From a virus: a DNA stretch of 48,017 nt. The stretch spans positions 1-48,017 of the IMG/VR virus record IMGVR_UViG_3300037087_000068; one strand, written 5' to 3'. Position numbers and translations under genes: made by a program. Shown here one piece after another: positions 1 through 48,017 of the stretch (its first letter is position 1; every line of letters begins with the position of its first letter). The notes beneath the pieces are model-generated. The model saw only the letters and a program-made list of their open reading frames with translations. It was not told the DNA's origin and ran no database searches.

Positions 1-248
1 TACCCCGGCAGATCGAAAGGGGCCGACTCGATAGCTTCCTTGATTCCGATCTGGTCGGTAAGCGCCACACCGAATGCGGCAAGACGGCTGGCGAGCAAAC
101 ATTTAAGGGGCTGCATGGCATCGTAATTCCCTGTTACCATGTCGGTAAGTTCACCGATGATGTATGTGTAACCATTCTGACCCACCTGTACACTAATGGT
201 TTCTGCTGTCACTTCTGGTACTTCAACATTCTTTAATGTCCATGCCAT
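1..248 (-). CDS. Unrecognised phage protein, N-terminal part (off left edge)
   Basis: Eighty-two codons are visible before the gene leaves the window. I start it at the ATG complementary to 246-248, because AAGGAG lies a few bases upstream. It begins MAWTLKNVEVPEVTAETIS and contains a stretch around GQNGYTYIIGELTDMVTGNY. I see no catalytic motif, signal peptide or membrane segment. It is the last visible gene of the minus-strand late operon, downstream of a short 61-residue gene, so a virion or lysis-associated role is possible but not shown. Confidence 0.6.
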   Translation of the reverse strand, partial: MAWTLKNVEVPEVTAETISVQVGQNGYTYIIGELTDMVTGNYDAMQPLKCLLASRLAAFGVALTDQIGIKEAIESAPFDLPG

Positions 249-297
249 GACTTTCTCCTTTTTGGTTGTGAAAAATATAATAGCTTCGGTGGACACG

Positions 298-483
298 TTA
301 TTTCCTCACCACGGCTTGAATACAGCCAAGATGTTTTGGGCAATGCCTGAGAGTTTTCGGTAAGTTTTCCGCGTGAATCAATTCTTCTACTTTATCGCCA
401 TCGGCAATAAAAGCCTTTTTGCGGTCATCGCAACAGTCGATCAAGAAGGTATCATTCACAATCAGCAAGTTTTCTGATTCCAT
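298..483 (-). CDS. Small hypothetical protein, 61 aa
   Basis: Acidic-to-neutral 61-residue product with four cysteines (two adjacent in IDCCDD, two later in HCPKHLGC). The start ATG is preceded by a strong GGAGGT. It lies just downstream of a hairpin terminator (495-539), so it may depend on read-through or its own promoter. The cysteine and histidine spacing could bind a metal, but no known finger pattern is complete. Not recognised as any family. Confidence 0.55.
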   Translation of the reverse strand: MESENLLIVNDTFLIDCCDDRKKAFIADGDKVEELIHAENLPKTLRHCPKHLGCIQAVVRK

Positions 484-494
484 GTGACCTCCAA

Positions 495-539
495 TAAAAA
501 AGCCCCACTAGACAGCGATATGCTGAAAAGTGGGGCTTT
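495..539 (-). terminator. Rho-independent terminator, minus strand
   Basis: An 11-bp perfect stem (499-509 with 529-539, arms AAAGCCCCACT and AGTGGGGCTTT) is followed on the minus strand by a run of T opposite 495-500. It separates the large virion gene block from the last two minus-strand genes. Confidence 0.75.
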
Positions 540-579
540 AATTACACCAATTAAGGCGGTTAAAACGTACCGACTTATT

Positions 580-669
580 TTACTTCTTGCCTGCTTTCAT
601 CGGGGGCATACCTTTCATCGGCATCCCTTTACCCGGCTTCCCTTTCGGTGCTACTCCTTTTTTCGGCAT
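580..669 (-). CDS. Very small basic protein, 29 aa
   Basis: ATG at 667-669 follows GGGAGG. The product is lysine-, glycine- and proline-rich with repeated KG and GMP units (starts MPKKGVAPKGKPGKGMPMKG, ends KAGKK). Such tiny basic proteins occur in phage late operons, but I know no defined function for this one. A nucleic-acid or membrane contact is possible from charge alone. It ends about 40 bp before the terminator hairpin. Confidence 0.5.
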   Translation of the reverse strand: MPKKGVAPKGKPGKGMPMKGMPPMKAGKK

Positions 670-741
670 GATAAATCCTCCCTTTTGTCGTGGTGTTACA
701 GTAGACTGATATTTATTCTACAAGTTAGTAAAAGTCAAGGA

Positions 742-840
742 TTAATCACAAAAAGCCCGGTCGCTGCCATCTTCATCTTGCAGTGGATAATTCGGCATTT
801 CATATTCATCATCTTCAAATATCGGTTCGGGGCATGTCAC
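742..840 (-). CDS. Very small acidic protein, 32 aa
   Basis: GTG start overlaps the TGA stop of the ATP-grasp gene (GTGA), a translational-coupling arrangement. The product is strongly acidic (contains EDDEYEMPNYPLQDEDGSD). There is no separate Shine-Dalgarno. Supported mainly by the overlap and compact operon context; function unknown. Confidence 0.4.
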   Translation of the reverse strand: MTCPEPIFEDDEYEMPNYPLQDEDGSDRAFCD

Positions 841-2105
841 AGTATTTTTACCCCATGTTTCTCTGCCGCTTTACACGCCTCTGACACTTCACAAAAGGCG
901 CTGTCGTTAAATGTGACCTTGTACCCTTTCACTTGGCCGGCATATTCAAGGCATTGCGCCATAACTTTGTCGGGGTTATCGCCTGTAGCGACTACAGCAC
1001 CGATATAATTATCGTTATCGTTCGGCACAATCCAGTAATCACCGTCTTTTTTACAGAAGTTCTTGAGCTTGACGAATTGCGCTATTTCTTCAGGATAAGA
1101 GACTTTCAGCCAGTGGCCTTTCCCGTACCACTCACTTGTCAGAATCAATTCGGCGCCATACTTGGCGACAGGATTTAATGCTGGCATTTTATCGTGAGCC
1201 AAGTCCCATATCGCTTGGGAGAAATCTTTATACATTTCAGGGAAGAGTTCACCTGGAGGAGATGGTTGCCGGCAGGTATCGTCAATCGAATACGCCTCAC
1301 CCTTTTCCGTAATGCGGATCTCGTTTGAGTGAAAGCCCCTGAATCCGAGTCTGGCAAAGGTAGGCTTCATCGCATCATTGATGTTCTGCATTATTGGCGG
1401 AAACTCTTTGACTACAGCACCGAAATACCCGGAGTCTTTCGCTTCAATTCCAATCATGGAGTTTTCGGGATGCTCACCATCAAGACAAAGAGAATCCATA
1501 CCTATTTCACAGTCGGATTCGATCATATCCTGAACGATGAACTTTTGCGTCATTTTCCGGCGCCCTAATTTGCATTCCAGATCGTCAAGCCACGGTTCAG
1601 CGTCGTTCAAGTCGAGGACCTTCCGCGTCTCAGTCATGCCCCGATGCTTGCTTATTTTCACCACAACGTTCTTGTGAGTTTTCAAGTAGGCATAAAGCTT
1701 TTCTGTGCCGATAATAGTCACAGTTGGTGCCACGGGCAGTCCGGCCTTCGCCAAGGTCTTGTAAAATTTCTCTTTGTCTAATTCCATCAGGTCTGAACAG
1801 AGAGAACCGGCGACCGGATAGCCGAGGTCAATCAAATGTTCCTGTAAGCCGGAAAAGCCAATATCGGGAAAGAAAAAACAATCTACAGTGCGGTCTTTCG
1901 GGTCAAGATGGATACAGTCGAACAGCTCATATATTCGGGTGACTCCGTTGATACCCGTCCCAATTTCGTCCTTGTCCGAGCAGGGATAGCTTTCATCGTT
2001 CGGCAGATAGTAGGAGACTTTACCGAAAGATCGCGCCAAGACCTGAGTGATCGACAGCGCCAACCCGGTATCTACCACGACAATATGCTTGTCTTTAAGA
2101 TTCAC
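837..2105 (-). CDS. ATP-grasp family enzyme
   Basis: The 422-residue product has the build of the ATP-grasp superfamily, which ligates a carboxylate to an amine or thiol via an acyl-phosphate. An N-terminal Rossmann-like part (HIVVVDTGLALSITQVLARSFG) leads into a lid region containing VVVKISKHRG, then FIVQDMIESDCEIGMD, EAKDSGYFGAVV and an Mg-binding-type segment around GFRGFHSNEIRITEKGEAY. The order resembles GAR synthetase and carbamoyl-phosphate synthase folds rather than DNA ligases. GTG start with AGGAG upstream, overlapping the preceding gene by 11 bp. Its place at the end of the virion operon is odd for a metabolic enzyme; it could modify a virion protein, a peptide or a small molecule. 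The substrate cannot be told. Confidence 0.7.
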   Translation of the reverse strand: MNLKDKHIVVVDTGLALSITQVLARSFGKVSYYLPNDESYPCSDKDEIGTGINGVTRIYELFDCIHLDPKDRTVDCFFFPDIGFSGLQEHLIDLGYPVAGSLCSDLMELDKEKFYKTLAKAGLPVAPTVTIIGTEKLYAYLKTHKNVVVKISKHRGMTETRKVLDLNDAEPWLDDLECKLGRRKMTQKFIVQDMIESDCEIGMDSLCLDGEHPENSMIGIEAKDSGYFGAVVKEFPPIMQNINDAMKPTFARLGFRGFHSNEIRITEKGEAYSIDDTCRQPSPPGELFPEMYKDFSQAIWDLAHDKMPALNPVAKYGAELILTSEWYGKGHWLKVSYPEEIAQFVKLKNFCKKDGDYWIVPNDNDNYIGAVVATGDNPDKVMAQCLEYAGQVKGYKVTFNDSAFCEVSEACKAAEKHGVKIL

Positions 2106-5100
2106 TCATCAACTCCTTTCGGGCTTTTCTCCGGTCAACCTTCTTTTTGGTTTCTTTCGCGCTTCCCTGTTGTGAATCATCAGTTTTCCCTTTCTTGAGT
2201 AATTCGCGTAGCTGTTGAGTATGAAGGGAATCAGGAACCTCTTGATACCCCTGATCTTTCATGTACGCGCTGGCCTCTTCCCGTGACATGAATTTGTTAT
2301 CTGCGACAAAGCCCCTTTCGTGCTTTTGCTTGGAACCTATTTTGTTTGCCGCCAGAATGTCGTCGTGATGCTGATCGAGTGTTCCGTCTATCTGCTTGCC
2401 TTGGAACTTGATGGAGGGGCGCAGGGTGTCAGATACCATGCCGCCTTCTTCATATCCCCCTTGATCGTTTGGCAGATGCAAGACATTCCCCGGCTCTTTC
2501 TCTTTGAAATATTGCTGTAACTTCTCAGCCCCATGCTGTTTCACATTGAACGGGGAAGCGTAGAAATGCCATTGGTCAGACCCGATGTTACCCGGAATAC
2601 CTGAACCCGGCAACTGCGCCCACCTTCCCCCCTGTTGTTCAGGAGTCGAATACTTGCTTTGGTCGCTGAACGTCATATGATTCGGATATTTGAACTCGTC
2701 GCTGAAATGCTGGCCGGGTGTTCGCATGACAGGTTGACCATGTTTCTCTTGGTATCCTGCCATGTCGTAATCTACCATGCCGCCTTCGGCGTAGCCGGTA
2801 GACGGAAAAGTATATTTGATGCCATTGGCGTCGGTAACTTTTTGGGCTTCGGCAATACCTTGCTTCCGGGCATACGCATTGTATGCGCGAACTGCGGCAT
2901 CCCGGACTTTATCCAAGTCCGTTATGTGTTTTGCCGATGTTTTACCAATACCGATGGCATTGTGATATTCAGTTTGCACAGATTCTATGAAATTGCTGAT
3001 ATATTCAACTACTCTTTCAAAGGTAGAAGGACTTTTACTGGACAGTTCATCCCAGAATTTTCGCGTGGTGAATTGGTTGCCCATTAAATCTGCACTGAAT
3101 TCTTCTGCAAGGGCATTCGTGTCGCCGCCCCCCGGATGGTTGCGTTTATATTCGCCAAATCCTTTGACATACGGACCTATAGCTTCCGCAAAATCTCCCG
3201 CAACGTCTGGCATATCTTGTACCATGTGATGGAATAATTCATGTCCAACGATAGCCAAATGTGGTTCGAAAGTCCCTGATTTTATGAAAATTACATCGGG
3301 TTGCGCCCTGTCAACCGCACCCTCAAACTTAACCGATTCACCTTTCACGAATACAACTTTTTTACCAAAGACTCCGGCTATTTTGTCGATACCGGTGGTG
3401 TCTCTACTGAAGTCTGGTCCAAAGGATCGCTCATCCAACTTGCTATTGTTTGTTCGCTCAATAGCATCCCGGAGTCCGTTGACTGCCTTAGATGCATAGT
3501 CGTGCAAAACCTCGGGCGAAGCGGTTCGCAAAGATCCTCCCTCCCCTGAATTTTTACCTGCGGCCATGTCTCCCTGATTTTCCCGTAAAGGGTTTGCCAC
3601 CCCTCGCCCGCCATCTCCAGGCACAAGTCCATTATCGACTGCTGGTGCTTCAATATCTCCATTAGGTCTGATACCGTCTGGACTTCTAACGTTAGCTGTT
3701 TTGCCATCATTTTCCCCCTGCGAATATTTCACTGATTCTTTGCCAATATCCGTCCCGACAAGGCCGCGCTCGTCTTTGATAGTCTTTTGTGCGTTTTGGA
3801 CAATGGAATTGACAATGTTAGCCATTCCCCTGCCTTCAGGGTTGGCGTTAGCCGCTCGCGTCACCAGTGCTTTTCCTGCCTTGGTGGTGGTAAGAAAAGT
3901 TGTTGTCCATGCAAGCGGAAGGGTGGGCAACTTAGTCAATGCGGCTACGCCTAAAACATCGGCAAGGCGGTTGCCTGTGGGAGGGTTCTCTTTGAATTGC
4001 CCCGCGCGTTTCACCACCTGCATGATATTCGCAAGTCCGGTCATGTTGTCTATTTCTTCGGACGACCATTTCACATTCTTCTTGTACTTCGGGTCTTGTG
4101 CAAGGTTTTTTAACGCGGTTGAATACTTCTTCGGACTGAACATTTCTCCGGCCCCGGTCGTTCCCATAGCCTTGTCGTATGCTTCCCTCATGGCATCGAA
4201 TTTGACGCTGTATTGCTTGAAAGCATCATTTGCAGCACGGAAGTCTCTGACTGATTTATCTCCGCCTTGCGACAGAACGGCATCAATATCATCGGACACG
4301 GCTGAATATAATGAGTTGAGTTGCCCACGTGCCGTGTTGGTTTTGGCGTCGCCTATTTCTTTACCTATCCCCTTGCGGAGCGTCCACAAGTCGTCAAAGC
4401 TGAAATCGGGAGCGGCTTTTGTCGAAACACTTTGGACAACAGGATTACCTGCCGCATCAACAACGCCAGTATCAACCCCGGCGGTTGATGTCTGGTCTAC
4501 TGTGTCATTTTTGATATCTTGGAGTATCTTCTTGATATGATTGTCTTGGATGCTTTCAAAAACGGTTGGATAACGGTCAAGCAGTTCGGTTGCAACCTTC
4601 TTGACTTCCGGAGCTTCCCCGCGCGGTAGTTCCTCCGTGTTGGTTTTTACTTTCTCATACAGTCCATCCAAATAATTGTCATTAGAAATCTTCATTGCCG
4701 CCGTGCTATCGGCTGCGGGTTCCACCACGTATTGAGAGAAATGATTAGTGGCCGCATCCTTTGCCGCCGCATGTTGAGTTTCTCTGAATGAAGTCATGCC
4801 GGAAAAAGGAACTTTCTCATTTAAAGTCTCGACGGCTTGCAATCGCGGTTGACCGGTCAACTCTCCACTTGTTACCGGCACCTTGAATCGTTCGCTTTGA
4901 GCGGCAACATCAGGCAACGCTTTTAAACCTACTTTAGAATTAACTCCTTTTGCCACTTTCAATGCCGGATCAACAATCATGGCAGTAGTCAAGGCATTCC
5001 CGGCAGGGTTGGTTATCCATTCATTGCCGCTGCCCAGATTCTTAACCATCTGTTTAACGCCTTGAATGGTTTCTTCACCGCCACCGGGATTGAATGTCGC

Positions 5101-5592
5101 TTGCGTCAAGTCGCCCATTGAGCCAAGAGCGCCATAAGTGGTTTCAACCGCACTCCGGGGAATATTACTGATCCCTTCAACGATATTCGGGATAATGCCT
5201 TGTCCGGTAGTTTCCGCCACGCGGGGCGCTTTCGGCTCTTCCGGTCCTAAGACGGTATCTGCCGCAATTTTACCCATACCACCGCCGAGCATTGCACCCG
5301 CCGCCAGACCTCCGGGAACGGGAGCGGCAAACCCTGTTAATCCGCCCAGAGTCGCACCCGTAGCAACCGCCACCGGTCTACCAACCTTTTGAGCAAACGC
5401 CTTCATATTCTCAGGGTCGACTACGCGCTGAAGGTAAGACTTTTCCGGTATCGCCCCTGCCGCTTCACCGGGAGTATGAGACGCCAGCATAGGCATTCCA
5501 ATCGGAGCCGTCCTTTTTGATTCATATTGGTCAAATTCATTTGCAGCAGGGCTTGGTTGTCTCTTAGCCTCGTACTGGTCAAATTCACCCAT
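2095..5592 (-). CDS. Large internal virion-type protein with HExxH peptidase motif
   Basis: A 1165-residue protein, the largest here. It opens with two copies of an EFDQYE(A/S)KR repeat, followed by a glycine/alanine-rich hydrophobic stretch at about residues 75-118 that could insert in a membrane, then long helical regions. Around residue 783 is HELFHH within AIVGHELFHHMVQD, the zinc metallopeptidase signature HExxH. Near the C-terminus is a segment around HHDDILAANKIG and RGFVADNKFMSREEA, a motif pattern I recognise from other phage proteins. Size, position after the tail genes and the mosaic build fit an ejected internal virion protein of podoviruses, the peptidase possibly acting on the cell wall or virion. 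Start ATG overlaps the previous stop by one base (TAATG). Confidence 0.7.
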   Translation of the reverse strand: MGEFDQYEAKRQPSPAANEFDQYESKRTAPIGMPMLASHTPGEAAGAIPEKSYLQRVVDPENMKAFAQKVGRPVAVATGATLGGLTGFAAPVPGGLAAGAMLGGGMGKIAADTVLGPEEPKAPRVAETTGQGIIPNIVEGISNIPRSAVETTYGALGSMGDLTQATFNPGGGEETIQGVKQMVKNLGSGNEWITNPAGNALTTAMIVDPALKVAKGVNSKVGLKALPDVAAQSERFKVPVTSGELTGQPRLQAVETLNEKVPFSGMTSFRETQHAAAKDAATNHFSQYVVEPAADSTAAMKISNDNYLDGLYEKVKTNTEELPRGEAPEVKKVATELLDRYPTVFESIQDNHIKKILQDIKNDTVDQTSTAGVDTGVVDAAGNPVVQSVSTKAAPDFSFDDLWTLRKGIGKEIGDAKTNTARGQLNSLYSAVSDDIDAVLSQGGDKSVRDFRAANDAFKQYSVKFDAMREAYDKAMGTTGAGEMFSPKKYSTALKNLAQDPKYKKNVKWSSEEIDNMTGLANIMQVVKRAGQFKENPPTGNRLADVLGVAALTKLPTLPLAWTTTFLTTTKAGKALVTRAANANPEGRGMANIVNSIVQNAQKTIKDERGLVGTDIGKESVKYSQGENDGKTANVRSPDGIRPNGDIEAPAVDNGLVPGDGGRGVANPLRENQGDMAAGKNSGEGGSLRTASPEVLHDYASKAVNGLRDAIERTNNSKLDERSFGPDFSRDTTGIDKIAGVFGKKVVFVKGESVKFEGAVDRAQPDVIFIKSGTFEPHLAIVGHELFHHMVQDMPDVAGDFAEAIGPYVKGFGEYKRNHPGGGDTNALAEEFSADLMGNQFTTRKFWDELSSKSPSTFERVVEYISNFIESVQTEYHNAIGIGKTSAKHITDLDKVRDAAVRAYNAYARKQGIAEAQKVTDANGIKYTFPSTGYAEGGMVDYDMAGYQEKHGQPVMRTPGQHFSDEFKYPNHMTFSDQSKYSTPEQQGGRWAQLPGSGIPGNIGSDQWHFYASPFNVKQHGAEKLQQYFKEKEPGNVLHLPNDQGGYEEGGMVSDTLRPSIKFQGKQIDGTLDQHHDDILAANKIGSKQKHERGFVADNKFMSREEASAYMKDQGYQEVPDSLHTQQLRELLKKGKTDDSQQGSAKETKKKVDRRKARKELMSES

Positions 5593-7670
5593 TACTTGCC
5601 CCCATCGGCAATTCTGAATGCCGCTTCAGCTTCTTCTTTGGAATGTCCATTGTCTCTAAGTGCATGGTAAATCTGTTCACGGTTAAATCCATTCCCCAAG
5701 TCGCTCTTAATCCGGTGAGCGGCAACAGATACCTTGTCATTACCTTGAGGCATACCGACAGGAGAGTCAGGAGGAGGAGAAGCAGGAGAGCCTGTATCAT
5801 GTATTTCCTTTTTCCTATCCGTAATGGTCTGACTAAACGTCTTGCCAGTATTTGCCATTTCTTGCTCCGCCGCCTTGATTTTAGCTTCAAGTGATGCATA
5901 ACTGTCTGACGTACTCAATAATTTATCCGCTTGAGCTTGCGCCCCTACAGACAGTTCCGTTGCCGAAGCATAAGCGTTTGTCGTAACTTTATAATATTCA
6001 CGCGAGAACGAAAGAAGTTTCATTTGTAAGTCAGCGAGTTTCGGGTCAGTTGTGGCATTTTTCGCTAATGCTTCCATGCTGTTGACAAACCTTATTCCCG
6101 TCCGGTCATAATTCTTGGATGATTCACGAAGTAATTTTGCTGCACCCGCCGCCTGTAATTCAGCTTTACGCATCAAATCGTACTGCTTGGTATCATTTGT
6201 CAGCGCGGTTTTGCTGGCTTTGAGTACTGCTTGATGTTCGGCTAGGTCATCAATGGATGTTCCTTTGTTCCTCAAGATAGACGACCATTCGTTGTAAATA
6301 GCGTCACGGTCGGCTACGGCGGAAGCCCCCATGCCTAAAGGCGGCATTTGACCCGTTTTAGCATACTGTAATGCCATGTCACGTTTTGCTTCAGGGGTGA
6401 GCTGTGAAATTACACCTTCCTTTAATATGCCAATCTTGCCAACTTTTGTACCAACCGGAGTTTCCTCCCATCCATTCACGCCTTGATGAACTTTTTTGCC
6501 ACCCAACATATAAACTGCGGCCCCTTCAGGAGTGTAACCAATAGGATTCTTGCTCATGCCTTGAGGCATACCTGTTTTAACATCTATCCCACCAACTCCG
6601 CCTACCCCTTGCGTCGGCCCCATATTGCCAACGTCCATCGCTTTCTGACCTTCTACCTGCATAATTCCAGTACCCGGAGCAGGGGGCGCGTGAGGCATCT
6701 TGAAAGACCCATCGGGATTCGTTGACATGTCGGTTGTCGAAGGAGTCAAGGTAATTCCCTTGTTTCCACCCAGACCGATGCCGGGAGCGCCAACGCCTGC
6801 CGATGGATGGTTCGCCGGATTCAATGGGCTGTTCGGCTGTAACTGAGTCGGCAGCATTTCAGCCGGGACGTTACCTTGACCACCCGCCGCCTGTTGAATG
6901 GCTATTGCGCGGGTATTGTCGGCGTTCGCAAGATGATTCGGGTCGGCAATATCGTGAGTTACCGGAGCTTTCGGAACAGGCGCAGGAGTCAGGTTGTCAA
7001 TCCCGCCCGTCCTCATGGATTCGGAAGAAGGAATCGAAGGCATACCAATGGCAGGCTCAAATCTGTTTTCCGGCCTGTCTATCTTGTCGTCAACCACCAG
7101 ACCGCCTTCATCGTATCCCGGCCTTGGAGGGGATTGAACGGTAGGAGTTCCCGGAGCACCGAGGAATAAACCGGAGCCAATACCGGGTTGAACAGCGGTC
7201 GGAGTCGGAGGAGCGGTAGGCTGAACAACAGGAGGAATGCCAATAGGCGCGGTCGCTTGGTCATTCAGCGACATGCCCCCTTCTGCAAAGCCTTGAGGCA
7301 TACCGACTTGCACCCCGGCATTTCTGGGAGGAACCGGATTACCCGCTGACTGCTTGAGTTTGGTCGTTTCCTGATCGAAAAAGAGCTTTCCTATAGAATG
7401 AGCGTCTTCGTCTGAAAGCTGACTTCCCGGCGCCAGTTCCCGCCCTTTGGCGATGATCGCGTCCACCGGAATGATGTATTCCCCGCTTTGCACCGGAGCG
7501 GTCATATTATCCCCACCGCCCGGATTGACCGGACCCGGTAAAACGCCCCCCGGAGTGCCGCCTTGAGCAAAGCCTTGACGTTGCGGCATACCCATAGCCA
7601 ATGGAGCCGCCATCAGCTTTCGGCTGTAAGACTCAAGGGAATTTCTGACAAGATCATCAATGTTATTCAT
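5592..7670 (-). CDS. Gly/Pro-rich virion-associated protein
   Basis: 692 residues. The first 400 residues are low-complexity, rich in Gly, Pro, Met and Gln, with recurring (Q/E)GFA(Q/E)GG and IG(I/M)P units and short stretches such as APVQSGEYIIPVDAI, a pattern seen in phage tail or ejection proteins. The later half (about residue 430 on) is predicted helical (long Ala/Lys/Glu runs), and the last 45 residues (HRIKSDLGNGFNREQIYHAL) look like a small helical domain. It is translationally coupled (TAATG) to the giant downstream protein, suggesting both enter the same particle substructure. No enzymatic motif seen. Confidence 0.65.
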   Translation of the reverse strand: MNNIDDLVRNSLESYSRKLMAAPLAMGMPQRQGFAQGGTPGGVLPGPVNPGGGDNMTAPVQSGEYIIPVDAIIAKGRELAPGSQLSDEDAHSIGKLFFDQETTKLKQSAGNPVPPRNAGVQVGMPQGFAEGGMSLNDQATAPIGIPPVVQPTAPPTPTAVQPGIGSGLFLGAPGTPTVQSPPRPGYDEGGLVVDDKIDRPENRFEPAIGMPSIPSSESMRTGGIDNLTPAPVPKAPVTHDIADPNHLANADNTRAIAIQQAAGGQGNVPAEMLPTQLQPNSPLNPANHPSAGVGAPGIGLGGNKGITLTPSTTDMSTNPDGSFKMPHAPPAPGTGIMQVEGQKAMDVGNMGPTQGVGGVGGIDVKTGMPQGMSKNPIGYTPEGAAVYMLGGKKVHQGVNGWEETPVGTKVGKIGILKEGVISQLTPEAKRDMALQYAKTGQMPPLGMGASAVADRDAIYNEWSSILRNKGTSIDDLAEHQAVLKASKTALTNDTKQYDLMRKAELQAAGAAKLLRESSKNYDRTGIRFVNSMEALAKNATTDPKLADLQMKLLSFSREYYKVTTNAYASATELSVGAQAQADKLLSTSDSYASLEAKIKAAEQEMANTGKTFSQTITDRKKEIHDTGSPASPPPDSPVGMPQGNDKVSVAAHRIKSDLGNGFNREQIYHALRDNGHSKEEAEAAFRIADGGK

Positions 7671-7729
7671 GGGAACCTCGCTAAAACAATTTATACGTTA
7701 AATAGCACTCACTTGCAAAGAAATTAATG

Positions 7730-9061
7730 TTACGCAGTCGTCTTCACGGTCTTTATAGTCACGCCCTGCATCCCGAGCGACTTCATGATCTCCGAATAAC
7801 CATTGGCGACATGCTCAAGCATACCCGCAACGATAGTATTCTGGCCTTGAATGTCAGAAAGGTTGATTCGTTGCGTCGCTTCGGTCTGCTGCACGAATGC
7901 GCCGAAAGCCCTGATAATCTGTTCGTTCTTTTCTATTTTTAAGTGCTGAATCAGTTTATCGACTTCCACTTGGAGCGTGACCAGTTTATTTACCGCTTCA
8001 AACTCTGCGGTATTCGCCTGCAAGCTTTGACCAAAACCAAGAGCTTTCATTCTATTGTCTACTTCGGCAGTCAAAAGGTTTGTCCGACTATCGGTTTCAG
8101 CGCGGAGAAGTTCGGTGCGGTTAGTGGCATCCGCTTCGTCGATATTCTTTTTGCTTTCTAGGGCTAGTTGCTCCCTTTGTGCAGAAACGAACCCTCTCTG
8201 CAAGTCCTGATTATCTTTTTGTACGCCAAGATCAAGAAGCTGTCGTTTCAAGAGCCCCTCGAATATCTGAGCGTTCGCCATGATGTCAGACTTGTACTTT
8301 TCCAGTGATAACCGTTTCATGTCGTTTAGAATTTGCATCGACTGATTGAAGATGGAGGCTATTGACGAAGCCACGCTTGCCCCGGTAGACATCGCCGCCT
8401 TGATGTTCTCTTGCGCGAAATTAGCCATGACCTCAATGATCTTGCGGGACATATCGAATTTCTGGTTAATGTAGGCGGTCGTGACTTCCTTCTGTAGTGC
8501 CTTGGTCATGGAGTTGGCATACCGTGCGCCCTTCGCCCCGGTCTTCGCTCCGGTCAAGTCAAGGGCATCTTGGAATGTTTGCTTGTCGCGTTCGTAACCC
8601 TGTTCAAATACTGCGGTCTGAACGGTCGGACTGATATTGTCTCCCCCCGTTTCGATCATGGTTTGGATTTTTTCGGCTAGTCTGGTGAACTCAGCCGGAA
8701 CGGTGAATGACGGACTTGTCTCGTCCAATACCGGACTGGTATATTGCGGCGCCGACTCTCCCGATAAAGGGGTGTATGGCTGCGGTTCAGTCAGTACAAC
8801 AGATGAAGATTTTATCTTAACAGGAGTCGGGATGGAGGTTTTTACGACCAATGAGGCCGTTGGTACGGTAGTCCGTTCGAGCGATTTAAAGCTCCCCGCC
8901 TTGATACCGTCTATGGAATCCAGGGGCGGCAACGGTTGACTGGTAGCTGTATATATTGCGGGTCTGAAGGTGGCGAGCGCCGTCAGCTTCGCTACAAGAT
9001 CGTCCCGGTAGGTGCCTATCGCGGTTGTGGTATCAGTTTGGATGTCTTCGACTGTGGACAT
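7730..9061 (-). CDS. Coiled-coil virion structural/ejection protein
   Basis: 443 residues. Residues about 75-130 are Pro/Ser/Thr-rich; residues about 130-420 are strongly helical with heptad-like Leu/Ile/Ala spacing (QREQLALESKKNIDEADATN, LRAETDSRTNLLTAEVDNRM). The N-terminus (MSTVEDIQTDTTTAIGTYRD) resembles helical tail-assembly proteins. Adjacent on both sides to virion genes and overlapping the upstream gene by one base. Its role as an internal or tail-tube component is inferred from position and helical build, not from a named family. Confidence 0.6.
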   Translation of the reverse strand: MSTVEDIQTDTTTAIGTYRDDLVAKLTALATFRPAIYTATSQPLPPLDSIDGIKAGSFKSLERTTVPTASLVVKTSIPTPVKIKSSSVVLTEPQPYTPLSGESAPQYTSPVLDETSPSFTVPAEFTRLAEKIQTMIETGGDNISPTVQTAVFEQGYERDKQTFQDALDLTGAKTGAKGARYANSMTKALQKEVTTAYINQKFDMSRKIIEVMANFAQENIKAAMSTGASVASSIASIFNQSMQILNDMKRLSLEKYKSDIMANAQIFEGLLKRQLLDLGVQKDNQDLQRGFVSAQREQLALESKKNIDEADATNRTELLRAETDSRTNLLTAEVDNRMKALGFGQSLQANTAEFEAVNKLVTLQVEVDKLIQHLKIEKNEQIIRAFGAFVQQTEATQRINLSDIQGQNTIVAGMLEHVANGYSEIMKSLGMQGVTIKTVKTTA

Positions 9062-9831
9062 TACCGGCCTCCTCTGACTCTGGTTTTTTCAATGTACGGC
9101 ATCCTGATACTCTGTAAATCGAAGTCAGAACCGTCGATATTTCTGAATCTCAACTGGATATGCGTTCCATCAACCCCGCCGGCCAGAGGAGAAATCCGTT
9201 GCATCTTGAGATGAGGTTCGTCGCTGAAATCCGCTTCGTAAGCTATCTCTCCGTCAACATCTTCGCAAAGGATAGTGGCTAATTCTACTACTCCACCCCT
9301 TATTTCAAGATAAGCATCAGGAAATAGTTTGCGCTGTTTCGTTCCTAGGTCTGAAATGCCGGTCAAAATTTCTGCGTCGATATTGACCCCGTTGTCAGTC
9401 TTCCCGGTCAGGAGAAACAATCCTGTTAAGGTGATACCCAAAGGTCCGAGGGGATGGTTAAACAGTGAAGTAAAGGGAAACTCGGTGTATTCTCCCATGC
9501 CAAGGGTTTTGGTATTCATGATAAAAGCGTTGTAAATTGCAGCAAGGGCGGCGGCAGGAGTAAGGCTGATTATCAGACTCCCCCCGATGGAGATCGCCAC
9601 CGCTACCCGTTCGGTGAGACTTCCCGCTGACGTTATTGCGAGGCCGGTACGGTTAAGGAATGACCCGCCAACGACTATGCGAGGGTTGATCGTTTCCATG
9701 ATGCTTCCGCCGAGCTTGATTGATGGTGTCATTCTTGATTCAAGCGACCCGCCAGCCAGCACTACGGGAACAATGCAGGTGTCTATAAAGGCTCCACCCG
9801 CTTCGATTGTCGGCGTACAGATAAGAAGCAT
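9061..9831 (-). CDS. GGS-repeat structural protein; continuation of upstream gene after a TAG
   Basis: 256 residues. Residues 1-85 are about six 14-16 residue repeats of the type hydrophobic-x-GGS-(L/F)-x-E-x-x-x-P (VVLAGGSLESRMTP, SIKLGGSIMETINP). They continue, in the same reading frame, the repeats that end the preceding gene. Residues about 110-256 form a beta-rich domain (GLFLLTGKTDNG, DAYLEIRGGVVELATILCED) that looks like a tail surface domain. The ATG directly follows the upstream TAG; GGAGG within the upstream glycine codons gives a possible ribosome site, so independent start or stop-codon read-through are both possible. Confidence 0.65.
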   Translation of the reverse strand: MLLICTPTIEAGGAFIDTCIVPVVLAGGSLESRMTPSIKLGGSIMETINPRIVVGGSFLNRTGLAITSAGSLTERVAVAISIGGSLIISLTPAAALAAIYNAFIMNTKTLGMGEYTEFPFTSLFNHPLGPLGITLTGLFLLTGKTDNGVNIDAEILTGISDLGTKQRKLFPDAYLEIRGGVVELATILCEDVDGEIAYEADFSDEPHLKMQRISPLAGGVDGTHIQLRFRNIDGSDFDLQSIRMPYIEKTRVRGGR

Positions 9832-11418
9832 CTACCCTCCAAGGACGAACGGTAATCCGGAATGCTGTACTAAACCGCCAGAAGAGACTTTTGGAACCGG
9901 CAGTGTTATAGCACTGGTATGCTCTACATCGCTGCCTCCGGTATGGAATGGCAGGGGAGGGGCGGTAAGTTCGTCAAGCGACCCGCCCGTATCAAACGGA
10001 ACCGGAGCACTAACCAGTTCATCGAAAGAACCTGCCACCAGAAATGTAGGCTCTCCTGATACCGCAGTAATTCCTTCTCCCGCATGAAGTACATTGAAGG
10101 TCGCTATGTCTTGTGGAGTTATTGTTACTAGGCCAAAATAAGGCTCTGTACCGTCTACCATGATACTGGCATTACTATCAGCATTGGCTACCGCATCATA
10201 GGATGAAGTAACACAAAATTTACCTTTGTGCGCAGCTATGCCTGTCCATTCAATATTTGGTGGTAATTTATGTAATTGCCAAGAATCTCCATTGGAGGTT
10301 ATAAATGATGGCGTGGGGTCATCGAATCCAGCAGGGATGGCGTAAAAAATGGTCCCATTCCAAGCCACTTTATAACAACCCCAGGCCACCATAGGTGATA
10401 CTCTTAAGGACCAAGACACCCCCCCGTTCAAGGATTTGGCACTGATTAATCCATCTGCGGATACTATTAGCATTACTCCACCACCGACTGCCCCCCGCAT
10501 ATTTAAAGTTCCTACACTAGTCAAATCTGGGATCACAGACAACTCCCAACTGTCACCATGATTTATTGATACCGCTGAATACCATGTGACACCGTAGTCT
10601 GGAGTTCCTATGGCACAAAAACCTGTTGCTGTAGGCAATACCAAAGACCAGTTAGCCAGTGCCGGTAATGTCTTTTGAATAAAAGTCACCCCATCATAAG
10701 ACACTACACATATGTTTGTAGGGTTTCCCTCCGTATCTCCCTGGGCTACCACACAGAATCTTGTAGTATTAGCGGCTATGTCTCCCCACATTGCCGATAC
10801 AGGCAGGGTGTGGGAAGTCCAAGCCAGTCCGGTAGTTCCTGTAGCCACAGCGTCCGTATGAGCAGCAATAGCACAAAAGGTTCCTGCTTTAACTGCCATA
10901 GCAATAGCGAAGGAAATGGGGAAACTTCCAGATGTGCTTTCCCATGTAACACCATCTGCGGAGATGTCAGAATCATGTGAGGAAGCACTATCTACAGTAC
11001 AAAGTATAGTGCCATTAGAGGCCACGGTTGCCCACTTACCCAAAGATGATAGTGTGTTTAGCGCACCATATGCGGGTGCTGATGGCGGTACAACAGCCTC
11101 AAATGTAGCAACTTCCTGTGTATCAGTAGTCGGGTCGGTTGTTGGAGCATCTGGGACAGGAGCAGGTTTCGGTTTGGGTGGAACCCACGGTGTATCATCT
11201 ATGGTTTGTGGCGGCGTAGGAGAGGGGCTACCGGGAAATGAGATGCCCCCACCCGACGCAGGTTTAACAATCAGCTTGGCAAATGTATCCCCGGTCTTGA
11301 TAGTAGTGTGGGTTCCTTTACTCTGGGACTCATAAAAGTTCTTGTAGAGGTTATAGTAACTTGCGAGCAAATCTCCACCAGATGATACCCCAGAAGGAAC
11401 TGCAATTATGTTAGACAT
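9832..11418 (-). CDS. Beta-propeller (Asp-box) tail/receptor-binding candidate
   Basis: 528 residues in three parts. Residues 1-55 are helical, residues 56-105 a proline/threonine hinge (KPKPAPVPDAPTTDPTTDTQ), and residues about 115-435 carry several Asp-box-like motifs (SADGVTWES, SYDGVTFIQ, NHGDSWEL, NGGVSWSL, SNGDSWQL) typical of sialidase-like or BNR beta-propellers. Residues about 445-528 are GGS repeats ending in LGG before a TAG. Propellers of this kind bind glycans or proteins, so an appendage or receptor-binding role is reasonable. No sialidase catalytic arginine triad could be assigned. Confidence 0.7.
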   Translation of the reverse strand: MSNIIAVPSGVSSGGDLLASYYNLYKNFYESQSKGTHTTIKTGDTFAKLIVKPASGGGISFPGSPSPTPPQTIDDTPWVPPKPKPAPVPDAPTTDPTTDTQEVATFEAVVPPSAPAYGALNTLSSLGKWATVASNGTILCTVDSASSHDSDISADGVTWESTSGSFPISFAIAMAVKAGTFCAIAAHTDAVATGTTGLAWTSHTLPVSAMWGDIAANTTRFCVVAQGDTEGNPTNICVVSYDGVTFIQKTLPALANWSLVLPTATGFCAIGTPDYGVTWYSAVSINHGDSWELSVIPDLTSVGTLNMRGAVGGGVMLIVSADGLISAKSLNGGVSWSLRVSPMVAWGCYKVAWNGTIFYAIPAGFDDPTPSFITSNGDSWQLHKLPPNIEWTGIAAHKGKFCVTSSYDAVANADSNASIMVDGTEPYFGLVTITPQDIATFNVLHAGEGITAVSGEPTFLVAGSFDELVSAPVPFDTGGSLDELTAPPLPFHTGGSDVEHTSAITLPVPKVSSGGLVQHSGLPFVLGG

Positions 11419-11427
11419 AAACGCCCC

Positions 11428-12402
11428 TTATGCCAAGTATTCAATGCCGGTAACGTAGGGAATCTGGTTCGGGTAGTTCATGGCCGCAACCGGAATGGTT
11501 ACGGTGTCTTCCATCCAGATTCTTACCGGCGTACCATCCGTGATCGCTGACGGATGGATAACATTTGCGTAAGTTCCAGGAGAGCCGGAAGAGTCGGGAG
11601 CGAACATCGCAGAGCCGATGGTGTAGGCTACTGAATCGGAGGCGACCGCATTCGTATACCCTGTATCCGAGATGGTGACGGTCGTGGTGGTGTTGGCCGT
11701 TATCACACCCCGGAATGTCCCGCCATGATTAACTGCCCTGCCGATAAGCGCCCCAGCCACCAGTCCTGAGAACCCAGAACCTACCCCTGAAGCAAAAATG
11801 GTTGAAGCTGTAGTCAGGGACGCCTGAGTCTGGGAATGGTCAAGACATTGCACCTGAAGAGTATCATAGGTGTAACCCGGAGTTGCCTTGAGCCAGAAAG
11901 ATGTTTGACTGGTCTTCACTGAACCGGCAGTTCCCCCGAAGTTGGCTCCCAGAGTCGAAGTAGGGATACCGTGAACGATCTGTGTAGAAGTAGGCGCGGA
12001 ACCCGTCAGGACAATATTGTTGCCTGATATGTTGTAATCCGTGCCGGAGGTCAACTTGACGTAACTGCTCACCACGCAACTTGAGGCGGTTGCATAGGTA
12101 TAGGTCACATCCGAAATTGTGATGGTGGTTGCGGTATTGCTGACAACCGTTCCCCGGAACGTTCCGTTGTGAATGACTCGGAAGCCGATAAGGGCATTTA
12201 CGGTAAGTCCGGAGAACCCCGAACCGACCCCCGAAGCGAAGGTAACACCGGCCTGAGTCGTCTGGGTTTCTAGGTAGACGCTGCCGAGGGCAGACCCGAT
12301 GAAGTTGGTCAGAGCGAAGGATACGGCGCTTCCCGTCCCGGCAAAGGCTTGAGCGAACAGGACTTCCAGAGTACAATCTACATTGGAATACATTTTAAGC
12401 AT
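11428..12402 (-). CDS. Virion structural protein with an internally duplicated domain
   Basis: 324 residues, Ser/Thr/Gly-rich, beta-type. Two copies of a roughly 60-residue segment occur, each starting FASGVGSGFSGL, continuing through NGTFRG or GGTFRG, then TTTxTISD and a YT ending, at about residues 55-114 and 204-264. This suggests tandem beta domains as in decoration or tail-needle proteins. SD AAGGAG precedes the start. It sits between tail genes and is probably exposed on the particle. No named family recognised. Confidence 0.6.
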   Translation of the reverse strand: MLKMYSNVDCTLEVLFAQAFAGTGSAVSFALTNFIGSALGSVYLETQTTQAGVTFASGVGSGFSGLTVNALIGFRVIHNGTFRGTVVSNTATTITISDVTYTYATASSCVVSSYVKLTSGTDYNISGNNIVLTGSAPTSTQIVHGIPTSTLGANFGGTAGSVKTSQTSFWLKATPGYTYDTLQVQCLDHSQTQASLTTASTIFASGVGSGFSGLVAGALIGRAVNHGGTFRGVITANTTTTVTISDTGYTNAVASDSVAYTIGSAMFAPDSSGSPGTYANVIHPSAITDGTPVRIWMEDTVTIPVAAMNYPNQIPYVTGIEYLA

Positions 12403-12414
12403 GGCGTGTCTCCT

Positions 12415-14064
12415 TTAAATTTCTGATAAGAATATCGTTTCCGTGAGTGGTGATCGTTTCAAGAGCGTGACAACCGGGATGCCTTCTGCTATCTGCACCC
12501 GGATAATTTGCTGGTCTGTATCTGCTGTGGTGAAATTCGTCATCCCAGGGTTGAGTTTGGCGATTAAAGTTTTACTATCGCCTATCCATGTATCCCAAGA
12601 AGCCATGCCACCAGGCTGCTTGTCTATCGTTTGCCCCGCTACTGCGGACGAGATCGGAAGTCCTACCGCGTCAACTCCTGTCCATGTCCACATGCCGGTT
12701 GAAGCCGTGCCACCAAGCCAGAGTATTATCGGCTGCGCCAGAACGCTGAGATAGGCAGAGTCTCTTGGAGTGCCACCTGAAAGGTAATAGGCCCGGTCTG
12801 ATTCGCTGCCGTAACCTCCATAGACACCACCCATCCAGTCCTGAGTCAACTCGATAGCCAGTAGAATCGGATATTCAACCCCGGCATCATCTACCAGAAC
12901 CGTCCCACCTACCGGCACGAACCGGCTACAGATAAAATCCGCCCACCCTGCGGCAACTCTCCCCAGCGTGTCGTTACAGTTCGCTCCATAGTTGGGATAA
13001 CCTACTCCCTGCAAAATCTGGTCAACCATAGTCGGAACTAGGTTATATGTTGCTTGCAAAGTCTTTGTTGCCCGGTCGTACTTCTTGACGTTGCAATCCA
13101 TTGTCGTTTGGAGTCTGACCGTGTGAGGATCGGGAGAATAATTGGAGTAGTGAATCAAATCTGTCCTGACTGCCGCCGCGTATATGTTTAAGGCTTTTTC
13201 GGAGCTGATTAACCGATACCACCAATCGGCTTTATACTCTGGAGTTCCTATTGTTCCTGCGGTGAACGACCCGGATGGAAGATCGGGTAGACCATAAGGA
13301 GTGAAAGATAACGTACCCCCGGATACGGTCATTTCGTAGAAGTTTCCGGTGAATGTCGTGGGATCGTGGTAATAGACCAGACGATTATCATTATCCCCTT
13401 CGTCGTCGGCTCCCCTGATGGTGTGGGTATATATCGGAGGTAGGACAACCCGGTATGTGATGTGAATAACCTTCCCCGCGTCAATGTCCGTTTCCGTTAC
13501 AGTCGTTGCATCTTCCGGCAGGATGAATATCTTGGCGTAATTCAAAGCTGTGTAATCCGTGGAATGGTCCGCCAAAAGAAGTTGAAATCCCACTATTCCC
13601 CATGCGTCATTGTCAATGGGCCAGAGGCGAACGGTCCACCACTTCAGGTATTCCCCCCCCGTCGCAAGGATGGCGTTTGCAAAAGTGACTTCCCGGTCGA
13701 GGAACGAACCATCATCGTATAACTTGAGCCGGTCGTAGAATAATTCCATCAACTGTTCAAAGAATACCGGGTAGACCGTCCCAAGGGTAATCTGCGACCC
13801 CCCCGGAGTCGGAAGCAAGGGTGAAACATCGTCCAGCCAGGCAACGTAAATGAAAGCGTCCGAAGAGGCCACCCGTTGAAATATGGCGTAGCGTCCGAAC
13901 GAGGTAATAATTTTGATCCTTCCCATTTCAAAGAACATCTGACTGTTTTCGTATGCAGAGGTATCTCGGTCTTTCCCTGATTCCTCGAATTTCCGATAAA
14001 GCGCCAAAGCAAGACCAATAGCCGTCTCGCTTGCTGGTCCGACCAACTCAAGAGTGGGGTTCAA
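12415..14064 (-). CDS. Virion structural protein, 549 aa
   Basis: Mixed alpha/beta protein rich in aromatic residues and glycine (AYENSQMFFEMGRIKIITSF, WWYRLISSEKALNIYAAAVR, GGVYGGYGSESDRAYYLSGG). No catalytic motif found. Its start overlaps the stabilisation-type gene by 4 bp, and it precedes the duplicated-domain gene, placing it in the tail/connector module. Comparable podovirus positions hold tail hub or spike-base proteins. Function is inferred from position only. Confidence 0.6.
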   Translation of the reverse strand: MNPTLELVGPASETAIGLALALYRKFEESGKDRDTSAYENSQMFFEMGRIKIITSFGRYAIFQRVASSDAFIYVAWLDDVSPLLPTPGGSQITLGTVYPVFFEQLMELFYDRLKLYDDGSFLDREVTFANAILATGGEYLKWWTVRLWPIDNDAWGIVGFQLLLADHSTDYTALNYAKIFILPEDATTVTETDIDAGKVIHITYRVVLPPIYTHTIRGADDEGDNDNRLVYYHDPTTFTGNFYEMTVSGGTLSFTPYGLPDLPSGSFTAGTIGTPEYKADWWYRLISSEKALNIYAAAVRTDLIHYSNYSPDPHTVRLQTTMDCNVKKYDRATKTLQATYNLVPTMVDQILQGVGYPNYGANCNDTLGRVAAGWADFICSRFVPVGGTVLVDDAGVEYPILLAIELTQDWMGGVYGGYGSESDRAYYLSGGTPRDSAYLSVLAQPIILWLGGTASTGMWTWTGVDAVGLPISSAVAGQTIDKQPGGMASWDTWIGDSKTLIAKLNPGMTNFTTADTDQQIIRVQIAEGIPVVTLLKRSPLTETIFLSEI

Positions 14065-15071
14065 AGCGCCGTCTCGTAAGCGTTGTACGCATCGCCAGCA
14101 CCTTGAATAGCGAAGACGTAATGAACCAAGCCCCTTTTCTCCCGGAGAAACGCTGTGCCTTTTGATCCTGCCGGGTAAGAGACTTTTCCTTCCGAGAGAT
14201 TCATAAAGAACCCCCCCGCCCCACCGATACAGACCCCGCGAGTCGAGGCCCAGATCACGCAGTTGCCTTGTAGCCCCTTGATTCCCAACAGTTCGGCTTT
14301 GATCGGAAGAGCCGTTCCGGGGATAGCTGCGTATGGTGCCACACTGACCTGAGTCTGTAGACCCCCGTCGACTACCGCATCCTTCATGGTCAGGAAAAAG
14401 GTTTCAAGCGTAGAGCTGACAAACAGCCCCCCGCCGTTATCGGCTTCAATCGGCATGACCATGGTGCCGTCGCCGTCGAGTTCGATAACGATATTCTGTC
14501 TTATATCCATACTCTCCAGCCAGCCCGGAACGTCCAGGGTGTCCGAACAGACAAGAGCGCACGGCTTGGCCTGGTAATTATCAACAAGACAGTAGAGACG
14601 TCCATTAAGTAGGGTCAGGAACTTCCCGGCCACCATTCGTTCTTTATAGGGAGCTGTCGGGTAGAAATTCGGCGTTACCACCCCATCCTCGATGATACTG
14701 AATTGCTGACCATTGGAAAAAGCTGTGACATCGTTCACCTGGCAATAATGAACCTGAATACCGGGGATCATGTCGTACTTGATCGTGGTAATGGACCCGT
14801 CCGGTTCGATCCGGTTCAGTAATGACCCGTTGACAAAGAATGCGACATTGGATTTTTGGTAAGGATCGCTCCAACCGGAATGCAGACCGGCTGCATTGAC
14901 GGACAACTCCCGCCCCGAACGAAGCGACACGCCTCCCTGATTGTCCATGTCTACATTACGGAGTAAGGCTACTTCGTGGAATAACGGAACGCGGCTGTTT
15001 GGATCACTCGGAATGTTGGCCGGGTCGTCTACGTTGTCCATTCCTCGAAATGTGTAGGTGACTTCTGGCAT
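14061..15071 (-). CDS. Podovirus tail/DNA-stabilisation-type protein (P22 gp10-like)
   Basis: 336 residues. The N-terminus has TFRGMDNVDDPANIP and LRNVDMDNQGGVSLRSGREL, the 'N-x-D-x-x-x-G-x-x-x-x-R-x-G' type opening I associate with P22 gp10-like plug/stabilisation proteins, which cap the connector after packaging. Repeated blade-like beta segments follow. It overlaps the connector gene by one base and directly follows it, which matches the order in P22-like phages. Confidence is from motif and synteny, not a profile. Confidence 0.6.
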   Translation of the reverse strand: MPEVTYTFRGMDNVDDPANIPSDPNSRVPLFHEVALLRNVDMDNQGGVSLRSGRELSVNAAGLHSGWSDPYQKSNVAFFVNGSLLNRIEPDGSITTIKYDMIPGIQVHYCQVNDVTAFSNGQQFSIIEDGVVTPNFYPTAPYKERMVAGKFLTLLNGRLYCLVDNYQAKPCALVCSDTLDVPGWLESMDIRQNIVIELDGDGTMVMPIEADNGGGLFVSSTLETFFLTMKDAVVDGGLQTQVSVAPYAAIPGTALPIKAELLGIKGLQGNCVIWASTRGVCIGGAGGFFMNLSEGKVSYPAGSKGTAFLREKRGLVHYVFAIQGAGDAYNAYETAL

Positions 15072-15766
15072 TATGGCCTGTACCTATTGGTATGCGTCCC
15101 GTTGTTCTTCCGATAGACCTCTATGGCTATTTTGTCGCATCTCTCTGCAAATTTCGCTTCATAAGTCGCGGAAAGTTGAGGATTGTAAATCTCCCCATCC
15201 TTCTTGTCGAAAGCCAGAGCCAGAATCTTCGGGATAAGGTCTTTGTGATATTCTTCCCTGAAACCAAGAGTGGCATCAGACGTGTACGTGAGAGGCGAAA
15301 GCGGATACCTGCTTACGGTCGCTGTCGCAGTACCGTCAACTTGAGGCGGAGGAACAAGAAGAAGCGCGTCCGTCTGATAGTCAGGACAGTAGGCATAAGG
15401 CTCTCCGGGGTCAAGGGAAAGCCAGTTCGGGTTGTGCGCGTCAAGTTCCGCCATCGTCATGCGTCTTAATGGTCGCAGTCCCGTATTGGTCTGGACCCTC
15501 TTGAAGGCAATGACTTTGGAACTCACCGGGTACAGCCCTTGACCAGCAACAAGAGGAATGACGCAAATAGGCAAGGGAGGGTCTGAGCCATCATTCGCCG
15601 TCGAAGAGTCAATGACCAGACCCTTAACCCTCGTAAACAGGTCGGTACGAGCTTCCTCACTGTAGTCATCAATAAGTTCCCAATCCGCCCAATACTTCTG
15701 AGAATCGGTCCCTTTGATGTCCCGCAGACGAGCCCTAACTATTTTCAGGAGATCCTTTACCGTCAT
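15071..15766 (-). CDS. Head-to-tail adaptor (connector) protein
   Basis: 231 residues. N-terminal helical part with KYWADWELIDDYSEEARTDL, followed by a beta-rich middle (PLVAGQGLYPVSSKVIAFKRV) and a C-terminal helical part. The 'W-x-D-x-E-L ... A' pattern near the N-terminus is common in phage adaptor proteins that bind under the portal. Location between capsid and stabilisation genes agrees. It overlaps the upstream coiled-coil gene by 32 bp. Confidence 0.6.
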   Translation of the reverse strand: MTVKDLLKIVRARLRDIKGTDSQKYWADWELIDDYSEEARTDLFTRVKGLVIDSSTANDGSDPPLPICVIPLVAGQGLYPVSSKVIAFKRVQTNTGLRPLRRMTMAELDAHNPNWLSLDPGEPYAYCPDYQTDALLLVPPPQVDGTATATVSRYPLSPLTYTSDATLGFREEYHKDLIPKILALAFDKKDGEIYNPQLSATYEAKFAERCDKIAIEVYRKNNGTHTNRYRP

Positions 15767-16166
15767 TGTTTGCCTCGATGATAGCCTTGATTTCCGCCGC
15801 AGTCACTTTGAAACCGGCCTTCTCGCTCACGTCTCCTACTTTCGGGAAGTTGCCAGCGGGACCGTTGCCCCACTGATCTTCAGGAATGAGCGCGATTGCC
15901 GCCTTGATCTTGTCATCCCGGTCGCCAATACTGAGCAGTTCAAACTCTTTGGTGAGCCTTTCGATTTCCGCTTTCAACTGCGCGTTTTCGATGGTCAACC
16001 GCTCGTTGTCAGCTTTCAATTCCTCTTTAGCGTCATCTTCGGGCTGGGCCGGTACGTTGTCATCGACAATTTCCATGTCGCCACGGGCAAATAATGCGTC
16101 GGTGTAAATGAAAATAGTCGGGTCTGCCGGCTGTCCGTGAACCTTCTTCTTTTTGAGATACTTCAT
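15735..16166 (-). CDS. Virion-associated coiled-coil protein, 143 aa
   Basis: Starts with a basic MKYLKKKKVHGQ, then a short segment (IFIYTDALFARGDMEIVD), a clear heptad coiled coil at about residues 45-78 (ELKADNERLTIENAQLKAEI) and an acidic C-terminal region ending with a helix (TAAEIKAIIEANNDG) that could be a HeH-type small domain. It lies in the head operon after capsid genes. Probably structural; no family named. Confidence 0.55.
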   Translation of the reverse strand: MKYLKKKKVHGQPADPTIFIYTDALFARGDMEIVDDNVPAQPEDDAKEELKADNERLTIENAQLKAEIERLTKEFELLSIGDRDDKIKAAIALIPEDQWGNGPAGNFPKVGDVSEKAGFKVTAAEIKAIIEANNDGKGSPENS

Positions 16167-16174
16167 AAAACCCC

Positions 16175-16543
16175 CTAGAATTTATATCCGAGTACGACGT
16201 ATGCGGTTTTCGCAGTCGCCAGCGCCCCGGAAAGCGTCATGGTAATGGTGAAGTCTGTTGCCGTGGGAAACTCGCCTTTTTCGGCAGCGGTAATGTCATC
16301 CCCGAACTTGGAGCCGGATTGAGCCGTACCACCTGTGATTGCCCCGCTGGTATACCAGACGTAGCCGTCAGGATCTACCACCGTGACTGTCGCTGTGACC
16401 GTATTGGGCAAAGCACTTACGTCTATAAACCCCGCTTTGACCCACGTATCTTCGTTCGCTCTTTTGGATATGGCAACCGTTGCCGAGTCACCCGGAAAAG
16501 CGAATGTCATCTTCTGCCTTTTGAACCTATCTCCAAATCCCAT
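16175..16543 (-). CDS. Small virion protein, 122 aa
   Basis: Beta-rich protein with an Ig-like feel (TVTATVTVVDPDGYVWYTSG, TDFTITMTLSGALATAKTAY) after a short basic N-terminus. No motif identified. SD AAGGAGG-type upstream and tight spacing with neighbours place it in the head/connector operon. A decoration or minor head protein is possible. Confidence 0.55.
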   Translation of the reverse strand: MGFGDRFKRQKMTFAFPGDSATVAISKRANEDTWVKAGFIDVSALPNTVTATVTVVDPDGYVWYTSGAITGGTAQSGSKFGDDITAAEKGEFPTATDFTITMTLSGALATAKTAYVVLGYKF

Positions 16544-16558
16544 GATAAAGCCTCCTTG

Positions 16559-16867
16559 TTAACATTCGACAAACTTCTCGTACAACGAAAAAAGCGACTC
16601 ATTCAACTTCTTTTCGTCGTTGATCTTTTTCAGGCAGGCGACAATGACATCAGTTGCCTTTTCGCCAATGGCAACGTCTTTGTTTTCGTCGCCGGCCAAA
16701 TCCCACTCCATCTTTCCATCAAATTGTCGGAAATTTAGCTTTTTATGTTCTTCTTCGGAAAACGAAAGTTCTTCTTTCAGATTCCGAATGATTTTCAAAG
16801 TCGTGAAATCCCCCTCTTGCGGGAGGATACTGAGTAACATCAATCTTTCCAGTACCGTCAATTCCAT
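16559..16867 (-). CDS. Small conserved-type phage protein, 102 aa
   Basis: Helical, acidic protein starting MELTVLERLMLLSILPQEGD with the segment LSFSEEEHKKLNF. I associate this opening with a widespread but uncharacterised phage family found in structural operons. AGGAGG ribosome site upstream. No catalytic or metal-binding pattern seen. Confidence 0.55.
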   Translation of the reverse strand: MELTVLERLMLLSILPQEGDFTTLKIIRNLKEELSFSEEEHKKLNFRQFDGKMEWDLAGDENKDVAIGEKATDVIVACLKKINDEKKLNESLFSLYEKFVEC

Positions 16868-16925
16868 AAAGCCTCCTGTTGGGCAAAGGCGGGAGGTTGC
16901 CCCCCCGCCAAGATTACATGATTAC

Positions 16926-17798
16926 TTACGGTGCCGAATGAAGCCGGATGTATCGGGTATCTGCCCCTACCAGAACCTTGAGAGCGGTCGGAGCGGCTGC
17001 GGTAGTATCTCCCCCTGTCACAATCCAGTCTACGGCATGTGACGTAGTATCCCAGGCGGTAAGAGCCATGAAGTTTGTCCCGTCGCCCTGGACCCGGATC
17101 ATGGAATGAGGCTTAAATCCGGAGATGGAGTTGGCGACAACTACCACATCGAAGAATGTCGGTGCGGCGGTAATTGCATTGGCGTGAGCGGCAGAACCGC
17201 AATCGGCCCACAATGCACAGATAGCCCCGAGGTTTGCCGTGTAGGTAGTCGCTGCGCTTAAATCCACTTGGCCGAGCAAAGCAGTTGCCCATACCTGACT
17301 TCCGGTATTGAACGTGCCGGTAGAAGTCGTCAGCTTCCCTTGAGCACCGTAAAGATAAGCATTCCCTACGGTTGTACCGGTGAGAGTAACGGCGCCTCTT
17401 ACGCCTACAGCGGAATAGCCGCTGGTAATTGCCGTCCCGGTAGCATTACACTGACCGACAATCGACCTGACAACTGTATTTGTAGTGGCGTTCGCCAGGG
17501 TTACGGGAAAACCAGCGGTCAGATCAAGATCGGCCAACGGAATAGACCCGGAAGAGGGAGGGGTTTGAAGCGCAAACGTACAGGAAGTTACAGAGCCGGT
17601 ATTCCTGTAAGTGGCGCCAGTAGTGGTATTGATAAATTCGCATCCCATTGCATACCCGGTTTTCGCAGAGGGAGCAGCCGCACCTTCACATCTCCGGACC
17701 TGATTCAGTTCGTTCAATTCCACGACGAGTATTCCGTCAGTGTTCTTGGAACCGAGCAGGGTCAGGAGTTCACCTTTGATGTTGACAGAGTTTCCCAT
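16926..17798 (-). CDS. Capsid-proximal structural protein (decoration/fibre type)
   Basis: 290 residues, Ala/Thr/Gly-rich beta protein without charged catalytic clusters (YGAQGKLTTSTGTFNTGSQV, TTGATYRNTGSVTSCTFALQ). It lies two genes after the major capsid gene, a usual place for head decoration or head-fibre proteins. SD AAGGGGG just before the ATG. Low-complexity composition suggests an exposed assembly. Function by context. Confidence 0.55.
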   Translation of the reverse strand: MGNSVNIKGELLTLLGSKNTDGILVVELNELNQVRRCEGAAAPSAKTGYAMGCEFINTTTGATYRNTGSVTSCTFALQTPPSSGSIPLADLDLTAGFPVTLANATTNTVVRSIVGQCNATGTAITSGYSAVGVRGAVTLTGTTVGNAYLYGAQGKLTTSTGTFNTGSQVWATALLGQVDLSAATTYTANLGAICALWADCGSAAHANAITAAPTFFDVVVVANSISGFKPHSMIRVQGDGTNFMALTAWDTTSHAVDWIVTGGDTTAAAPTALKVLVGADTRYIRLHSAP

Positions 17799-17808
17799 TG
17801 TTGCCCCC

Positions 17809-18204
17809 TTAACCTACCAGTTTGCCGTAGACCACGACGCGGAGTTTGCCGGTAGTCAGGGCGTGGTCATGGGAGATAAGAAGCTGATCGGCGGCAGTGT
17901 AGGTATACGCCGTACCCGCCGACCGGGTAAGGACGCCGGCAGTCTTCATATCCAGGTTGCTTACCCATGCCGTTGCCCCGACAGCGGTATCTCCGATGTC
18001 CAGAGTACGGGTCGAAGCGTCCGTGGAAGCCGCCACGACCTGATAGAAAACATCAGTAGCGTAGGTGTTCGCCGGAAGTGCCACAGACTCAGTATCAGCC
18101 GCCGCGACACCGTTCACGGAGAAGTCGATGGTAACATCAATCAGCTTCCCCTCTTCTTTCGATTTGAGGGCCGGAATGCCAACCCCAAGTACACGATTTC
18201 CCAT
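17809..18204 (-). CDS. Capsid decoration-type protein, 131 aa
   Basis: Beta-rich 131-residue product with SVNGVAAADTESVALPANTY and YTAADQLLISHDHALTTGKL, starting MGNRVLGVGIPALKSKEEG. It directly follows the major capsid gene, as head decoration proteins commonly do. It also begins with MGN like the next gene, though I see no wider similarity. Ribosome site AAGGAGAAA upstream. Confidence 0.55.
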   Translation of the reverse strand: MGNRVLGVGIPALKSKEEGKLIDVTIDFSVNGVAAADTESVALPANTYATDVFYQVVAASTDASTRTLDIGDTAVGATAWVSNLDMKTAGVLTRSAGTAYTYTAADQLLISHDHALTTGKLRVVVYGKLVG

Positions 18205-18255
18205 GATTTTCTCCTTCGCAAAGAGTTACGGGGAGGACAAGCCTCCCCTTGTTAA

Positions 18256-19263
18256 TTAGACAGCGTAAGCGTACCAGACGCCGAGCATGAGAGGATCAAT
18301 GACTTTCCAGTCGTAGACCATCAGACCTCTCATGGCCTGACCAGCGGTTCTTTCCAGCTTCTCGAAGTAGTCCATCTGGGTAAGCTGGGCAACGTAGCAG
18401 GTCGCGTCGGTGTGGCCGTAGATGATCGGGTAGCAGGTCTGGCCGGTATCCGAGATCCCGGTGTAGAGGTTCGACGTGTATATGTCGAAGTCGTGGAGCT
18501 TGCCCATGTAGTCGGCAAACATGACCGAATCCTTACCGGACATACTGGTATCGGTGAGGTCGGACTGATTGATGAGGACTTTGAAAATGGCCGGCAGGAC
18601 GAGGAAACGACCGGACTTGTCCATGTTCTGTTCCTGACAGATGCCGGAGAGTTCGGCAATCTTCTTGACGATGTTGGTGTTACTCACGCCGACAGGAGCG
18701 CCAGTCGTGCCGAGGTTGAAGTGAGACGACTTGGCGCCGGCAGTCGCGCCTTTGTTCTGGGTCGAAGCGTCGGCATAGACGGAAGCCAGAAACTCGGCAT
18801 CCACGTATTCCTTGACCTTCTTGTCGGCATCTTCAACCTGCTTGTCAAGCTTGCCCTCGATGGTGTACTGCTTGAGGTCGATAACGTCTTCACCGAAGTA
18901 GAAGTAGTTGGCGCGGTTGACGGTCAGATCGACAAAGGTGGACTTCTGCCGGTCCATGATCATGTCGCCACCCTTCTGGTACTTCCGAATCTGAGTATCG
19001 GGGAGACGTTCAAAAGTGACCTTATCGCCCATCTCCTTGATACCGGAGCGGTCGGCATTGGTATTCGTAATTTGCGAAATGACCGAAGTGCTGTAGTGTT
19101 TCAGAATAAGTTCTTTCTGAAACAGGTTCGCAATGGCCTTTTCGTAGCCGACAGGGGCGCCGGGAGCGGCATCGACAGTTCCCATGAACACGGTGAGGGG
19201 CATACGGATAATGGCCCCGAAATTGAGGCACCCGGACAGGAATGCGAGAATATACTTAATCAT
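18256..19263 (-). CDS. Major capsid protein (HK97-fold)
   Basis: 335 residues if started at the ATG at 19261-19263, which has AAGGAG at good spacing; a longer in-frame start exists but lacks a ribosome site. The body has features of podovirus major capsid proteins: GDKVTFERLPDTQ (E-loop region), VDLTVNRANYFYFGEDVIDL, KSGRFLVLPAIFKVLI and the C-terminal VYDWKVIDPLMLGVWYAYAV. It follows the scaffold gene, the standard order. Unusually, the first 35 residues (MIKYILAFLSGCLNFGAI...) look like a hydrophobic signal segment ahead of the expected capsid N-terminus. Confidence 0.75.
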   Translation of the reverse strand: MIKYILAFLSGCLNFGAIIRMPLTVFMGTVDAAPGAPVGYEKAIANLFQKELILKHYSTSVISQITNTNADRSGIKEMGDKVTFERLPDTQIRKYQKGGDMIMDRQKSTFVDLTVNRANYFYFGEDVIDLKQYTIEGKLDKQVEDADKKVKEYVDAEFLASVYADASTQNKGATAGAKSSHFNLGTTGAPVGVSNTNIVKKIAELSGICQEQNMDKSGRFLVLPAIFKVLINQSDLTDTSMSGKDSVMFADYMGKLHDFDIYTSNLYTGISDTGQTCYPIIYGHTDATCYVAQLTQMDYFEKLERTAGQAMRGLMVYDWKVIDPLMLGVWYAYAV

Positions 19264-19280
19264 CTGATTTCTCCTTTTGG

Positions 19281-20336
19281 TTAGCGGCCCCAAGCAATGC
19301 GGCCTTCAAGTGCCGCAGTCTTGTACTTCTCGCTTAGAGCCAGTCTTTCGGTTAATGTTCCCCGGAAAGTCTTGCGAGCAATGGAGTCGTTGAAGGCGTT
19401 CCATTCGCTTTCCAGGATGGTTTCTTTCTTGTTGGTCGGGTCTTTCGTACCGGAACTGGTTTTACCCGGTTCAAGATACTCTTCGGCCTTCTCGGAAGGT
19501 TTCGGTTTCGGGTCGAGCGGTGGATCGGACGGTTTCAGTTCGAGTCCGGCAAACTTCCTTGCTTCGTCGCAAATCTGCTTGACGGTTTCAATGTCGCCTT
19601 TCCTGTAAGCATCGTTGAGGTCGTCACAATTCGACCGGCCACGGTAGGAATGATGTAAAAACTCCGTGACTTTGGGATTCTGGTCGGCAAACTTTTTCCC
19701 AGCCGTTCCCATCATCGGAGTCCAGTCAGGGACGGCAGCAATGACGGTTTGATGATACTTTTCCGCCGCTGTTTGAGCCGCAACCGTTTTCAGCGTTTCC
19801 GTCTCGCCTTTAACCTTTTCCAGTTCGCCGGTCGAACCGGTGACTTTCTCTTTCATGTCGGCAATTTCTGTTTCCAGAGCCTTCATTCGGTCGCGGTCGG
19901 CTTTACGCAGTTTCGCGGCCTTTTCACCGATTTCAGCAACGTCAATCTCGTAGGCGTCATCGGGTTCAGGAATAACAGGTTCAGGCTTGGCTTTCAATGC
20001 AGCCAGTTCTTCCCGGAGGGTCTTAATCTCCGCACCCTGAGTCTTGAGCAAACCGTCTGCTGATGCCCATTTCTGCTGCCATGACTGGTCGTTTCCTTCC
20101 GCAACCATGCGCTTCAGACCGGCAATCTCTGCTTTCAGTGCTTCAACTTCAGTCGGTGTAGAATCAGCCGGAGGGAGTGCCGCAATCCTTGCCGTCTCTT
20201 CCTCTGCCAAACGCTTTTCTTCTGATTCCTCTTCAGGAGTCTTAGCGGGAGGTTCAGGATTTGCCGCCAATTCAAGCAGCTTCCTTGCCTCTTCAGCTTC
20301 TTTCTCCATCGCAATCATTTGTGATGTTTTCTTCAT
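19281..20336 (-). CDS. Scaffolding protein
   Basis: 351 residues, highly charged with long coiled coils at about residues 10-60 (EAEEARKLLELAANPEPPAK), 85-125 and 140-200 (KALETEIADMKEKVTGSTGE), Pro-rich breaks, and a C-terminal domain that includes WNAFNDSIARKTFRGTLTER. Located between portal-side genes and the major capsid gene, the classic place for the assembly scaffold that is lost before maturation. A charged C-terminal helical part would bind capsid protein. Confidence 0.75.
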   Translation of the reverse strand: MKKTSQMIAMEKEAEEARKLLELAANPEPPAKTPEEESEEKRLAEEETARIAALPPADSTPTEVEALKAEIAGLKRMVAEGNDQSWQQKWASADGLLKTQGAEIKTLREELAALKAKPEPVIPEPDDAYEIDVAEIGEKAAKLRKADRDRMKALETEIADMKEKVTGSTGELEKVKGETETLKTVAAQTAAEKYHQTVIAAVPDWTPMMGTAGKKFADQNPKVTEFLHHSYRGRSNCDDLNDAYRKGDIETVKQICDEARKFAGLELKPSDPPLDPKPKPSEKAEEYLEPGKTSSGTKDPTNKKETILESEWNAFNDSIARKTFRGTLTERLALSEKYKTAALEGRIAWGR

Positions 20337-20402
20337 GTGCCACCATTGGCCCCGTTGCCGGTCGGCCCCTTACTTTGATTGCCCCGTTAGACGGTAGGCT
20401 GT

Positions 20403-20642
20403 TTATCGTCCTCTACTCTGTAATTTTCGTGCGTGGTCAAGATGCTTGCGCGGTTCGTTCAAACGGTCGGTTATGTCCATGAGCGCCAAAACGTACCCTT
20501 GCGCTGGTTCAGTCTTAGGAGAAACAAGCGTCGGTAATTCTCGTTGCCGCTTCGCCAGAAGATCATCAAAATAATCAGTCAAAACCTGAAATTCATCAGG
20601 AGATTGTTGCTGTAAATGTACAATCGCGTCGTTGACGGTCAT
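20403..20642 (-). CDS. Small head-operon protein, 79 aa
   Basis: Helical, charged protein (MTVNDAIVHLQQQSPDEFQV, TDYFDDLLAKRQRELPTLVS). Overlaps the ParB-like gene by one base. Unrecognised. Its position between portal and scaffold suggests a role in head assembly or in regulating the neighbouring gene. Confidence 0.5.
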   Translation of the reverse strand: MTVNDAIVHLQQQSPDEFQVLTDYFDDLLAKRQRELPTLVSPKTEPAQGYVLALMDITDRLNEPRKHLDHARKLQSRGR

Positions 20643-21001
20643 CAGTCCTCTCTCTTACCATCGTATGTCGGCAGTTCTTTGAACCTTACCGCCTTGATGG
20701 TTTTCTCACCGGTGACGAGAGCTTTCACAACTCTATGCCAGCCATCCATAATGAAGCCGTTCGGATCGAGCAATATCGGGTATTCCAGCGAAGTCTCGTT
20801 TACCCTTTTGACATGCTCTGCAATGTCTCTTGCGGTTCTGGATTCGGGAAAGACCTTTTCGCCAATAAAGATGCCAGCAAGAGGTATTTCAAAAATCGGC
20901 AGACCTTTGGAATGCTCAATCAGCCGAGTCACGGAATAATAGTAACCGTCTTGATCGGTGTACCTGCCATCCGATAATCCATTATTCTTGATTTTAAGCA
21001 T
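20642..21001 (-). CDS. ParB/sulfiredoxin-fold domain protein
   Basis: About 119 residues from the ATG at 20999-21001. The C-terminal half has PILLDPNGFIMDGWHRVVKA, with the ParB-like 'D-G-x-H-R' loop (DGWHR) that in ParB and Srx proteins binds a nucleotide phosphate. Family members are CTPases, nucleases or ADP-ribosyl-type enzymes. It overlaps the portal gene stop by 8 bp. A longer start at 21025 adds MVSRWRII but has no better ribosome site. Role in a virion operon is unknown. Confidence 0.6.
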   Translation of the reverse strand: MLKIKNNGLSDGRYTDQDGYYYSVTRLIEHSKGLPIFEIPLAGIFIGEKVFPESRTARDIAEHVKRVNETSLEYPILLDPNGFIMDGWHRVVKALVTGEKTIKAVRFKELPTYDGKRED

Positions 21002-23048
21002 GATAATCCGCCATCGGCTTACCACTGGTATCCGTTGCCGCAGGCTTGGGAGTCATGGCACTTTCCGCCCCGGCTTGCCCTATCTGTTGTGGACTTGGAG
21101 GCGTCAAAGACTCTACCAGACCTTCAATCTTGTCGTAATTCGGAATAGCCTGCCTTACGTCCCAACCAAAGGACTTGATAATGTCCTTGCTCATATAAGC
21201 CAAGCCTTTCAGACCGTGAATCGCCATGCCTATCTGACCTTGAGCGCCCTTGATGTACTCCATCTGCCGCGCTATGACGTTTTCCTTAATCAACTGCGAC
21301 GTGATGCCCCGTGCGACAAGCTTGAGCCCGGCCTTGCCTTCCATATCGTCAAACATCATGATCGACCGGAAGACTCGTTTAACCTTGTTGATTTGAATGT
21401 CAAGATCGACATTGGCGACCACGACTTTAAGATTTCGGGACTCAGCCGAGGCAATCATTGCCAGCCCTGAAGCGGTTCTTCCCCCGCCCTGAGTCAAGGA
21501 AGATCCCTGACCGAAAGAAGGGACGATAATCGCGTCAAGTTCCAACTTCGCTTTTTCGTACAGCTTCCATAATTCAGAACCGAGAAGATTTGCCTGGATG
21601 TACTGAACCGCCTTACCCTCATTCATCCCGCGTGACGTCGTTACCCACGTCTTACCCGGCCACCTGTCGGGAGTCTCGTCTTCAGCAAGTCGGTCTTCAT
21701 TGACTTCCGCCATCGGGCCGGCTGACTCGGAGATGTTCCGGTTCAAATGCCGGATGATGTTCAGACAGTGATCTTCGATTTCCGCGCCGAGTTCGGCAGG
21801 AGCGACACCCCAGACTGAATCATTTGACTTTAAGAAGCTCGTACCGTCATAGGGAATCTCACCAAGAGGGTCGGGATTGATAACCGCCCTCCAAACATCA
21901 TTACCCACGACTTTGATGTTGCAGGGATACGATATGTCTGGGTCGGGAACCTTGTCTTTGCTCATGCCCCAATCGAGAAGCATCTGACCGGGTATCGGCG
22001 CCCAAACGTCCAGAGAATCAATCGTCTCAGACTGAGCGTCCGAATAGCCGACACTGGTTTGCTTTTCAAGGGCGTAGCGTTGCGGTGAAGTCTGGGTTGT
22101 CTCGGAATGACCATTCCTGCCGTACTTCCGCAGAATCTCCTTAATTACGTCATCCTTATACCCTTTGTTGCCGATCATCTTCTGAAGGTCTACCGGCTTG
22201 TAATGCTCCACTTCCACAAACGGGCCATCCTGCCAGTTTCGCGCCCCGGCACTCGGAAAAGCGTCAAAGGGGGAGACGCGGTAGAATCTACGAATCAGCT
22301 TATCCTCAAGCGTGGCGTTGCCTTCATCGTCAAAACCGATTTCTACCTTTTCCTTACGCAGTATCGGCCCTTTCATGCAACAGGCTTTCAACTCGGAAAT
22401 GTCGTTGATGCACTCGCGGAGGGCTTCATAATAACCGCCTTCCTGAAGAATCTCGTCAATTTTGGATTCCATATCGGTACAGCGGATTTCTTCTTTGTTG
22501 GCAATCTTGCTTTCGATGTCGGATTTGATCTGGTCGTGATACTTCTCCACTACCGACTTGAGGGCTTCGTAAGGGACAGGCTGACCGGTCTGTTGAGACT
22601 GAGCAAGCATCTGTTGCGCGTCAGGCAGCATCATGGCCGTGCTTTCGACCGTCACTTGAATATCCTGTAAATGCTTGTCGCTCAATTCAGGAACTTTACT
22701 CGGTATAACGTCCCATGTTCGCTCTTGAAACTGGTTATAGACCTCTCCCAGCCACCCGGAAACGTCTCTTGACTTTCTTGAACAAAGTCTCCAGAAGATT
22801 GCAGGCATACCCGCAGACTTCAGAGCCGCGAGCAAGTCAGGAGGATATTCGCCGGCCAGCCTTCGTCTCAGACTGATAAGGTCTTCTTCAACGTCCAGTT
22901 TCGCCCGTTTGTTGGCATCGAAAATACTCCGGGCGTACTGAGCAAGACTTTGCGGAGCGGCTTCTGCCAACTCACGTTCGGCAAGAATAGCGGCGTCTTT
23001 CTGCCTGAAGACTTCATCAGCGGGTATGAATTTAGCCGGTCCTGACAT
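20994..23048 (-). CDS. Portal protein
   Basis: 684 residues started at ATG 23046-23048 (AGGAG five bases upstream); the longer in-frame extension (to 23111) runs through a terminator and is rejected. The protein has the arrangement of podovirus portals: an N-terminal helical region, a beta-rich wing with RFYRVSPFDAFPSAGARNWQ, and the crown/barrel with SRGMNEGKAVQYIQANLLGS, LELDAIIVPSFGQGSSLTQG and GGGRTASGLAMIASAESRNL, followed by long helices. The portal forms the dodecameric DNA channel at one vertex. It sits between terL and scaffold genes as expected. Confidence 0.75.
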   Translation of the reverse strand: MSGPAKFIPADEVFRQKDAAILAERELAEAAPQSLAQYARSIFDANKRAKLDVEEDLISLRRRLAGEYPPDLLAALKSAGMPAIFWRLCSRKSRDVSGWLGEVYNQFQERTWDVIPSKVPELSDKHLQDIQVTVESTAMMLPDAQQMLAQSQQTGQPVPYEALKSVVEKYHDQIKSDIESKIANKEEIRCTDMESKIDEILQEGGYYEALRECINDISELKACCMKGPILRKEKVEIGFDDEGNATLEDKLIRRFYRVSPFDAFPSAGARNWQDGPFVEVEHYKPVDLQKMIGNKGYKDDVIKEILRKYGRNGHSETTQTSPQRYALEKQTSVGYSDAQSETIDSLDVWAPIPGQMLLDWGMSKDKVPDPDISYPCNIKVVGNDVWRAVINPDPLGEIPYDGTSFLKSNDSVWGVAPAELGAEIEDHCLNIIRHLNRNISESAGPMAEVNEDRLAEDETPDRWPGKTWVTTSRGMNEGKAVQYIQANLLGSELWKLYEKAKLELDAIIVPSFGQGSSLTQGGGRTASGLAMIASAESRNLKVVVANVDLDIQINKVKRVFRSIMMFDDMEGKAGLKLVARGITSQLIKENVIARQMEYIKGAQGQIGMAIHGLKGLAYMSKDIIKSFGWDVRQAIPNYDKIEGLVESLTPPSPQQIGQAGAESAMTPKPAATDTSGKPMADYHA

Positions 23049-23064
23049 CTTTGCTCCTGAAACG

Positions 23065-23108
23065 AAAAAAGCCGGAATCAACATCGCTATGATGTCAGAT
23101 TCCGGCTT
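23065..23108 (-). terminator. Rho-independent terminator upstream of portal gene
   Basis: Perfect 11-bp stem (23069-23079 with 23098-23108, arms AAGCCGGAATC and GATTCCGGCTT), with a secondary ACATC/GATGT pairing in the loop, and six T's on the minus strand. It lies 17 bp upstream of the portal start, so transcripts from terL may be attenuated here. Confidence 0.7.
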
Positions 23109-23223
23109 CAATTTACGCCCGAACAGACGGATTGAAAGTACGGGGTTACTGTTTAATTTTGGAATCCAGGTCCGCGTCCAGCTTCGTCACGGTGAGTTGA
23201 ATCTACCGGACGCAGCCCCGAAT

Positions 23224-23379
23224 CTAGTAATCTGTCTGTATCTGAAGTCTGCCTATCGTCAATTCGGCAGTCACATGAATAACGACTTGCCCTTGTCGGC
23301 TGGGCATAATATTAAGCCTTTTCAACAAAGAAGCAAGCAAATTCTTCTCTTCTTTGTTCAGCGGTTCAGGTCGTGGCAT
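23224..23379 (-). CDS. Small hypothetical protein, 51 aa
   Basis: ATG at 23377-23379 preceded by AGGTGG seven bases away. Sequence MPRPEPLNKEEKNLLASLLK then a beta-type tail ending LQIQTDY. Highly charged N-terminal helix. Its start overlaps the preceding small gene by 14 bp. Unknown function. The 110 bp between its stop and the terminator contain no other convincing ORF. Confidence 0.5.
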   Translation of the reverse strand: MPRPEPLNKEEKNLLASLLKRLNIMPSRQGQVVIHVTAELTIGRLQIQTDY

Positions 23380-23523
23380 ATTGAAACCACCTTTGGCATG
23401 TCTCGCACTTGAAGAGACGGAATTTCTCTATCTCAAATCCGGTCGGTCGTTGAATATGAAAAGGGACTTTCAGGTGATTGCATTTTCTCATGAATTGCGC
23501 CATGTCGTCATGCAAGTTTCCCA
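23366..23523 (-). CDS. Small zinc-finger-like protein, about 52 aa
   Basis: Reading from the ATG at 23521-23523 gives a basic protein whose CNH, FH and FKCETC residues can form a C-H-H-C-C type zinc ribbon. An upstream start at 23569 would add a further CNMRC, but that start lies before a hairpin terminator. There is no clear ribosome site, so the start is uncertain. Function unknown. Confidence 0.45.
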
Positions 23524-23529
23524 TTAAAA

Positions 23530-23557
23530 AGATGCCCTCACTTTCATAAGGGCATCT
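23530..23557 (-). terminator. Rho-independent terminator, minus strand
   Basis: 9-bp stem AGATGCCCT / AGGGCATCT (23530-23538 with 23549-23557) followed on the minus strand by T's opposite 23525-23530. It lies after the Ala/Pro-rich gene. Confidence 0.65.
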
Positions 23558-23595
23558 CATGTTACACATTAACTGTCAAGACATTTTTTTAAGCA

Positions 23596-24255
23596 TTAAT
23601 AATTAAAAACATGCTTGACCTCTCCACCGATCTTCAGCGCGAACGCCCTCACGCCGTCTTCGATGGTCACAGCTTCCCCATAAACCTTCTTGCCGAGTGC
23701 CAGCACTTCCGTTTTCAGGAGGTTAAAATCAGCTTTTACAGCATCCTCTTCCAGAGCCAGAACGTCGTCGGCGGTAATGGCGGGGGGAGTATCGGCAGGA
23801 GCGGCAACGGGATCAGCATCCGGTGCAGGAGCATCAACCGCGCCAGCTTCAGGAGCAGGGGCATCAACAGGGGGAGCCGTGGCAATGTCCTGAGATGCTT
23901 CGGCAGGAGCCGGGGTTCCAGGCAACGGCGCGGCATCGGTAGGAGCGGCACTCGCAGGTTCGACAGTGGCCGGTTGAGCCGGGGCATCGGCGGCAGGGCT
24001 TGCGGCCTCGACAACGGCATCAGGAGCGGGAGCTTCTTCATCATTAATGTCAACAATCGCTGTGTCAGGACTTGTTGCCGCCGTCTCAATCGCGGGAGTC
24101 TCTTCGACAGGCCCAGCACTGACATTGCCCGGACCAGCATCGTAGGCTACCACTTCGGCCAGTTCCGTATTGAGCTCAACAATTCTCGCTTCGTCGGCCA
24201 AATCTTCGGCGGTTACTGCATCCAGTTCTGCTTGAATCTCTGATTGACTTCTCAT
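23596..24255 (-). CDS. Ala/Pro-rich protein, 219 aa
   Basis: Started at the ATG at 24253-24255 with AAGGAGAT. Three parts: a short N-terminal acidic helix (SEIQAELDAVTAEDLADEAR), a 120-residue low-complexity linker made almost only of Ala, Pro, Asp and Glu, and a folded C-terminal part (KADFNLLKTEVLALGKKVYG, FALKIGGEVKHVFNY). Looks like two small domains joined by a flexible tether. Position next to acb2 and terL does not tell its role. Confidence 0.55.
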   Translation of the reverse strand: MRSQSEIQAELDAVTAEDLADEARIVELNTELAEVVAYDAGPGNVSAGPVEETPAIETAATSPDTAIVDINDEEAPAPDAVVEAASPAADAPAQPATVEPASAAPTDAAPLPGTPAPAEASQDIATAPPVDAPAPEAGAVDAPAPDADPVAAPADTPPAITADDVLALEEDAVKADFNLLKTEVLALGKKVYGEAVTIEDGVRAFALKIGGEVKHVFNY

Positions 24256-24281
24256 GATGTTATCTCCTTTTTTTGGGTAGA

Positions 24282-24494
24282 CTACTCGTTTCTTGCTATG
24301 GAAGCGTTTGCCCACATGGAACACTCTTCCAAATTGGTGATAGCAAGTGACTTCTCACGGCTGTCAGGGCAAAGCTCGTTGACAAGTTCCGCTAACTCTT
24401 TGGCCTTGTCACGAATGGCCGTGTACTTCTCCGGTTGACCGGGCTTTGGCGCATGATACCTGAATCTGTTGTCGAGGTCGGATTGTGCGATCAT
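24282..24494 (-). CDS. acb2: Acb2-type anti-CBASS cyclic nucleotide sponge
   Basis: 70 residues from the ATG at 24492-24494, with GGAGGG upstream. The protein has the pattern of the Acb2/Tad1-hairpin family: DLDNRFRYHAPKPGQPEKY, then AKELAELVNELCPDSREKSL and a C-terminal LEECSMWANASIARNE. Family members form hexamers that bind and hide cyclic di- and trinucleotide second messengers, blocking CBASS (and in some cases other cyclic-nucleotide) defences. The gene is directly downstream of a small gene next to terL. Length matches the family. The longer 104-residue frame runs into upstream coding and is not used. Confidence 0.8.
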   Translation of the reverse strand: MIAQSDLDNRFRYHAPKPGQPEKYTAIRDKAKELAELVNELCPDSREKSLAITNLEECSMWANASIARNE

Positions 24495-24516
24495 CGTTAC
24501 CCTCCTTTTGGTTGTG

Positions 24517-24870
24517 CTACACAATAATTGACGCTTCCGGCATCTTGAAATAATAATCAAGAAGCTCATTAGTAATATCGGCCACAAACGGCGCAATAAC
24601 TTCCTGATTAACCTTGCCGAGTTCCATGACCATCTTCTTTTCCAGCTTGATTTGTTCTCCTGTCGCCGGTCGATTGACTACCGCGAAAAGGATATACTGA
24701 CCATCTGAAACCCGATGCGTCCCGATCCCGCGCAATTCCAACGAGACAAGTTGCAGCCTTGCGCTCAACCTTTTGCCGACTTCATTGGAAAACTCGTTGA
24801 GATACCTGACATCTTCATCGGTATAGTTGACCCTCTCGTATCCCGGCTTGCCTCGTTTATCTGCGTCCAT
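24517..24870 (-). CDS. Hypothetical protein, 117 aa
   Basis: Started at ATG 24868-24870 with GGAGG. Acidic/basic helical-beta protein containing LQLVSLELRGIGTHRVSDGQ and YILFAVVNRPATGEQIKLEK. Overlaps the terL 3' end by 14 bp, so probably translated from the same mRNA. No motif recognised. Confidence 0.5.
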   Translation of the reverse strand: MDADKRGKPGYERVNYTDEDVRYLNEFSNEVGKRLSARLQLVSLELRGIGTHRVSDGQYILFAVVNRPATGEQIKLEKKMVMELGKVNQEVIAPFVADITNELLDYYFKMPEASIIV

Positions 24871-26551
24871 TGTTGCCTCCAAATGCGCTCATATCTGGTT
24901 TTTTTCGTTCCTTGATGAACTTCCCTGACTTGTTACCACGCCCCGCCATCATCGACAATCCACATGCAAGCGAGCGCATTGCCGCCTCACCGTGACTGTT
25001 TTCATCGTGCCGAGGTGTATCCTTCCATTTCCCCATGCGGTCGTTGTAATCTTTCCTGAAGTTCTCAAGGGCTTTTATTCCAGGAGCGCAGTTCACTTCG
25101 TCAATCCAGCAGGTCGGAAGGAAGTTCCTGACCTCTTGAATCGAAGTCAGAATGTTTTGAGTACGCGGCACGACAATGATGTTTCTCAGCCCTAAATCGC
25201 CAAGCATGGACTGATAAGACTCGATCTGGGCGTTCTGCCGGCGCGTACCACCATCATGAGGTAAGTAATGCGTTCCCCATACGTGATAACCGAGATTCTG
25301 CATGTACTGGACGTAATATTCCAGACCTTCCCCGTAATCCTCGAAATAATGAATCAGCCTATTTTCTGAACGGATCTTCTGATGGAACCAAATCGCGGTA
25401 TAGTCGTCAAGCCCGAAGTCGAATCCAGTGTTGACCGGGAATCCGGGCTCGTATGATACGCGGCATATCCGGCTTTCCTTCTGGCTCCTGAGAAATGTAA
25501 ATTGCACCCGGTAGTAGCACCCTTCTGCGGTATTCTTGAATGCCTCTTCCGGAGTGGCAGGAAACTCACTCAGCATATTGTCTTTTTGCTGTTGTTTCTT
25601 TTGCGCGTACCACGCCTTTTGTTCAGGACTCAGTTTCCCGTCAGGCATCGGCATGATTATCCCGGCATTAGAAAGCTCCCTGATTTTCGGTTCGATCTCC
25701 GCAAAATATTCTTCATCTTCTTTCGTCAACACGACCGAATCAGCCGGCAAGACGTTGCTATGCTTGCAGTACCAGCCAAGAAAGAAGAACTTAAACTGCA
25801 AGGCATTCAATTTCGTATGCGTCATGGCGAGTTTCATCGACTCCTGACAATAATCGTAAAAGTACCCGTCACTACCCTTTCCAGTTGCTTCGATAAAGAC
25901 GAACTGACCAACGGCGACAGTGTTCAAGGCACCCGCAACGATCTCTTGAGCCTTGTCGGGTCTGGTCGCGCAGACCTCCCCGAACTCCGAGACATGCAAA
26001 TAGTTCAATGTTCCAGAGCGCATTGAACAATCGACGTAAAATGTTGAGCCACTGGAAAATTTCATTAAATCGTTGCGGTCTGAAATCAATTTTCGTTCCG
26101 CTTTAATCTCAGGAGGGAGGTTGTCATAAGCAAACTTGACTTTAGAATCGAAGAAAAATCGCGCATACCCTTCCGTCTGAGCGATAATCCCACAGGTCAC
26201 GTTATCCTGAAACATACAGATGTCCAGAAACAGGATGCAGAGGAAAGTCGTCACGCCATGCTGCCGGGACTTGAGAATCAGGTTGAGATAGTGAGTATTA
26301 TCGAAAAGGTACTTCTGTTGCGGATTTGGGCGGAATACTTCGATATGACCTTCATCATTTTTAATTTTGTAGATGTTACAGAGGCGGAACCATCGCTTAC
26401 CCATCAACAGGACATAGGCCAACTGTTCGTCGGTAATCTTCTTGGCGCCGGGCGGAAGTAGACCCCGCTTTTCCTTCATAATCTCAGGAGTGATCCCGTA
26501 TTCCAGCAACAATTCCGGCGAAATTTTAACGCCTATGCTCTCCGCATTCAT
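24857..26551 (-). CDS. terL: Terminase large subunit
   Basis: 564 residues from the ATG at 26549-26551, which overlaps the upstream stop as ATGA with GGAG six bases before. The ATPase domain has KSRQHGVTT (residues about 94-102; variant Walker A with the adenine-binding SRQ) and LHVSEFGEV (Walker B with catalytic Glu). The nuclease domain has GFDFGLDDYTAIWF with its metal-binding Asp, and THYLPHDGGTRRQN and DENSHGEAAMRSLA near the C-terminus. It powers DNA packaging into the prohead at the portal. An ATG four codons upstream is possible but less well placed. Confidence 0.85.
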   Translation of the reverse strand: MNAESIGVKISPELLLEYGITPEIMKEKRGLLPPGAKKITDEQLAYVLLMGKRWFRLCNIYKIKNDEGHIEVFRPNPQQKYLFDNTHYLNLILKSRQHGVTTFLCILFLDICMFQDNVTCGIIAQTEGYARFFFDSKVKFAYDNLPPEIKAERKLISDRNDLMKFSSGSTFYVDCSMRSGTLNYLHVSEFGEVCATRPDKAQEIVAGALNTVAVGQFVFIEATGKGSDGYFYDYCQESMKLAMTHTKLNALQFKFFFLGWYCKHSNVLPADSVVLTKEDEEYFAEIEPKIRELSNAGIIMPMPDGKLSPEQKAWYAQKKQQQKDNMLSEFPATPEEAFKNTAEGCYYRVQFTFLRSQKESRICRVSYEPGFPVNTGFDFGLDDYTAIWFHQKIRSENRLIHYFEDYGEGLEYYVQYMQNLGYHVWGTHYLPHDGGTRRQNAQIESYQSMLGDLGLRNIIVVPRTQNILTSIQEVRNFLPTCWIDEVNCAPGIKALENFRKDYNDRMGKWKDTPRHDENSHGEAAMRSLACGLSMMAGRGNKSGKFIKERKKPDMSAFGGNNGRR

Positions 26552-26673
26552 TGCCTGCTCCATTTATCCCACATTGCCTGCGCCCTCTTCTCGCATTCTT
26601 CCCGCGAAAGCTCTTGATGGTCAGCCCAGATGATTGCGGCTCTTTCGGCTATCCAACATTCAGAATCATTCAT
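26548..26673 (-). CDS. Small protein upstream of terL, 41 aa
   Basis: MNDSECWIAERAAIIWADHQ followed by ELSREECEKRAQAMWDKWSRQ: an acidic, helical protein whose stop overlaps the terL ATG (ATGA). It resembles short proteins found with phage and plasmid genes and is too short to be a full small terminase. The start is only about 10 bp downstream of the predicted late promoter, so the leader would be very short. Confidence 0.5.
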   Translation of the reverse strand: MNDSECWIAERAAIIWADHQELSREECEKRAQAMWDKWSRQ

Positions 26674-26681
26674 AATCACGG

Positions 26682-26710
26682 TTTATCCCCGAATTTCGCA
26701 CCTATGTCAA
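26682..26710 (-). promoter_or_regulatory. Predicted sigma70-type promoter for the packaging/late operon
   Basis: Minus-strand TTGACA (26705-26710) and GATAAA (26682-26687) are spaced by 17 bp. It lies just upstream of the 41-residue gene and terL. The -35 is perfect, the -10 four of six. Confidence 0.5.
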
Positions 26711-26714
26711 GCAT

Positions 26715-26858
26715 TTAAAACCTGCTTGGCATGTCTTGATTGTTCCAGTAATTTCCACTTCGCTTCATATTATGGAACGGTGGCCGGCGTAATTCCTTCA
26801 CGCAAGCGGGGCAGTAGAACGTATGGGCGGGCTGGCCGCAGCGAGGGCAGATTCTCAT
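26715..26858 (-). CDS. Small zinc-ribbon protein, 47 aa
   Basis: CPRC and CPAC (MRICPRCGQPAHTFYCPACV) make a compact zinc ribbon followed by a basic tail. The start overlaps the stop of the preceding gene (ATGA). One of many short zinc-binding proteins in this genome. Confidence 0.55.
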   Translation of the reverse strand: MRICPRCGQPAHTFYCPACVKELRRPPFHNMKRSGNYWNNQDMPSRF

Positions 26859-27022
26859 TTGTCGCATCCTTCATCAACGGATATCGTCAATTCTTTGAGT
26901 ATTTTCCATTCAATACCATGTGTTTCGCCTGATTTTACAGCAGCTATTGCTTCTTCGGCAGAAGCATATTCTTTCAACTCCCAACCCTCATAACAACCGT
27001 AATTTATGGCAAGAAATATCAT
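26855..27022 (-). CDS. Small hypothetical protein, 55 aa
   Basis: MIFLAINYGCYEGWELKEYA then an acidic helix and a C-terminal DEGCDK. Ribosome site GGGGG four bases upstream. The ATG overlaps the end of a short attC-like core repeat (27019-27038). Unknown function. Confidence 0.5.
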   Translation of the reverse strand: MIFLAINYGCYEGWELKEYASAEEAIAAVKSGETHGIEWKILKELTISVDEGCDK

Positions 27023-27038
27023 AACGCCCCCGTTATAG
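27019..27038 (-). repeat. Degenerate attC-like core pair
   Basis: Minus-strand CTATAAC, six bases, GTTATGA. The outer core repeats match those of the longer attC-like sites, but the hairpin body is missing. The stop codon of the preceding gene is in the first core, as in the full sites. Confidence 0.4.
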
Positions 27039-27260
27039 ACCCAGCCCCTTCAGATAGTCCTTCGTAACCACCAGCCGGTGATTATCCTGCTTGTCCTTCA
27101 GGATTCGCGCTATGTTCCCCGGATTCAAAAGGAGCATCAAGCCGCTTTCAGCTTCGGTGAATAATCTGCCTCTGAGTTCCGGGCGCTTGTTGTACGCCTC
27201 GTTGCATTCTGCCGGCGTACCCACCATTATTTCAGTGTCAAGCAAGGTTGTCGTCATCAT
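27033..27260 (-). CDS. Small hypothetical protein, 75 aa
   Basis: MMTTTLLDTEIMVGTPAECN, then a helical part and the segment LLLNPGNIARILKDKQDNHR ending DYLKGLGL. Not recognised. Stop codon TAA is embedded in CTATAAC. AAGGAA upstream of start. It belongs to the accessory cassette-like block. Confidence 0.5.
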   Translation of the reverse strand: MMTTTLLDTEIMVGTPAECNEAYNKRPELRGRLFTEAESGLMLLLNPGNIARILKDKQDNHRLVVTKDYLKGLGL

Positions 27261-27312
27261 AGTGATTTCCTTCGGGGGAGAGCTTGGCGGCAGAATCGCC
27301 CCTCCGTTATGA
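27254..27312 (-). repeat. Possible degenerate attC-like site
   Basis: Begins on the minus strand with TCATAAC (stop codon of the preceding gene inside), then a GGAGGGGCG arm and a CCCCCGAAGG arm, ending ACTATGA rather than GTTATGA. Weaker than the sites at 28.8-30.1 kb. Confidence 0.35.
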
Positions 27313-27705
27313 CGATAGAGCGTCCACCGTCTCTACCCAGTAATTAAATATTGCCAGCAGGTCGTATGCCTGCGCTTTGGAGTCCACGTTATGACCGTCA
27401 TAGCAGATTACATCCATGTCGGTCCAATCAGCGTCAATCAGATTCCCACTCATCCCAAGACAGGCGCAGTTCCCTTCAACAGACATCGACCGGAGAAAAC
27501 AGGTCCCGTCCAAAAATGTCGCACGGGCATATTTGTAATCAACAAGCGCCCGAATGCGTTCCTCGAATCGCTGCTCATTCGCGAATTTGAGCCGCCGGGC
27601 CTTTTCAGCAAACCTGGCGTCCAATTTCACAGTGAACGTGCATGCGCCGAGCATACTATCCTTCCGCTTCGACCAACCAACGAGTGTAAATACTGGGTTA
27701 TCCAT
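27307..27705 (-). CDS. Hypothetical protein, 132 aa
   Basis: Started at ATG 27703-27705 with AAGGGGGAT. Contains FTLVGWSKRKDSMLGACTFT, ARRLKFANEQRFEERIRALV and an acidic C-terminal part with CYDGHNVDSKAQAYDLLAIF. Five cysteines, not arranged as a finger. Unrecognised. Stop codon again sits in an ATAAC core. Accessory block. Confidence 0.5.
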   Translation of the reverse strand: MDNPVFTLVGWSKRKDSMLGACTFTVKLDARFAEKARRLKFANEQRFEERIRALVDYKYARATFLDGTCFLRSMSVEGNCACLGMSGNLIDADWTDMDVICYDGHNVDSKAQAYDLLAIFNYWVETVDALSS

Positions 27706-27747
27706 CCTATCCCCCTTAAAATCCGTCATAATCATAAGTTGTAACGC

Positions 27748-27870
27748 TCAGGTTTTTTTCGGTGGCCTGCAAAATGGGCATTTGCCGTCAATGCGCGATT
27801 TCGTGACATATTTTCCGCACGTGGCACACCATATGGTAACGCTCTGTGTTTTTGTTGGGTGCCAGGACAA
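27748..27870 (-). CDS. Small zinc-ribbon protein, 40 aa (TTG start)
   Basis: TTG directly follows the TAA of the preceding hydrophobic gene, with GGTGG nearby. Sequence has CATC and CPFC (WCATCGKYVTKSRIDGKCPF), a rubredoxin-type four-cysteine zinc knuckle. Start is uncertain; the frame is supported by the tight fit and the two CxxC pairs. Confidence 0.45.
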   Translation of the reverse strand: MSWHPTKTQSVTIWCATCGKYVTKSRIDGKCPFCRPPKKT

Positions 27871-27978
27871 TTACGCCACCCTTGTACTTTTAGTGATTGC
27901 CTCTGCAATAGCCTTCAAACCGTCCTTAATTGCAAATCCTGCTAAAATTATCGCTGTGCCAACAATTACAGCCTGCAT
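27871..27978 (-). CDS. Small hydrophobic protein, 35 aa
   Basis: MQAVIVGTAIILAGFAIKDG then a helix ending KSTRVA: one predicted membrane segment at residues 2-17. SD AAGGGAG upstream. Could be an accessory membrane peptide, but nothing shows that it is a holin. Confidence 0.5.
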   Translation of the reverse strand: MQAVIVGTAIILAGFAIKDGLKAIAEAITKSTRVA

Positions 27979-27988
27979 AAAAACTCCC

Positions 27989-28246
27989 TTAGCAACCTAA
28001 TGCTAGTGCCATCTGTTCTGGTTTTTCCTCGGGCAGAGATTGTCCTAGGAAAAGTGAAAGTTGTTGCATGGCCCGTTCTATCCGTTCGCACGCCGGCCAG
28101 AAATAATCCGGGTCAATCTCATAGGCTGTTACGCTAAATCCTGCCTCCAGACAGGCAATAACGCTACTCCCGCTACCCAGATGTGTATCAAGAATCACCT
28201 GCCCCCGTTTGGCAAAATTCAAGAGAAGCCAGGCATACAGCGGCAA
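27989..28246 (-). pseudogene. C-terminal fragment of a DNA methyltransferase
   Basis: About 85 residues match the end of a beta-type DNA N4/N6 methyltransferase: LYAWLLLNFAKRGQVILDTH followed by LGSGSSVIACLEAGFSVTAY, the AdoMet-binding DxxLGSG motif, then a C-terminal helix. It lacks the DPPYG half, which lies upstream on the other side of a 105-bp inverted-repeat element. The PLY flank is present on both sides, so either one gene was split or two fragments met. It might be expressed alone but cannot be a complete enzyme. Confidence 0.6.
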
Positions 28247-28252
28247 GCCGGT

Positions 28253-28357
28253 CGGTTAAGGTGTTGAAAAACAAAATCATCATCAAAAACAGGGACTAAA
28301 CAGAAAGCCGCTAATGACATAAATTCAGGTAGTTAGCGGCTTTCAACACATTAACCG
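28253..28357. mobile_element. 105-bp inverted-repeat element inside methyltransferase gene
   Basis: Ends are 17-bp inverted repeats differing at one base (CGGTTAAGGTGTTGAAA at 28253-28269 and its near complement at 28341-28357). An inner hairpin AAAGCCGCTAA/TTAGCGGCTTT lies near the right end. No coding capacity, so MITE-like, or a regulatory or attenuation structure. No clear target duplication seen. Confidence 0.5.
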
Positions 28358-28816
28358 ATAGGCTAGATACAGCGGTACGGGCTTCTGTGTCGGGTGAATC
28401 TTGCCCTTGTAGTCACCGCAGGCCAGCGGATCACGGGTGTAAATCTTGGCGTTGGCGTCAAAGCTGGTCCATGCCTGTTCACACTCCGCATAGCTCCGAT
28501 CCTTGAAGCCCGCCCCCTTGTTCCAAATGGCAAAGCAGCGGGTAGGCGGGAGCGGGAAATAGTTACCGCCCCAGATGACCTGATTCCGGGACACCCTCCG
28601 AAGTTCGGCAAAATATTCAGGTGGCGGCGGCTCTTTGTCCCAGTCTTTCTTTGCCATCCGCGACGATACCCACTTGCCTTTCTGAGCTTGCCCAAAGTCG
28701 ATTCCATACGGAGGGTCAACGATTGCCAAGTCAAAAGCCTTGTCAGCCATTCCCCGCATTCCCTCCATGTTGTCACAGAGGAAGAGAGTTGCTTTGCCAA
28801 TCGTCACAGATTCCAT
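28343..28816 (-). pseudogene. N-terminal part of DNA N4/N6 methyltransferase, truncated
   Basis: From ATG at 28814-28816 the protein reads MESVTIGKATLFLCDNMEGM and carries DPPYGIDFGQ (catalytic motif IV), VIWGGNYFPLP and HPTQKPVPLY, then stops 8 residues later, inside the inverted-repeat element. The order motif IV first, AdoMet motif last is beta class. It therefore lacks its AdoMet-binding end, found as a separate fragment at 27989-28246. A complete cognate enzyme lies at 30087-30740. Confidence 0.65.
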
Positions 28817-28832
28817 CATTACCTCAATCGCG

Positions 28833-28898
28833 TTACAACCAGCGCCCGGACCAGACCGGGCAAAAACCGCCCGGCAGGTCAAGCGCCAGCCGTTATAG
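28833..28898 (-). repeat. attC-like site D
   Basis: Minus-strand CTATAAC, then a long imperfect inverted repeat (arms include GGCTGGCGC and GCGCTG around a GCCGGGC/GCCCGG stem), then GTTGTAA. The stop codon of the preceding gene (28893) is in the first core. Confidence 0.6.
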
Positions 28899-29261
28899 TG
28901 CTCTGCGGCTGCGTGCCAGTTTCACCGGCCTCCGAAATCGAGCGGAGTAACTCTGAATTACAGTGTTGCCGGTGAATGGATCAGTTTTTATTGTTTGGTC
29001 ATGGTCAGAAAACGACAATTCAAAATCTTCGATATAACGGCCTGATCTAGTTGTCCTGCCGTTGTTGGAAAACCCGCCGACCATGTGAGCAAATTCAGGG
29101 AATACAAATCTGGGATCATCGTCAGTATGTGTTTTCGGTCTATATCTCGGGGTCAGCCACACACAACTCCCGTCCACTGCCAGTACATCGAAATTACAGA
29201 ACTGGTCATATCTGATTGCAATGTATTTCCCGCAGTCACTGATAAATGTATTTGTGTCCAT
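28893..29261 (-). CDS. Cassette-borne hypothetical protein, 122 aa
   Basis: Started at ATG 29259-29261 with GGAGG; the longer frame to 29321 runs into an attC-like site and is rejected. Begins MDTNTFISDCGKYIAIRYDQ and has aromatic-rich beta segments (VFPEFAHMVGGFSNNGRTTR) and a basic tail (RFRRPVKLARSRRAL). The gene is bounded by attC-like sites C and D, as a gene cassette would be. No family recognised. Confidence 0.55.
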   Translation of the reverse strand: MDTNTFISDCGKYIAIRYDQFCNFDVLAVDGSCVWLTPRYRPKTHTDDDPRFVFPEFAHMVGGFSNNGRTTRSGRYIEDFELSFSDHDQTIKTDPFTGNTVIQSYSARFRRPVKLARSRRAL

Positions 29262-29278
29262 AAAATCCTCCATTCGCA

Positions 29279-29338
29279 CTATAACAACGTGCAGGTTTGG
29301 CCTTCGCTGCGCTCGCCGCACAGCTCAAGCCGTTATGA
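29279..29338 (-). repeat. attC-like site C
   Basis: Minus-strand TCATAAC, then GGCTTGAGC, a GC-rich hairpin body, then CACGTT and GTTATAG: 60 bp. The opening ATAACGGCTTGAG is shared exactly with the site after recT (45764). The stop of the preceding gene lies in the first core. Confidence 0.7.
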
Positions 29339-29623
29339 GGACACCACAACGGGTATCTCTCGGATAAGTTCAGCTTTCGTCCTGTCCAAAACCAAAACCT
29401 CAAACTCGCCACGGCGCAGAAAGATGGCGCACACGTCGGCTTTAGTAATCAGGTATTCCGACACCTTATCAACTCCCCGCTTTCGGGCGAATTTCGCGGC
29501 CTCTTGCGGAAACAGGGTGTAGTTGATCCCCTCCGTTTTCTTGGCCTTGTAGGTGAACCAGCAATTTCGAGCCAGCATGAAAGCGGCGACAAACTCAAAT
29601 GCAGCGTTGATAAAATCCGGCAT
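29333..29623 (-). CDS. Cassette-borne hypothetical protein, 96 aa
   Basis: MPDFINAAFEFVAAFMLARN opens with an amphipathic/hydrophobic helix, possibly membrane-associated. Then comes a basic part with KKTEGINYTLFPQEAAKFAR and a beta/helical end with RRGEFEVLVLDRTKAELIRE. Starts at a TAATG overlap with the preceding zinc-ribbon gene, so the two are a two-gene cassette. Not recognised. Confidence 0.55.
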   Translation of the reverse strand: MPDFINAAFEFVAAFMLARNCWFTYKAKKTEGINYTLFPQEAAKFARKRGVDKVSEYLITKADVCAIFLRRGEFEVLVLDRTKAELIREIPVVVSS

Positions 29624-29775
29624 TACGCCCTCCAGTTATGATTACATCCGTAGCAGTGGCAGTCGGTAAAAAGTTTCAGTTTGGAGGCTGGGCCAATATA
29701 GGCAGCAGTATTGGTCTGCTCAACGTTCTTGCTCCCGCACTTTGGGCAGGGAATTTCTTTATAGTCGCGGCCCAT
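29623..29775 (-). CDS. Cassette-borne small zinc-ribbon protein, 50 aa
   Basis: MGRDYKEIPCPKCGSKNVEQ begins with CPKC, and a later CHCYGC lies near the end. Together they form a four-cysteine zinc ribbon of the kind found in small nucleic-acid binding proteins. Its stop overlaps the next start (TAATG). Confidence 0.55.
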   Translation of the reverse strand: MGRDYKEIPCPKCGSKNVEQTNTAAYIGPASKLKLFTDCHCYGCNHNWRA

Positions 29776-29785
29776 TCAAAACCTC

Positions 29786-29846
29786 GCATAACAAGCGCTG
29801 TGCAGCAGGCGGGAAAAGCCCGGCTGCTGACGCTTGATCGTTATGG
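29786..29846 (-). repeat. attC-like site B
   Basis: Minus-strand CCATAAC, GATCAAGCG, a hairpin with CAGCAGCCGGGC and GCCTGCTGCAC arms, GCGCTT, then GTTATGC: 61 bp. The stop of the preceding gene is in the first core. Confidence 0.7.
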
Positions 29847-30017
29847 CGCTATCCGTTTAACTAACTCTCGTTGAATAGTTTCCATGTCCCGCAATGTTTC
29901 CTGATCTGCGTCAACAACAACATCACTACCATAAAGTTGTTCCAAGTCCATCGCAGCTATTAACGCCGATGCCGCCTCTTTTGCTTGGTGGCTCAATTCT
30001 CGTTTTCCGATTTTCAT
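29841..30017 (-). CDS. Cassette-borne hypothetical protein, 58 aa
   Basis: Started at ATG 30015-30017 with GGAGGT. MKIGKRELSHQAKEAASALI, then an acidic helix DLEQLYGSDVVVDADQETLR and a basic end. All-helical. The single gene between attC-like sites A and B (about 250 bp apart), the size of a small integron cassette. Unknown function. Confidence 0.5.
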   Translation of the reverse strand: MKIGKRELSHQAKEAASALIAAMDLEQLYGSDVVVDADQETLRDMETIQRELVKRIAP

Positions 30018-30035
30018 CTTCGTGGCACCTCCGCA

Positions 30036-30092
30036 CCATAACCAAAACGTTGGACGGGGACGAACCCCGCCCGTCAACTTGAACTGTTATAG
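30036..30092 (-). repeat. attC-like site A
   Basis: Minus-strand CTATAAC, AGTTCAAGTTGACGGGCGGGG-type arm, a CCCCGTCCAACG return arm, then GTTATGG: 57 bp. It pairs almost fully with a few mismatches, as attC sites do. The stop of the methyltransferase gene (30087) is inside the first core. Confidence 0.7.
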
Positions 30093-30740
30093 TGCTAATT
30101 TGAACTGTTGCTGTGCGCGGTCTATCCGTTCACAAAGTATGTCGAAATTTCGCTTCATCTTCTCAATGCCGATGTACTTGATCCCCATATCCATGCAGGC
30201 GACACCAACGGGGCCGGAGCCCGCGAAGGGGTCAACTATCAACTTCGGCATCTCTTTTCGCTTCGTGATGCACCATTTCATCAAAGCAATCGGCTTCTGT
30301 GTCGGGTGTACCCGTGGCTCATTCCGCTCAGAGTCCCGGAGCATCCCGTTCCACATGTGTCGGAATAGGCGGGCGGCAATCGGTAGGTTTGACCATGCCA
30401 GCTCGCAATCTGCAAAATCATTGCCGCCGTTCATCTTGTCCCACGTAAGCCAACCCGGCTGCGGCGGCAGATCAAAGTAGTTGCCGCCCCAGATGATGCA
30501 ATGCTTCCCCGCAGCTATTGTGGCCGCTATTTGTTCAGGGCTTGCGGGTTGCTTGTCCCAGTCGAAACTTCCGTAGTCAATGGGTGCCGCCAGTTTCCCC
30601 CGGCTTGCGGCCTTTGCGTTGCTCTCTCCAATGCCATAGGGCGGGTCAGCAATCACAAGGCAGGCCTGCGGCAGGTTTGGCAGCACGTCCAGGCAGTCAG
30701 CGTGGTACAATTCGGCATTTCCAATCACCACCTTATGCAT
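30087..30740 (-). CDS. DNA N4-cytosine/N6-adenine methyltransferase (beta class)
   Basis: 217 residues from ATG 30738-30740 (MHKVVIGNAELYHADCLDVL). It has ADPPYGIG (catalytic motif IV near the N-terminus), IIWGGNYFDLP, VHPTQKPIALMKW and the AdoMet-binding VDPFAGSGPVGVA (motif I) near the C-terminus. That order is beta class. It transfers a methyl group from AdoMet to an exocyclic amine in DNA, probably to evade host restriction or for regulation. Its start overlaps the stop of the membrane protein gene by 8 bp and its stop lies in attC-like site A. The target sequence cannot be inferred. Confidence 0.8.
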   Translation of the reverse strand: MHKVVIGNAELYHADCLDVLPNLPQACLVIADPPYGIGESNAKAASRGKLAAPIDYGSFDWDKQPASPEQIAATIAAGKHCIIWGGNYFDLPPQPGWLTWDKMNGGNDFADCELAWSNLPIAARLFRHMWNGMLRDSERNEPRVHPTQKPIALMKWCITKRKEMPKLIVDPFAGSGPVGVACMDMGIKYIGIEKMKRNFDILCERIDRAQQQFKLAL

Positions 30741-30951
30741 TTGCCCGCCTTGCCGTAAAGTACCGGCGCAAAGCATAGCTCCACAGAATTGATATTGCCG
30801 TGAAATACAAGCCGATCAGGATATTGTCACGGAAGGCAACATGAATCCCGAACAGCGGAAAGATTGCAAGTTGGCTTGCCAGTGCCACGAAATACCCGAT
30901 TAATACGTTTGTGCAGCTCTCAATGAAGCTATGTCGCCTCGTCTGTTTCAT
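30733..30951 (-). CDS. DUF7220-like small membrane protein, 72 aa
   Basis: From ATG 30949-30951 (SD GGAGG): MKQTRRHSFIESCTNVLIGY and then two predicted membrane helices (VLIGYFVALASQLAIFPLFG, ILIGLYFTAISILWSYALRR), basic end. I recognise the pattern 'KQTRRHS...ESxxNVxIGY' as a widespread phage family of unknown function. It may alter the host envelope. Confidence 0.6.
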   Translation of the reverse strand: MKQTRRHSFIESCTNVLIGYFVALASQLAIFPLFGIHVAFRDNILIGLYFTAISILWSYALRRYFTARRANA

Positions 30952-31013
30952 CTCCCCTCCCTCGGTTAATGCGCTGTGGCTAAAACGGTTCATCAATCTC
31001 TTCTGCTTTTTTC

Positions 31014-31151
31014 CTACCCTTTGCCGTCAAGTTCCCGAAGCCAGTCAAGAACGGCATCCAGTCTGTCTACCTGAATTGACCGCTCAGGAGTGAAAGGCTG
31101 TTCCAAAATCGCTTGCTTAATCTCTTCCAGTTTGGCGATAAGGTCTTGCAT
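31014..31151 (-). CDS. Small helical protein, 45 aa
   Basis: MQDLIAKLEEIKQAILEQPF, then PERSIQVDRLDAVLDWLREL: two amphipathic helices. Strong SD AGGAGG. Directly downstream of the primase-helicase gene, possibly a helper. Unknown function. Confidence 0.5.
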   Translation of the reverse strand: MQDLIAKLEEIKQAILEQPFTPERSIQVDRLDAVLDWLRELDGKG

Positions 31152-31159
31152 AATTCCTC

Positions 31160-32914
31160 CTAAAAGGGCATGTCCATCGACTCTTCGGTGTAATGTTTCT
31201 CTTTGCTAGTGTCGCCAGGGTCGGTGTATCTGCCGGTCACGTAGTTGTATTCAAGTTCTGTAACGCCAGTTCTTCCGATATTTTTAAACCGTATTTTCTG
31301 CACATGGATTTGTACCCGCTTGTCGCCTTCGATAAATTCCCTGAAAACAGTAATGGCATTATCGGCCTTATTCCGCCAGTTCGCTGAACCGGAAACATCG
31401 TAGGGTGTCGGCACCGGATATTTGCCTGTCAGTCTATCCTTTTGAAGTTTTGCCGGGTGAGCGACAAGCCAGATATGAACGTTGTGTTCTCGCGCAAACC
31501 TTCTGATTGTAGTCAGGCACCGTGATATATACTCTGTTTCCGATAAGCCGGCAGGACGTTGATGATCCAGTTCGTTCCACGGATCTATCACTATCCCCTT
31601 GACGCCCTTCCTGAGAATGGCCGTCTTTGCCTTGAGCAGTACCGCATTAACCGTCAACTCGTCGCTATCGGGTAAAATGAACGTGAATTTGTCGCTCATC
31701 CATTTTTTTGCGTCATAGAGTTCGGCTAGGCTCATTCGTTCCGTGACTCCACGATTAAACGGCTTGCCAATGTATTTTTCCGCCAGTTTCGCACTGTGTT
31801 GCTGAAGCGGCTGATTTTCTGGGCTAAATACCGCGAATGTCCAACCGTAATTGAAAGCCAAATTGACCATCATCGCGTCGAGAAATTCCGACTTGCCATG
31901 CCCCGGTATCCCGGTGATTAATGTCCACTCCCCTGTTCTCACGGAATAAAGACTTTCCATGCAGGGCCACCCAACTTTATCGCCACCCGGCGCCCCATCG
32001 TGATAATACTGGTCGATCTGATCTGAAATATCCGAAATATCGAAAACACCGGCCACCGGATACGGTCTTGCGGATTCAAGACAAGACGCTAAAACTTCCT
32101 TGCCGTGCTTTACTAAAACTTCATTGGCATCCTTACAATCTTCCGGCCATTGGACGCGCCAGCATTTTTCCCGGCCCAGCCTTCGCGCCAGTTCCTCTTC
32201 CAGTTTCTTGCCCGGTTCGTCGGTATCCACCGCCAAGATAATCTTGTCTAACTTTTGCAGCCACTCTTCGCAGTTTTCCAGAAATTCAAACTTGCTTGTG
32301 TAATCCTTCGCCTTTGGAGATGGAGCCCCGTCCGGAACGGAAACCGAATAAGGATAACCAGCAGTTTCGCACGATAACTTGTCTATTTCCCCTTCGACTA
32401 TTATCGCAACCGAGCCGGATACATCGTCCATACCGTAGAAAATTCTTTCCGCCCCTGCCTCTTGCCGGAAGTTCTTATTGCCGTCTCGACTCTTGATATT
32501 TATCACTTCACCGTTTCTGATGAACGGAAACTGCATACAATCGGTTTCACCCTCAATCTGAGGCATCCATACCCTTGACACCATAATTTTGTTTCTGGTG
32601 ACAACCTCGGCAGGAATACCACGCTTTTTAAACCACTCTATCATCGGATTACTTGGAGGTTTGACAACATAGGCCGGTTTCTTGAAAACTTTGGGCGTCC
32701 ACTCCCAAGGATTTGACTTGCGATCCGTGCCTTTTTTGAGCGTTCCCGACCAAGAGCAATGGTGACAATTCCAGATTTCTTCTTCGATATTCACCGATAG
32801 GCATTTTGCTTTGGAGTTTTTGCGATGAGGTGAACATTGAGGGCATGTCGTAGCGTAATTGCCTGAAGCCCCCGGTTTAACTTCTATGCCGAACTCTGAC
32901 CATGTTTTGCTCAT
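31160..32914 (-). CDS. Primase-helicase (T7 gp4/Twinkle type)
   Basis: 584 residues. N-terminal zinc-binding part with CPQC (24-27), C38, and CHHC (50-53); a TOPRIM core with VEGEID (173-178) and AVDTDEPG (228-235); a RecA-type helicase domain with Walker A GIPGHGKSE (335-343) and Walker B IVIDPWNE (about 430). Such proteins synthesise RNA primers and unwind DNA at the phage fork. The 3' end of the upstream replication protein overlaps its start by four bases (ATGA). It is likely the central replication enzyme; no DNA polymerase is seen in this window. Confidence 0.85.
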   Translation of the reverse strand: MSKTWSEFGIEVKPGASGNYATTCPQCSPHRKNSKAKCLSVNIEEEIWNCHHCSWSGTLKKGTDRKSNPWEWTPKVFKKPAYVVKPPSNPMIEWFKKRGIPAEVVTRNKIMVSRVWMPQIEGETDCMQFPFIRNGEVINIKSRDGNKNFRQEAGAERIFYGMDDVSGSVAIIVEGEIDKLSCETAGYPYSVSVPDGAPSPKAKDYTSKFEFLENCEEWLQKLDKIILAVDTDEPGKKLEEELARRLGREKCWRVQWPEDCKDANEVLVKHGKEVLASCLESARPYPVAGVFDISDISDQIDQYYHDGAPGGDKVGWPCMESLYSVRTGEWTLITGIPGHGKSEFLDAMMVNLAFNYGWTFAVFSPENQPLQQHSAKLAEKYIGKPFNRGVTERMSLAELYDAKKWMSDKFTFILPDSDELTVNAVLLKAKTAILRKGVKGIVIDPWNELDHQRPAGLSETEYISRCLTTIRRFAREHNVHIWLVAHPAKLQKDRLTGKYPVPTPYDVSGSANWRNKADNAITVFREFIEGDKRVQIHVQKIRFKNIGRTGVTELEYNYVTGRYTDPGDTSKEKHYTEESMDMPF

Positions 32915-33690
32915 AATGCCACTTCCAGCTTTCGAGTTGGCGCTGATACGCTACCGCTTTCATCTTCCCACCTTCGCTGATTCAAATAAGTTGAGGGGTG
33001 AGGAATAAATGCACCATTTTCTTTTCGCCATTCGATAGATTCTTTCTGCCATTTCAGCGCGGCCTCAATTAGTGCAAAAGTCTCAACTGGTTTAGATATT
33101 TTCTTCCATGCTTTTTCGGCATCGCCCTTTCCGACCTTACGAGGATAGATTAACCAGAATTTCAGGAAAACATCATCGACAGATGATGAAGAGGTTTTAA
33201 GCTTTTCTTTTATTTCCCTTTCCCTTTCCCTTTCCCTTTCCGTACTTCCGGCGTCGGAAACCCCTTCTAACTGAGTTTCTTCCGCCGGAAACTCTATTAC
33301 TGACAGACTTAATACAGCAAATACCTTTTCACGTGTTGGGAAATTATCCAGTCTTTTACGGTACGCATCCTTCACTCCATCTATAAACCGCTGGCAGAAA
33401 ATGACTTTCTGTCGCCATAAATTCCGGTCAATCGCATTAAGATAAGCAAGGGTATCAATTATTTTGGTGAGTATTTCTTCAGAGACGCGACAATATGCTG
33501 CAAGGTAGGTTAATGATATTTCTTCTCGACAATCCAGAAAATGACCATCCGATGAACCCAACTTTTCTAAAATCTTAAACCATGAGGCGTACCCATCGTT
33601 GCCCCATTTGGTTTCAAGTATAAACATCGTCTTTCTATGTTCTGTAACATGGGGAAAATAATCAACTGTAGCTTTTTTTGGTCGTGCCAT
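32911..33690 (-). CDS. DnaD/Lin1244-type replication initiation protein
   Basis: 259 residues. The N-terminal half (MARPKKATVDYFPHVTEHRK, WGNDGYASWFKILEKLGSSD) has a winged-helix look of the DUF4373/Lin1244-Lin1753 family. A linker carries four ER pairs encoded by a hexamer repeat, followed by SSSSVDD. The C-terminal part, FWLIYPRKVGKGDAEKAWKK to HPSTYLNQRRWEDE, is a common phage replisome-organiser or helicase-loader end. It precedes the primase-helicase, consistent with loading it at the origin. Confidence 0.7.
   Translation of the reverse strand: MARPKKATVDYFPHVTEHRKTMFILETKWGNDGYASWFKILEKLGSSDGHFLDCREEISLTYLAAYCRVSEEILTKIIDTLAYLNAIDRNLWRQKVIFCQRFIDGVKDAYRKRLDNFPTREKVFAVLSLSVIEFPAEETQLEGVSDAGSTEREREREREIKEKLKTSSSSVDDVFLKFWLIYPRKVGKGDAEKAWKKISKPVETFALIEAALKWQKESIEWRKENGAFIPHPSTYLNQRRWEDESGSVSAPTRKLEVAL
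33216..33240. repeat. Hexanucleotide tandem repeat, (CCCTTT)n
   Basis: Four copies of a CCCTTT-type unit encode alternating Glu-Arg pairs in the replication protein. Length change by whole units would keep the frame and could vary the linker. Confidence 0.6.
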
Positions 33691-33693
33691 GAT

Positions 33694-33861
33694 TTATTCC
33701 CCTTGGACGCGACGATAAAAAGCGTGACGGTCTTTCGCATAGAGGACTGCCATTTCCTTTGAAGTAACATCATACCAGCCGGGTACACAACAACAGATGC
33801 CATGTTTAGTTAAGAGTTTAAAAGCATCCTCAATCTTTTTTTCGGTTGATTTCCTCATCAT
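33694..33861 (-). CDS. Small hypothetical protein, 55 aa
   Basis: From ATG 33859-33861 (GAGGGAAG upstream): MMRKSTEKKIEDAFKLLTKH, then GICCCVPGWYDVTSKEMAVL and a basic end. Three adjacent cysteines are notable. The stop is a few bases before the replication gene. Unknown function. Confidence 0.5.
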   Translation of the reverse strand: MMRKSTEKKIEDAFKLLTKHGICCCVPGWYDVTSKEMAVLYAKDRHAFYRRVQGE

Positions 33862-33894
33862 ACTTCCCTCTTTCGCTATTGGCTTAAAATACAA

Positions 33895-33933
33895 GAAAGC
33901 CCCCCCACAGGTACGAGCTGCGAAGGGGCTTTC
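33895..33933 (-). terminator. Hairpin terminator/leader, minus strand
   Basis: Perfect stem GAAAGCCCC / GGGGCTTTC (33895-33903 with 33925-33933) followed by TTGTATTTT on the minus strand. It lies in the leader of the replication operon, so may act as an attenuator. The loop contains GCTCGTACC, part of a repeated motif in the region. Confidence 0.5.
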
Positions 33934-34014
33934 AGGTGGCAGGAGACCGAAATCTCCAAGACCAACTTTAACACGGTCTCGTACACCGTCTTGTTATTCT
34001 GTTTTGTACGAACA
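33916..34014. promoter_or_regulatory. Operator-like TCGTAC repeats
   Basis: The motif TCGTAC (or its complement GTACGA) occurs three times between the terminator and the promoter-like site: in GCTCGTACC (minus strand), TCTCGTACACC and TTGTACGAAC (plus strand). The latter two form an inverted pair about 19 bp apart. Likely protein-binding sites for a repressor of the replication operon. Confidence 0.35.
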
Positions 34015-34043
34015 TCTCTAAACTAAAGTCTGCCCTTTGTCAA
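34015..34043 (-). promoter_or_regulatory. Weak promoter candidate for replication operon
   Basis: Minus-strand TTGACA (34038-34043) and, at 17 bp, TAGAGA (34015-34020). The -35 is perfect, the -10 only three of six. It overlaps the end of the small RHH-like gene. Confidence 0.3.
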
Positions 34044-34204
34044 CACTTATTTGCGACAATCTTTGGTATAAATTTTGGCGACTGATAGCAGAGCTCGGTC
34101 AGAAGATCCTCGATGCCCTGCTCCGCTTTCAGATCGTCAATGGCTGCGCGTACTTCGATAAATAGAAAGACCTCTTCCGGTAATTGTATGGTCACTTGGC
34201 GCAT
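34040..34204 (-). CDS. Small RHH/CopG-like protein, 54 aa
   Basis: ATG 34202-34204, MRQVTIQLPEEVFLFIEVRA then AIDDLKAEQGIEDLLTELCY and a Cys at the end. The beta-strand opening RQVTIQLPEE followed by two helices is the ribbon-helix-helix pattern of small dimeric DNA-binding proteins. It lies just before the promoter-like region of the replication operon, so could be its regulator. SD AAAGGAAAA weak. Confidence 0.5.
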   Translation of the reverse strand: MRQVTIQLPEEVFLFIEVRAAIDDLKAEQGIEDLLTELCYQSPKFIPKIVANKC

Positions 34205-34384
34205 GATATTTTCCTTTAAAAAAATGGCGGGAGGAATGTTCGGCGCTTATCCGCTGACTTCGTGCCGTCAGTCGGATCATTCCCCGGTCACAAAATTACC
34301 CAGGCTTGAAGGAGTTCTCCTTGTGCCTTTTACCTGCCGCCGAATTAAGTCTTGATAGCGCGTCCATCCTCCCCGCAGGGCTAT
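34205..34384. other. Non-coding stretch with a nested hairpin (34231-34285)
   Basis: No convincing gene. On the minus strand a nested stem is visible: outer GGAATG/CATTCC (34233-34238 with 34278-34283) and inner TCCGCTGAC/GTCAGTCGGA (34250-34258 with 34267-34276). Further on, AAGGAG/CTCCTT arms flank a short loop near 34311-34324. Confidence 0.4.
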
Positions 34385-34627
34385 TTAATCATCCAACGCT
34401 TGTAATCCTCGGATTATGTTGATGGCAAACTCTTCATCCGCCTTTCTGTCGTTATCTGCGGTAACAGTGAGGATTGACCGGCATCCCTCACTGTCGGAAA
34501 GATCAAATCCGATAACGACGCAACCATATTCCTGTGGCGCGTCCGGGTCATCTTTCATCGGTTCGCTATCCGCGTCCAATACCATATATTCAAGCTCCGC
34601 TACTGGCTCCCAAAATCTATCTACCAT
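34385..34627 (-). CDS. Small acidic protein, 80 aa
   Basis: MVDRFWEPVAELEYMVLDAD, then SEPMKDDPDAPQEYGCVVIG and a C-terminal helix ending LQALDD. Acidic, mixed fold. A ribosome site of GGAGG is seen nine bases upstream. Unknown function. Confidence 0.5.
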   Translation of the reverse strand: MVDRFWEPVAELEYMVLDADSEPMKDDPDAPQEYGCVVIGFDLSDSEGCRSILTVTADNDRKADEEFAINIIRGLQALDD

Positions 34628-34679
34628 CCCTTTCCTCCCTTTTCATTCGGCCTCCCCGCAGGGGGAGAGCTAGACTGCT

Positions 34680-34760
34680 TTAAAAAGCGACCCGCAATGT
34701 CATTGATTCAGCTTCGGTTAATTTCGCTCCATTAATGATAATGCTCGCTTCATCGCTCAC
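34680..34760 (-). CDS. Very small protein, 26 aa (GTG start)
   Basis: GTG at 34758-34760 with GGAGGT six bases upstream. The product (VSDEASIIINGAKLTEAESM...) resembles the opening of short phage proteins with a KIIINGxxLTxAxSMT pattern, but stops soon after. Possibly a shortened relative. Near a CCCTGCGGGG-type hairpin. Confidence 0.4.
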   Translation of the reverse strand: MSDEASIIINGAKLTEAESMTLRVAF

Positions 34761-34797
34761 AATTCCACCTCCATGTTTCCCGCAGCAGGGCGGGGGA

Positions 34798-35388
34798 TTA
34801 GATTTCTCGCGCATACATCGCTTCTACCGACTTCGGCGTGATCCCCAAGTATTTGTATGTCATTTTAAGCGAAGAATGATTCAACTCATTCGAGATTTCC
34901 GCCAAATCGGTTTTGAAATGGTAATACTGAAAGAAGGCCCAGGTCTTTCGCAGGGTATGTGAAGAGAAATCCCCCTTAAAACCGCAATCTTCGCACCACT
35001 TTTTGACCAGCCTTGAGACTGCCGGCACCGTCAGAAAACCCGAACCCTTCCGAGACGGGAACAATGGCGCCGAAGGATCGGCCAATGGAAGCCTGACCAG
35101 CGCCTTTTTCACAGCCGCATTGATCGGAATACGCCGAATCTTGCCCGTTTTTTTCTCCCTGATAAGGAGCTCGTTGCCTTGAACGTCGCTTACCGTCAGT
35201 CTGATAATATCCGAGGCTCTGAGGTTTGTATTGATGCCGAGAGTCAACAATGCCAGATCCCGCAGCGAATGACGCGACAGGTATTCCTTGACTTCTGCCA
35301 CCTGTTCAAACGTCCTCAGAGGTTCGGCTGTGATAATGTCGCCCTTCGCTGGATGATTCGCTGATTGAACTTGCTGCCGTGGCGTCAC
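34798..35388 (-). CDS. Short tyrosine recombinase
   Basis: 196 residues from the GTG at 35386-35388 with AAGGAGG six bases upstream. Contains the catalytic set of the family: R57 (NLRASD), K79/80 (REKKTGK), H144 and R147 (HTLRK), H171 (NHSS) and Y180 (YKYLGI). It lacks the usual N-terminal core-binding domain of integrases (normal length 300-400), with only about 20 residues ahead of the catalytic domain. It could be a phage integrase, a dimer resolvase, or the enzyme that recombines attC-like sites, but nothing proves any of these. No attachment site could be identified. Confidence 0.7.
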   Translation of the reverse strand: MTPRQQVQSANHPAKGDIITAEPLRTFEQVAEVKEYLSRHSLRDLALLTLGINTNLRASDIIRLTVSDVQGNELLIREKKTGKIRRIPINAAVKKALVRLPLADPSAPLFPSRKGSGFLTVPAVSRLVKKWCEDCGFKGDFSSHTLRKTWAFFQYYHFKTDLAEISNELNHSSLKMTYKYLGITPKSVEAMYAREI

Positions 35389-35432
35389 TCGCGCCCTCCT
35401 TAAAACCAAGATTGAAGCAAAAAATTTTTCAG

Positions 35433-35711
35433 CTACTTCTGGGCTACAGACTGCATCTTATTCCCCGGCACTCCAAGCCGCTCGCCCTCGTAATACCCGA
35501 TCCCGTTTGACTTCGAGCATTTCAGCGTATGGTAATATTCCTTATTCATTTCATGCCAGATTTCCTTGCCGCATTCTTCGCATATCGGCCACCTATCTTT
35601 TGATACCACACCCTGAGCCTTCGCCACCAAAACCGGCGCACCCTCTACAGGTTCTACTACTACCTCGACTCCCGGCTTATGCTCCGACTGACCCCAATCA
35701 CGCTTTCCCAT
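35433..35711 (-). CDS. Zinc-finger-type protein, 92 aa
   Basis: Contains a finger-like run with CEECGKEIW, then H, YYHTLKC further on: an HNH-like C-x2-C-x-H type or ZnF pattern. N-terminal half is basic/Val-rich (KPGVEVVVEPVEGAPVLVAK). Overlaps the next zinc-ribbon gene by 14 bp. Could be a DNA-binding regulator of the minus-arm operon. Confidence 0.5.
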   Translation of the reverse strand: MGKRDWGQSEHKPGVEVVVEPVEGAPVLVAKAQGVVSKDRWPICEECGKEIWHEMNKEYYHTLKCSKSNGIGYYEGERLGVPGNKMQSVAQK

Positions 35712-35820
35712 TGCGAGTATCCTCCTTCATGTACACGTAGCTTTTGCACCTAGGGCAACACTGAGGCTTCTCAACCCGAGACTCCCATTTGTGACCACAT
35801 CTTTTGCATTCATGTTCCAT
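35698..35820 (-). CDS. Small zinc-ribbon protein, 40 aa
   Basis: From ATG 35818-35820 (GGAGG upstream): MEHECKRCGHKWESRVEKPQ, with CKRC and CCPRC. Four cysteines in two CxxC knuckles. First gene after the strong minus-strand promoter. Confidence 0.55.
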   Translation of the reverse strand: MEHECKRCGHKWESRVEKPQCCPRCKSYVYMKEDTRNGKA

Positions 35821-35860
35821 TTCATTCCTCCTCGTTGTAATCATCGTTATTCTCGTTGTC

Positions 35861-35888
35861 ATTATAGTTATCATTATAAAGAAGTCAA
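35861..35888 (-). promoter_or_regulatory. Strong sigma70-type promoter, minus arm
   Basis: Minus-strand TTGACT (35883-35888) and TATAAT (35861-35866) spaced by 16 bp, with a perfect -10. Expected start about 35852, 30 bp upstream of the zinc-ribbon gene. Likely drives the recombinase and early minus-arm genes. Confidence 0.65.
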
Positions 35889-36204
35889 GAAAAATAATCA
35901 CGCCCTTTAAAAAAATTCTAGGAAAAATGGAATCCAGACCAAAGGAAAGACCCCACCCCCCAAGCCAACAGGGTAGGGTACGGATAAAACCTTGATAGAG
36001 GCTCTTTTAGAAGATGGAAATTGTAGATGTAGGTCTTATAGAGACAGCCATAGGGGTTCAAAAGTGCGATACGTGTATACCCAGGGGTAGGCAAGGCCGG
36101 CACCGCCAGAGAGAACCGGCCAAGAGAAGAGGAAAGAGCAGGAGCGATCCGCCACACACAACTCCAATGTCAACTTATGTTCTTAGTTGATATTCAACGG
36201 CTAA
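35889..36204. other. Intergenic region with GTTGA/TCAAC palindromes
   Basis: 316 bp without a convincing gene; a 79-codon minus frame at 35918-36157 has no ribosome site and a shadow composition. Near the right end is a perfect palindrome GTTGATATTCAAC and a nearby GTCAAC/AGTTGA pair (about 36166-36198), possibly an operator. Confidence 0.4.
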
Positions 36205-36738
36205 TCATTCCAACAACTTACCACTTGACGGCTGTTCGACGGCCTCAACTACCACCGCTTCCGCCTCGATTACAGCACCATGTTGAGCCGTGAGCAGCGA
36301 TCCGCGCTCTGATAGTTGACCAATGAGGCCCAGGAGGGAAACGTCCAGATTTGCCGTCGCTTGCCCTCTTTCCAGTCTCTCATGGTCGTGCAAAATGCCA
36401 GTAATTACAGCTAGATCACGCGCCGAAGCCTTTTTAAGCTTGTCATCGGTCATGCTACGGAGGGCAGTAATCTGCTTTAACGCAAGAATATCGGCTCGAT
36501 TCGACTTAAACGTTTCAAGGTCTGATATTTGACCTGTTGCGAAGTCTACGCCATGCCGTTCAAACATGCCGAAAACCGCTGATTTACCGATACCTACGAG
36601 TTTTCCAAGATTCCTTGCGCTGATGTTTGGATATTTTTCCTTGAGCTTCATCATGGAGTCAAACGGGGTAAATTTTGGCGCTTTTGGGTGCCTTTCCGTT
36701 GGAATATCGGTAGCTTCTACAATGTCCGTGTTTTCCAT
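36205..36738 (-). CDS. HTH DNA-binding protein, 177 aa
   Basis: Middle of the protein has NISARNLGKLVGIGKSAVFG, a helix-turn-helix with the expected Gly at the turn, followed by GVDFATGQISDLETFKSNRA and a C-terminal helical part that includes the pattern VITGILHDHERLERGQATAN. This pattern is known from small phage DNA-binding proteins, some of which are small-terminase-like. It is 10 kb from terL, so I prefer the neutral name. AAGGGGG SD upstream and a promoter 27 bp earlier. First gene of the minus arm; a regulator role is plausible. Confidence 0.6.
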   Translation of the reverse strand: MENTDIVEATDIPTERHPKAPKFTPFDSMMKLKEKYPNISARNLGKLVGIGKSAVFGMFERHGVDFATGQISDLETFKSNRADILALKQITALRSMTDDKLKKASARDLAVITGILHDHERLERGQATANLDVSLLGLIGQLSERGSLLTAQHGAVIEAEAVVVEAVEQPSSGKLLE

Positions 36739-36766
36739 GCTTTCCCCCTTACTTGATATGGTTCAT

Positions 36767-36795
36767 TTATTACACTTAATCCCAAGAGATTGCAA
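36767..36795 (-). promoter_or_regulatory. Promoter candidate for the HTH gene
   Basis: Minus-strand TTGCAA (36790-36795) and TAATAA (36767-36772), 17 bp apart, starting transcription about 30 bp upstream of the HTH gene. Confidence 0.4.
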
Positions 36796-36796
36796 G

Positions 36797-36893
36797 CTTG
36801 GAAACCAAAACCAGAGGCCGAGGCTTTATATTCTACTCTGTGGAGAGCTTCACAACCTTCATGGTACGCGCCGACTTTGGCCGTGATAGATCG
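36797..36893. ncRNA. Structured repeat copy 1 (control region)
   Basis: Shares with copy 2 the order: GGAAACC hairpin, GAGGC block, a CTCT/AGAG hairpin, GAGCTTC, TGGTACGCGCC and a GGC-hairpin. Sequence differs but pairing is kept (TTGG with CCAA here). Strand of transcription unknown; the plus orientation folds well. Confidence 0.45.
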
Positions 36894-36917
36894 GCAGGCT
36901 TGAGAGCTTGAGACGCC

Positions 36918-37012
36918 CCACGGGGAAACCCTGGAGGCTGAAGGTTATACTCTTACATGATAAGGAGCTTCCATGGCTCAGTGGTACGCGCCCAAGTTTG
37001 GCTTGATCGTGC
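36918..37012. ncRNA. Structured repeat copy 2 (control region)
   Basis: Second copy, 120 bp from the first at the TGGTACGCGCC and GAGCTTC blocks. The first hairpin is GGG/CCC instead of TTGG/CCAA and the second is CTCTTA/TAAGGAG instead of CTCT/AGAG, i.e. compensatory changes. No match to a known riboswitch or tRNA was recognised. Confidence 0.45.
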
Positions 37013-37051
37013 TACGATTACTCCAATTCGTGATATTTGCTGTGACCATTT

Positions 37052-37081
37052 TTGACAAACACCTTGCGTAAAGTGTTACTC
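37052..37081 (+). promoter_or_regulatory. Operator-like palindrome with -35 box
   Basis: A TTGACA (37052-37057) is followed directly by a near-perfect palindrome (AACACCTT / AAAGTGTT arms, 37058-37077). The following GTTACT (37075-37080) is a weak -10. Likely a regulated start of the plus arm. Confidence 0.4.
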
Positions 37082-37340
37082 ATGTATAGAGGTATAACAG
37101 GCTTGAAACTTAATGTTTATAACTGCAATATGTGTTAAGTTTTCCACAATTATGTGACGTTTTTGGTCCCTTTTCGGCTTAATCCTTACCATATTAACCT
37201 AATCTCTATTTGCTTGCTTTTCACCTGTAAACACGCATAAACAGGCAGTTAATAGTTATTTGTATTTATTTGCAATCATTTAATGTTTTTGGCATTTGCC
37301 TTGCTTTATATTAATCAAGAAGCGCACAACGACAGGAGGG
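37082..37340. other. AT-rich intergenic region, possible origin or leader
   Basis: About 260 bp without a gene, AT-rich, with a DnaA-box-like TTTTCCACA (37140-37148) and repeated ATTTATTTGCA-type tracts. No ribosome site before 37331. An origin is only a guess. Confidence 0.3.
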
Positions 37341-37346
37341 GATACC

Positions 37347-37366
37347 ATGAACGGCTCAATATTCTT
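37347..37366 (+). pseudogene. 5' part of a small gene disrupted by the IS (MNGSIF...)
   Basis: ATG with AGGAGGGG upstream reads MNGSIFL and then enters the IS. Joining 37347-37366 to 39456-39570 (removing the element and one copy of the target duplication) restores a 44-codon gene that begins MNGSIFFEDEKALAEFLKHF, ends FNGGF and stops at 39570. Unknown function. This is the first gene of the plus arm. Confidence 0.65.
37359..37366. repeat. Target-site duplication, left (ATATTCTT)
   Basis: Exact 8-bp copy also found at 39448-39455, as expected for ISL3-family insertion. Confidence 0.8.
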
Positions 37367-37441
37367 GGGTATTCGTAATATCTCGTTGATTCATGTTTTT
37401 TATCCTTCTTTGTAATTTTATTTATAAATCGTAAAAACTAG

Positions 37442-37470
37442 TTGACATGCTCCCTATGTAATGTTATTGT
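37442..37470 (+). promoter_or_regulatory. Promoter inside IS
   Basis: TTGACA (37442-37447) and TATTGT (37465-37470), 17 bp apart. Expected to transcribe the passenger genes and the transposase, and may also feed the plus-arm genes downstream. Confidence 0.5.
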
Positions 37471-37515
37471 TAAATAGTAATAAGTCGTTGACAACCAACA
37501 AACAGGAGGGACGCC

Positions 37516-37680
37516 ATGAGAAACGAAGATTACGCCACCCACGAGAATACTTACGACGCACCGTATTTTTACAACGAAAGAAACCAGTATGAATGCTCCA
37601 AGTGCGGTCAACTTTACGTAGATTGGTCTGACGGCAATGGGCTTTGCGGCGATTGTGACCCTGCATGTGAGGAGGCTTGA
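37516..37680 (+). CDS. IS passenger gene 1, zinc-ribbon protein, 54 aa
   Basis: ATG with AGGAGGG upstream. MRNEDYATHENTYDAPYFYN, then YECSKCGQLYV and CGDCDPAC. Two CxxC pairs and an acidic composition. The gene style (spacing, leader with AGGAGGGACGCC) is the same as phage small genes, not as transposase accessory genes. Confidence 0.6.
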   Translation: MRNEDYATHENTYDAPYFYNERNQYECSKCGQLYVDWSDGNGLCGDCDPACEEA

Positions 37681-37683
37681 ACC

Positions 37684-38031
37684 ATGAAATTCTACGATAT
37701 TGATAAAAAGACCCCGGAGAATGGACAACGGTGTGTAATTAAAGAGCGACAAGGAAAACGTATTGAGGTTTTCGGTAGTTGCTGTTTGCAAATCTGGTGG
37801 AATGACTCCCGATTCGCGTGTCATCCTAATGTCGTTGCATGGTCGCCTGTTCCTGAGCACGTAGCCTATAATCGAAAAGGATGGCATAGCGAATATTGGG
37901 GGGATAATCTTCCTTCTCAAAGCTGTCGATGCTTGGTGTGTAGCGATAAACACAAAATCGTTCAATATGCATATTTTCACGATGGTAGATTTTTGGGACA
38001 TCCTGATGTAGCAGCGTTCATGGAAATTTAA
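37684..38031 (+). CDS. IS passenger gene 2, 115 aa
   Basis: MKFYDIDKKTPENGQRCVIK begins 3 bp after the first passenger gene stop. Trp- and Cys-rich (SCCLQIWWNDSRFACHPNVV; SCRCLVCSDKHK). The opening 'DxxxxTPENGQRCxIK' looks like a small domain seen in phage and bacterial proteins, but I cannot name it. No transposase motif. Carried with the element, so it moves with it. Confidence 0.55.
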   Translation: MKFYDIDKKTPENGQRCVIKERQGKRIEVFGSCCLQIWWNDSRFACHPNVVAWSPVPEHVAYNRKGWHSEYWGDNLPSQSCRCLVCSDKHKIVQYAYFHDGRFLGHPDVAAFMEI

Positions 38032-38091
38032 CGAATACCATGATACAAGGGGGATAGTAGCCTTACTATCCCCTCCCTTGGAGTTACTAAA

Positions 38092-39417
38092 ATGAAAAAC
38101 ATTCTCAACCTGCCTCGATACAACGTCCTTGCCACCAAAGAAGACGACCATGAATATCACCTGGACGCTGAAACCGCGTCCCCTTCCGAGTCCTGCTTTG
38201 CCTGCGGTTCTGAGAACGTAGTAGGCGGCGGACGGCAAGAGATACTGATTAAAGACCTCCCTATGCACGGCAAGCGAGTAGGTATCTATGTCAAGGCTCG
38301 CCGCTTCCGTTGCCGGGACTGCGGAAAGACACTGACAGAACGGCTCCCTGATGTTATCGACGGGCAGCGCATGACCGCCCGCCTTTACCGCTGGATATGC
38401 CAACAGTCCATCAACAAGACCTTTACCAGCATAGCCAGTGATATTGGCGTTTCTGAGGGCACTATCAGAGGCGTGTTCAATGAATACGTTGTGGAACTGG
38501 AAAGAACAACCGTCTTTGAAACCCCTGAATGGATGGGCATTGACGAAATCCATATCATCAAAAAGCCCCGTTGCGTCTTCACGAATGTTGAAAACAATAC
38601 CGTTTTCAACCTTCTTCCAGACCGGAGCAAGGTGCTTGTCACTAACTATCTGATGAGGCTTAACAACCGGCAGAGCGTCCGTTGCGTAACTATGGACATG
38701 TGGCAGCCATACCGTGATGCTGTCAATGCCTGCCTGCCCCAAGCCTTCATCGTTATCGACAAGTTTCATGTTCTGAGAATGGCTAATCTTGGTCTTGAGG
38801 TTATCCGTAAAGGTATCAGAGAAGACCTCACCAAGAAGCAGCGCCGGGGACTGATGCACGACCGCTTCATTCTCCTGAAGCGAGAAGGTAACCTTCTGCC
38901 GATGGACAGGATTACGCTTGAATCTTGGACGAAGAACTTTCCGGCTCTGGGGGATGCGTACCATGCCAAGGAGGGGTTCTTTGACTTCTACGAGTCCATG
39001 TCCATCCCTGAAGCCAAACACGCTTACTGGAAGTGGGAAGGCGCTTTGACTCCTGCCATTCGGGAAGCCTTCAAGCCCCTCACGACGGCTATGAAGAATT
39101 GGGAAACAGAAATCATGAACTACTTTGAGAGTCCCGTTACCAACGCCTACACCGAGTCCCTGAATGGATTGATTCGGGTAGTTAATAGGTGTGGCAGGGG
39201 CTACTCTTTTGAAGCCCTCAGAGCCAAGATTTTGTTTTCTGCCGGTGCTCATAAAATCGTCCGTCCTAAGTTCCAACGTAGAGATTCTTGGGAACATGCT
39301 GGTGTTATGGAGTACGGCGCAAATCCGATGCTAACAACAGAAAGTCTCCAGAGACCAAAGAACTATGGAACTGATATTTCAACACTGCTGACCCTTATTG
39401 AAAGAGAACAACCTTAA
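38092..39417 (+). CDS. ISL3-family transposase
   Basis: 441 residues. N-terminal zinc-binding part (CFACGSENVVGGG, RRFRCRDCGKTLTERLPDVI) and HTH (TSIASDIGVSEGTIRGVFNE), then the DDE catalytic domain: MGIDEIHIIKK, DMWQPYRDAVNACLPQAFIV with DKFH, and SLNGLIRVVNRCGRGYSFEA. The order and the zinc ribbon fit ISL3 (IS204/IS1001/IS1165). Length is normal and no frameshift is seen, so it should be active. It is flanked by a matching pair of inverted repeats and target duplication. Confidence 0.85.
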   Translation: MKNILNLPRYNVLATKEDDHEYHLDAETASPSESCFACGSENVVGGGRQEILIKDLPMHGKRVGIYVKARRFRCRDCGKTLTERLPDVIDGQRMTARLYRWICQQSINKTFTSIASDIGVSEGTIRGVFNEYVVELERTTVFETPEWMGIDEIHIIKKPRCVFTNVENNTVFNLLPDRSKVLVTNYLMRLNNRQSVRCVTMDMWQPYRDAVNACLPQAFIVIDKFHVLRMANLGLEVIRKGIREDLTKKQRRGLMHDRFILLKREGNLLPMDRITLESWTKNFPALGDAYHAKEGFFDFYESMSIPEAKHAYWKWEGALTPAIREAFKPLTTAMKNWETEIMNYFESPVTNAYTESLNGLIRVVNRCGRGYSFEALRAKILFSAGAHKIVRPKFQRRDSWEHAGVMEYGANPMLTTESLQRPKNYGTDISTLLTLIEREQP

Positions 39418-39447
39418 TGCATCAACAACGAGTTTTTACGAATAGCC

Positions 39448-39455
39448 ATATTCTT
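39448..39455. repeat. Target-site duplication, right (ATATTCTT)
   Basis: Exact copy of the left 8-bp flank of the IS. Confidence 0.8.
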
Positions 39456-39570
39456 TGAAGATGAAAAAGCCCTTGCCGAATTTCTTAAACACTTCACAGG
39501 TTCAACTGCTTGTTTCACTGTAACGCCTTCCAACTCTGGATACAGCCTTAAATTTAACGGCGGATTTTAA
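39456..39570 (+). pseudogene. 3' part of the small gene disrupted by the IS
   Basis: Continues the frame of the 37347 gene after the target duplication: FEDEKALAEFLKHFTGSTAC, then FTVTPSNSGYSLKFNGGF and TAA at 39568-39570. Without the IS the two parts make a 44-residue protein. Confidence 0.65.
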
Positions 39571-39582
39571 GGAGCCGACCCC

Positions 39583-39729
39583 ATGAAAACAGTCAACCTT
39601 ATCATTCAAGACTTTATCCGAGCGGAAAGAGATTTAACAGACCTTATCGAAGAGGCCGAAGAGAGAGCGGCAGCACATGAGGGCGCTTTGTGGCTCACCA
39701 TCGTTTTAATCGTCGCAATACTACTTTAA
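39583..39729 (+). CDS. Small tail-anchored membrane protein, 48 aa
   Basis: MKTVNLIIQDFIRAERDLTD, an acidic helix, then a C-terminal hydrophobic run (LWLTIVLIVAILL) that ends the protein: a tail-anchor type. SD AAGGAG upstream. Unknown function. Confidence 0.55.
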   Translation: MKTVNLIIQDFIRAERDLTDLIEEAEERAAAHEGALWLTIVLIVAILL

Positions 39730-39741
39730 GGAGGCCGGACA

Positions 39742-39900
39742 ATGGCACATCATGAAGAAATTAACGAGCAAGGTCTTTATGAAACGGTCTGGACTTGCGA
39801 AACTTGCGGAGTATGTTTTGACGGGATCACCGGGAACGATAATTTAACGGTAGACAATGAAGGCCAGTTTCATCACGTAGTTTGCCCTACACGCGATTAA
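39742..39900 (+). CDS. Small zinc-binding-type protein, 52 aa
   Basis: MAHHEEINEQGLYETVWTCE then CETCGVCFD, and a later FHHVVCPTRD. Cys/His pattern C-x2-C-x2-C plus HH-x2-C near the end. SD AAGGAGG upstream. Unknown function. Confidence 0.55.
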   Translation: MAHHEEINEQGLYETVWTCETCGVCFDGITGNDNLTVDNEGQFHHVVCPTRD

Positions 39901-39923
39901 TCAAACTTTAAGGAGGCTTTACC

Positions 39924-40151
39924 ATGGCAAGCAAATCTTACAACGGTCATCGGAGTTGGAACGCATGGAATGTGTCTTTGTGGCTGAATAACGAGGAAGG
40001 AAGCTACAATGAAATGGTACGACTTGTCAGGAAATGCGGCAGAGCGAAAGCCGCCCGGATTATGGCAAGGGACTACGAAGGCATGAGAACCCCGGACGGT
40101 GCCAAGTACAACCGCACCTGCATTTATGAGGCAATGGAAGGAATTGAATAA
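39924..40151 (+). CDS. DUF7249-like small protein, 75 aa
   Basis: MASKSYNGHRSWNAWNVSLW opens with the 'SYxxHxSWNxWNVxLWxNN' pattern I associate with a small phage protein family (DUF7249). A later TPDGAKYNRTCIYEAM segment agrees. Function of the family is unknown. SD AAGGAGG upstream; a hammerhead ribozyme begins directly after its stop. Confidence 0.6.
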   Translation: MASKSYNGHRSWNAWNVSLWLNNEEGSYNEMVRLVRKCGRAKAARIMARDYEGMRTPDGAKYNRTCIYEAMEGIE

Positions 40152-40152
40152 A

Positions 40153-40206
40153 CCTGGCTGATGAGTCTCCATGGTTACGAGACGAAACCGCGTGAGCGGT
40201 CCCAGG
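40153..40206 (+). ncRNA. Hammerhead ribozyme (type I arrangement)
   Basis: All parts are present on the plus strand: stem I CCTGG (40153-40157) with CCAGG (40202-40206); CTGATGA core (40158-40164); stem II GTCTC/GAGAC with a 9-base loop (40165-40183); GAAA (40184-40187); stem III CCGC/GCGG with a GTGA tetraloop (40188-40199); then TC, with cleavage expected after C40201. All invariant core bases are kept. It lies in the gap between the gene at 39924 and the ribosome site of the gene at 40236. Confidence 0.9.
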
Positions 40207-40235
40207 ACTACCGGAAAAATTCAGGAGGTTGACCC

Positions 40236-40439
40236 ATGACACAGAAACAGGCACTTTCTAAAATGAGAAAGCTTTACCCGGACGCGTCAGTATGCGCCGA
40301 TGTTACCCTTTGGGATTATAATACGACTGGCCTTGACGCACCAAAATACGGCCTTTATGCGGGAGTGCTCAAGACAGCTATTGCAAGCGGATCAGGCGCA
40401 TCATGGAAAGAGGCATTTGAAAATATCACTCCGTGTTGA
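40236..40439 (+). CDS. Small hypothetical protein, 67 aa
   Basis: MTQKQALSKMRKLYPDASVC, then a Tyr/Thr-rich part (VTLWDYNTTGLDAPKYGLYA) and a helix. SD CAGGAGG upstream. It is the first gene after the ribozyme cleavage site, so its mRNA would start with a 5'-OH leader after self-cleavage. Unknown function. Confidence 0.55.
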   Translation: MTQKQALSKMRKLYPDASVCADVTLWDYNTTGLDAPKYGLYAGVLKTAIASGSGASWKEAFENITPC

Positions 40440-40453
40440 GGAGGTCTGAACCC

Positions 40454-40639
40454 ATGACGTGCGAAACCTGCCGGCACAGCGCATTTATTGAGAACAGAAA
40501 GCCCGGTTATTGCTGCAACAAGAAAGAGCCTTTCACCATCATCTACCGGAGCTACAAGCGGAGATGTTACGAGCCCAAAGGGGAGGATAAGCAATGCAGA
40601 ATGAACTTTCAACTAGAAATGACTCGACAATCTTTTTGA
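40454..40639 (+). CDS. Small Cys-rich protein, 61 aa
   Basis: From ATG 40454 (GAGGAGG upstream): MTCETCRHSAFIENRKPGYC, then CNKKEPFTIIYRSYKRRCYE. CxxC and CC plus later Cys suggest a zinc knuckle; very basic. Unknown function. Confidence 0.5.
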   Translation: MTCETCRHSAFIENRKPGYCCNKKEPFTIIYRSYKRRCYEPKGEDKQCRMNFQLEMTRQSF

Positions 40640-40758
40640 CCCCGGCCCCTTTTTGGATATGTCCTCATTGCCGATGCCAGGATTTTCACCAGTACACAAA
40701 CGCTTGCGGAACGTGGAGAGAATGTTCGCAATGCCATATCCCGACACCGAAGGAATAG
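40594..40758 (+). CDS. Small zinc-ribbon protein, 54 aa
   Basis: ATG 40594 with GGGGAGG. Overlaps the preceding gene by 46 bp in another frame. Contains CPHCRC and CSQCHIP. Four-cysteine zinc ribbon. Supported by the SD and Cys pattern; the overlap lowers confidence. Confidence 0.5.
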   Translation: MQNELSTRNDSTIFLTPAPFWICPHCRCQDFHQYTNACGTWRECSQCHIPTPKE

Positions 40759-40764
40759 GGTAAT

Positions 40765-40822
40765 CTGAAAATTAAAAAGCGGGAATTAATTTGACCCGGA
40801 AAATTGGAAAGCGGGAATAAAA
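40765..40822 (+). repeat. Direct repeat in short gap
   Basis: Two copies of a GAAAATT-xx-AAAGCGGGAAT-type unit, 33 bp apart, between the zinc-ribbon genes. May be a protein- or RNA-binding site, or a remnant of a slip. Confidence 0.3.
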
Positions 40823-40836
40823 TGGAGGTAATCACC

Positions 40837-41310
40837 GTGTCATGCCAATGTTTAGACTGTAATCGTATTTTCCCTAACTTAGCCAGTTTGGGGCAGCACA
40901 AGTGCACCGTCAAATCCACGAAATGCAGTCGTTGCGGCGAAGGTGAAAGACTCCCTCAACGGACGATCTGCCAGAAATGTAAGAGGGAGGCCGCAAACGA
41001 ATCAAAGGCTGATTACAACCGGAGAATGAGAGCGAGGGCGCAAGAAGCTGAACACTTCGCCTATGTTATGCCGGAAAAGCCTTGTGCCTCATGGTATGAC
41101 AATCATCCTGAACTATCAGACGACCAGAAAGCGAGGCTGAACACGGCACAAAGGGAAATCGAGGCCCAGGCTAACGCGAAGTTAACCGCATGGCTGAAAA
41201 AGGATGAAGGGCGCATTCTGAGCAAGGAAGAGATTAAAGCACTGGAACCGAAGATTACGCCTGTTTCCGAGATACCGGAGTACCATGCTTCACAACCGAG
41301 ATTCATTTAG
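40837..41310 (+). CDS. Zinc-finger protein, 157 aa
   Basis: GTG start at 40837 with ATGGAGG upstream; an in-frame ATG at 40822 is possible. VSCQCLDCNRIFPNLASLGQ then HKC: a C2H(C)-type finger. A second four-Cys part follows (KCSRCGEGE, TICQKCKRE), then a charged helical C-terminal half (KADYNRRMRARAQEAEHFAY). Probably nucleic-acid binding. Family not recognised. Confidence 0.6.
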   Translation: MSCQCLDCNRIFPNLASLGQHKCTVKSTKCSRCGEGERLPQRTICQKCKREAANESKADYNRRMRARAQEAEHFAYVMPEKPCASWYDNHPELSDDQKARLNTAQREIEAQANAKLTAWLKKDEGRILSKEEIKALEPKITPVSEIPEYHASQPRFI

Positions 41311-41319
41311 AGGTCAATC

Positions 41320-41445
41320 ATGGGAAGAGGACACCGTTGCGCTTTATGCAAGACCTTCACCTTTCACAACCATTGCCCAGATTGCGGACTTACCGAAGCC
41401 GAGGCCGAAACGGAATTACTGAAGAGTCTAGGGGATCATCCATGA
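41320..41445 (+). CDS. Small zinc-ribbon protein, 41 aa
   Basis: MGRGHRCALCKTFTFHNHCP then CPDCG and an acidic helix. CxxC pairs in a ribbon. Its TGA overlaps the next ATG (ATGA). Confidence 0.55.
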   Translation: MGRGHRCALCKTFTFHNHCPDCGLTEAEAETELLKSLGDHP

Positions 41446-41618
41446 AAAAGGAAATAGCGACATTTTTTGAATACGCGATCCTTGTAACTGAAGGCGACCA
41501 GGATATATGGCAAATCACGCAGTACGGCAAAACTGTAAAGATAGGAGGAATTGAAGTCGTTGCTCTGTTCGTGGAGATCCCTTACGGCTTGCAGATAAAT
41601 GTTGACAATGGCATTTAA
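41442..41618 (+). CDS. Small hypothetical protein, 58 aa
   Basis: MKKEIATFFEYAILVTEGDQ, beta-rich with DIWQITQYGKTVKIGGIEVV. Translationally coupled to the zinc-ribbon gene. Not recognised. Confidence 0.5.
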   Translation: MKKEIATFFEYAILVTEGDQDIWQITQYGKTVKIGGIEVVALFVEIPYGLQINVDNGI

Positions 41619-41671
41619 ATAGCTTATACCATGCTTAGTAAATGTTTTATATCGCATGGCAGGAGGCAAGA

Positions 41672-41893
41672 ATGGTAATAGATGGATTGAAGTTTAAGGA
41701 AGCGCGAAGAAAAGCAGGAGTCCATGCGTTCAATCTGGCAAAGGCGGCGAAGTACAAGAATTGCAATGTCACCCGGATTTACCAGATCGAAGCCGAAGGA
41801 CAGCACGAAGTTCCAGACATCAGGCTTGCCGCTATGTGCAGGGCAATGGGAATTGAGATGAAGTCTTTGCAACCGGAAAGGATTGAACAATGA
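41672..41893 (+). CDS. XRE/Cro-type HTH regulator, 73 aa
   Basis: From ATG 41672 (AGGAGG upstream): MVIDGLKFKEARRKAGVHAF, then NLAKAAKYKNCNVTRIYQIE and the tail DIRLAAMCRAMGIEMKSLQP. The five-helix pattern of Cro/XRE repressors is present. It ends in ATGA with the RecE-like gene and is likely its regulator or that of the plus arm. Confidence 0.65.
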   Translation: MVIDGLKFKEARRKAGVHAFNLAKAAKYKNCNVTRIYQIEAEGQHEVPDIRLAAMCRAMGIEMKSLQPERIEQ

Positions 41894-42834
41894 CAATCGA
41901 AGAGGCATTAAAAAAAGGAATAGTCGAGAATCTTCAGGCGGAAGAGTACCATGCCATCGAAGCACTTGGAAGCTCACCGCTCAAAAAGTTCCACGATTGC
42001 CCTGCAAAGGCTTTTGAACCTATAGATCAATCCGTTGACATGGCTCTTGGCGGGGCTGTTGATGATTTCTGTCTCGTTTCCCCTGAAGAGTTCAGACGCC
42101 ACTACATCATCCAGCCTGATTTTGGAGATTTGAGGAAGTCAGACATCAAGCAAAAGGCTTCAGAATTTCAGGATATGGCGCAGGTACTTAAATTAACTGT
42201 ACTGCCGCCTTATGTGACCACCAAGAACATCCCGACCATGCAAGCGATTAGCGACGTGAGAGACTACCTTTTTGTGGAGCACTCATTGGCGAAGATGATT
42301 CTCCGTACCGGAGGACAGCAAGTTTCTCTTTTTTGGGAGGACGACGAGACGGGCATCCCATGCAAAGGGAGGCTTGACCACCTTCCTGATCCTCAGTACC
42401 GGATTATCGTTGACCTGAAAAAGTGCGCCAGAATTGAGCGGTTCGCGTACCAGCTTGAAGAGTTGAGATATTTCATTCAAGCCGGTCATTACAGCGTCGG
42501 CGCGGAAAAGAATAACCTGGACGTGAATGCTTTTGCTTTCATCGCTTTCAACTTCGGGAATCCCCCGCAATGTGAAATCTTGATGATAGGGGATGAAGTT
42601 GACGAATGGGGAGGGGGAGAGTATTTCACTAAATGCAAAAATCTTGCTCGTACCACCGTTCGATTAATTCACGAATGCCGGGAGGCGAACCATTTTCCAA
42701 AGTATTCTATTCCCTTTGAAACTCAGAGCATGGCGCAGATATTGGGCTTAAAGTCAAATGCACCGGGACAGTTGACACCTTTCCAGTTAGGCAAGCAGGC
42801 CGCAATTCCCCGATGCCTGAAAGGTCTTGTTTAA
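41890..42834 (+). CDS. RecE/exonuclease VIII-like nuclease
   Basis: 314 residues. N-terminal SSPLKKFHDCPAKAFEPIDQ is the usual opening of PDDEXK-type exonuclease VIII-like proteins (DUF3799). Middle has GIPCKGRLDHLPD and IIVDLKKC (nuclease D and D-x-K), then QAGHYS. It degrades one strand of dsDNA to load the annealing protein encoded at 44840. The K-K at the DLKK step differs from the usual DxKT. It overlaps the regulator by 4 bp. Confidence 0.7.
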   Translation: MTIEEALKKGIVENLQAEEYHAIEALGSSPLKKFHDCPAKAFEPIDQSVDMALGGAVDDFCLVSPEEFRRHYIIQPDFGDLRKSDIKQKASEFQDMAQVLKLTVLPPYVTTKNIPTMQAISDVRDYLFVEHSLAKMILRTGGQQVSLFWEDDETGIPCKGRLDHLPDPQYRIIVDLKKCARIERFAYQLEELRYFIQAGHYSVGAEKNNLDVNAFAFIAFNFGNPPQCEILMIGDEVDEWGGGEYFTKCKNLARTTVRLIHECREANHFPKYSIPFETQSMAQILGLKSNAPGQLTPFQLGKQAAIPRCLKGLV

Positions 42835-42860
42835 CCATTCAATCAACAGGAGGAATCACC

Positions 42861-42974
42861 ATGAAAGGCTTTACACTCGTTGAATTACTCATTCTTTTGG
42901 CTATCCTTTCCGGTACTGCGTTTACCTGTTTTCTCTTGTATGCCGGGATTCATTTCATGATTAAATTATGGTAA
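42861..42974 (+). CDS. Mini type IV pilin-like peptide, 37 aa
   Basis: MKGFTLVELLILLAILSGTA matches the type IV prepilin signal KGFTLVELL(I/V) with the cleavage glycine and the E5 position, then one membrane helix and a short basic end (IHFMIKLW). AGGAGG upstream. Such a peptide could be processed by the host prepilin peptidase or enter the pilus machinery. It lacks the globular part of a real pilin. Confidence 0.6.
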   Translation: MKGFTLVELLILLAILSGTAFTCFLLYAGIHFMIKLW

Positions 42975-42986
42975 GGAGGAATCACC

Positions 42987-43124
42987 GTGGAAATTTGCAC
43001 AAGCTGTCAAATCGTTTACGAAACAAGGAATTGCCCGTTATGCGAAGCGATGGAAAAGATTGAAACGCTGGAATCTGATATTGAAGAATTGAGAATTGAA
43101 CTCAAGGAGGCGCAAAGTGAGTAA
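42987..43124 (+). CDS. Small zinc/coiled-coil protein, 45 aa
   Basis: GTG start with AAGGAGG. VEICTSCQIVYETRNCPLCE, then a helix with heptads (LESDIEELRIELKEA). CxxC twice plus coiled coil. Its 3' end carries the ribosome site of the next gene. Confidence 0.5.
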   Translation: MEICTSCQIVYETRNCPLCEAMEKIETLESDIEELRIELKEAQSE

Positions 43125-44289
43125 AAAGGGAGAAGGCGAAGCATTACCACCCAAAGAAGGAACCGAAGTAATTGACCAAGCGGTAATCGAAACCGCGCTT
43201 GTCATTCCCGACAAGAACAAGACCGAGAAAGCACTGGCTTTGCTGAAAAAGGAATTTTCCGGCCTGATTATCGACTGCTCTACCCCGGCAGGCGAGAAAG
43301 ATGCCAGAGAGAAGCGGAGAATGCTCGTATCGCTTCGGACTACCGGCGACAAGCGACGGCTTGAACTGAATAAGCCTGAAAAACAAAAGATTGACGACCG
43401 GAACGCTCAATGGAAGCTGATCGAAAGTGCCATTGAAGGATACGAATCTCCTATAGACAAGTCCATCAAGGACGTTGAAGCCATTCGGGAGCGCGAGGCT
43501 GAAGAGAAAAAAGCCAAAGAACGCGAACGCATTGCCGCCATTCAGGAGAAAATCAGGCTCATTCAGGGTGCGCCATCCGAGGCGGCATTTCTCCCTTCCG
43601 ATAAAATCAGGATCGGCATTGCCAACCTTGAGAAGATGGAAATAGGGGATGACTTCGGTGATTTCAAGGATGCAGCGGAAGCGGCAAAGTCCGGCGCCCT
43701 GACAAAGCTCAACGAACTGTTGACCGCAAAGACCGCCGAGGAAGAAGAGACGGAACGGCTCAGAGTAGAGCGGGAAGAGTTCGAGGCGCAGAAGGCGAAG
43801 GAAGATGCAGAGCGTCAAGAAAGACTTGCGCGGGAAGAGTTGGAACGCCAAGATCGTGAACGCGAAGAACAAGAACGCATTGCCGAACGTGAAAAAGAAG
43901 TTCAGGCCGAACAGGAGAAACTTCGTCTTGAGCGCGAAGCCTTTGAGAAGGAACAGGCCGCGTCGAGAGAGAAACAGGAAGCGGAAGCCGCCGAGCGTGA
44001 CCGGCAAAGGGAAAAATTTGAAAAGGAGCAGGAGACTATCAGGCTTGCCAACGAACAGGCTCAGAAAGACCGGGACGCCGAGGCTGAGCGACTGAGACTT
44101 GAGCAGGAACGGCTTGACTCGCTGAGCAAGGATTATGACATCATTCTCAGGAACTGCGGAACTGTCGGCTGGCTTGGCCTCTTCATCGACAAGAGCGGCA
44201 AGGAGCTTTTCAGGACCGGCAAACATACCGCTTCCGCTGATGCCGCTTTGACAAAGGTAAAGGCGTGGATTGACGAGCAGAAGAAATAA
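43117..44289 (+). CDS. Long coiled-coil protein between recE- and recT-like genes
   Basis: 390 residues from GTG 43117 (AAGGAGG six bases upstream). N-terminal folded part (LKKEFSGLIIDCSTPAGEKD), then residues about 115-330 of Glu/Arg/Lys-rich coiled coil (REEFEAQKAKEDAERQERLA) and a C-terminal folded end with YDIILRNCGTVGWLGLFIDK. The position between the exonuclease and annealing genes matches the large helper seen in many RecE/RecT-type loci. A role in DNA end protection or recombination is inferred. Confidence 0.6.
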   Translation: MSKKGEGEALPPKEGTEVIDQAVIETALVIPDKNKTEKALALLKKEFSGLIIDCSTPAGEKDAREKRRMLVSLRTTGDKRRLELNKPEKQKIDDRNAQWKLIESAIEGYESPIDKSIKDVEAIREREAEEKKAKERERIAAIQEKIRLIQGAPSEAAFLPSDKIRIGIANLEKMEIGDDFGDFKDAAEAAKSGALTKLNELLTAKTAEEEETERLRVEREEFEAQKAKEDAERQERLAREELERQDREREEQERIAEREKEVQAEQEKLRLEREAFEKEQAASREKQEAEAAERDRQREKFEKEQETIRLANEQAQKDRDAEAERLRLEQERLDSLSKDYDIILRNCGTVGWLGLFIDKSGKELFRTGKHTASADAALTKVKAWIDEQKK

Positions 44290-44350
44290 CCCTTTTGCGG
44301 GGGCTGCATAGAGATATGCGACGATTTAGTACGGGGAAGAGGAAACGGCC

Positions 44351-44554
44351 ATGACAAAGAGGATTAATCCAGGGCGGCAAGAACGAGCGGCTAGAAAAAG
44401 GCATTTCAGGGGAAGCGTTTGGTCTTCTGATATGCTGCCGGGTCAATCTCCGTTAAAGCTCGGAAAAAAGAAATTCGGCATTTATTGCCGGAAGTCTGCC
44501 CTTGACTGGACCTCTAAGCATCTGCCTGTGACCGACTCAGAAAACAACGCCTAA
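44351..44554 (+). CDS. Small basic protein, 67 aa
   Basis: MTKRINPGRQERAARKRHFR, very basic N-terminus, then a hydrophilic part (YCRKSALDWTSKHLPVTDSE). GGAAGAGG upstream. No motif. Between the coiled-coil and RecT genes. Unknown. Confidence 0.4.
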   Translation: MTKRINPGRQERAARKRHFRGSVWSSDMLPGQSPLKLGKKKFGIYCRKSALDWTSKHLPVTDSENNA

Positions 44555-44622
44555 AAGGTACGGCGGAGAGATTGACATAGTATCGTTTAAGCCCCCGCAA
44601 ATTCATTTAACAGAGGTGATTC

Positions 44623-44847
44623 ATGGCAACGCCACCTAAATACCAGAAGGGCATGAAAATTGACAATCTCATGGATTGCATCGCTTATCTCATGGCCGGC
44701 GCAGTATTTTATGTCGAAAGCCGATTTATGGGCGCCAAGGTTCTCAACTCGGTATTCGTGAAGCATTGGAGTTTTGCTTATATTCAAGAGCAGATAGATT
44801 GCGGCCTGTTATACCTAGCCGAAAAAAGGAGAAATGCAAATGGCTGA
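44623..44847 (+). CDS. Small hypothetical protein, 74 aa
   Basis: MATPPKYQKGMKIDNLMDCI, an aromatic/hydrophobic middle (GAVFYVESRFMGAKVLNSVF) and a basic end. SD GAGGTG. It overlaps the RecT gene start by 8 bp. Unknown function. Confidence 0.5.
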   Translation: MATPPKYQKGMKIDNLMDCIAYLMAGAVFYVESRFMGAKVLNSVFVKHWSFAYIQEQIDCGLLYLAEKRRNANG

Positions 44848-45769
44848 TAACCTGCCAGTAGAAAGACCGAAGTTTGAAGAAATGGCACTGTCCGCTCACC
44901 AAATGTTTGCCAAGGTTCTAGGCGAAGATGTATGGCTCAGAGAGATCGGCTTTGCCATGCAGACGCTCAGGGCAAGCGAATACTTGCAGGGCGTAGCGAA
45001 GACCGCAGCCGGGCAGGACTCAATCAGGAATGCGATTGTCAACGTCGCACTATGCGGAACTTCGCTGAACCCGGCTAGAAAGCAGGCTTATCTTGTCCCG
45101 CGCAAAGTGAATGGGGTTATGCTCTGTTGTCTCGATATGAGTTATATTGGACTTGCTGGGATAGCTATGGACTCCGGAAGCGTCAAACACATCGCCCCCA
45201 GACTCGCTTATTCCTTCGATACCTTTGAATACGACGAGCTTGACGGCGAGATCCACTTGAAGCACATTCCCAACATGAACCCGCCACCTGAGTTTTGCGC
45301 CGGACCTCAGAAGTTTTGGGATTACCTCGTTTGCGGATATACCGTCTCCACCCTCCATGACGGAACGAAACTGATTTCCCAACCGTTGCCGAAGTGGAAG
45401 ATTGAAAAGGCTATGAAAACTTCCATGACCACTAGCGACAAGACCCCGTGGCGTACCCATCCGGACGAAATGGCGATGAAAACGCTTATCAAACATGCGT
45501 ACAAACTTCTGCCGCAAACAGACAGAATGAGTCAGGCTGTCGAAGTCTTGAATCAGCATGAAGGGCTTGACCTTTCGCAAAAGCAGATCGGTGCATCCTC
45601 TTTTGACCGCTTCAAGCCTGAAGAAACCCCTTTCACCGATGTTGAGACAGAGCCCCTTGTTGGCGATACCGGCATGACACAGAAAGAACTTGACGCGATC
45701 AAGAAGGAAGAATTGGAGAAGTTTGGTACTCCTGAAGAGCAGCAGCAATCCGGATTGTTCGAGAAATAA
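44840..45769 (+). CDS. recT: RecT-family single-strand annealing protein
   Basis: 309 residues from ATG 44840 (AAGGAG eight bases upstream). Features of RecT: QDSIRNAIVNVALCGTSLNP, ARKQAYLVPRKVNGVMLCCL, DMSYIGLAGIAMDSGSVKHI and the end of the core, WRTHPDEMAMKTLIKHAYKL. It anneals complementary single strands after RecE-type resection, for phage recombination and replication restart. The acidic C-terminus is typical. The stop codon lies in the core of an attC-like site. Confidence 0.8.
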   Translation: MADNLPVERPKFEEMALSAHQMFAKVLGEDVWLREIGFAMQTLRASEYLQGVAKTAAGQDSIRNAIVNVALCGTSLNPARKQAYLVPRKVNGVMLCCLDMSYIGLAGIAMDSGSVKHIAPRLAYSFDTFEYDELDGEIHLKHIPNMNPPPEFCAGPQKFWDYLVCGYTVSTLHDGTKLISQPLPKWKIEKAMKTSMTTSDKTPWRTHPDEMAMKTLIKHAYKLLPQTDRMSQAVEVLNQHEGLDLSQKQIGASSFDRFKPEETPFTDVETEPLVGDTGMTQKELDAIKKEELEKFGTPEEQQQSGLFEK

Positions 45770-45813
45770 CGGCTTGAGTTGAGCCGTACAACGGCTCGAA
45801 CGTTTGGTTATGA
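45764..45813 (+). repeat. attC-like site E, downstream of recT
   Basis: AAATAAC (stop of recT inside), GGCTTGAG, a hairpin GAGCCG/CGGCTC, GAACGTTTG, GTTATGA: 50 bp. Its first 13 bases (ATAACGGCTTGAG) are identical to site C at 29279-29338, which reads on the other strand. Confidence 0.65.
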
Positions 45814-45839
45814 TGCGTTCGAGCCACGGAGGAAAGACG

Positions 45840-46013
45840 ATGGACGGAAGAAATCCAGATATGTTTGAACCGCACAAAATTTGTCCACTCTGCAACCTTC
45901 CGATTCTGGACAATCAAAGCAGGGTGATGCAGGCGCATTATGGGACCGGCGAGTTGCGGACTGTCCACCGTAAATGCCGTGATAAGGAGGTGCCTTGTGC
46001 AAATCACCATTGA
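45840..46013 (+). CDS. Cassette-borne zinc-finger protein, 57 aa
   Basis: From ATG 45840 (GGAGG upstream): MDGRNPDMFEPHKICPLCNL, CPLC then AHYGTGELRTVHRKCRDK: CxxC plus H-x3-C type. It overlaps the next gene by 17 bp. It lies between attC-like sites E and F. Confidence 0.55.
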   Translation: MDGRNPDMFEPHKICPLCNLPILDNQSRVMQAHYGTGELRTVHRKCRDKEVPCANHH

Positions 46014-46188
46014 ATACTTGGACGGCACAAGTGAAGTATTCCCCGAAACGTCACGTACTGGCGGGAGTTATTGCACAACAGGCAAGGCAGAAATGGGATG
46101 GTACATCGTGTCAGATGCTTACGGCAATCAGACAAAAATACCCGCAGACCGAATCAAGGCGGTGCGAACATCTGGCGGGAGATGGTAA
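45997..46188 (+). CDS. Cassette-borne hypothetical protein, 63 aa (GTG start)
   Basis: GTG at 45997 with AAGGAGG six bases upstream. VQITIEYLDGTSEVFPETSR, then TGKAEMGWYIVSDAYGNQTK and a basic end. Beta-rich. Stop is 3 bp before attC-like site F. Unknown function. Confidence 0.5.
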   Translation: MQITIEYLDGTSEVFPETSRTGGSYCTTGKAEMGWYIVSDAYGNQTKIPADRIKAVRTSGGRW

Positions 46189-46191
46189 GCA

Positions 46192-46251
46192 TCATAACGA
46201 CAAAGCGCACCGGCAAGCGGAGCGCAGACCGTGTGCCGCGACTGGTTATAA
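46192..46251 (+). repeat. attC-like site F
   Basis: TCATAAC, GACAAAGCGCACCGG, a loop, CCGTGTGCCGCG, then GTTATAA: 60 bp. The two arms pair imperfectly, as in attC sites. With site E it frames a two-gene cassette. Confidence 0.65.
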
Positions 46252-46280
46252 AAACTATTATCAGATGGGAGGATAAATCA

Positions 46281-46595
46281 ATGGGACCAGCTCCGCTCGT
46301 AGATGGAGGCGTTGAAGTCAGAAACGTCGAGGTTGACCAGAGTAAAGAAGTTGACGATCTTCACACGAAGCTTTCCGATGGTCGTATCATCGAGAAAAGC
46401 AAACGGGTATTTCTGACTCGCAAAGCCAACCTCAAAGATGGACGGCCCGTGGAATTGACGCTTGATAACGTAATCTACGAGCGCAAAGGTGGAGCTCTTG
46501 TCCGTCTCAACGGAAAGTCGAAGCTCTCGAAAGCTGAGAAAAAGGCGGCGAAGCGTACAAAAGTTGCAGAGCGACGAGCAGCCCATGCGCCATAG
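46281..46595 (+). CDS. Hypothetical protein, 104 aa
   Basis: From ATG 46281 (GGAGG upstream): MGPAPLVDGGVEVRNVEVDQ, then a charged part and a very basic C-terminal tail (KLSKAEKKAAKRTKVAERRA) that could bind nucleic acids. Unrecognised. The tail overlaps the next gene. Confidence 0.5.
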   Translation: MGPAPLVDGGVEVRNVEVDQSKEVDDLHTKLSDGRIIEKSKRVFLTRKANLKDGRPVELTLDNVIYERKGGALVRLNGKSKLSKAEKKAAKRTKVAERRAAHAP

Positions 46596-46779
46596 ATCAA
46601 CCGCCCCTTGGTTCGCCCTTCTTGCCCTTGCCTTTTCGCTGATAGTAGCCGGTCACTTTTCGGCAGAGGAAGAGATGGTAAAGAAAAAAGAGCAGACCAC
46701 CTGGCACAGCGAGCCGACCATTGACCCGCATAATTGCCCGGAATGCCATGTTCCGATGAAAAGAGGGAAGAGAGTATGA
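46585..46779 (+). CDS. Small membrane-anchored zinc-knuckle protein, 64 aa
   Basis: MRHRSTAPWFALLALAFSLI: basic N-terminus, one membrane helix or signal (WFALLALAFSLIVAGHF), then an acidic/Lys-rich stretch and CPEC. The start lies inside the previous gene; its TGA overlaps the next ATG. Unknown function. Confidence 0.5.
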   Translation: MRHRSTAPWFALLALAFSLIVAGHFSAEEEMVKKKEQTTWHSEPTIDPHNCPECHVPMKRGKRV

Positions 46780-46943
46780 GCTATCCTAAACAGCTTGCCG
46801 CCGATCATTGGGATTATGTGAAGTCAATCCTTGAAACCCACGGGGAAGAACCTGAGAATATCAAGGTTATCGGCTTTCATTATCGTTCCAGCTTTCAACA
46901 TGGTTTCAAGCATGGCGTGGAGTTCAAAAATGAATCAGATTGA
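46776..46943 (+). CDS. Small phage-type protein, 55 aa
   Basis: MSYPKQLAADHWDYVKSILE, then IKVIGFHYRSSFQHGFKHGV. The 'FHYxSxFxHGxKHG' pattern is one I recall from phage small proteins of unknown function. Translationally coupled (ATGA) to the preceding gene and overlaps the MazG-like gene by 14 bp. Confidence 0.55.
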   Translation: MSYPKQLAADHWDYVKSILETHGEEPENIKVIGFHYRSSFQHGFKHGVEFKNESD

Positions 46944-47235
46944 ATTTCTGTTACATCTACGCCGGTTCGTGAATGACCACGGCATTTCCGACGATTTGCC
47001 GTCTCGTAAGCTAAAACTTCAGGAAGAAGTCAGGGAACTATGCGAGGCCATTGACAGCGGAATAATCTCCGACATCATCAAAGAGGCTTGCGACGTAACG
47101 ATAATCTGCTTTCATATTATGCTGATTTGCGGCGTCCATGATCCGCTTCACCATTGTTTCTTCAAACTGGAAGAAGTTGCGGCACGGCAATCGTACAAAA
47201 AAAGACGCGCTGACATCAAGAGGGCGGTATCATGA
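46930..47235 (+). CDS. MazG-like NTP pyrophosphohydrolase, 101 aa
   Basis: From ATG 46930: MNQIEFLLHLRRFVNDHGIS; the MazG-type metal site is visible as KLQEEVRELCEAID (E-E-x-x-E) followed by EACDVTIICFHIML (E-x-x-D). Phage MazG-like proteins cleave NTPs or dNTPs, or adjust the alarmone pool. Short for the family but with the two core helices. Overlaps the preceding gene. Confidence 0.6.
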   Translation: MNQIEFLLHLRRFVNDHGISDDLPSRKLKLQEEVRELCEAIDSGIISDIIKEACDVTIICFHIMLICGVHDPLHHCFFKLEEVAARQSYKKRRADIKRAVS

Positions 47236-47278
47236 GTGACTTATCTATCATCGGCAGAGCTATTCTGTTTGTCTGGAC

Positions 47279-47506
47279 GTGGGCGGCTACCTCGACCTGA
47301 GAGGGTGCACCTTCCCTGACGGCTTCAAGCTCCCTGACTCCGTGGGCGGCTACCTCTACCTGAGCGGGTGCACCTTCCCTGACGGCTTCAAGCTCCCTGA
47401 CTCCGTGGGCGGCTACCTCTACCTGAGAGGGTGCACCTTCCCTGACGGCTTCAAGCTCCCTGACTCCGTGGGCGGCTACCTCGACCTGAGAGGGTGCAAA
47501 AATTTG
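47279..47506 (+). repeat. 63-bp tandem repeats, about 3.6 copies
   Basis: Units start at 47279, 47342, 47405 and 47468 and are nearly identical at DNA level, differing mainly in TAC CTC GAC/TAC. Their DNA identity with the units at 47882-48017 suggests recent gene conversion or expansion. Confidence 0.75.
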
Positions 47507-47551
47507 CCAGTTATTCCCGACCATCTTAAAAACGAAATTATCCACTGGTGA
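47279..47551 (+). pseudogene. 63-bp-repeat protein lacking its N-terminal domain
   Basis: Four 21-residue units of VGGYLDLRGCTFPDGFKLPD type, ending CKNLPVIPDHLKNEIIHW. A GTG begins the first unit but has no ribosome site. The N-terminal domain seen in the second copy (47681) is missing. A 22-codon ORF (47232-47300, ATGA overlap with the MazG-like stop) runs in another frame over its start, as if a shift or deletion occurred. May be a partial duplication. Confidence 0.5.
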
Positions 47552-47680
47552 AATCGGCCACCACGGCACGCCTCATGAAGAGCACCCAGGATGCCCGCGG
47601 AGTTGCCCTGCTGGAGTTACCGATCGGCCATGCAAGGATATGAGTAATAAATAACTACTACATATTAAGGAGAAGTCAAA

Positions 47681-48017
47681 ATGAAAATCACAAACGAATG
47701 GCTGCTCAAAAAAAGTGCGTGTACCGAAGGCCGGAACTGGTTCAATAAATATTTCCCTGATGGCGGTGACATTGAATCGGTATTGATTATGATCGTCGCA
47801 GACGAAGCGAATGGTGGGTGGATAAACTGGCTAATGACTAAAGCGGAGTACACCGAACTGTCATGGCTGGAAGGGTTGACGGTGGGCGGCTCCCTCGACC
47901 TGAGAGGGTGCACCTTCCCTGACGGCTTCAAGCTCCCTGACTCCGTGGGCGGCTACCTCGACCTGAGAGGGTGCACCTTCCCTGACGGCTTCAAGCTCCC
48001 TGACTCCGTGGGCGGCT
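47681..48017 (+). CDS. 63-bp-repeat protein, N-terminal part (off right edge)
   Basis: ATG with AAGGAG upstream. A 67-residue N-terminal domain (MKITNEWLLKKSACTEGRNW, EANGGWINWLMTKAEYTELS) is followed by VGGSLDLRGCTFPDGFKLPD repeats that run to the window end. The repeats form a regular beta-solenoid-like pattern with G-G-x-L-x-L-x-x-C, reminiscent of leucine-rich/pentapeptide repeats found in some phages. Function unknown; the second and third repeats are at 47945 and 48008. Confidence 0.6.
   Translation, partial: MKITNEWLLKKSACTEGRNWFNKYFPDGGDIESVLIMIVADEANGGWINWLMTKAEYTELSWLEGLTVGGSLDLRGCTFPDGFKLPDSVGGYLDLRGCTFPDGFKLPDSVGG
47882..48017 (+). repeat. 63-bp tandem repeats, second array
   Basis: Units start at 47882, 47945 and 48008 (cut by the window end) and match the first array almost base for base. 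Confidence 0.75.

Follow-up and report, generated by a model that had tools for sequence, protein, structure and literature searches.

Integron attC-type sites opposed to their adjoining genes in a phage genome fragment and in related phage contigs

Integrons and CALINs have been reported in phages by Qi et al. 2023, with IntI1 activity tested (PMC9892861). The DNA analysed here, hereafter called the window, forms a linear virus record in IMG/VR (48,017 bases), whose genes include those for a terminase, a head-tail adaptor, a major head protein, RecT and an exonuclease. It resembles the phages of that report in its attC clusters, small genes and methyltransferases (some of those phages also have intI), but it is unlike M16-3 and TJE1, where attC lies on the gene strand (for TJE1 as judged by the strand of the annotated genes). 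P12002L, alone among the phages of that report, has a plus-strand site between minus-strand genes. Virus Rctr41k (KX853513) is a phage that likewise has methyltransferase genes, attC-like sites and an integrase of the integron type, but its attC sites and genes are on one strand and its IntI falls outside the 14-member phage clade described below.

Cassette insertion in integrons is described as highly orientation-specific, so that the integron promoter drives the genes (PMC3607928). Bacterial chromosomal and mobile integrons share with the phage clade the attC structure, the IntI family, an attI (attI-like in the phages) beside intI, and an intI divergent from attC. Their cassette genes, however, run with attC and away from intI, whereas those of the phage clade run against attC and toward intI. 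The reverse-type integrons of Treponema (PMC3607928) are like the phage clade in having intI and cassette genes co-directional. In Treponema transcription of intI heads toward attI and the array, whereas the cassettes of the phage clade are upstream of intI and run into it, with attC antisense to the genes; this position of the cassettes, read from the clade and not from the window, sets it apart from the Treponema-type reverse arrangement.

To score the sites we used two covariance models, R1 from 30 attC of known integrons, extracted by structure and with the window outside the training set, and R2 from 24 sites of other phages only. The source loci of R1 were 80 with integron integrase relatives (from bacterial genomes) together with the known integrons of the phage collection. 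R1 recovers the attC arrays of integron loci and, across related phage loci totalling 611 kb, had no match at E<=1; R2 recovers bacterial attC and the TJE1 sites, with no match at E<=1 in 919 kb of other sequence, outside integron and known-attC loci. On the 48-kb window the top four matches of R1, run with filters off, were sites D, E, F and C, with the next at 9.7 bits, and R2 found five sites (E, D, C, F and A) with scores between 33.8 and 53.2 bits, E 2e-5 to 8e-10 (Table 1). The R''/R' boxes, the L''/L' stem and the unpaired bases of attC are present in C, D, E and F by R1 and in A, C, D, E and F by R2. Site A gave no full-length R1 match. Site B is the weakest of the six; it is degenerate and its R2 score is level with background, and its R' half is typical.

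Table 1. Positions of the attC-type sites and the adjoining genes in the window
Feature	Position	Strand	Remarks
Second methyltransferase gene, in two pieces	27989..28816	-	After site A; gene broken by a short insertion; similar to 30087-30740
attC-type site A	28833..28898	+	R2 33.8 bits, E 2.3e-5; stop of gene 28893-29261 at offset -5 in R'
Cassette gene, 122 aa	28893..29261	-	Stop in site A
attC-like site B	29279..29338	+	R2 14.7 bits, E 0.55; R1 4.7 bits; stop of gene 29333-29623 at offset -5
Cassette gene, 96 aa, phrog_25265	29333..29623	-	Stop in site B
Cassette gene, 50 aa, zinc-ribbon-like	29623..29775	-	Weak DUF7340 match; first of two genes between C and B
attC-type site C	29786..29846	+	R1 15.6 bits, E 0.09; R2 37.3 bits
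Cassette gene, 58 aa	29841..30017	-	ORF with ribosome-binding site; from site D to C; stop in site C
attC-type site D	30036..30092	+	R1 28.5 bits, E 3e-5; R2 38.5 bits
DNA methyltransferase gene (N6_N4_Mtase)	30087..30740	-	Pfam E 1.6e-17; PHROG DNA methyltransferase; stop codon in site D
recT-like gene	44840..45769	+	phrog_148, E 1e-36; stop codon inside site E; backbone gene
attC-type site E	45764..45813	-	R1 27.0 bits, E 8e-5; R2 53.2 bits; directly behind recT
Two small genes, 57 and 63 aa	45840..46188	+	45840-46013 and 45997-46188; between sites E and F
attC-type site F	46192..46251	-	R1 17.8 bits, E 0.02; R2 34.4 bits

A preliminary description of this DNA had listed A-D as four imperfect palindromes with (C/T)ATAAC and GTTAT or GTTGTAA ends, in each of which the left core contains the TAA that ends the preceding minus-strand gene. 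All of these ends are present, as is the stop in 4/4 sites. The attC covariance-model search that it proposed recovers C and D with R1 and A, C and D with R2, B remaining weak. It had placed the sites on the minus strand like the genes, which is wrong; both models read A-D with the plus strand as the top strand of attC, and the genes lie on the other strand. As a set, sites A-D are beyond chance, B alone scoring level with background, and chance palindromes were rejected. A, C and D lie within 1.3 kb. Two further attC-type sites that the description lacks, E and F, lie some 16 kb from A-D and within 0.5 kb of each other; there the genes run on the plus strand, and the minus strand bears attC. 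A close look-alike of site F is found in another phage (L211:8412).

The 122-aa cassette protein has no relative in IMG/VR, and blastn of the array against known phages gave no match. A tRNA scan found nothing. The two methyltransferase genes that flank the array are similar to each other. The second of them is split at 28235-28375 by an insertion of about 120 bp with imperfect terminal inverted repeats; the 9-bp ATACAGCGG is directly repeated on its two sides (28235 and 28367), and the whole resembles a MITE. Elsewhere in the phage record an insertion sequence holds a transposase gene (38092-39417, plus strand, phrog_5749), and the record breaks off within tandem repeats (47279-48017, period about 63 bp) that encode GGYLDLRGCTFPDGFKLPDSV units.

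The arrangement is inverted at each of the six sites of the window, and a canonical cassette, with the gene on the attC strand and ending at R'', was found at none of them. In 20 viral records a gene ends antisense at the R' box at 41 of 48 phage attC; 4 of these 41 also have an ORF in the canonical position, none of the 48 is canonical only, and 7 were unassignable. The corresponding counts for 79 attC of bacterial and known phage loci are 52 with only the canonical arrangement, 6 with only the inverted one, 3 with both and 18 unassigned, all genes being called by a simple caller and sites within one phage, as well as near-copies between contigs, not being independent. At most of the 41 inverted sites the last base of the stop lies five bases inside R', giving TAA^C, exactly at the crossover. 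A TAA stop in a core box is not unusual alone, as 23 canonical sites have one in R''. A consensus pattern scan of IMG/VR gave 21 stretches, several of them near-copies from one sample series, and the callable adjoining genes were all in the sense of the pattern, none antisense. Genes in canonical orientation are present in L231 and L236; the unit in L231 has overlapping ORFs on both strands, hence its real gene may be canonical.

Relatives found through the terminase and the methyltransferase had no attC at E<=1, hence relatives were sought via recT, helicase, the site pattern and IntI. Three site-bearing contigs of the pattern scan have an IntI above the NCBIfam cut-off, and a scan of IMG/VR with these three proteins gave 22 contigs with a related integron integrase. 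The IntI contigs carry phage genes (portal, terminase, primase and endolysin), and their cassettes encode, among others, N6_N4 methyltransferases, a NADAR protein and a protein with a weak ASCH match. Fourteen integrases group in one phage clade (SH-aLRT 99), separate from 68 IntI of bacteria, and the IntI of G026 is in a second, smaller group. No close relative of the phage IntI was found in 764 bacterial genomes, and among the matches listed for phages and plasmids none was above 43% identity. A clade of this kind, with inverted cassettes, is not described in PMC9892861, and no report of one was found in the open-access papers searched.

In 11 of 20 IntI loci, and in G026 and G037, the R1 matches are upstream of intI and on the other strand, which is the layout of ordinary integrons, and most neighbouring genes at the same IntI loci are co-directional with intI. 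In L236 (877-4088), a viral contig with IntI, attC and genes are downstream on the same strand, like in Treponema integrons. Before intI, a block TAACAnnnnTTA...GGCnnnnTAA is conserved in 14/14 members of the main clade, and in 8/14 the last gene stops in the TAAC of this block; we read it as an attI-like site. A complete integron, with intI and an attI-like block beside the array, is present in related phage contigs and was not found in the window. There intI (TIGR02249) was not detected, as also in G001 and G002, and the window record may be incomplete. The window has at least two attC close together without intI, and hence is a CALIN-like member. The preliminary description regarded carriage of cassettes in a late or replication interval of a phage as unusual; the sites do lie in a phage, but phage attC clusters were already reported in PMC9892861.

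Comparison with related phages, as the preliminary description had proposed, revealed homology breaks at attC sites with differing flanking genes. G001 and G002 are 82% identical as far as 14 nt into an attC, with no further match beyond that point, and the next genes differ. Between the TAAC core and the ribosome-binding site, G022, G024 and the window have one and the same sequence for site E and its ribosome-binding leader; both flanks differ, the divergence starting within the R' box, and the block of attC plus leader precedes three unrelated genes. In the window the 3' end of recT reads GAAATAAC, after which site E follows; in G001 it reads GAATAAC followed directly by another gene, the recT homologue there having no attC behind it. 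In L231 an exact 715-bp repeat bounded by TAAC cores, at 4755-5469 and 6201-6915, corresponds to a 708-bp cassette that is duplicated, and one cassette copy adjoins the attI-like block. Integrase-mediated insertion at attI predicts such a duplication; the match is no proof of the enzyme. The two attC models, the intI-bearing relatives and the homology breaks together uphold the earlier reading of these units insofar as attC-type sites bound cassette-like units in a phage, and what fails of it is the orientation.

These breaks also bear on whether the array is a fossil, that is, real attC remnants that are inherited vertically and no longer recombine in the phage of the window. The missing intI in the window, G001 and G002, the degenerate site B and the last gene broken by an insertion would all fit such decay. 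We consider it unlikely, though the strongest of the alternatives, as site E is identical in three phages despite different genes on either side and phages with IntI and the same kind of site exist.

Another explanation would be an ordinary CALIN, with canonical cassettes from a host chromosomal integron whose orientation was mis-called because attC is quasi-palindromic. CALINs in phages are already known (PMC9892861), but the two strands score very differently: with R1, site D has 28.5 bits on the plus strand and 5.3 on the minus strand, and site C 15.6 and 5.1. Further, the geometry of intI to attC, which was read independently, is that of ordinary integrons and yet the genes are flipped, and the same models call known integrons canonical. 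A mis-called orientation seems hence improbable, more so than a fossil array.

Still less credit is given to the idea that the sites serve a short tyrosine recombinase and not an integron integrase. Such an enzyme (203 aa, phrog_216) is encoded in the window at 34798-35409, and a gene for a 45% identical recombinase lies near attC-type sites in G001, but a relative occurs in 1 of 21 site-bearing contigs compared with IntI in three, and on this count it was set aside as the main enzyme. That the sites are transcription terminators or RNA hairpins between genes that resemble attC by chance is most improbable of all: attC hairpins can be weak terminators (discussed in PMC9892861), but terminator-like sites (a G+C-rich stem followed by a T-run) are in no excess over shuffles, with only stretches inside site A flagged, an Rfam scan gave no match, and the attC match covers both core boxes and their spacing.

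Our preferred reading, to which we assign a probability of about 0.75 on the basis of the sequence comparisons, is that the window is a phage fragment with two inverted-cassette attC clusters, recombined at TAA^C by a phage-type integron integrase. The integrase might be supplied in trans by a co-infecting phage or be encoded in an unseen part of the genome from which the window derives. It would recombine the folded attC bottom strand, which here is the gene-sense strand, with the crossover at 5'-TAA^C-3' (the complement of G^TTA in R'), so each cassette would read C-attC-ribosome-binding site-gene-TAA. As insertion would take place directly behind a stop codon, the upstream gene would stay whole and the new genes would join the phage operon. 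The captured genes would then be transcribed by that operon, and an outward Pc promoter would be unnecessary. The methyltransferase cargo may protect phage DNA from host restriction.

On balance we also favour, with less confidence, a wider picture in which a phage lineage would possess its own IntI clade and attI, flipped cassettes that join the operon and whose genes each have their stop codon formed at the crossover, and a network that shares cassettes, with members lacking intI, such as the phage of the window, being served in trans. If this is true, the polarity of integrons can be remodelled to suit the transcription context, and phages would be owners, not mere carriers, of a gene-capture system. 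The site E block in front of three unrelated genes would then give a handle on the origin of cassettes, and the swapping of possible anti-restriction methyltransferases between phages would be explained.
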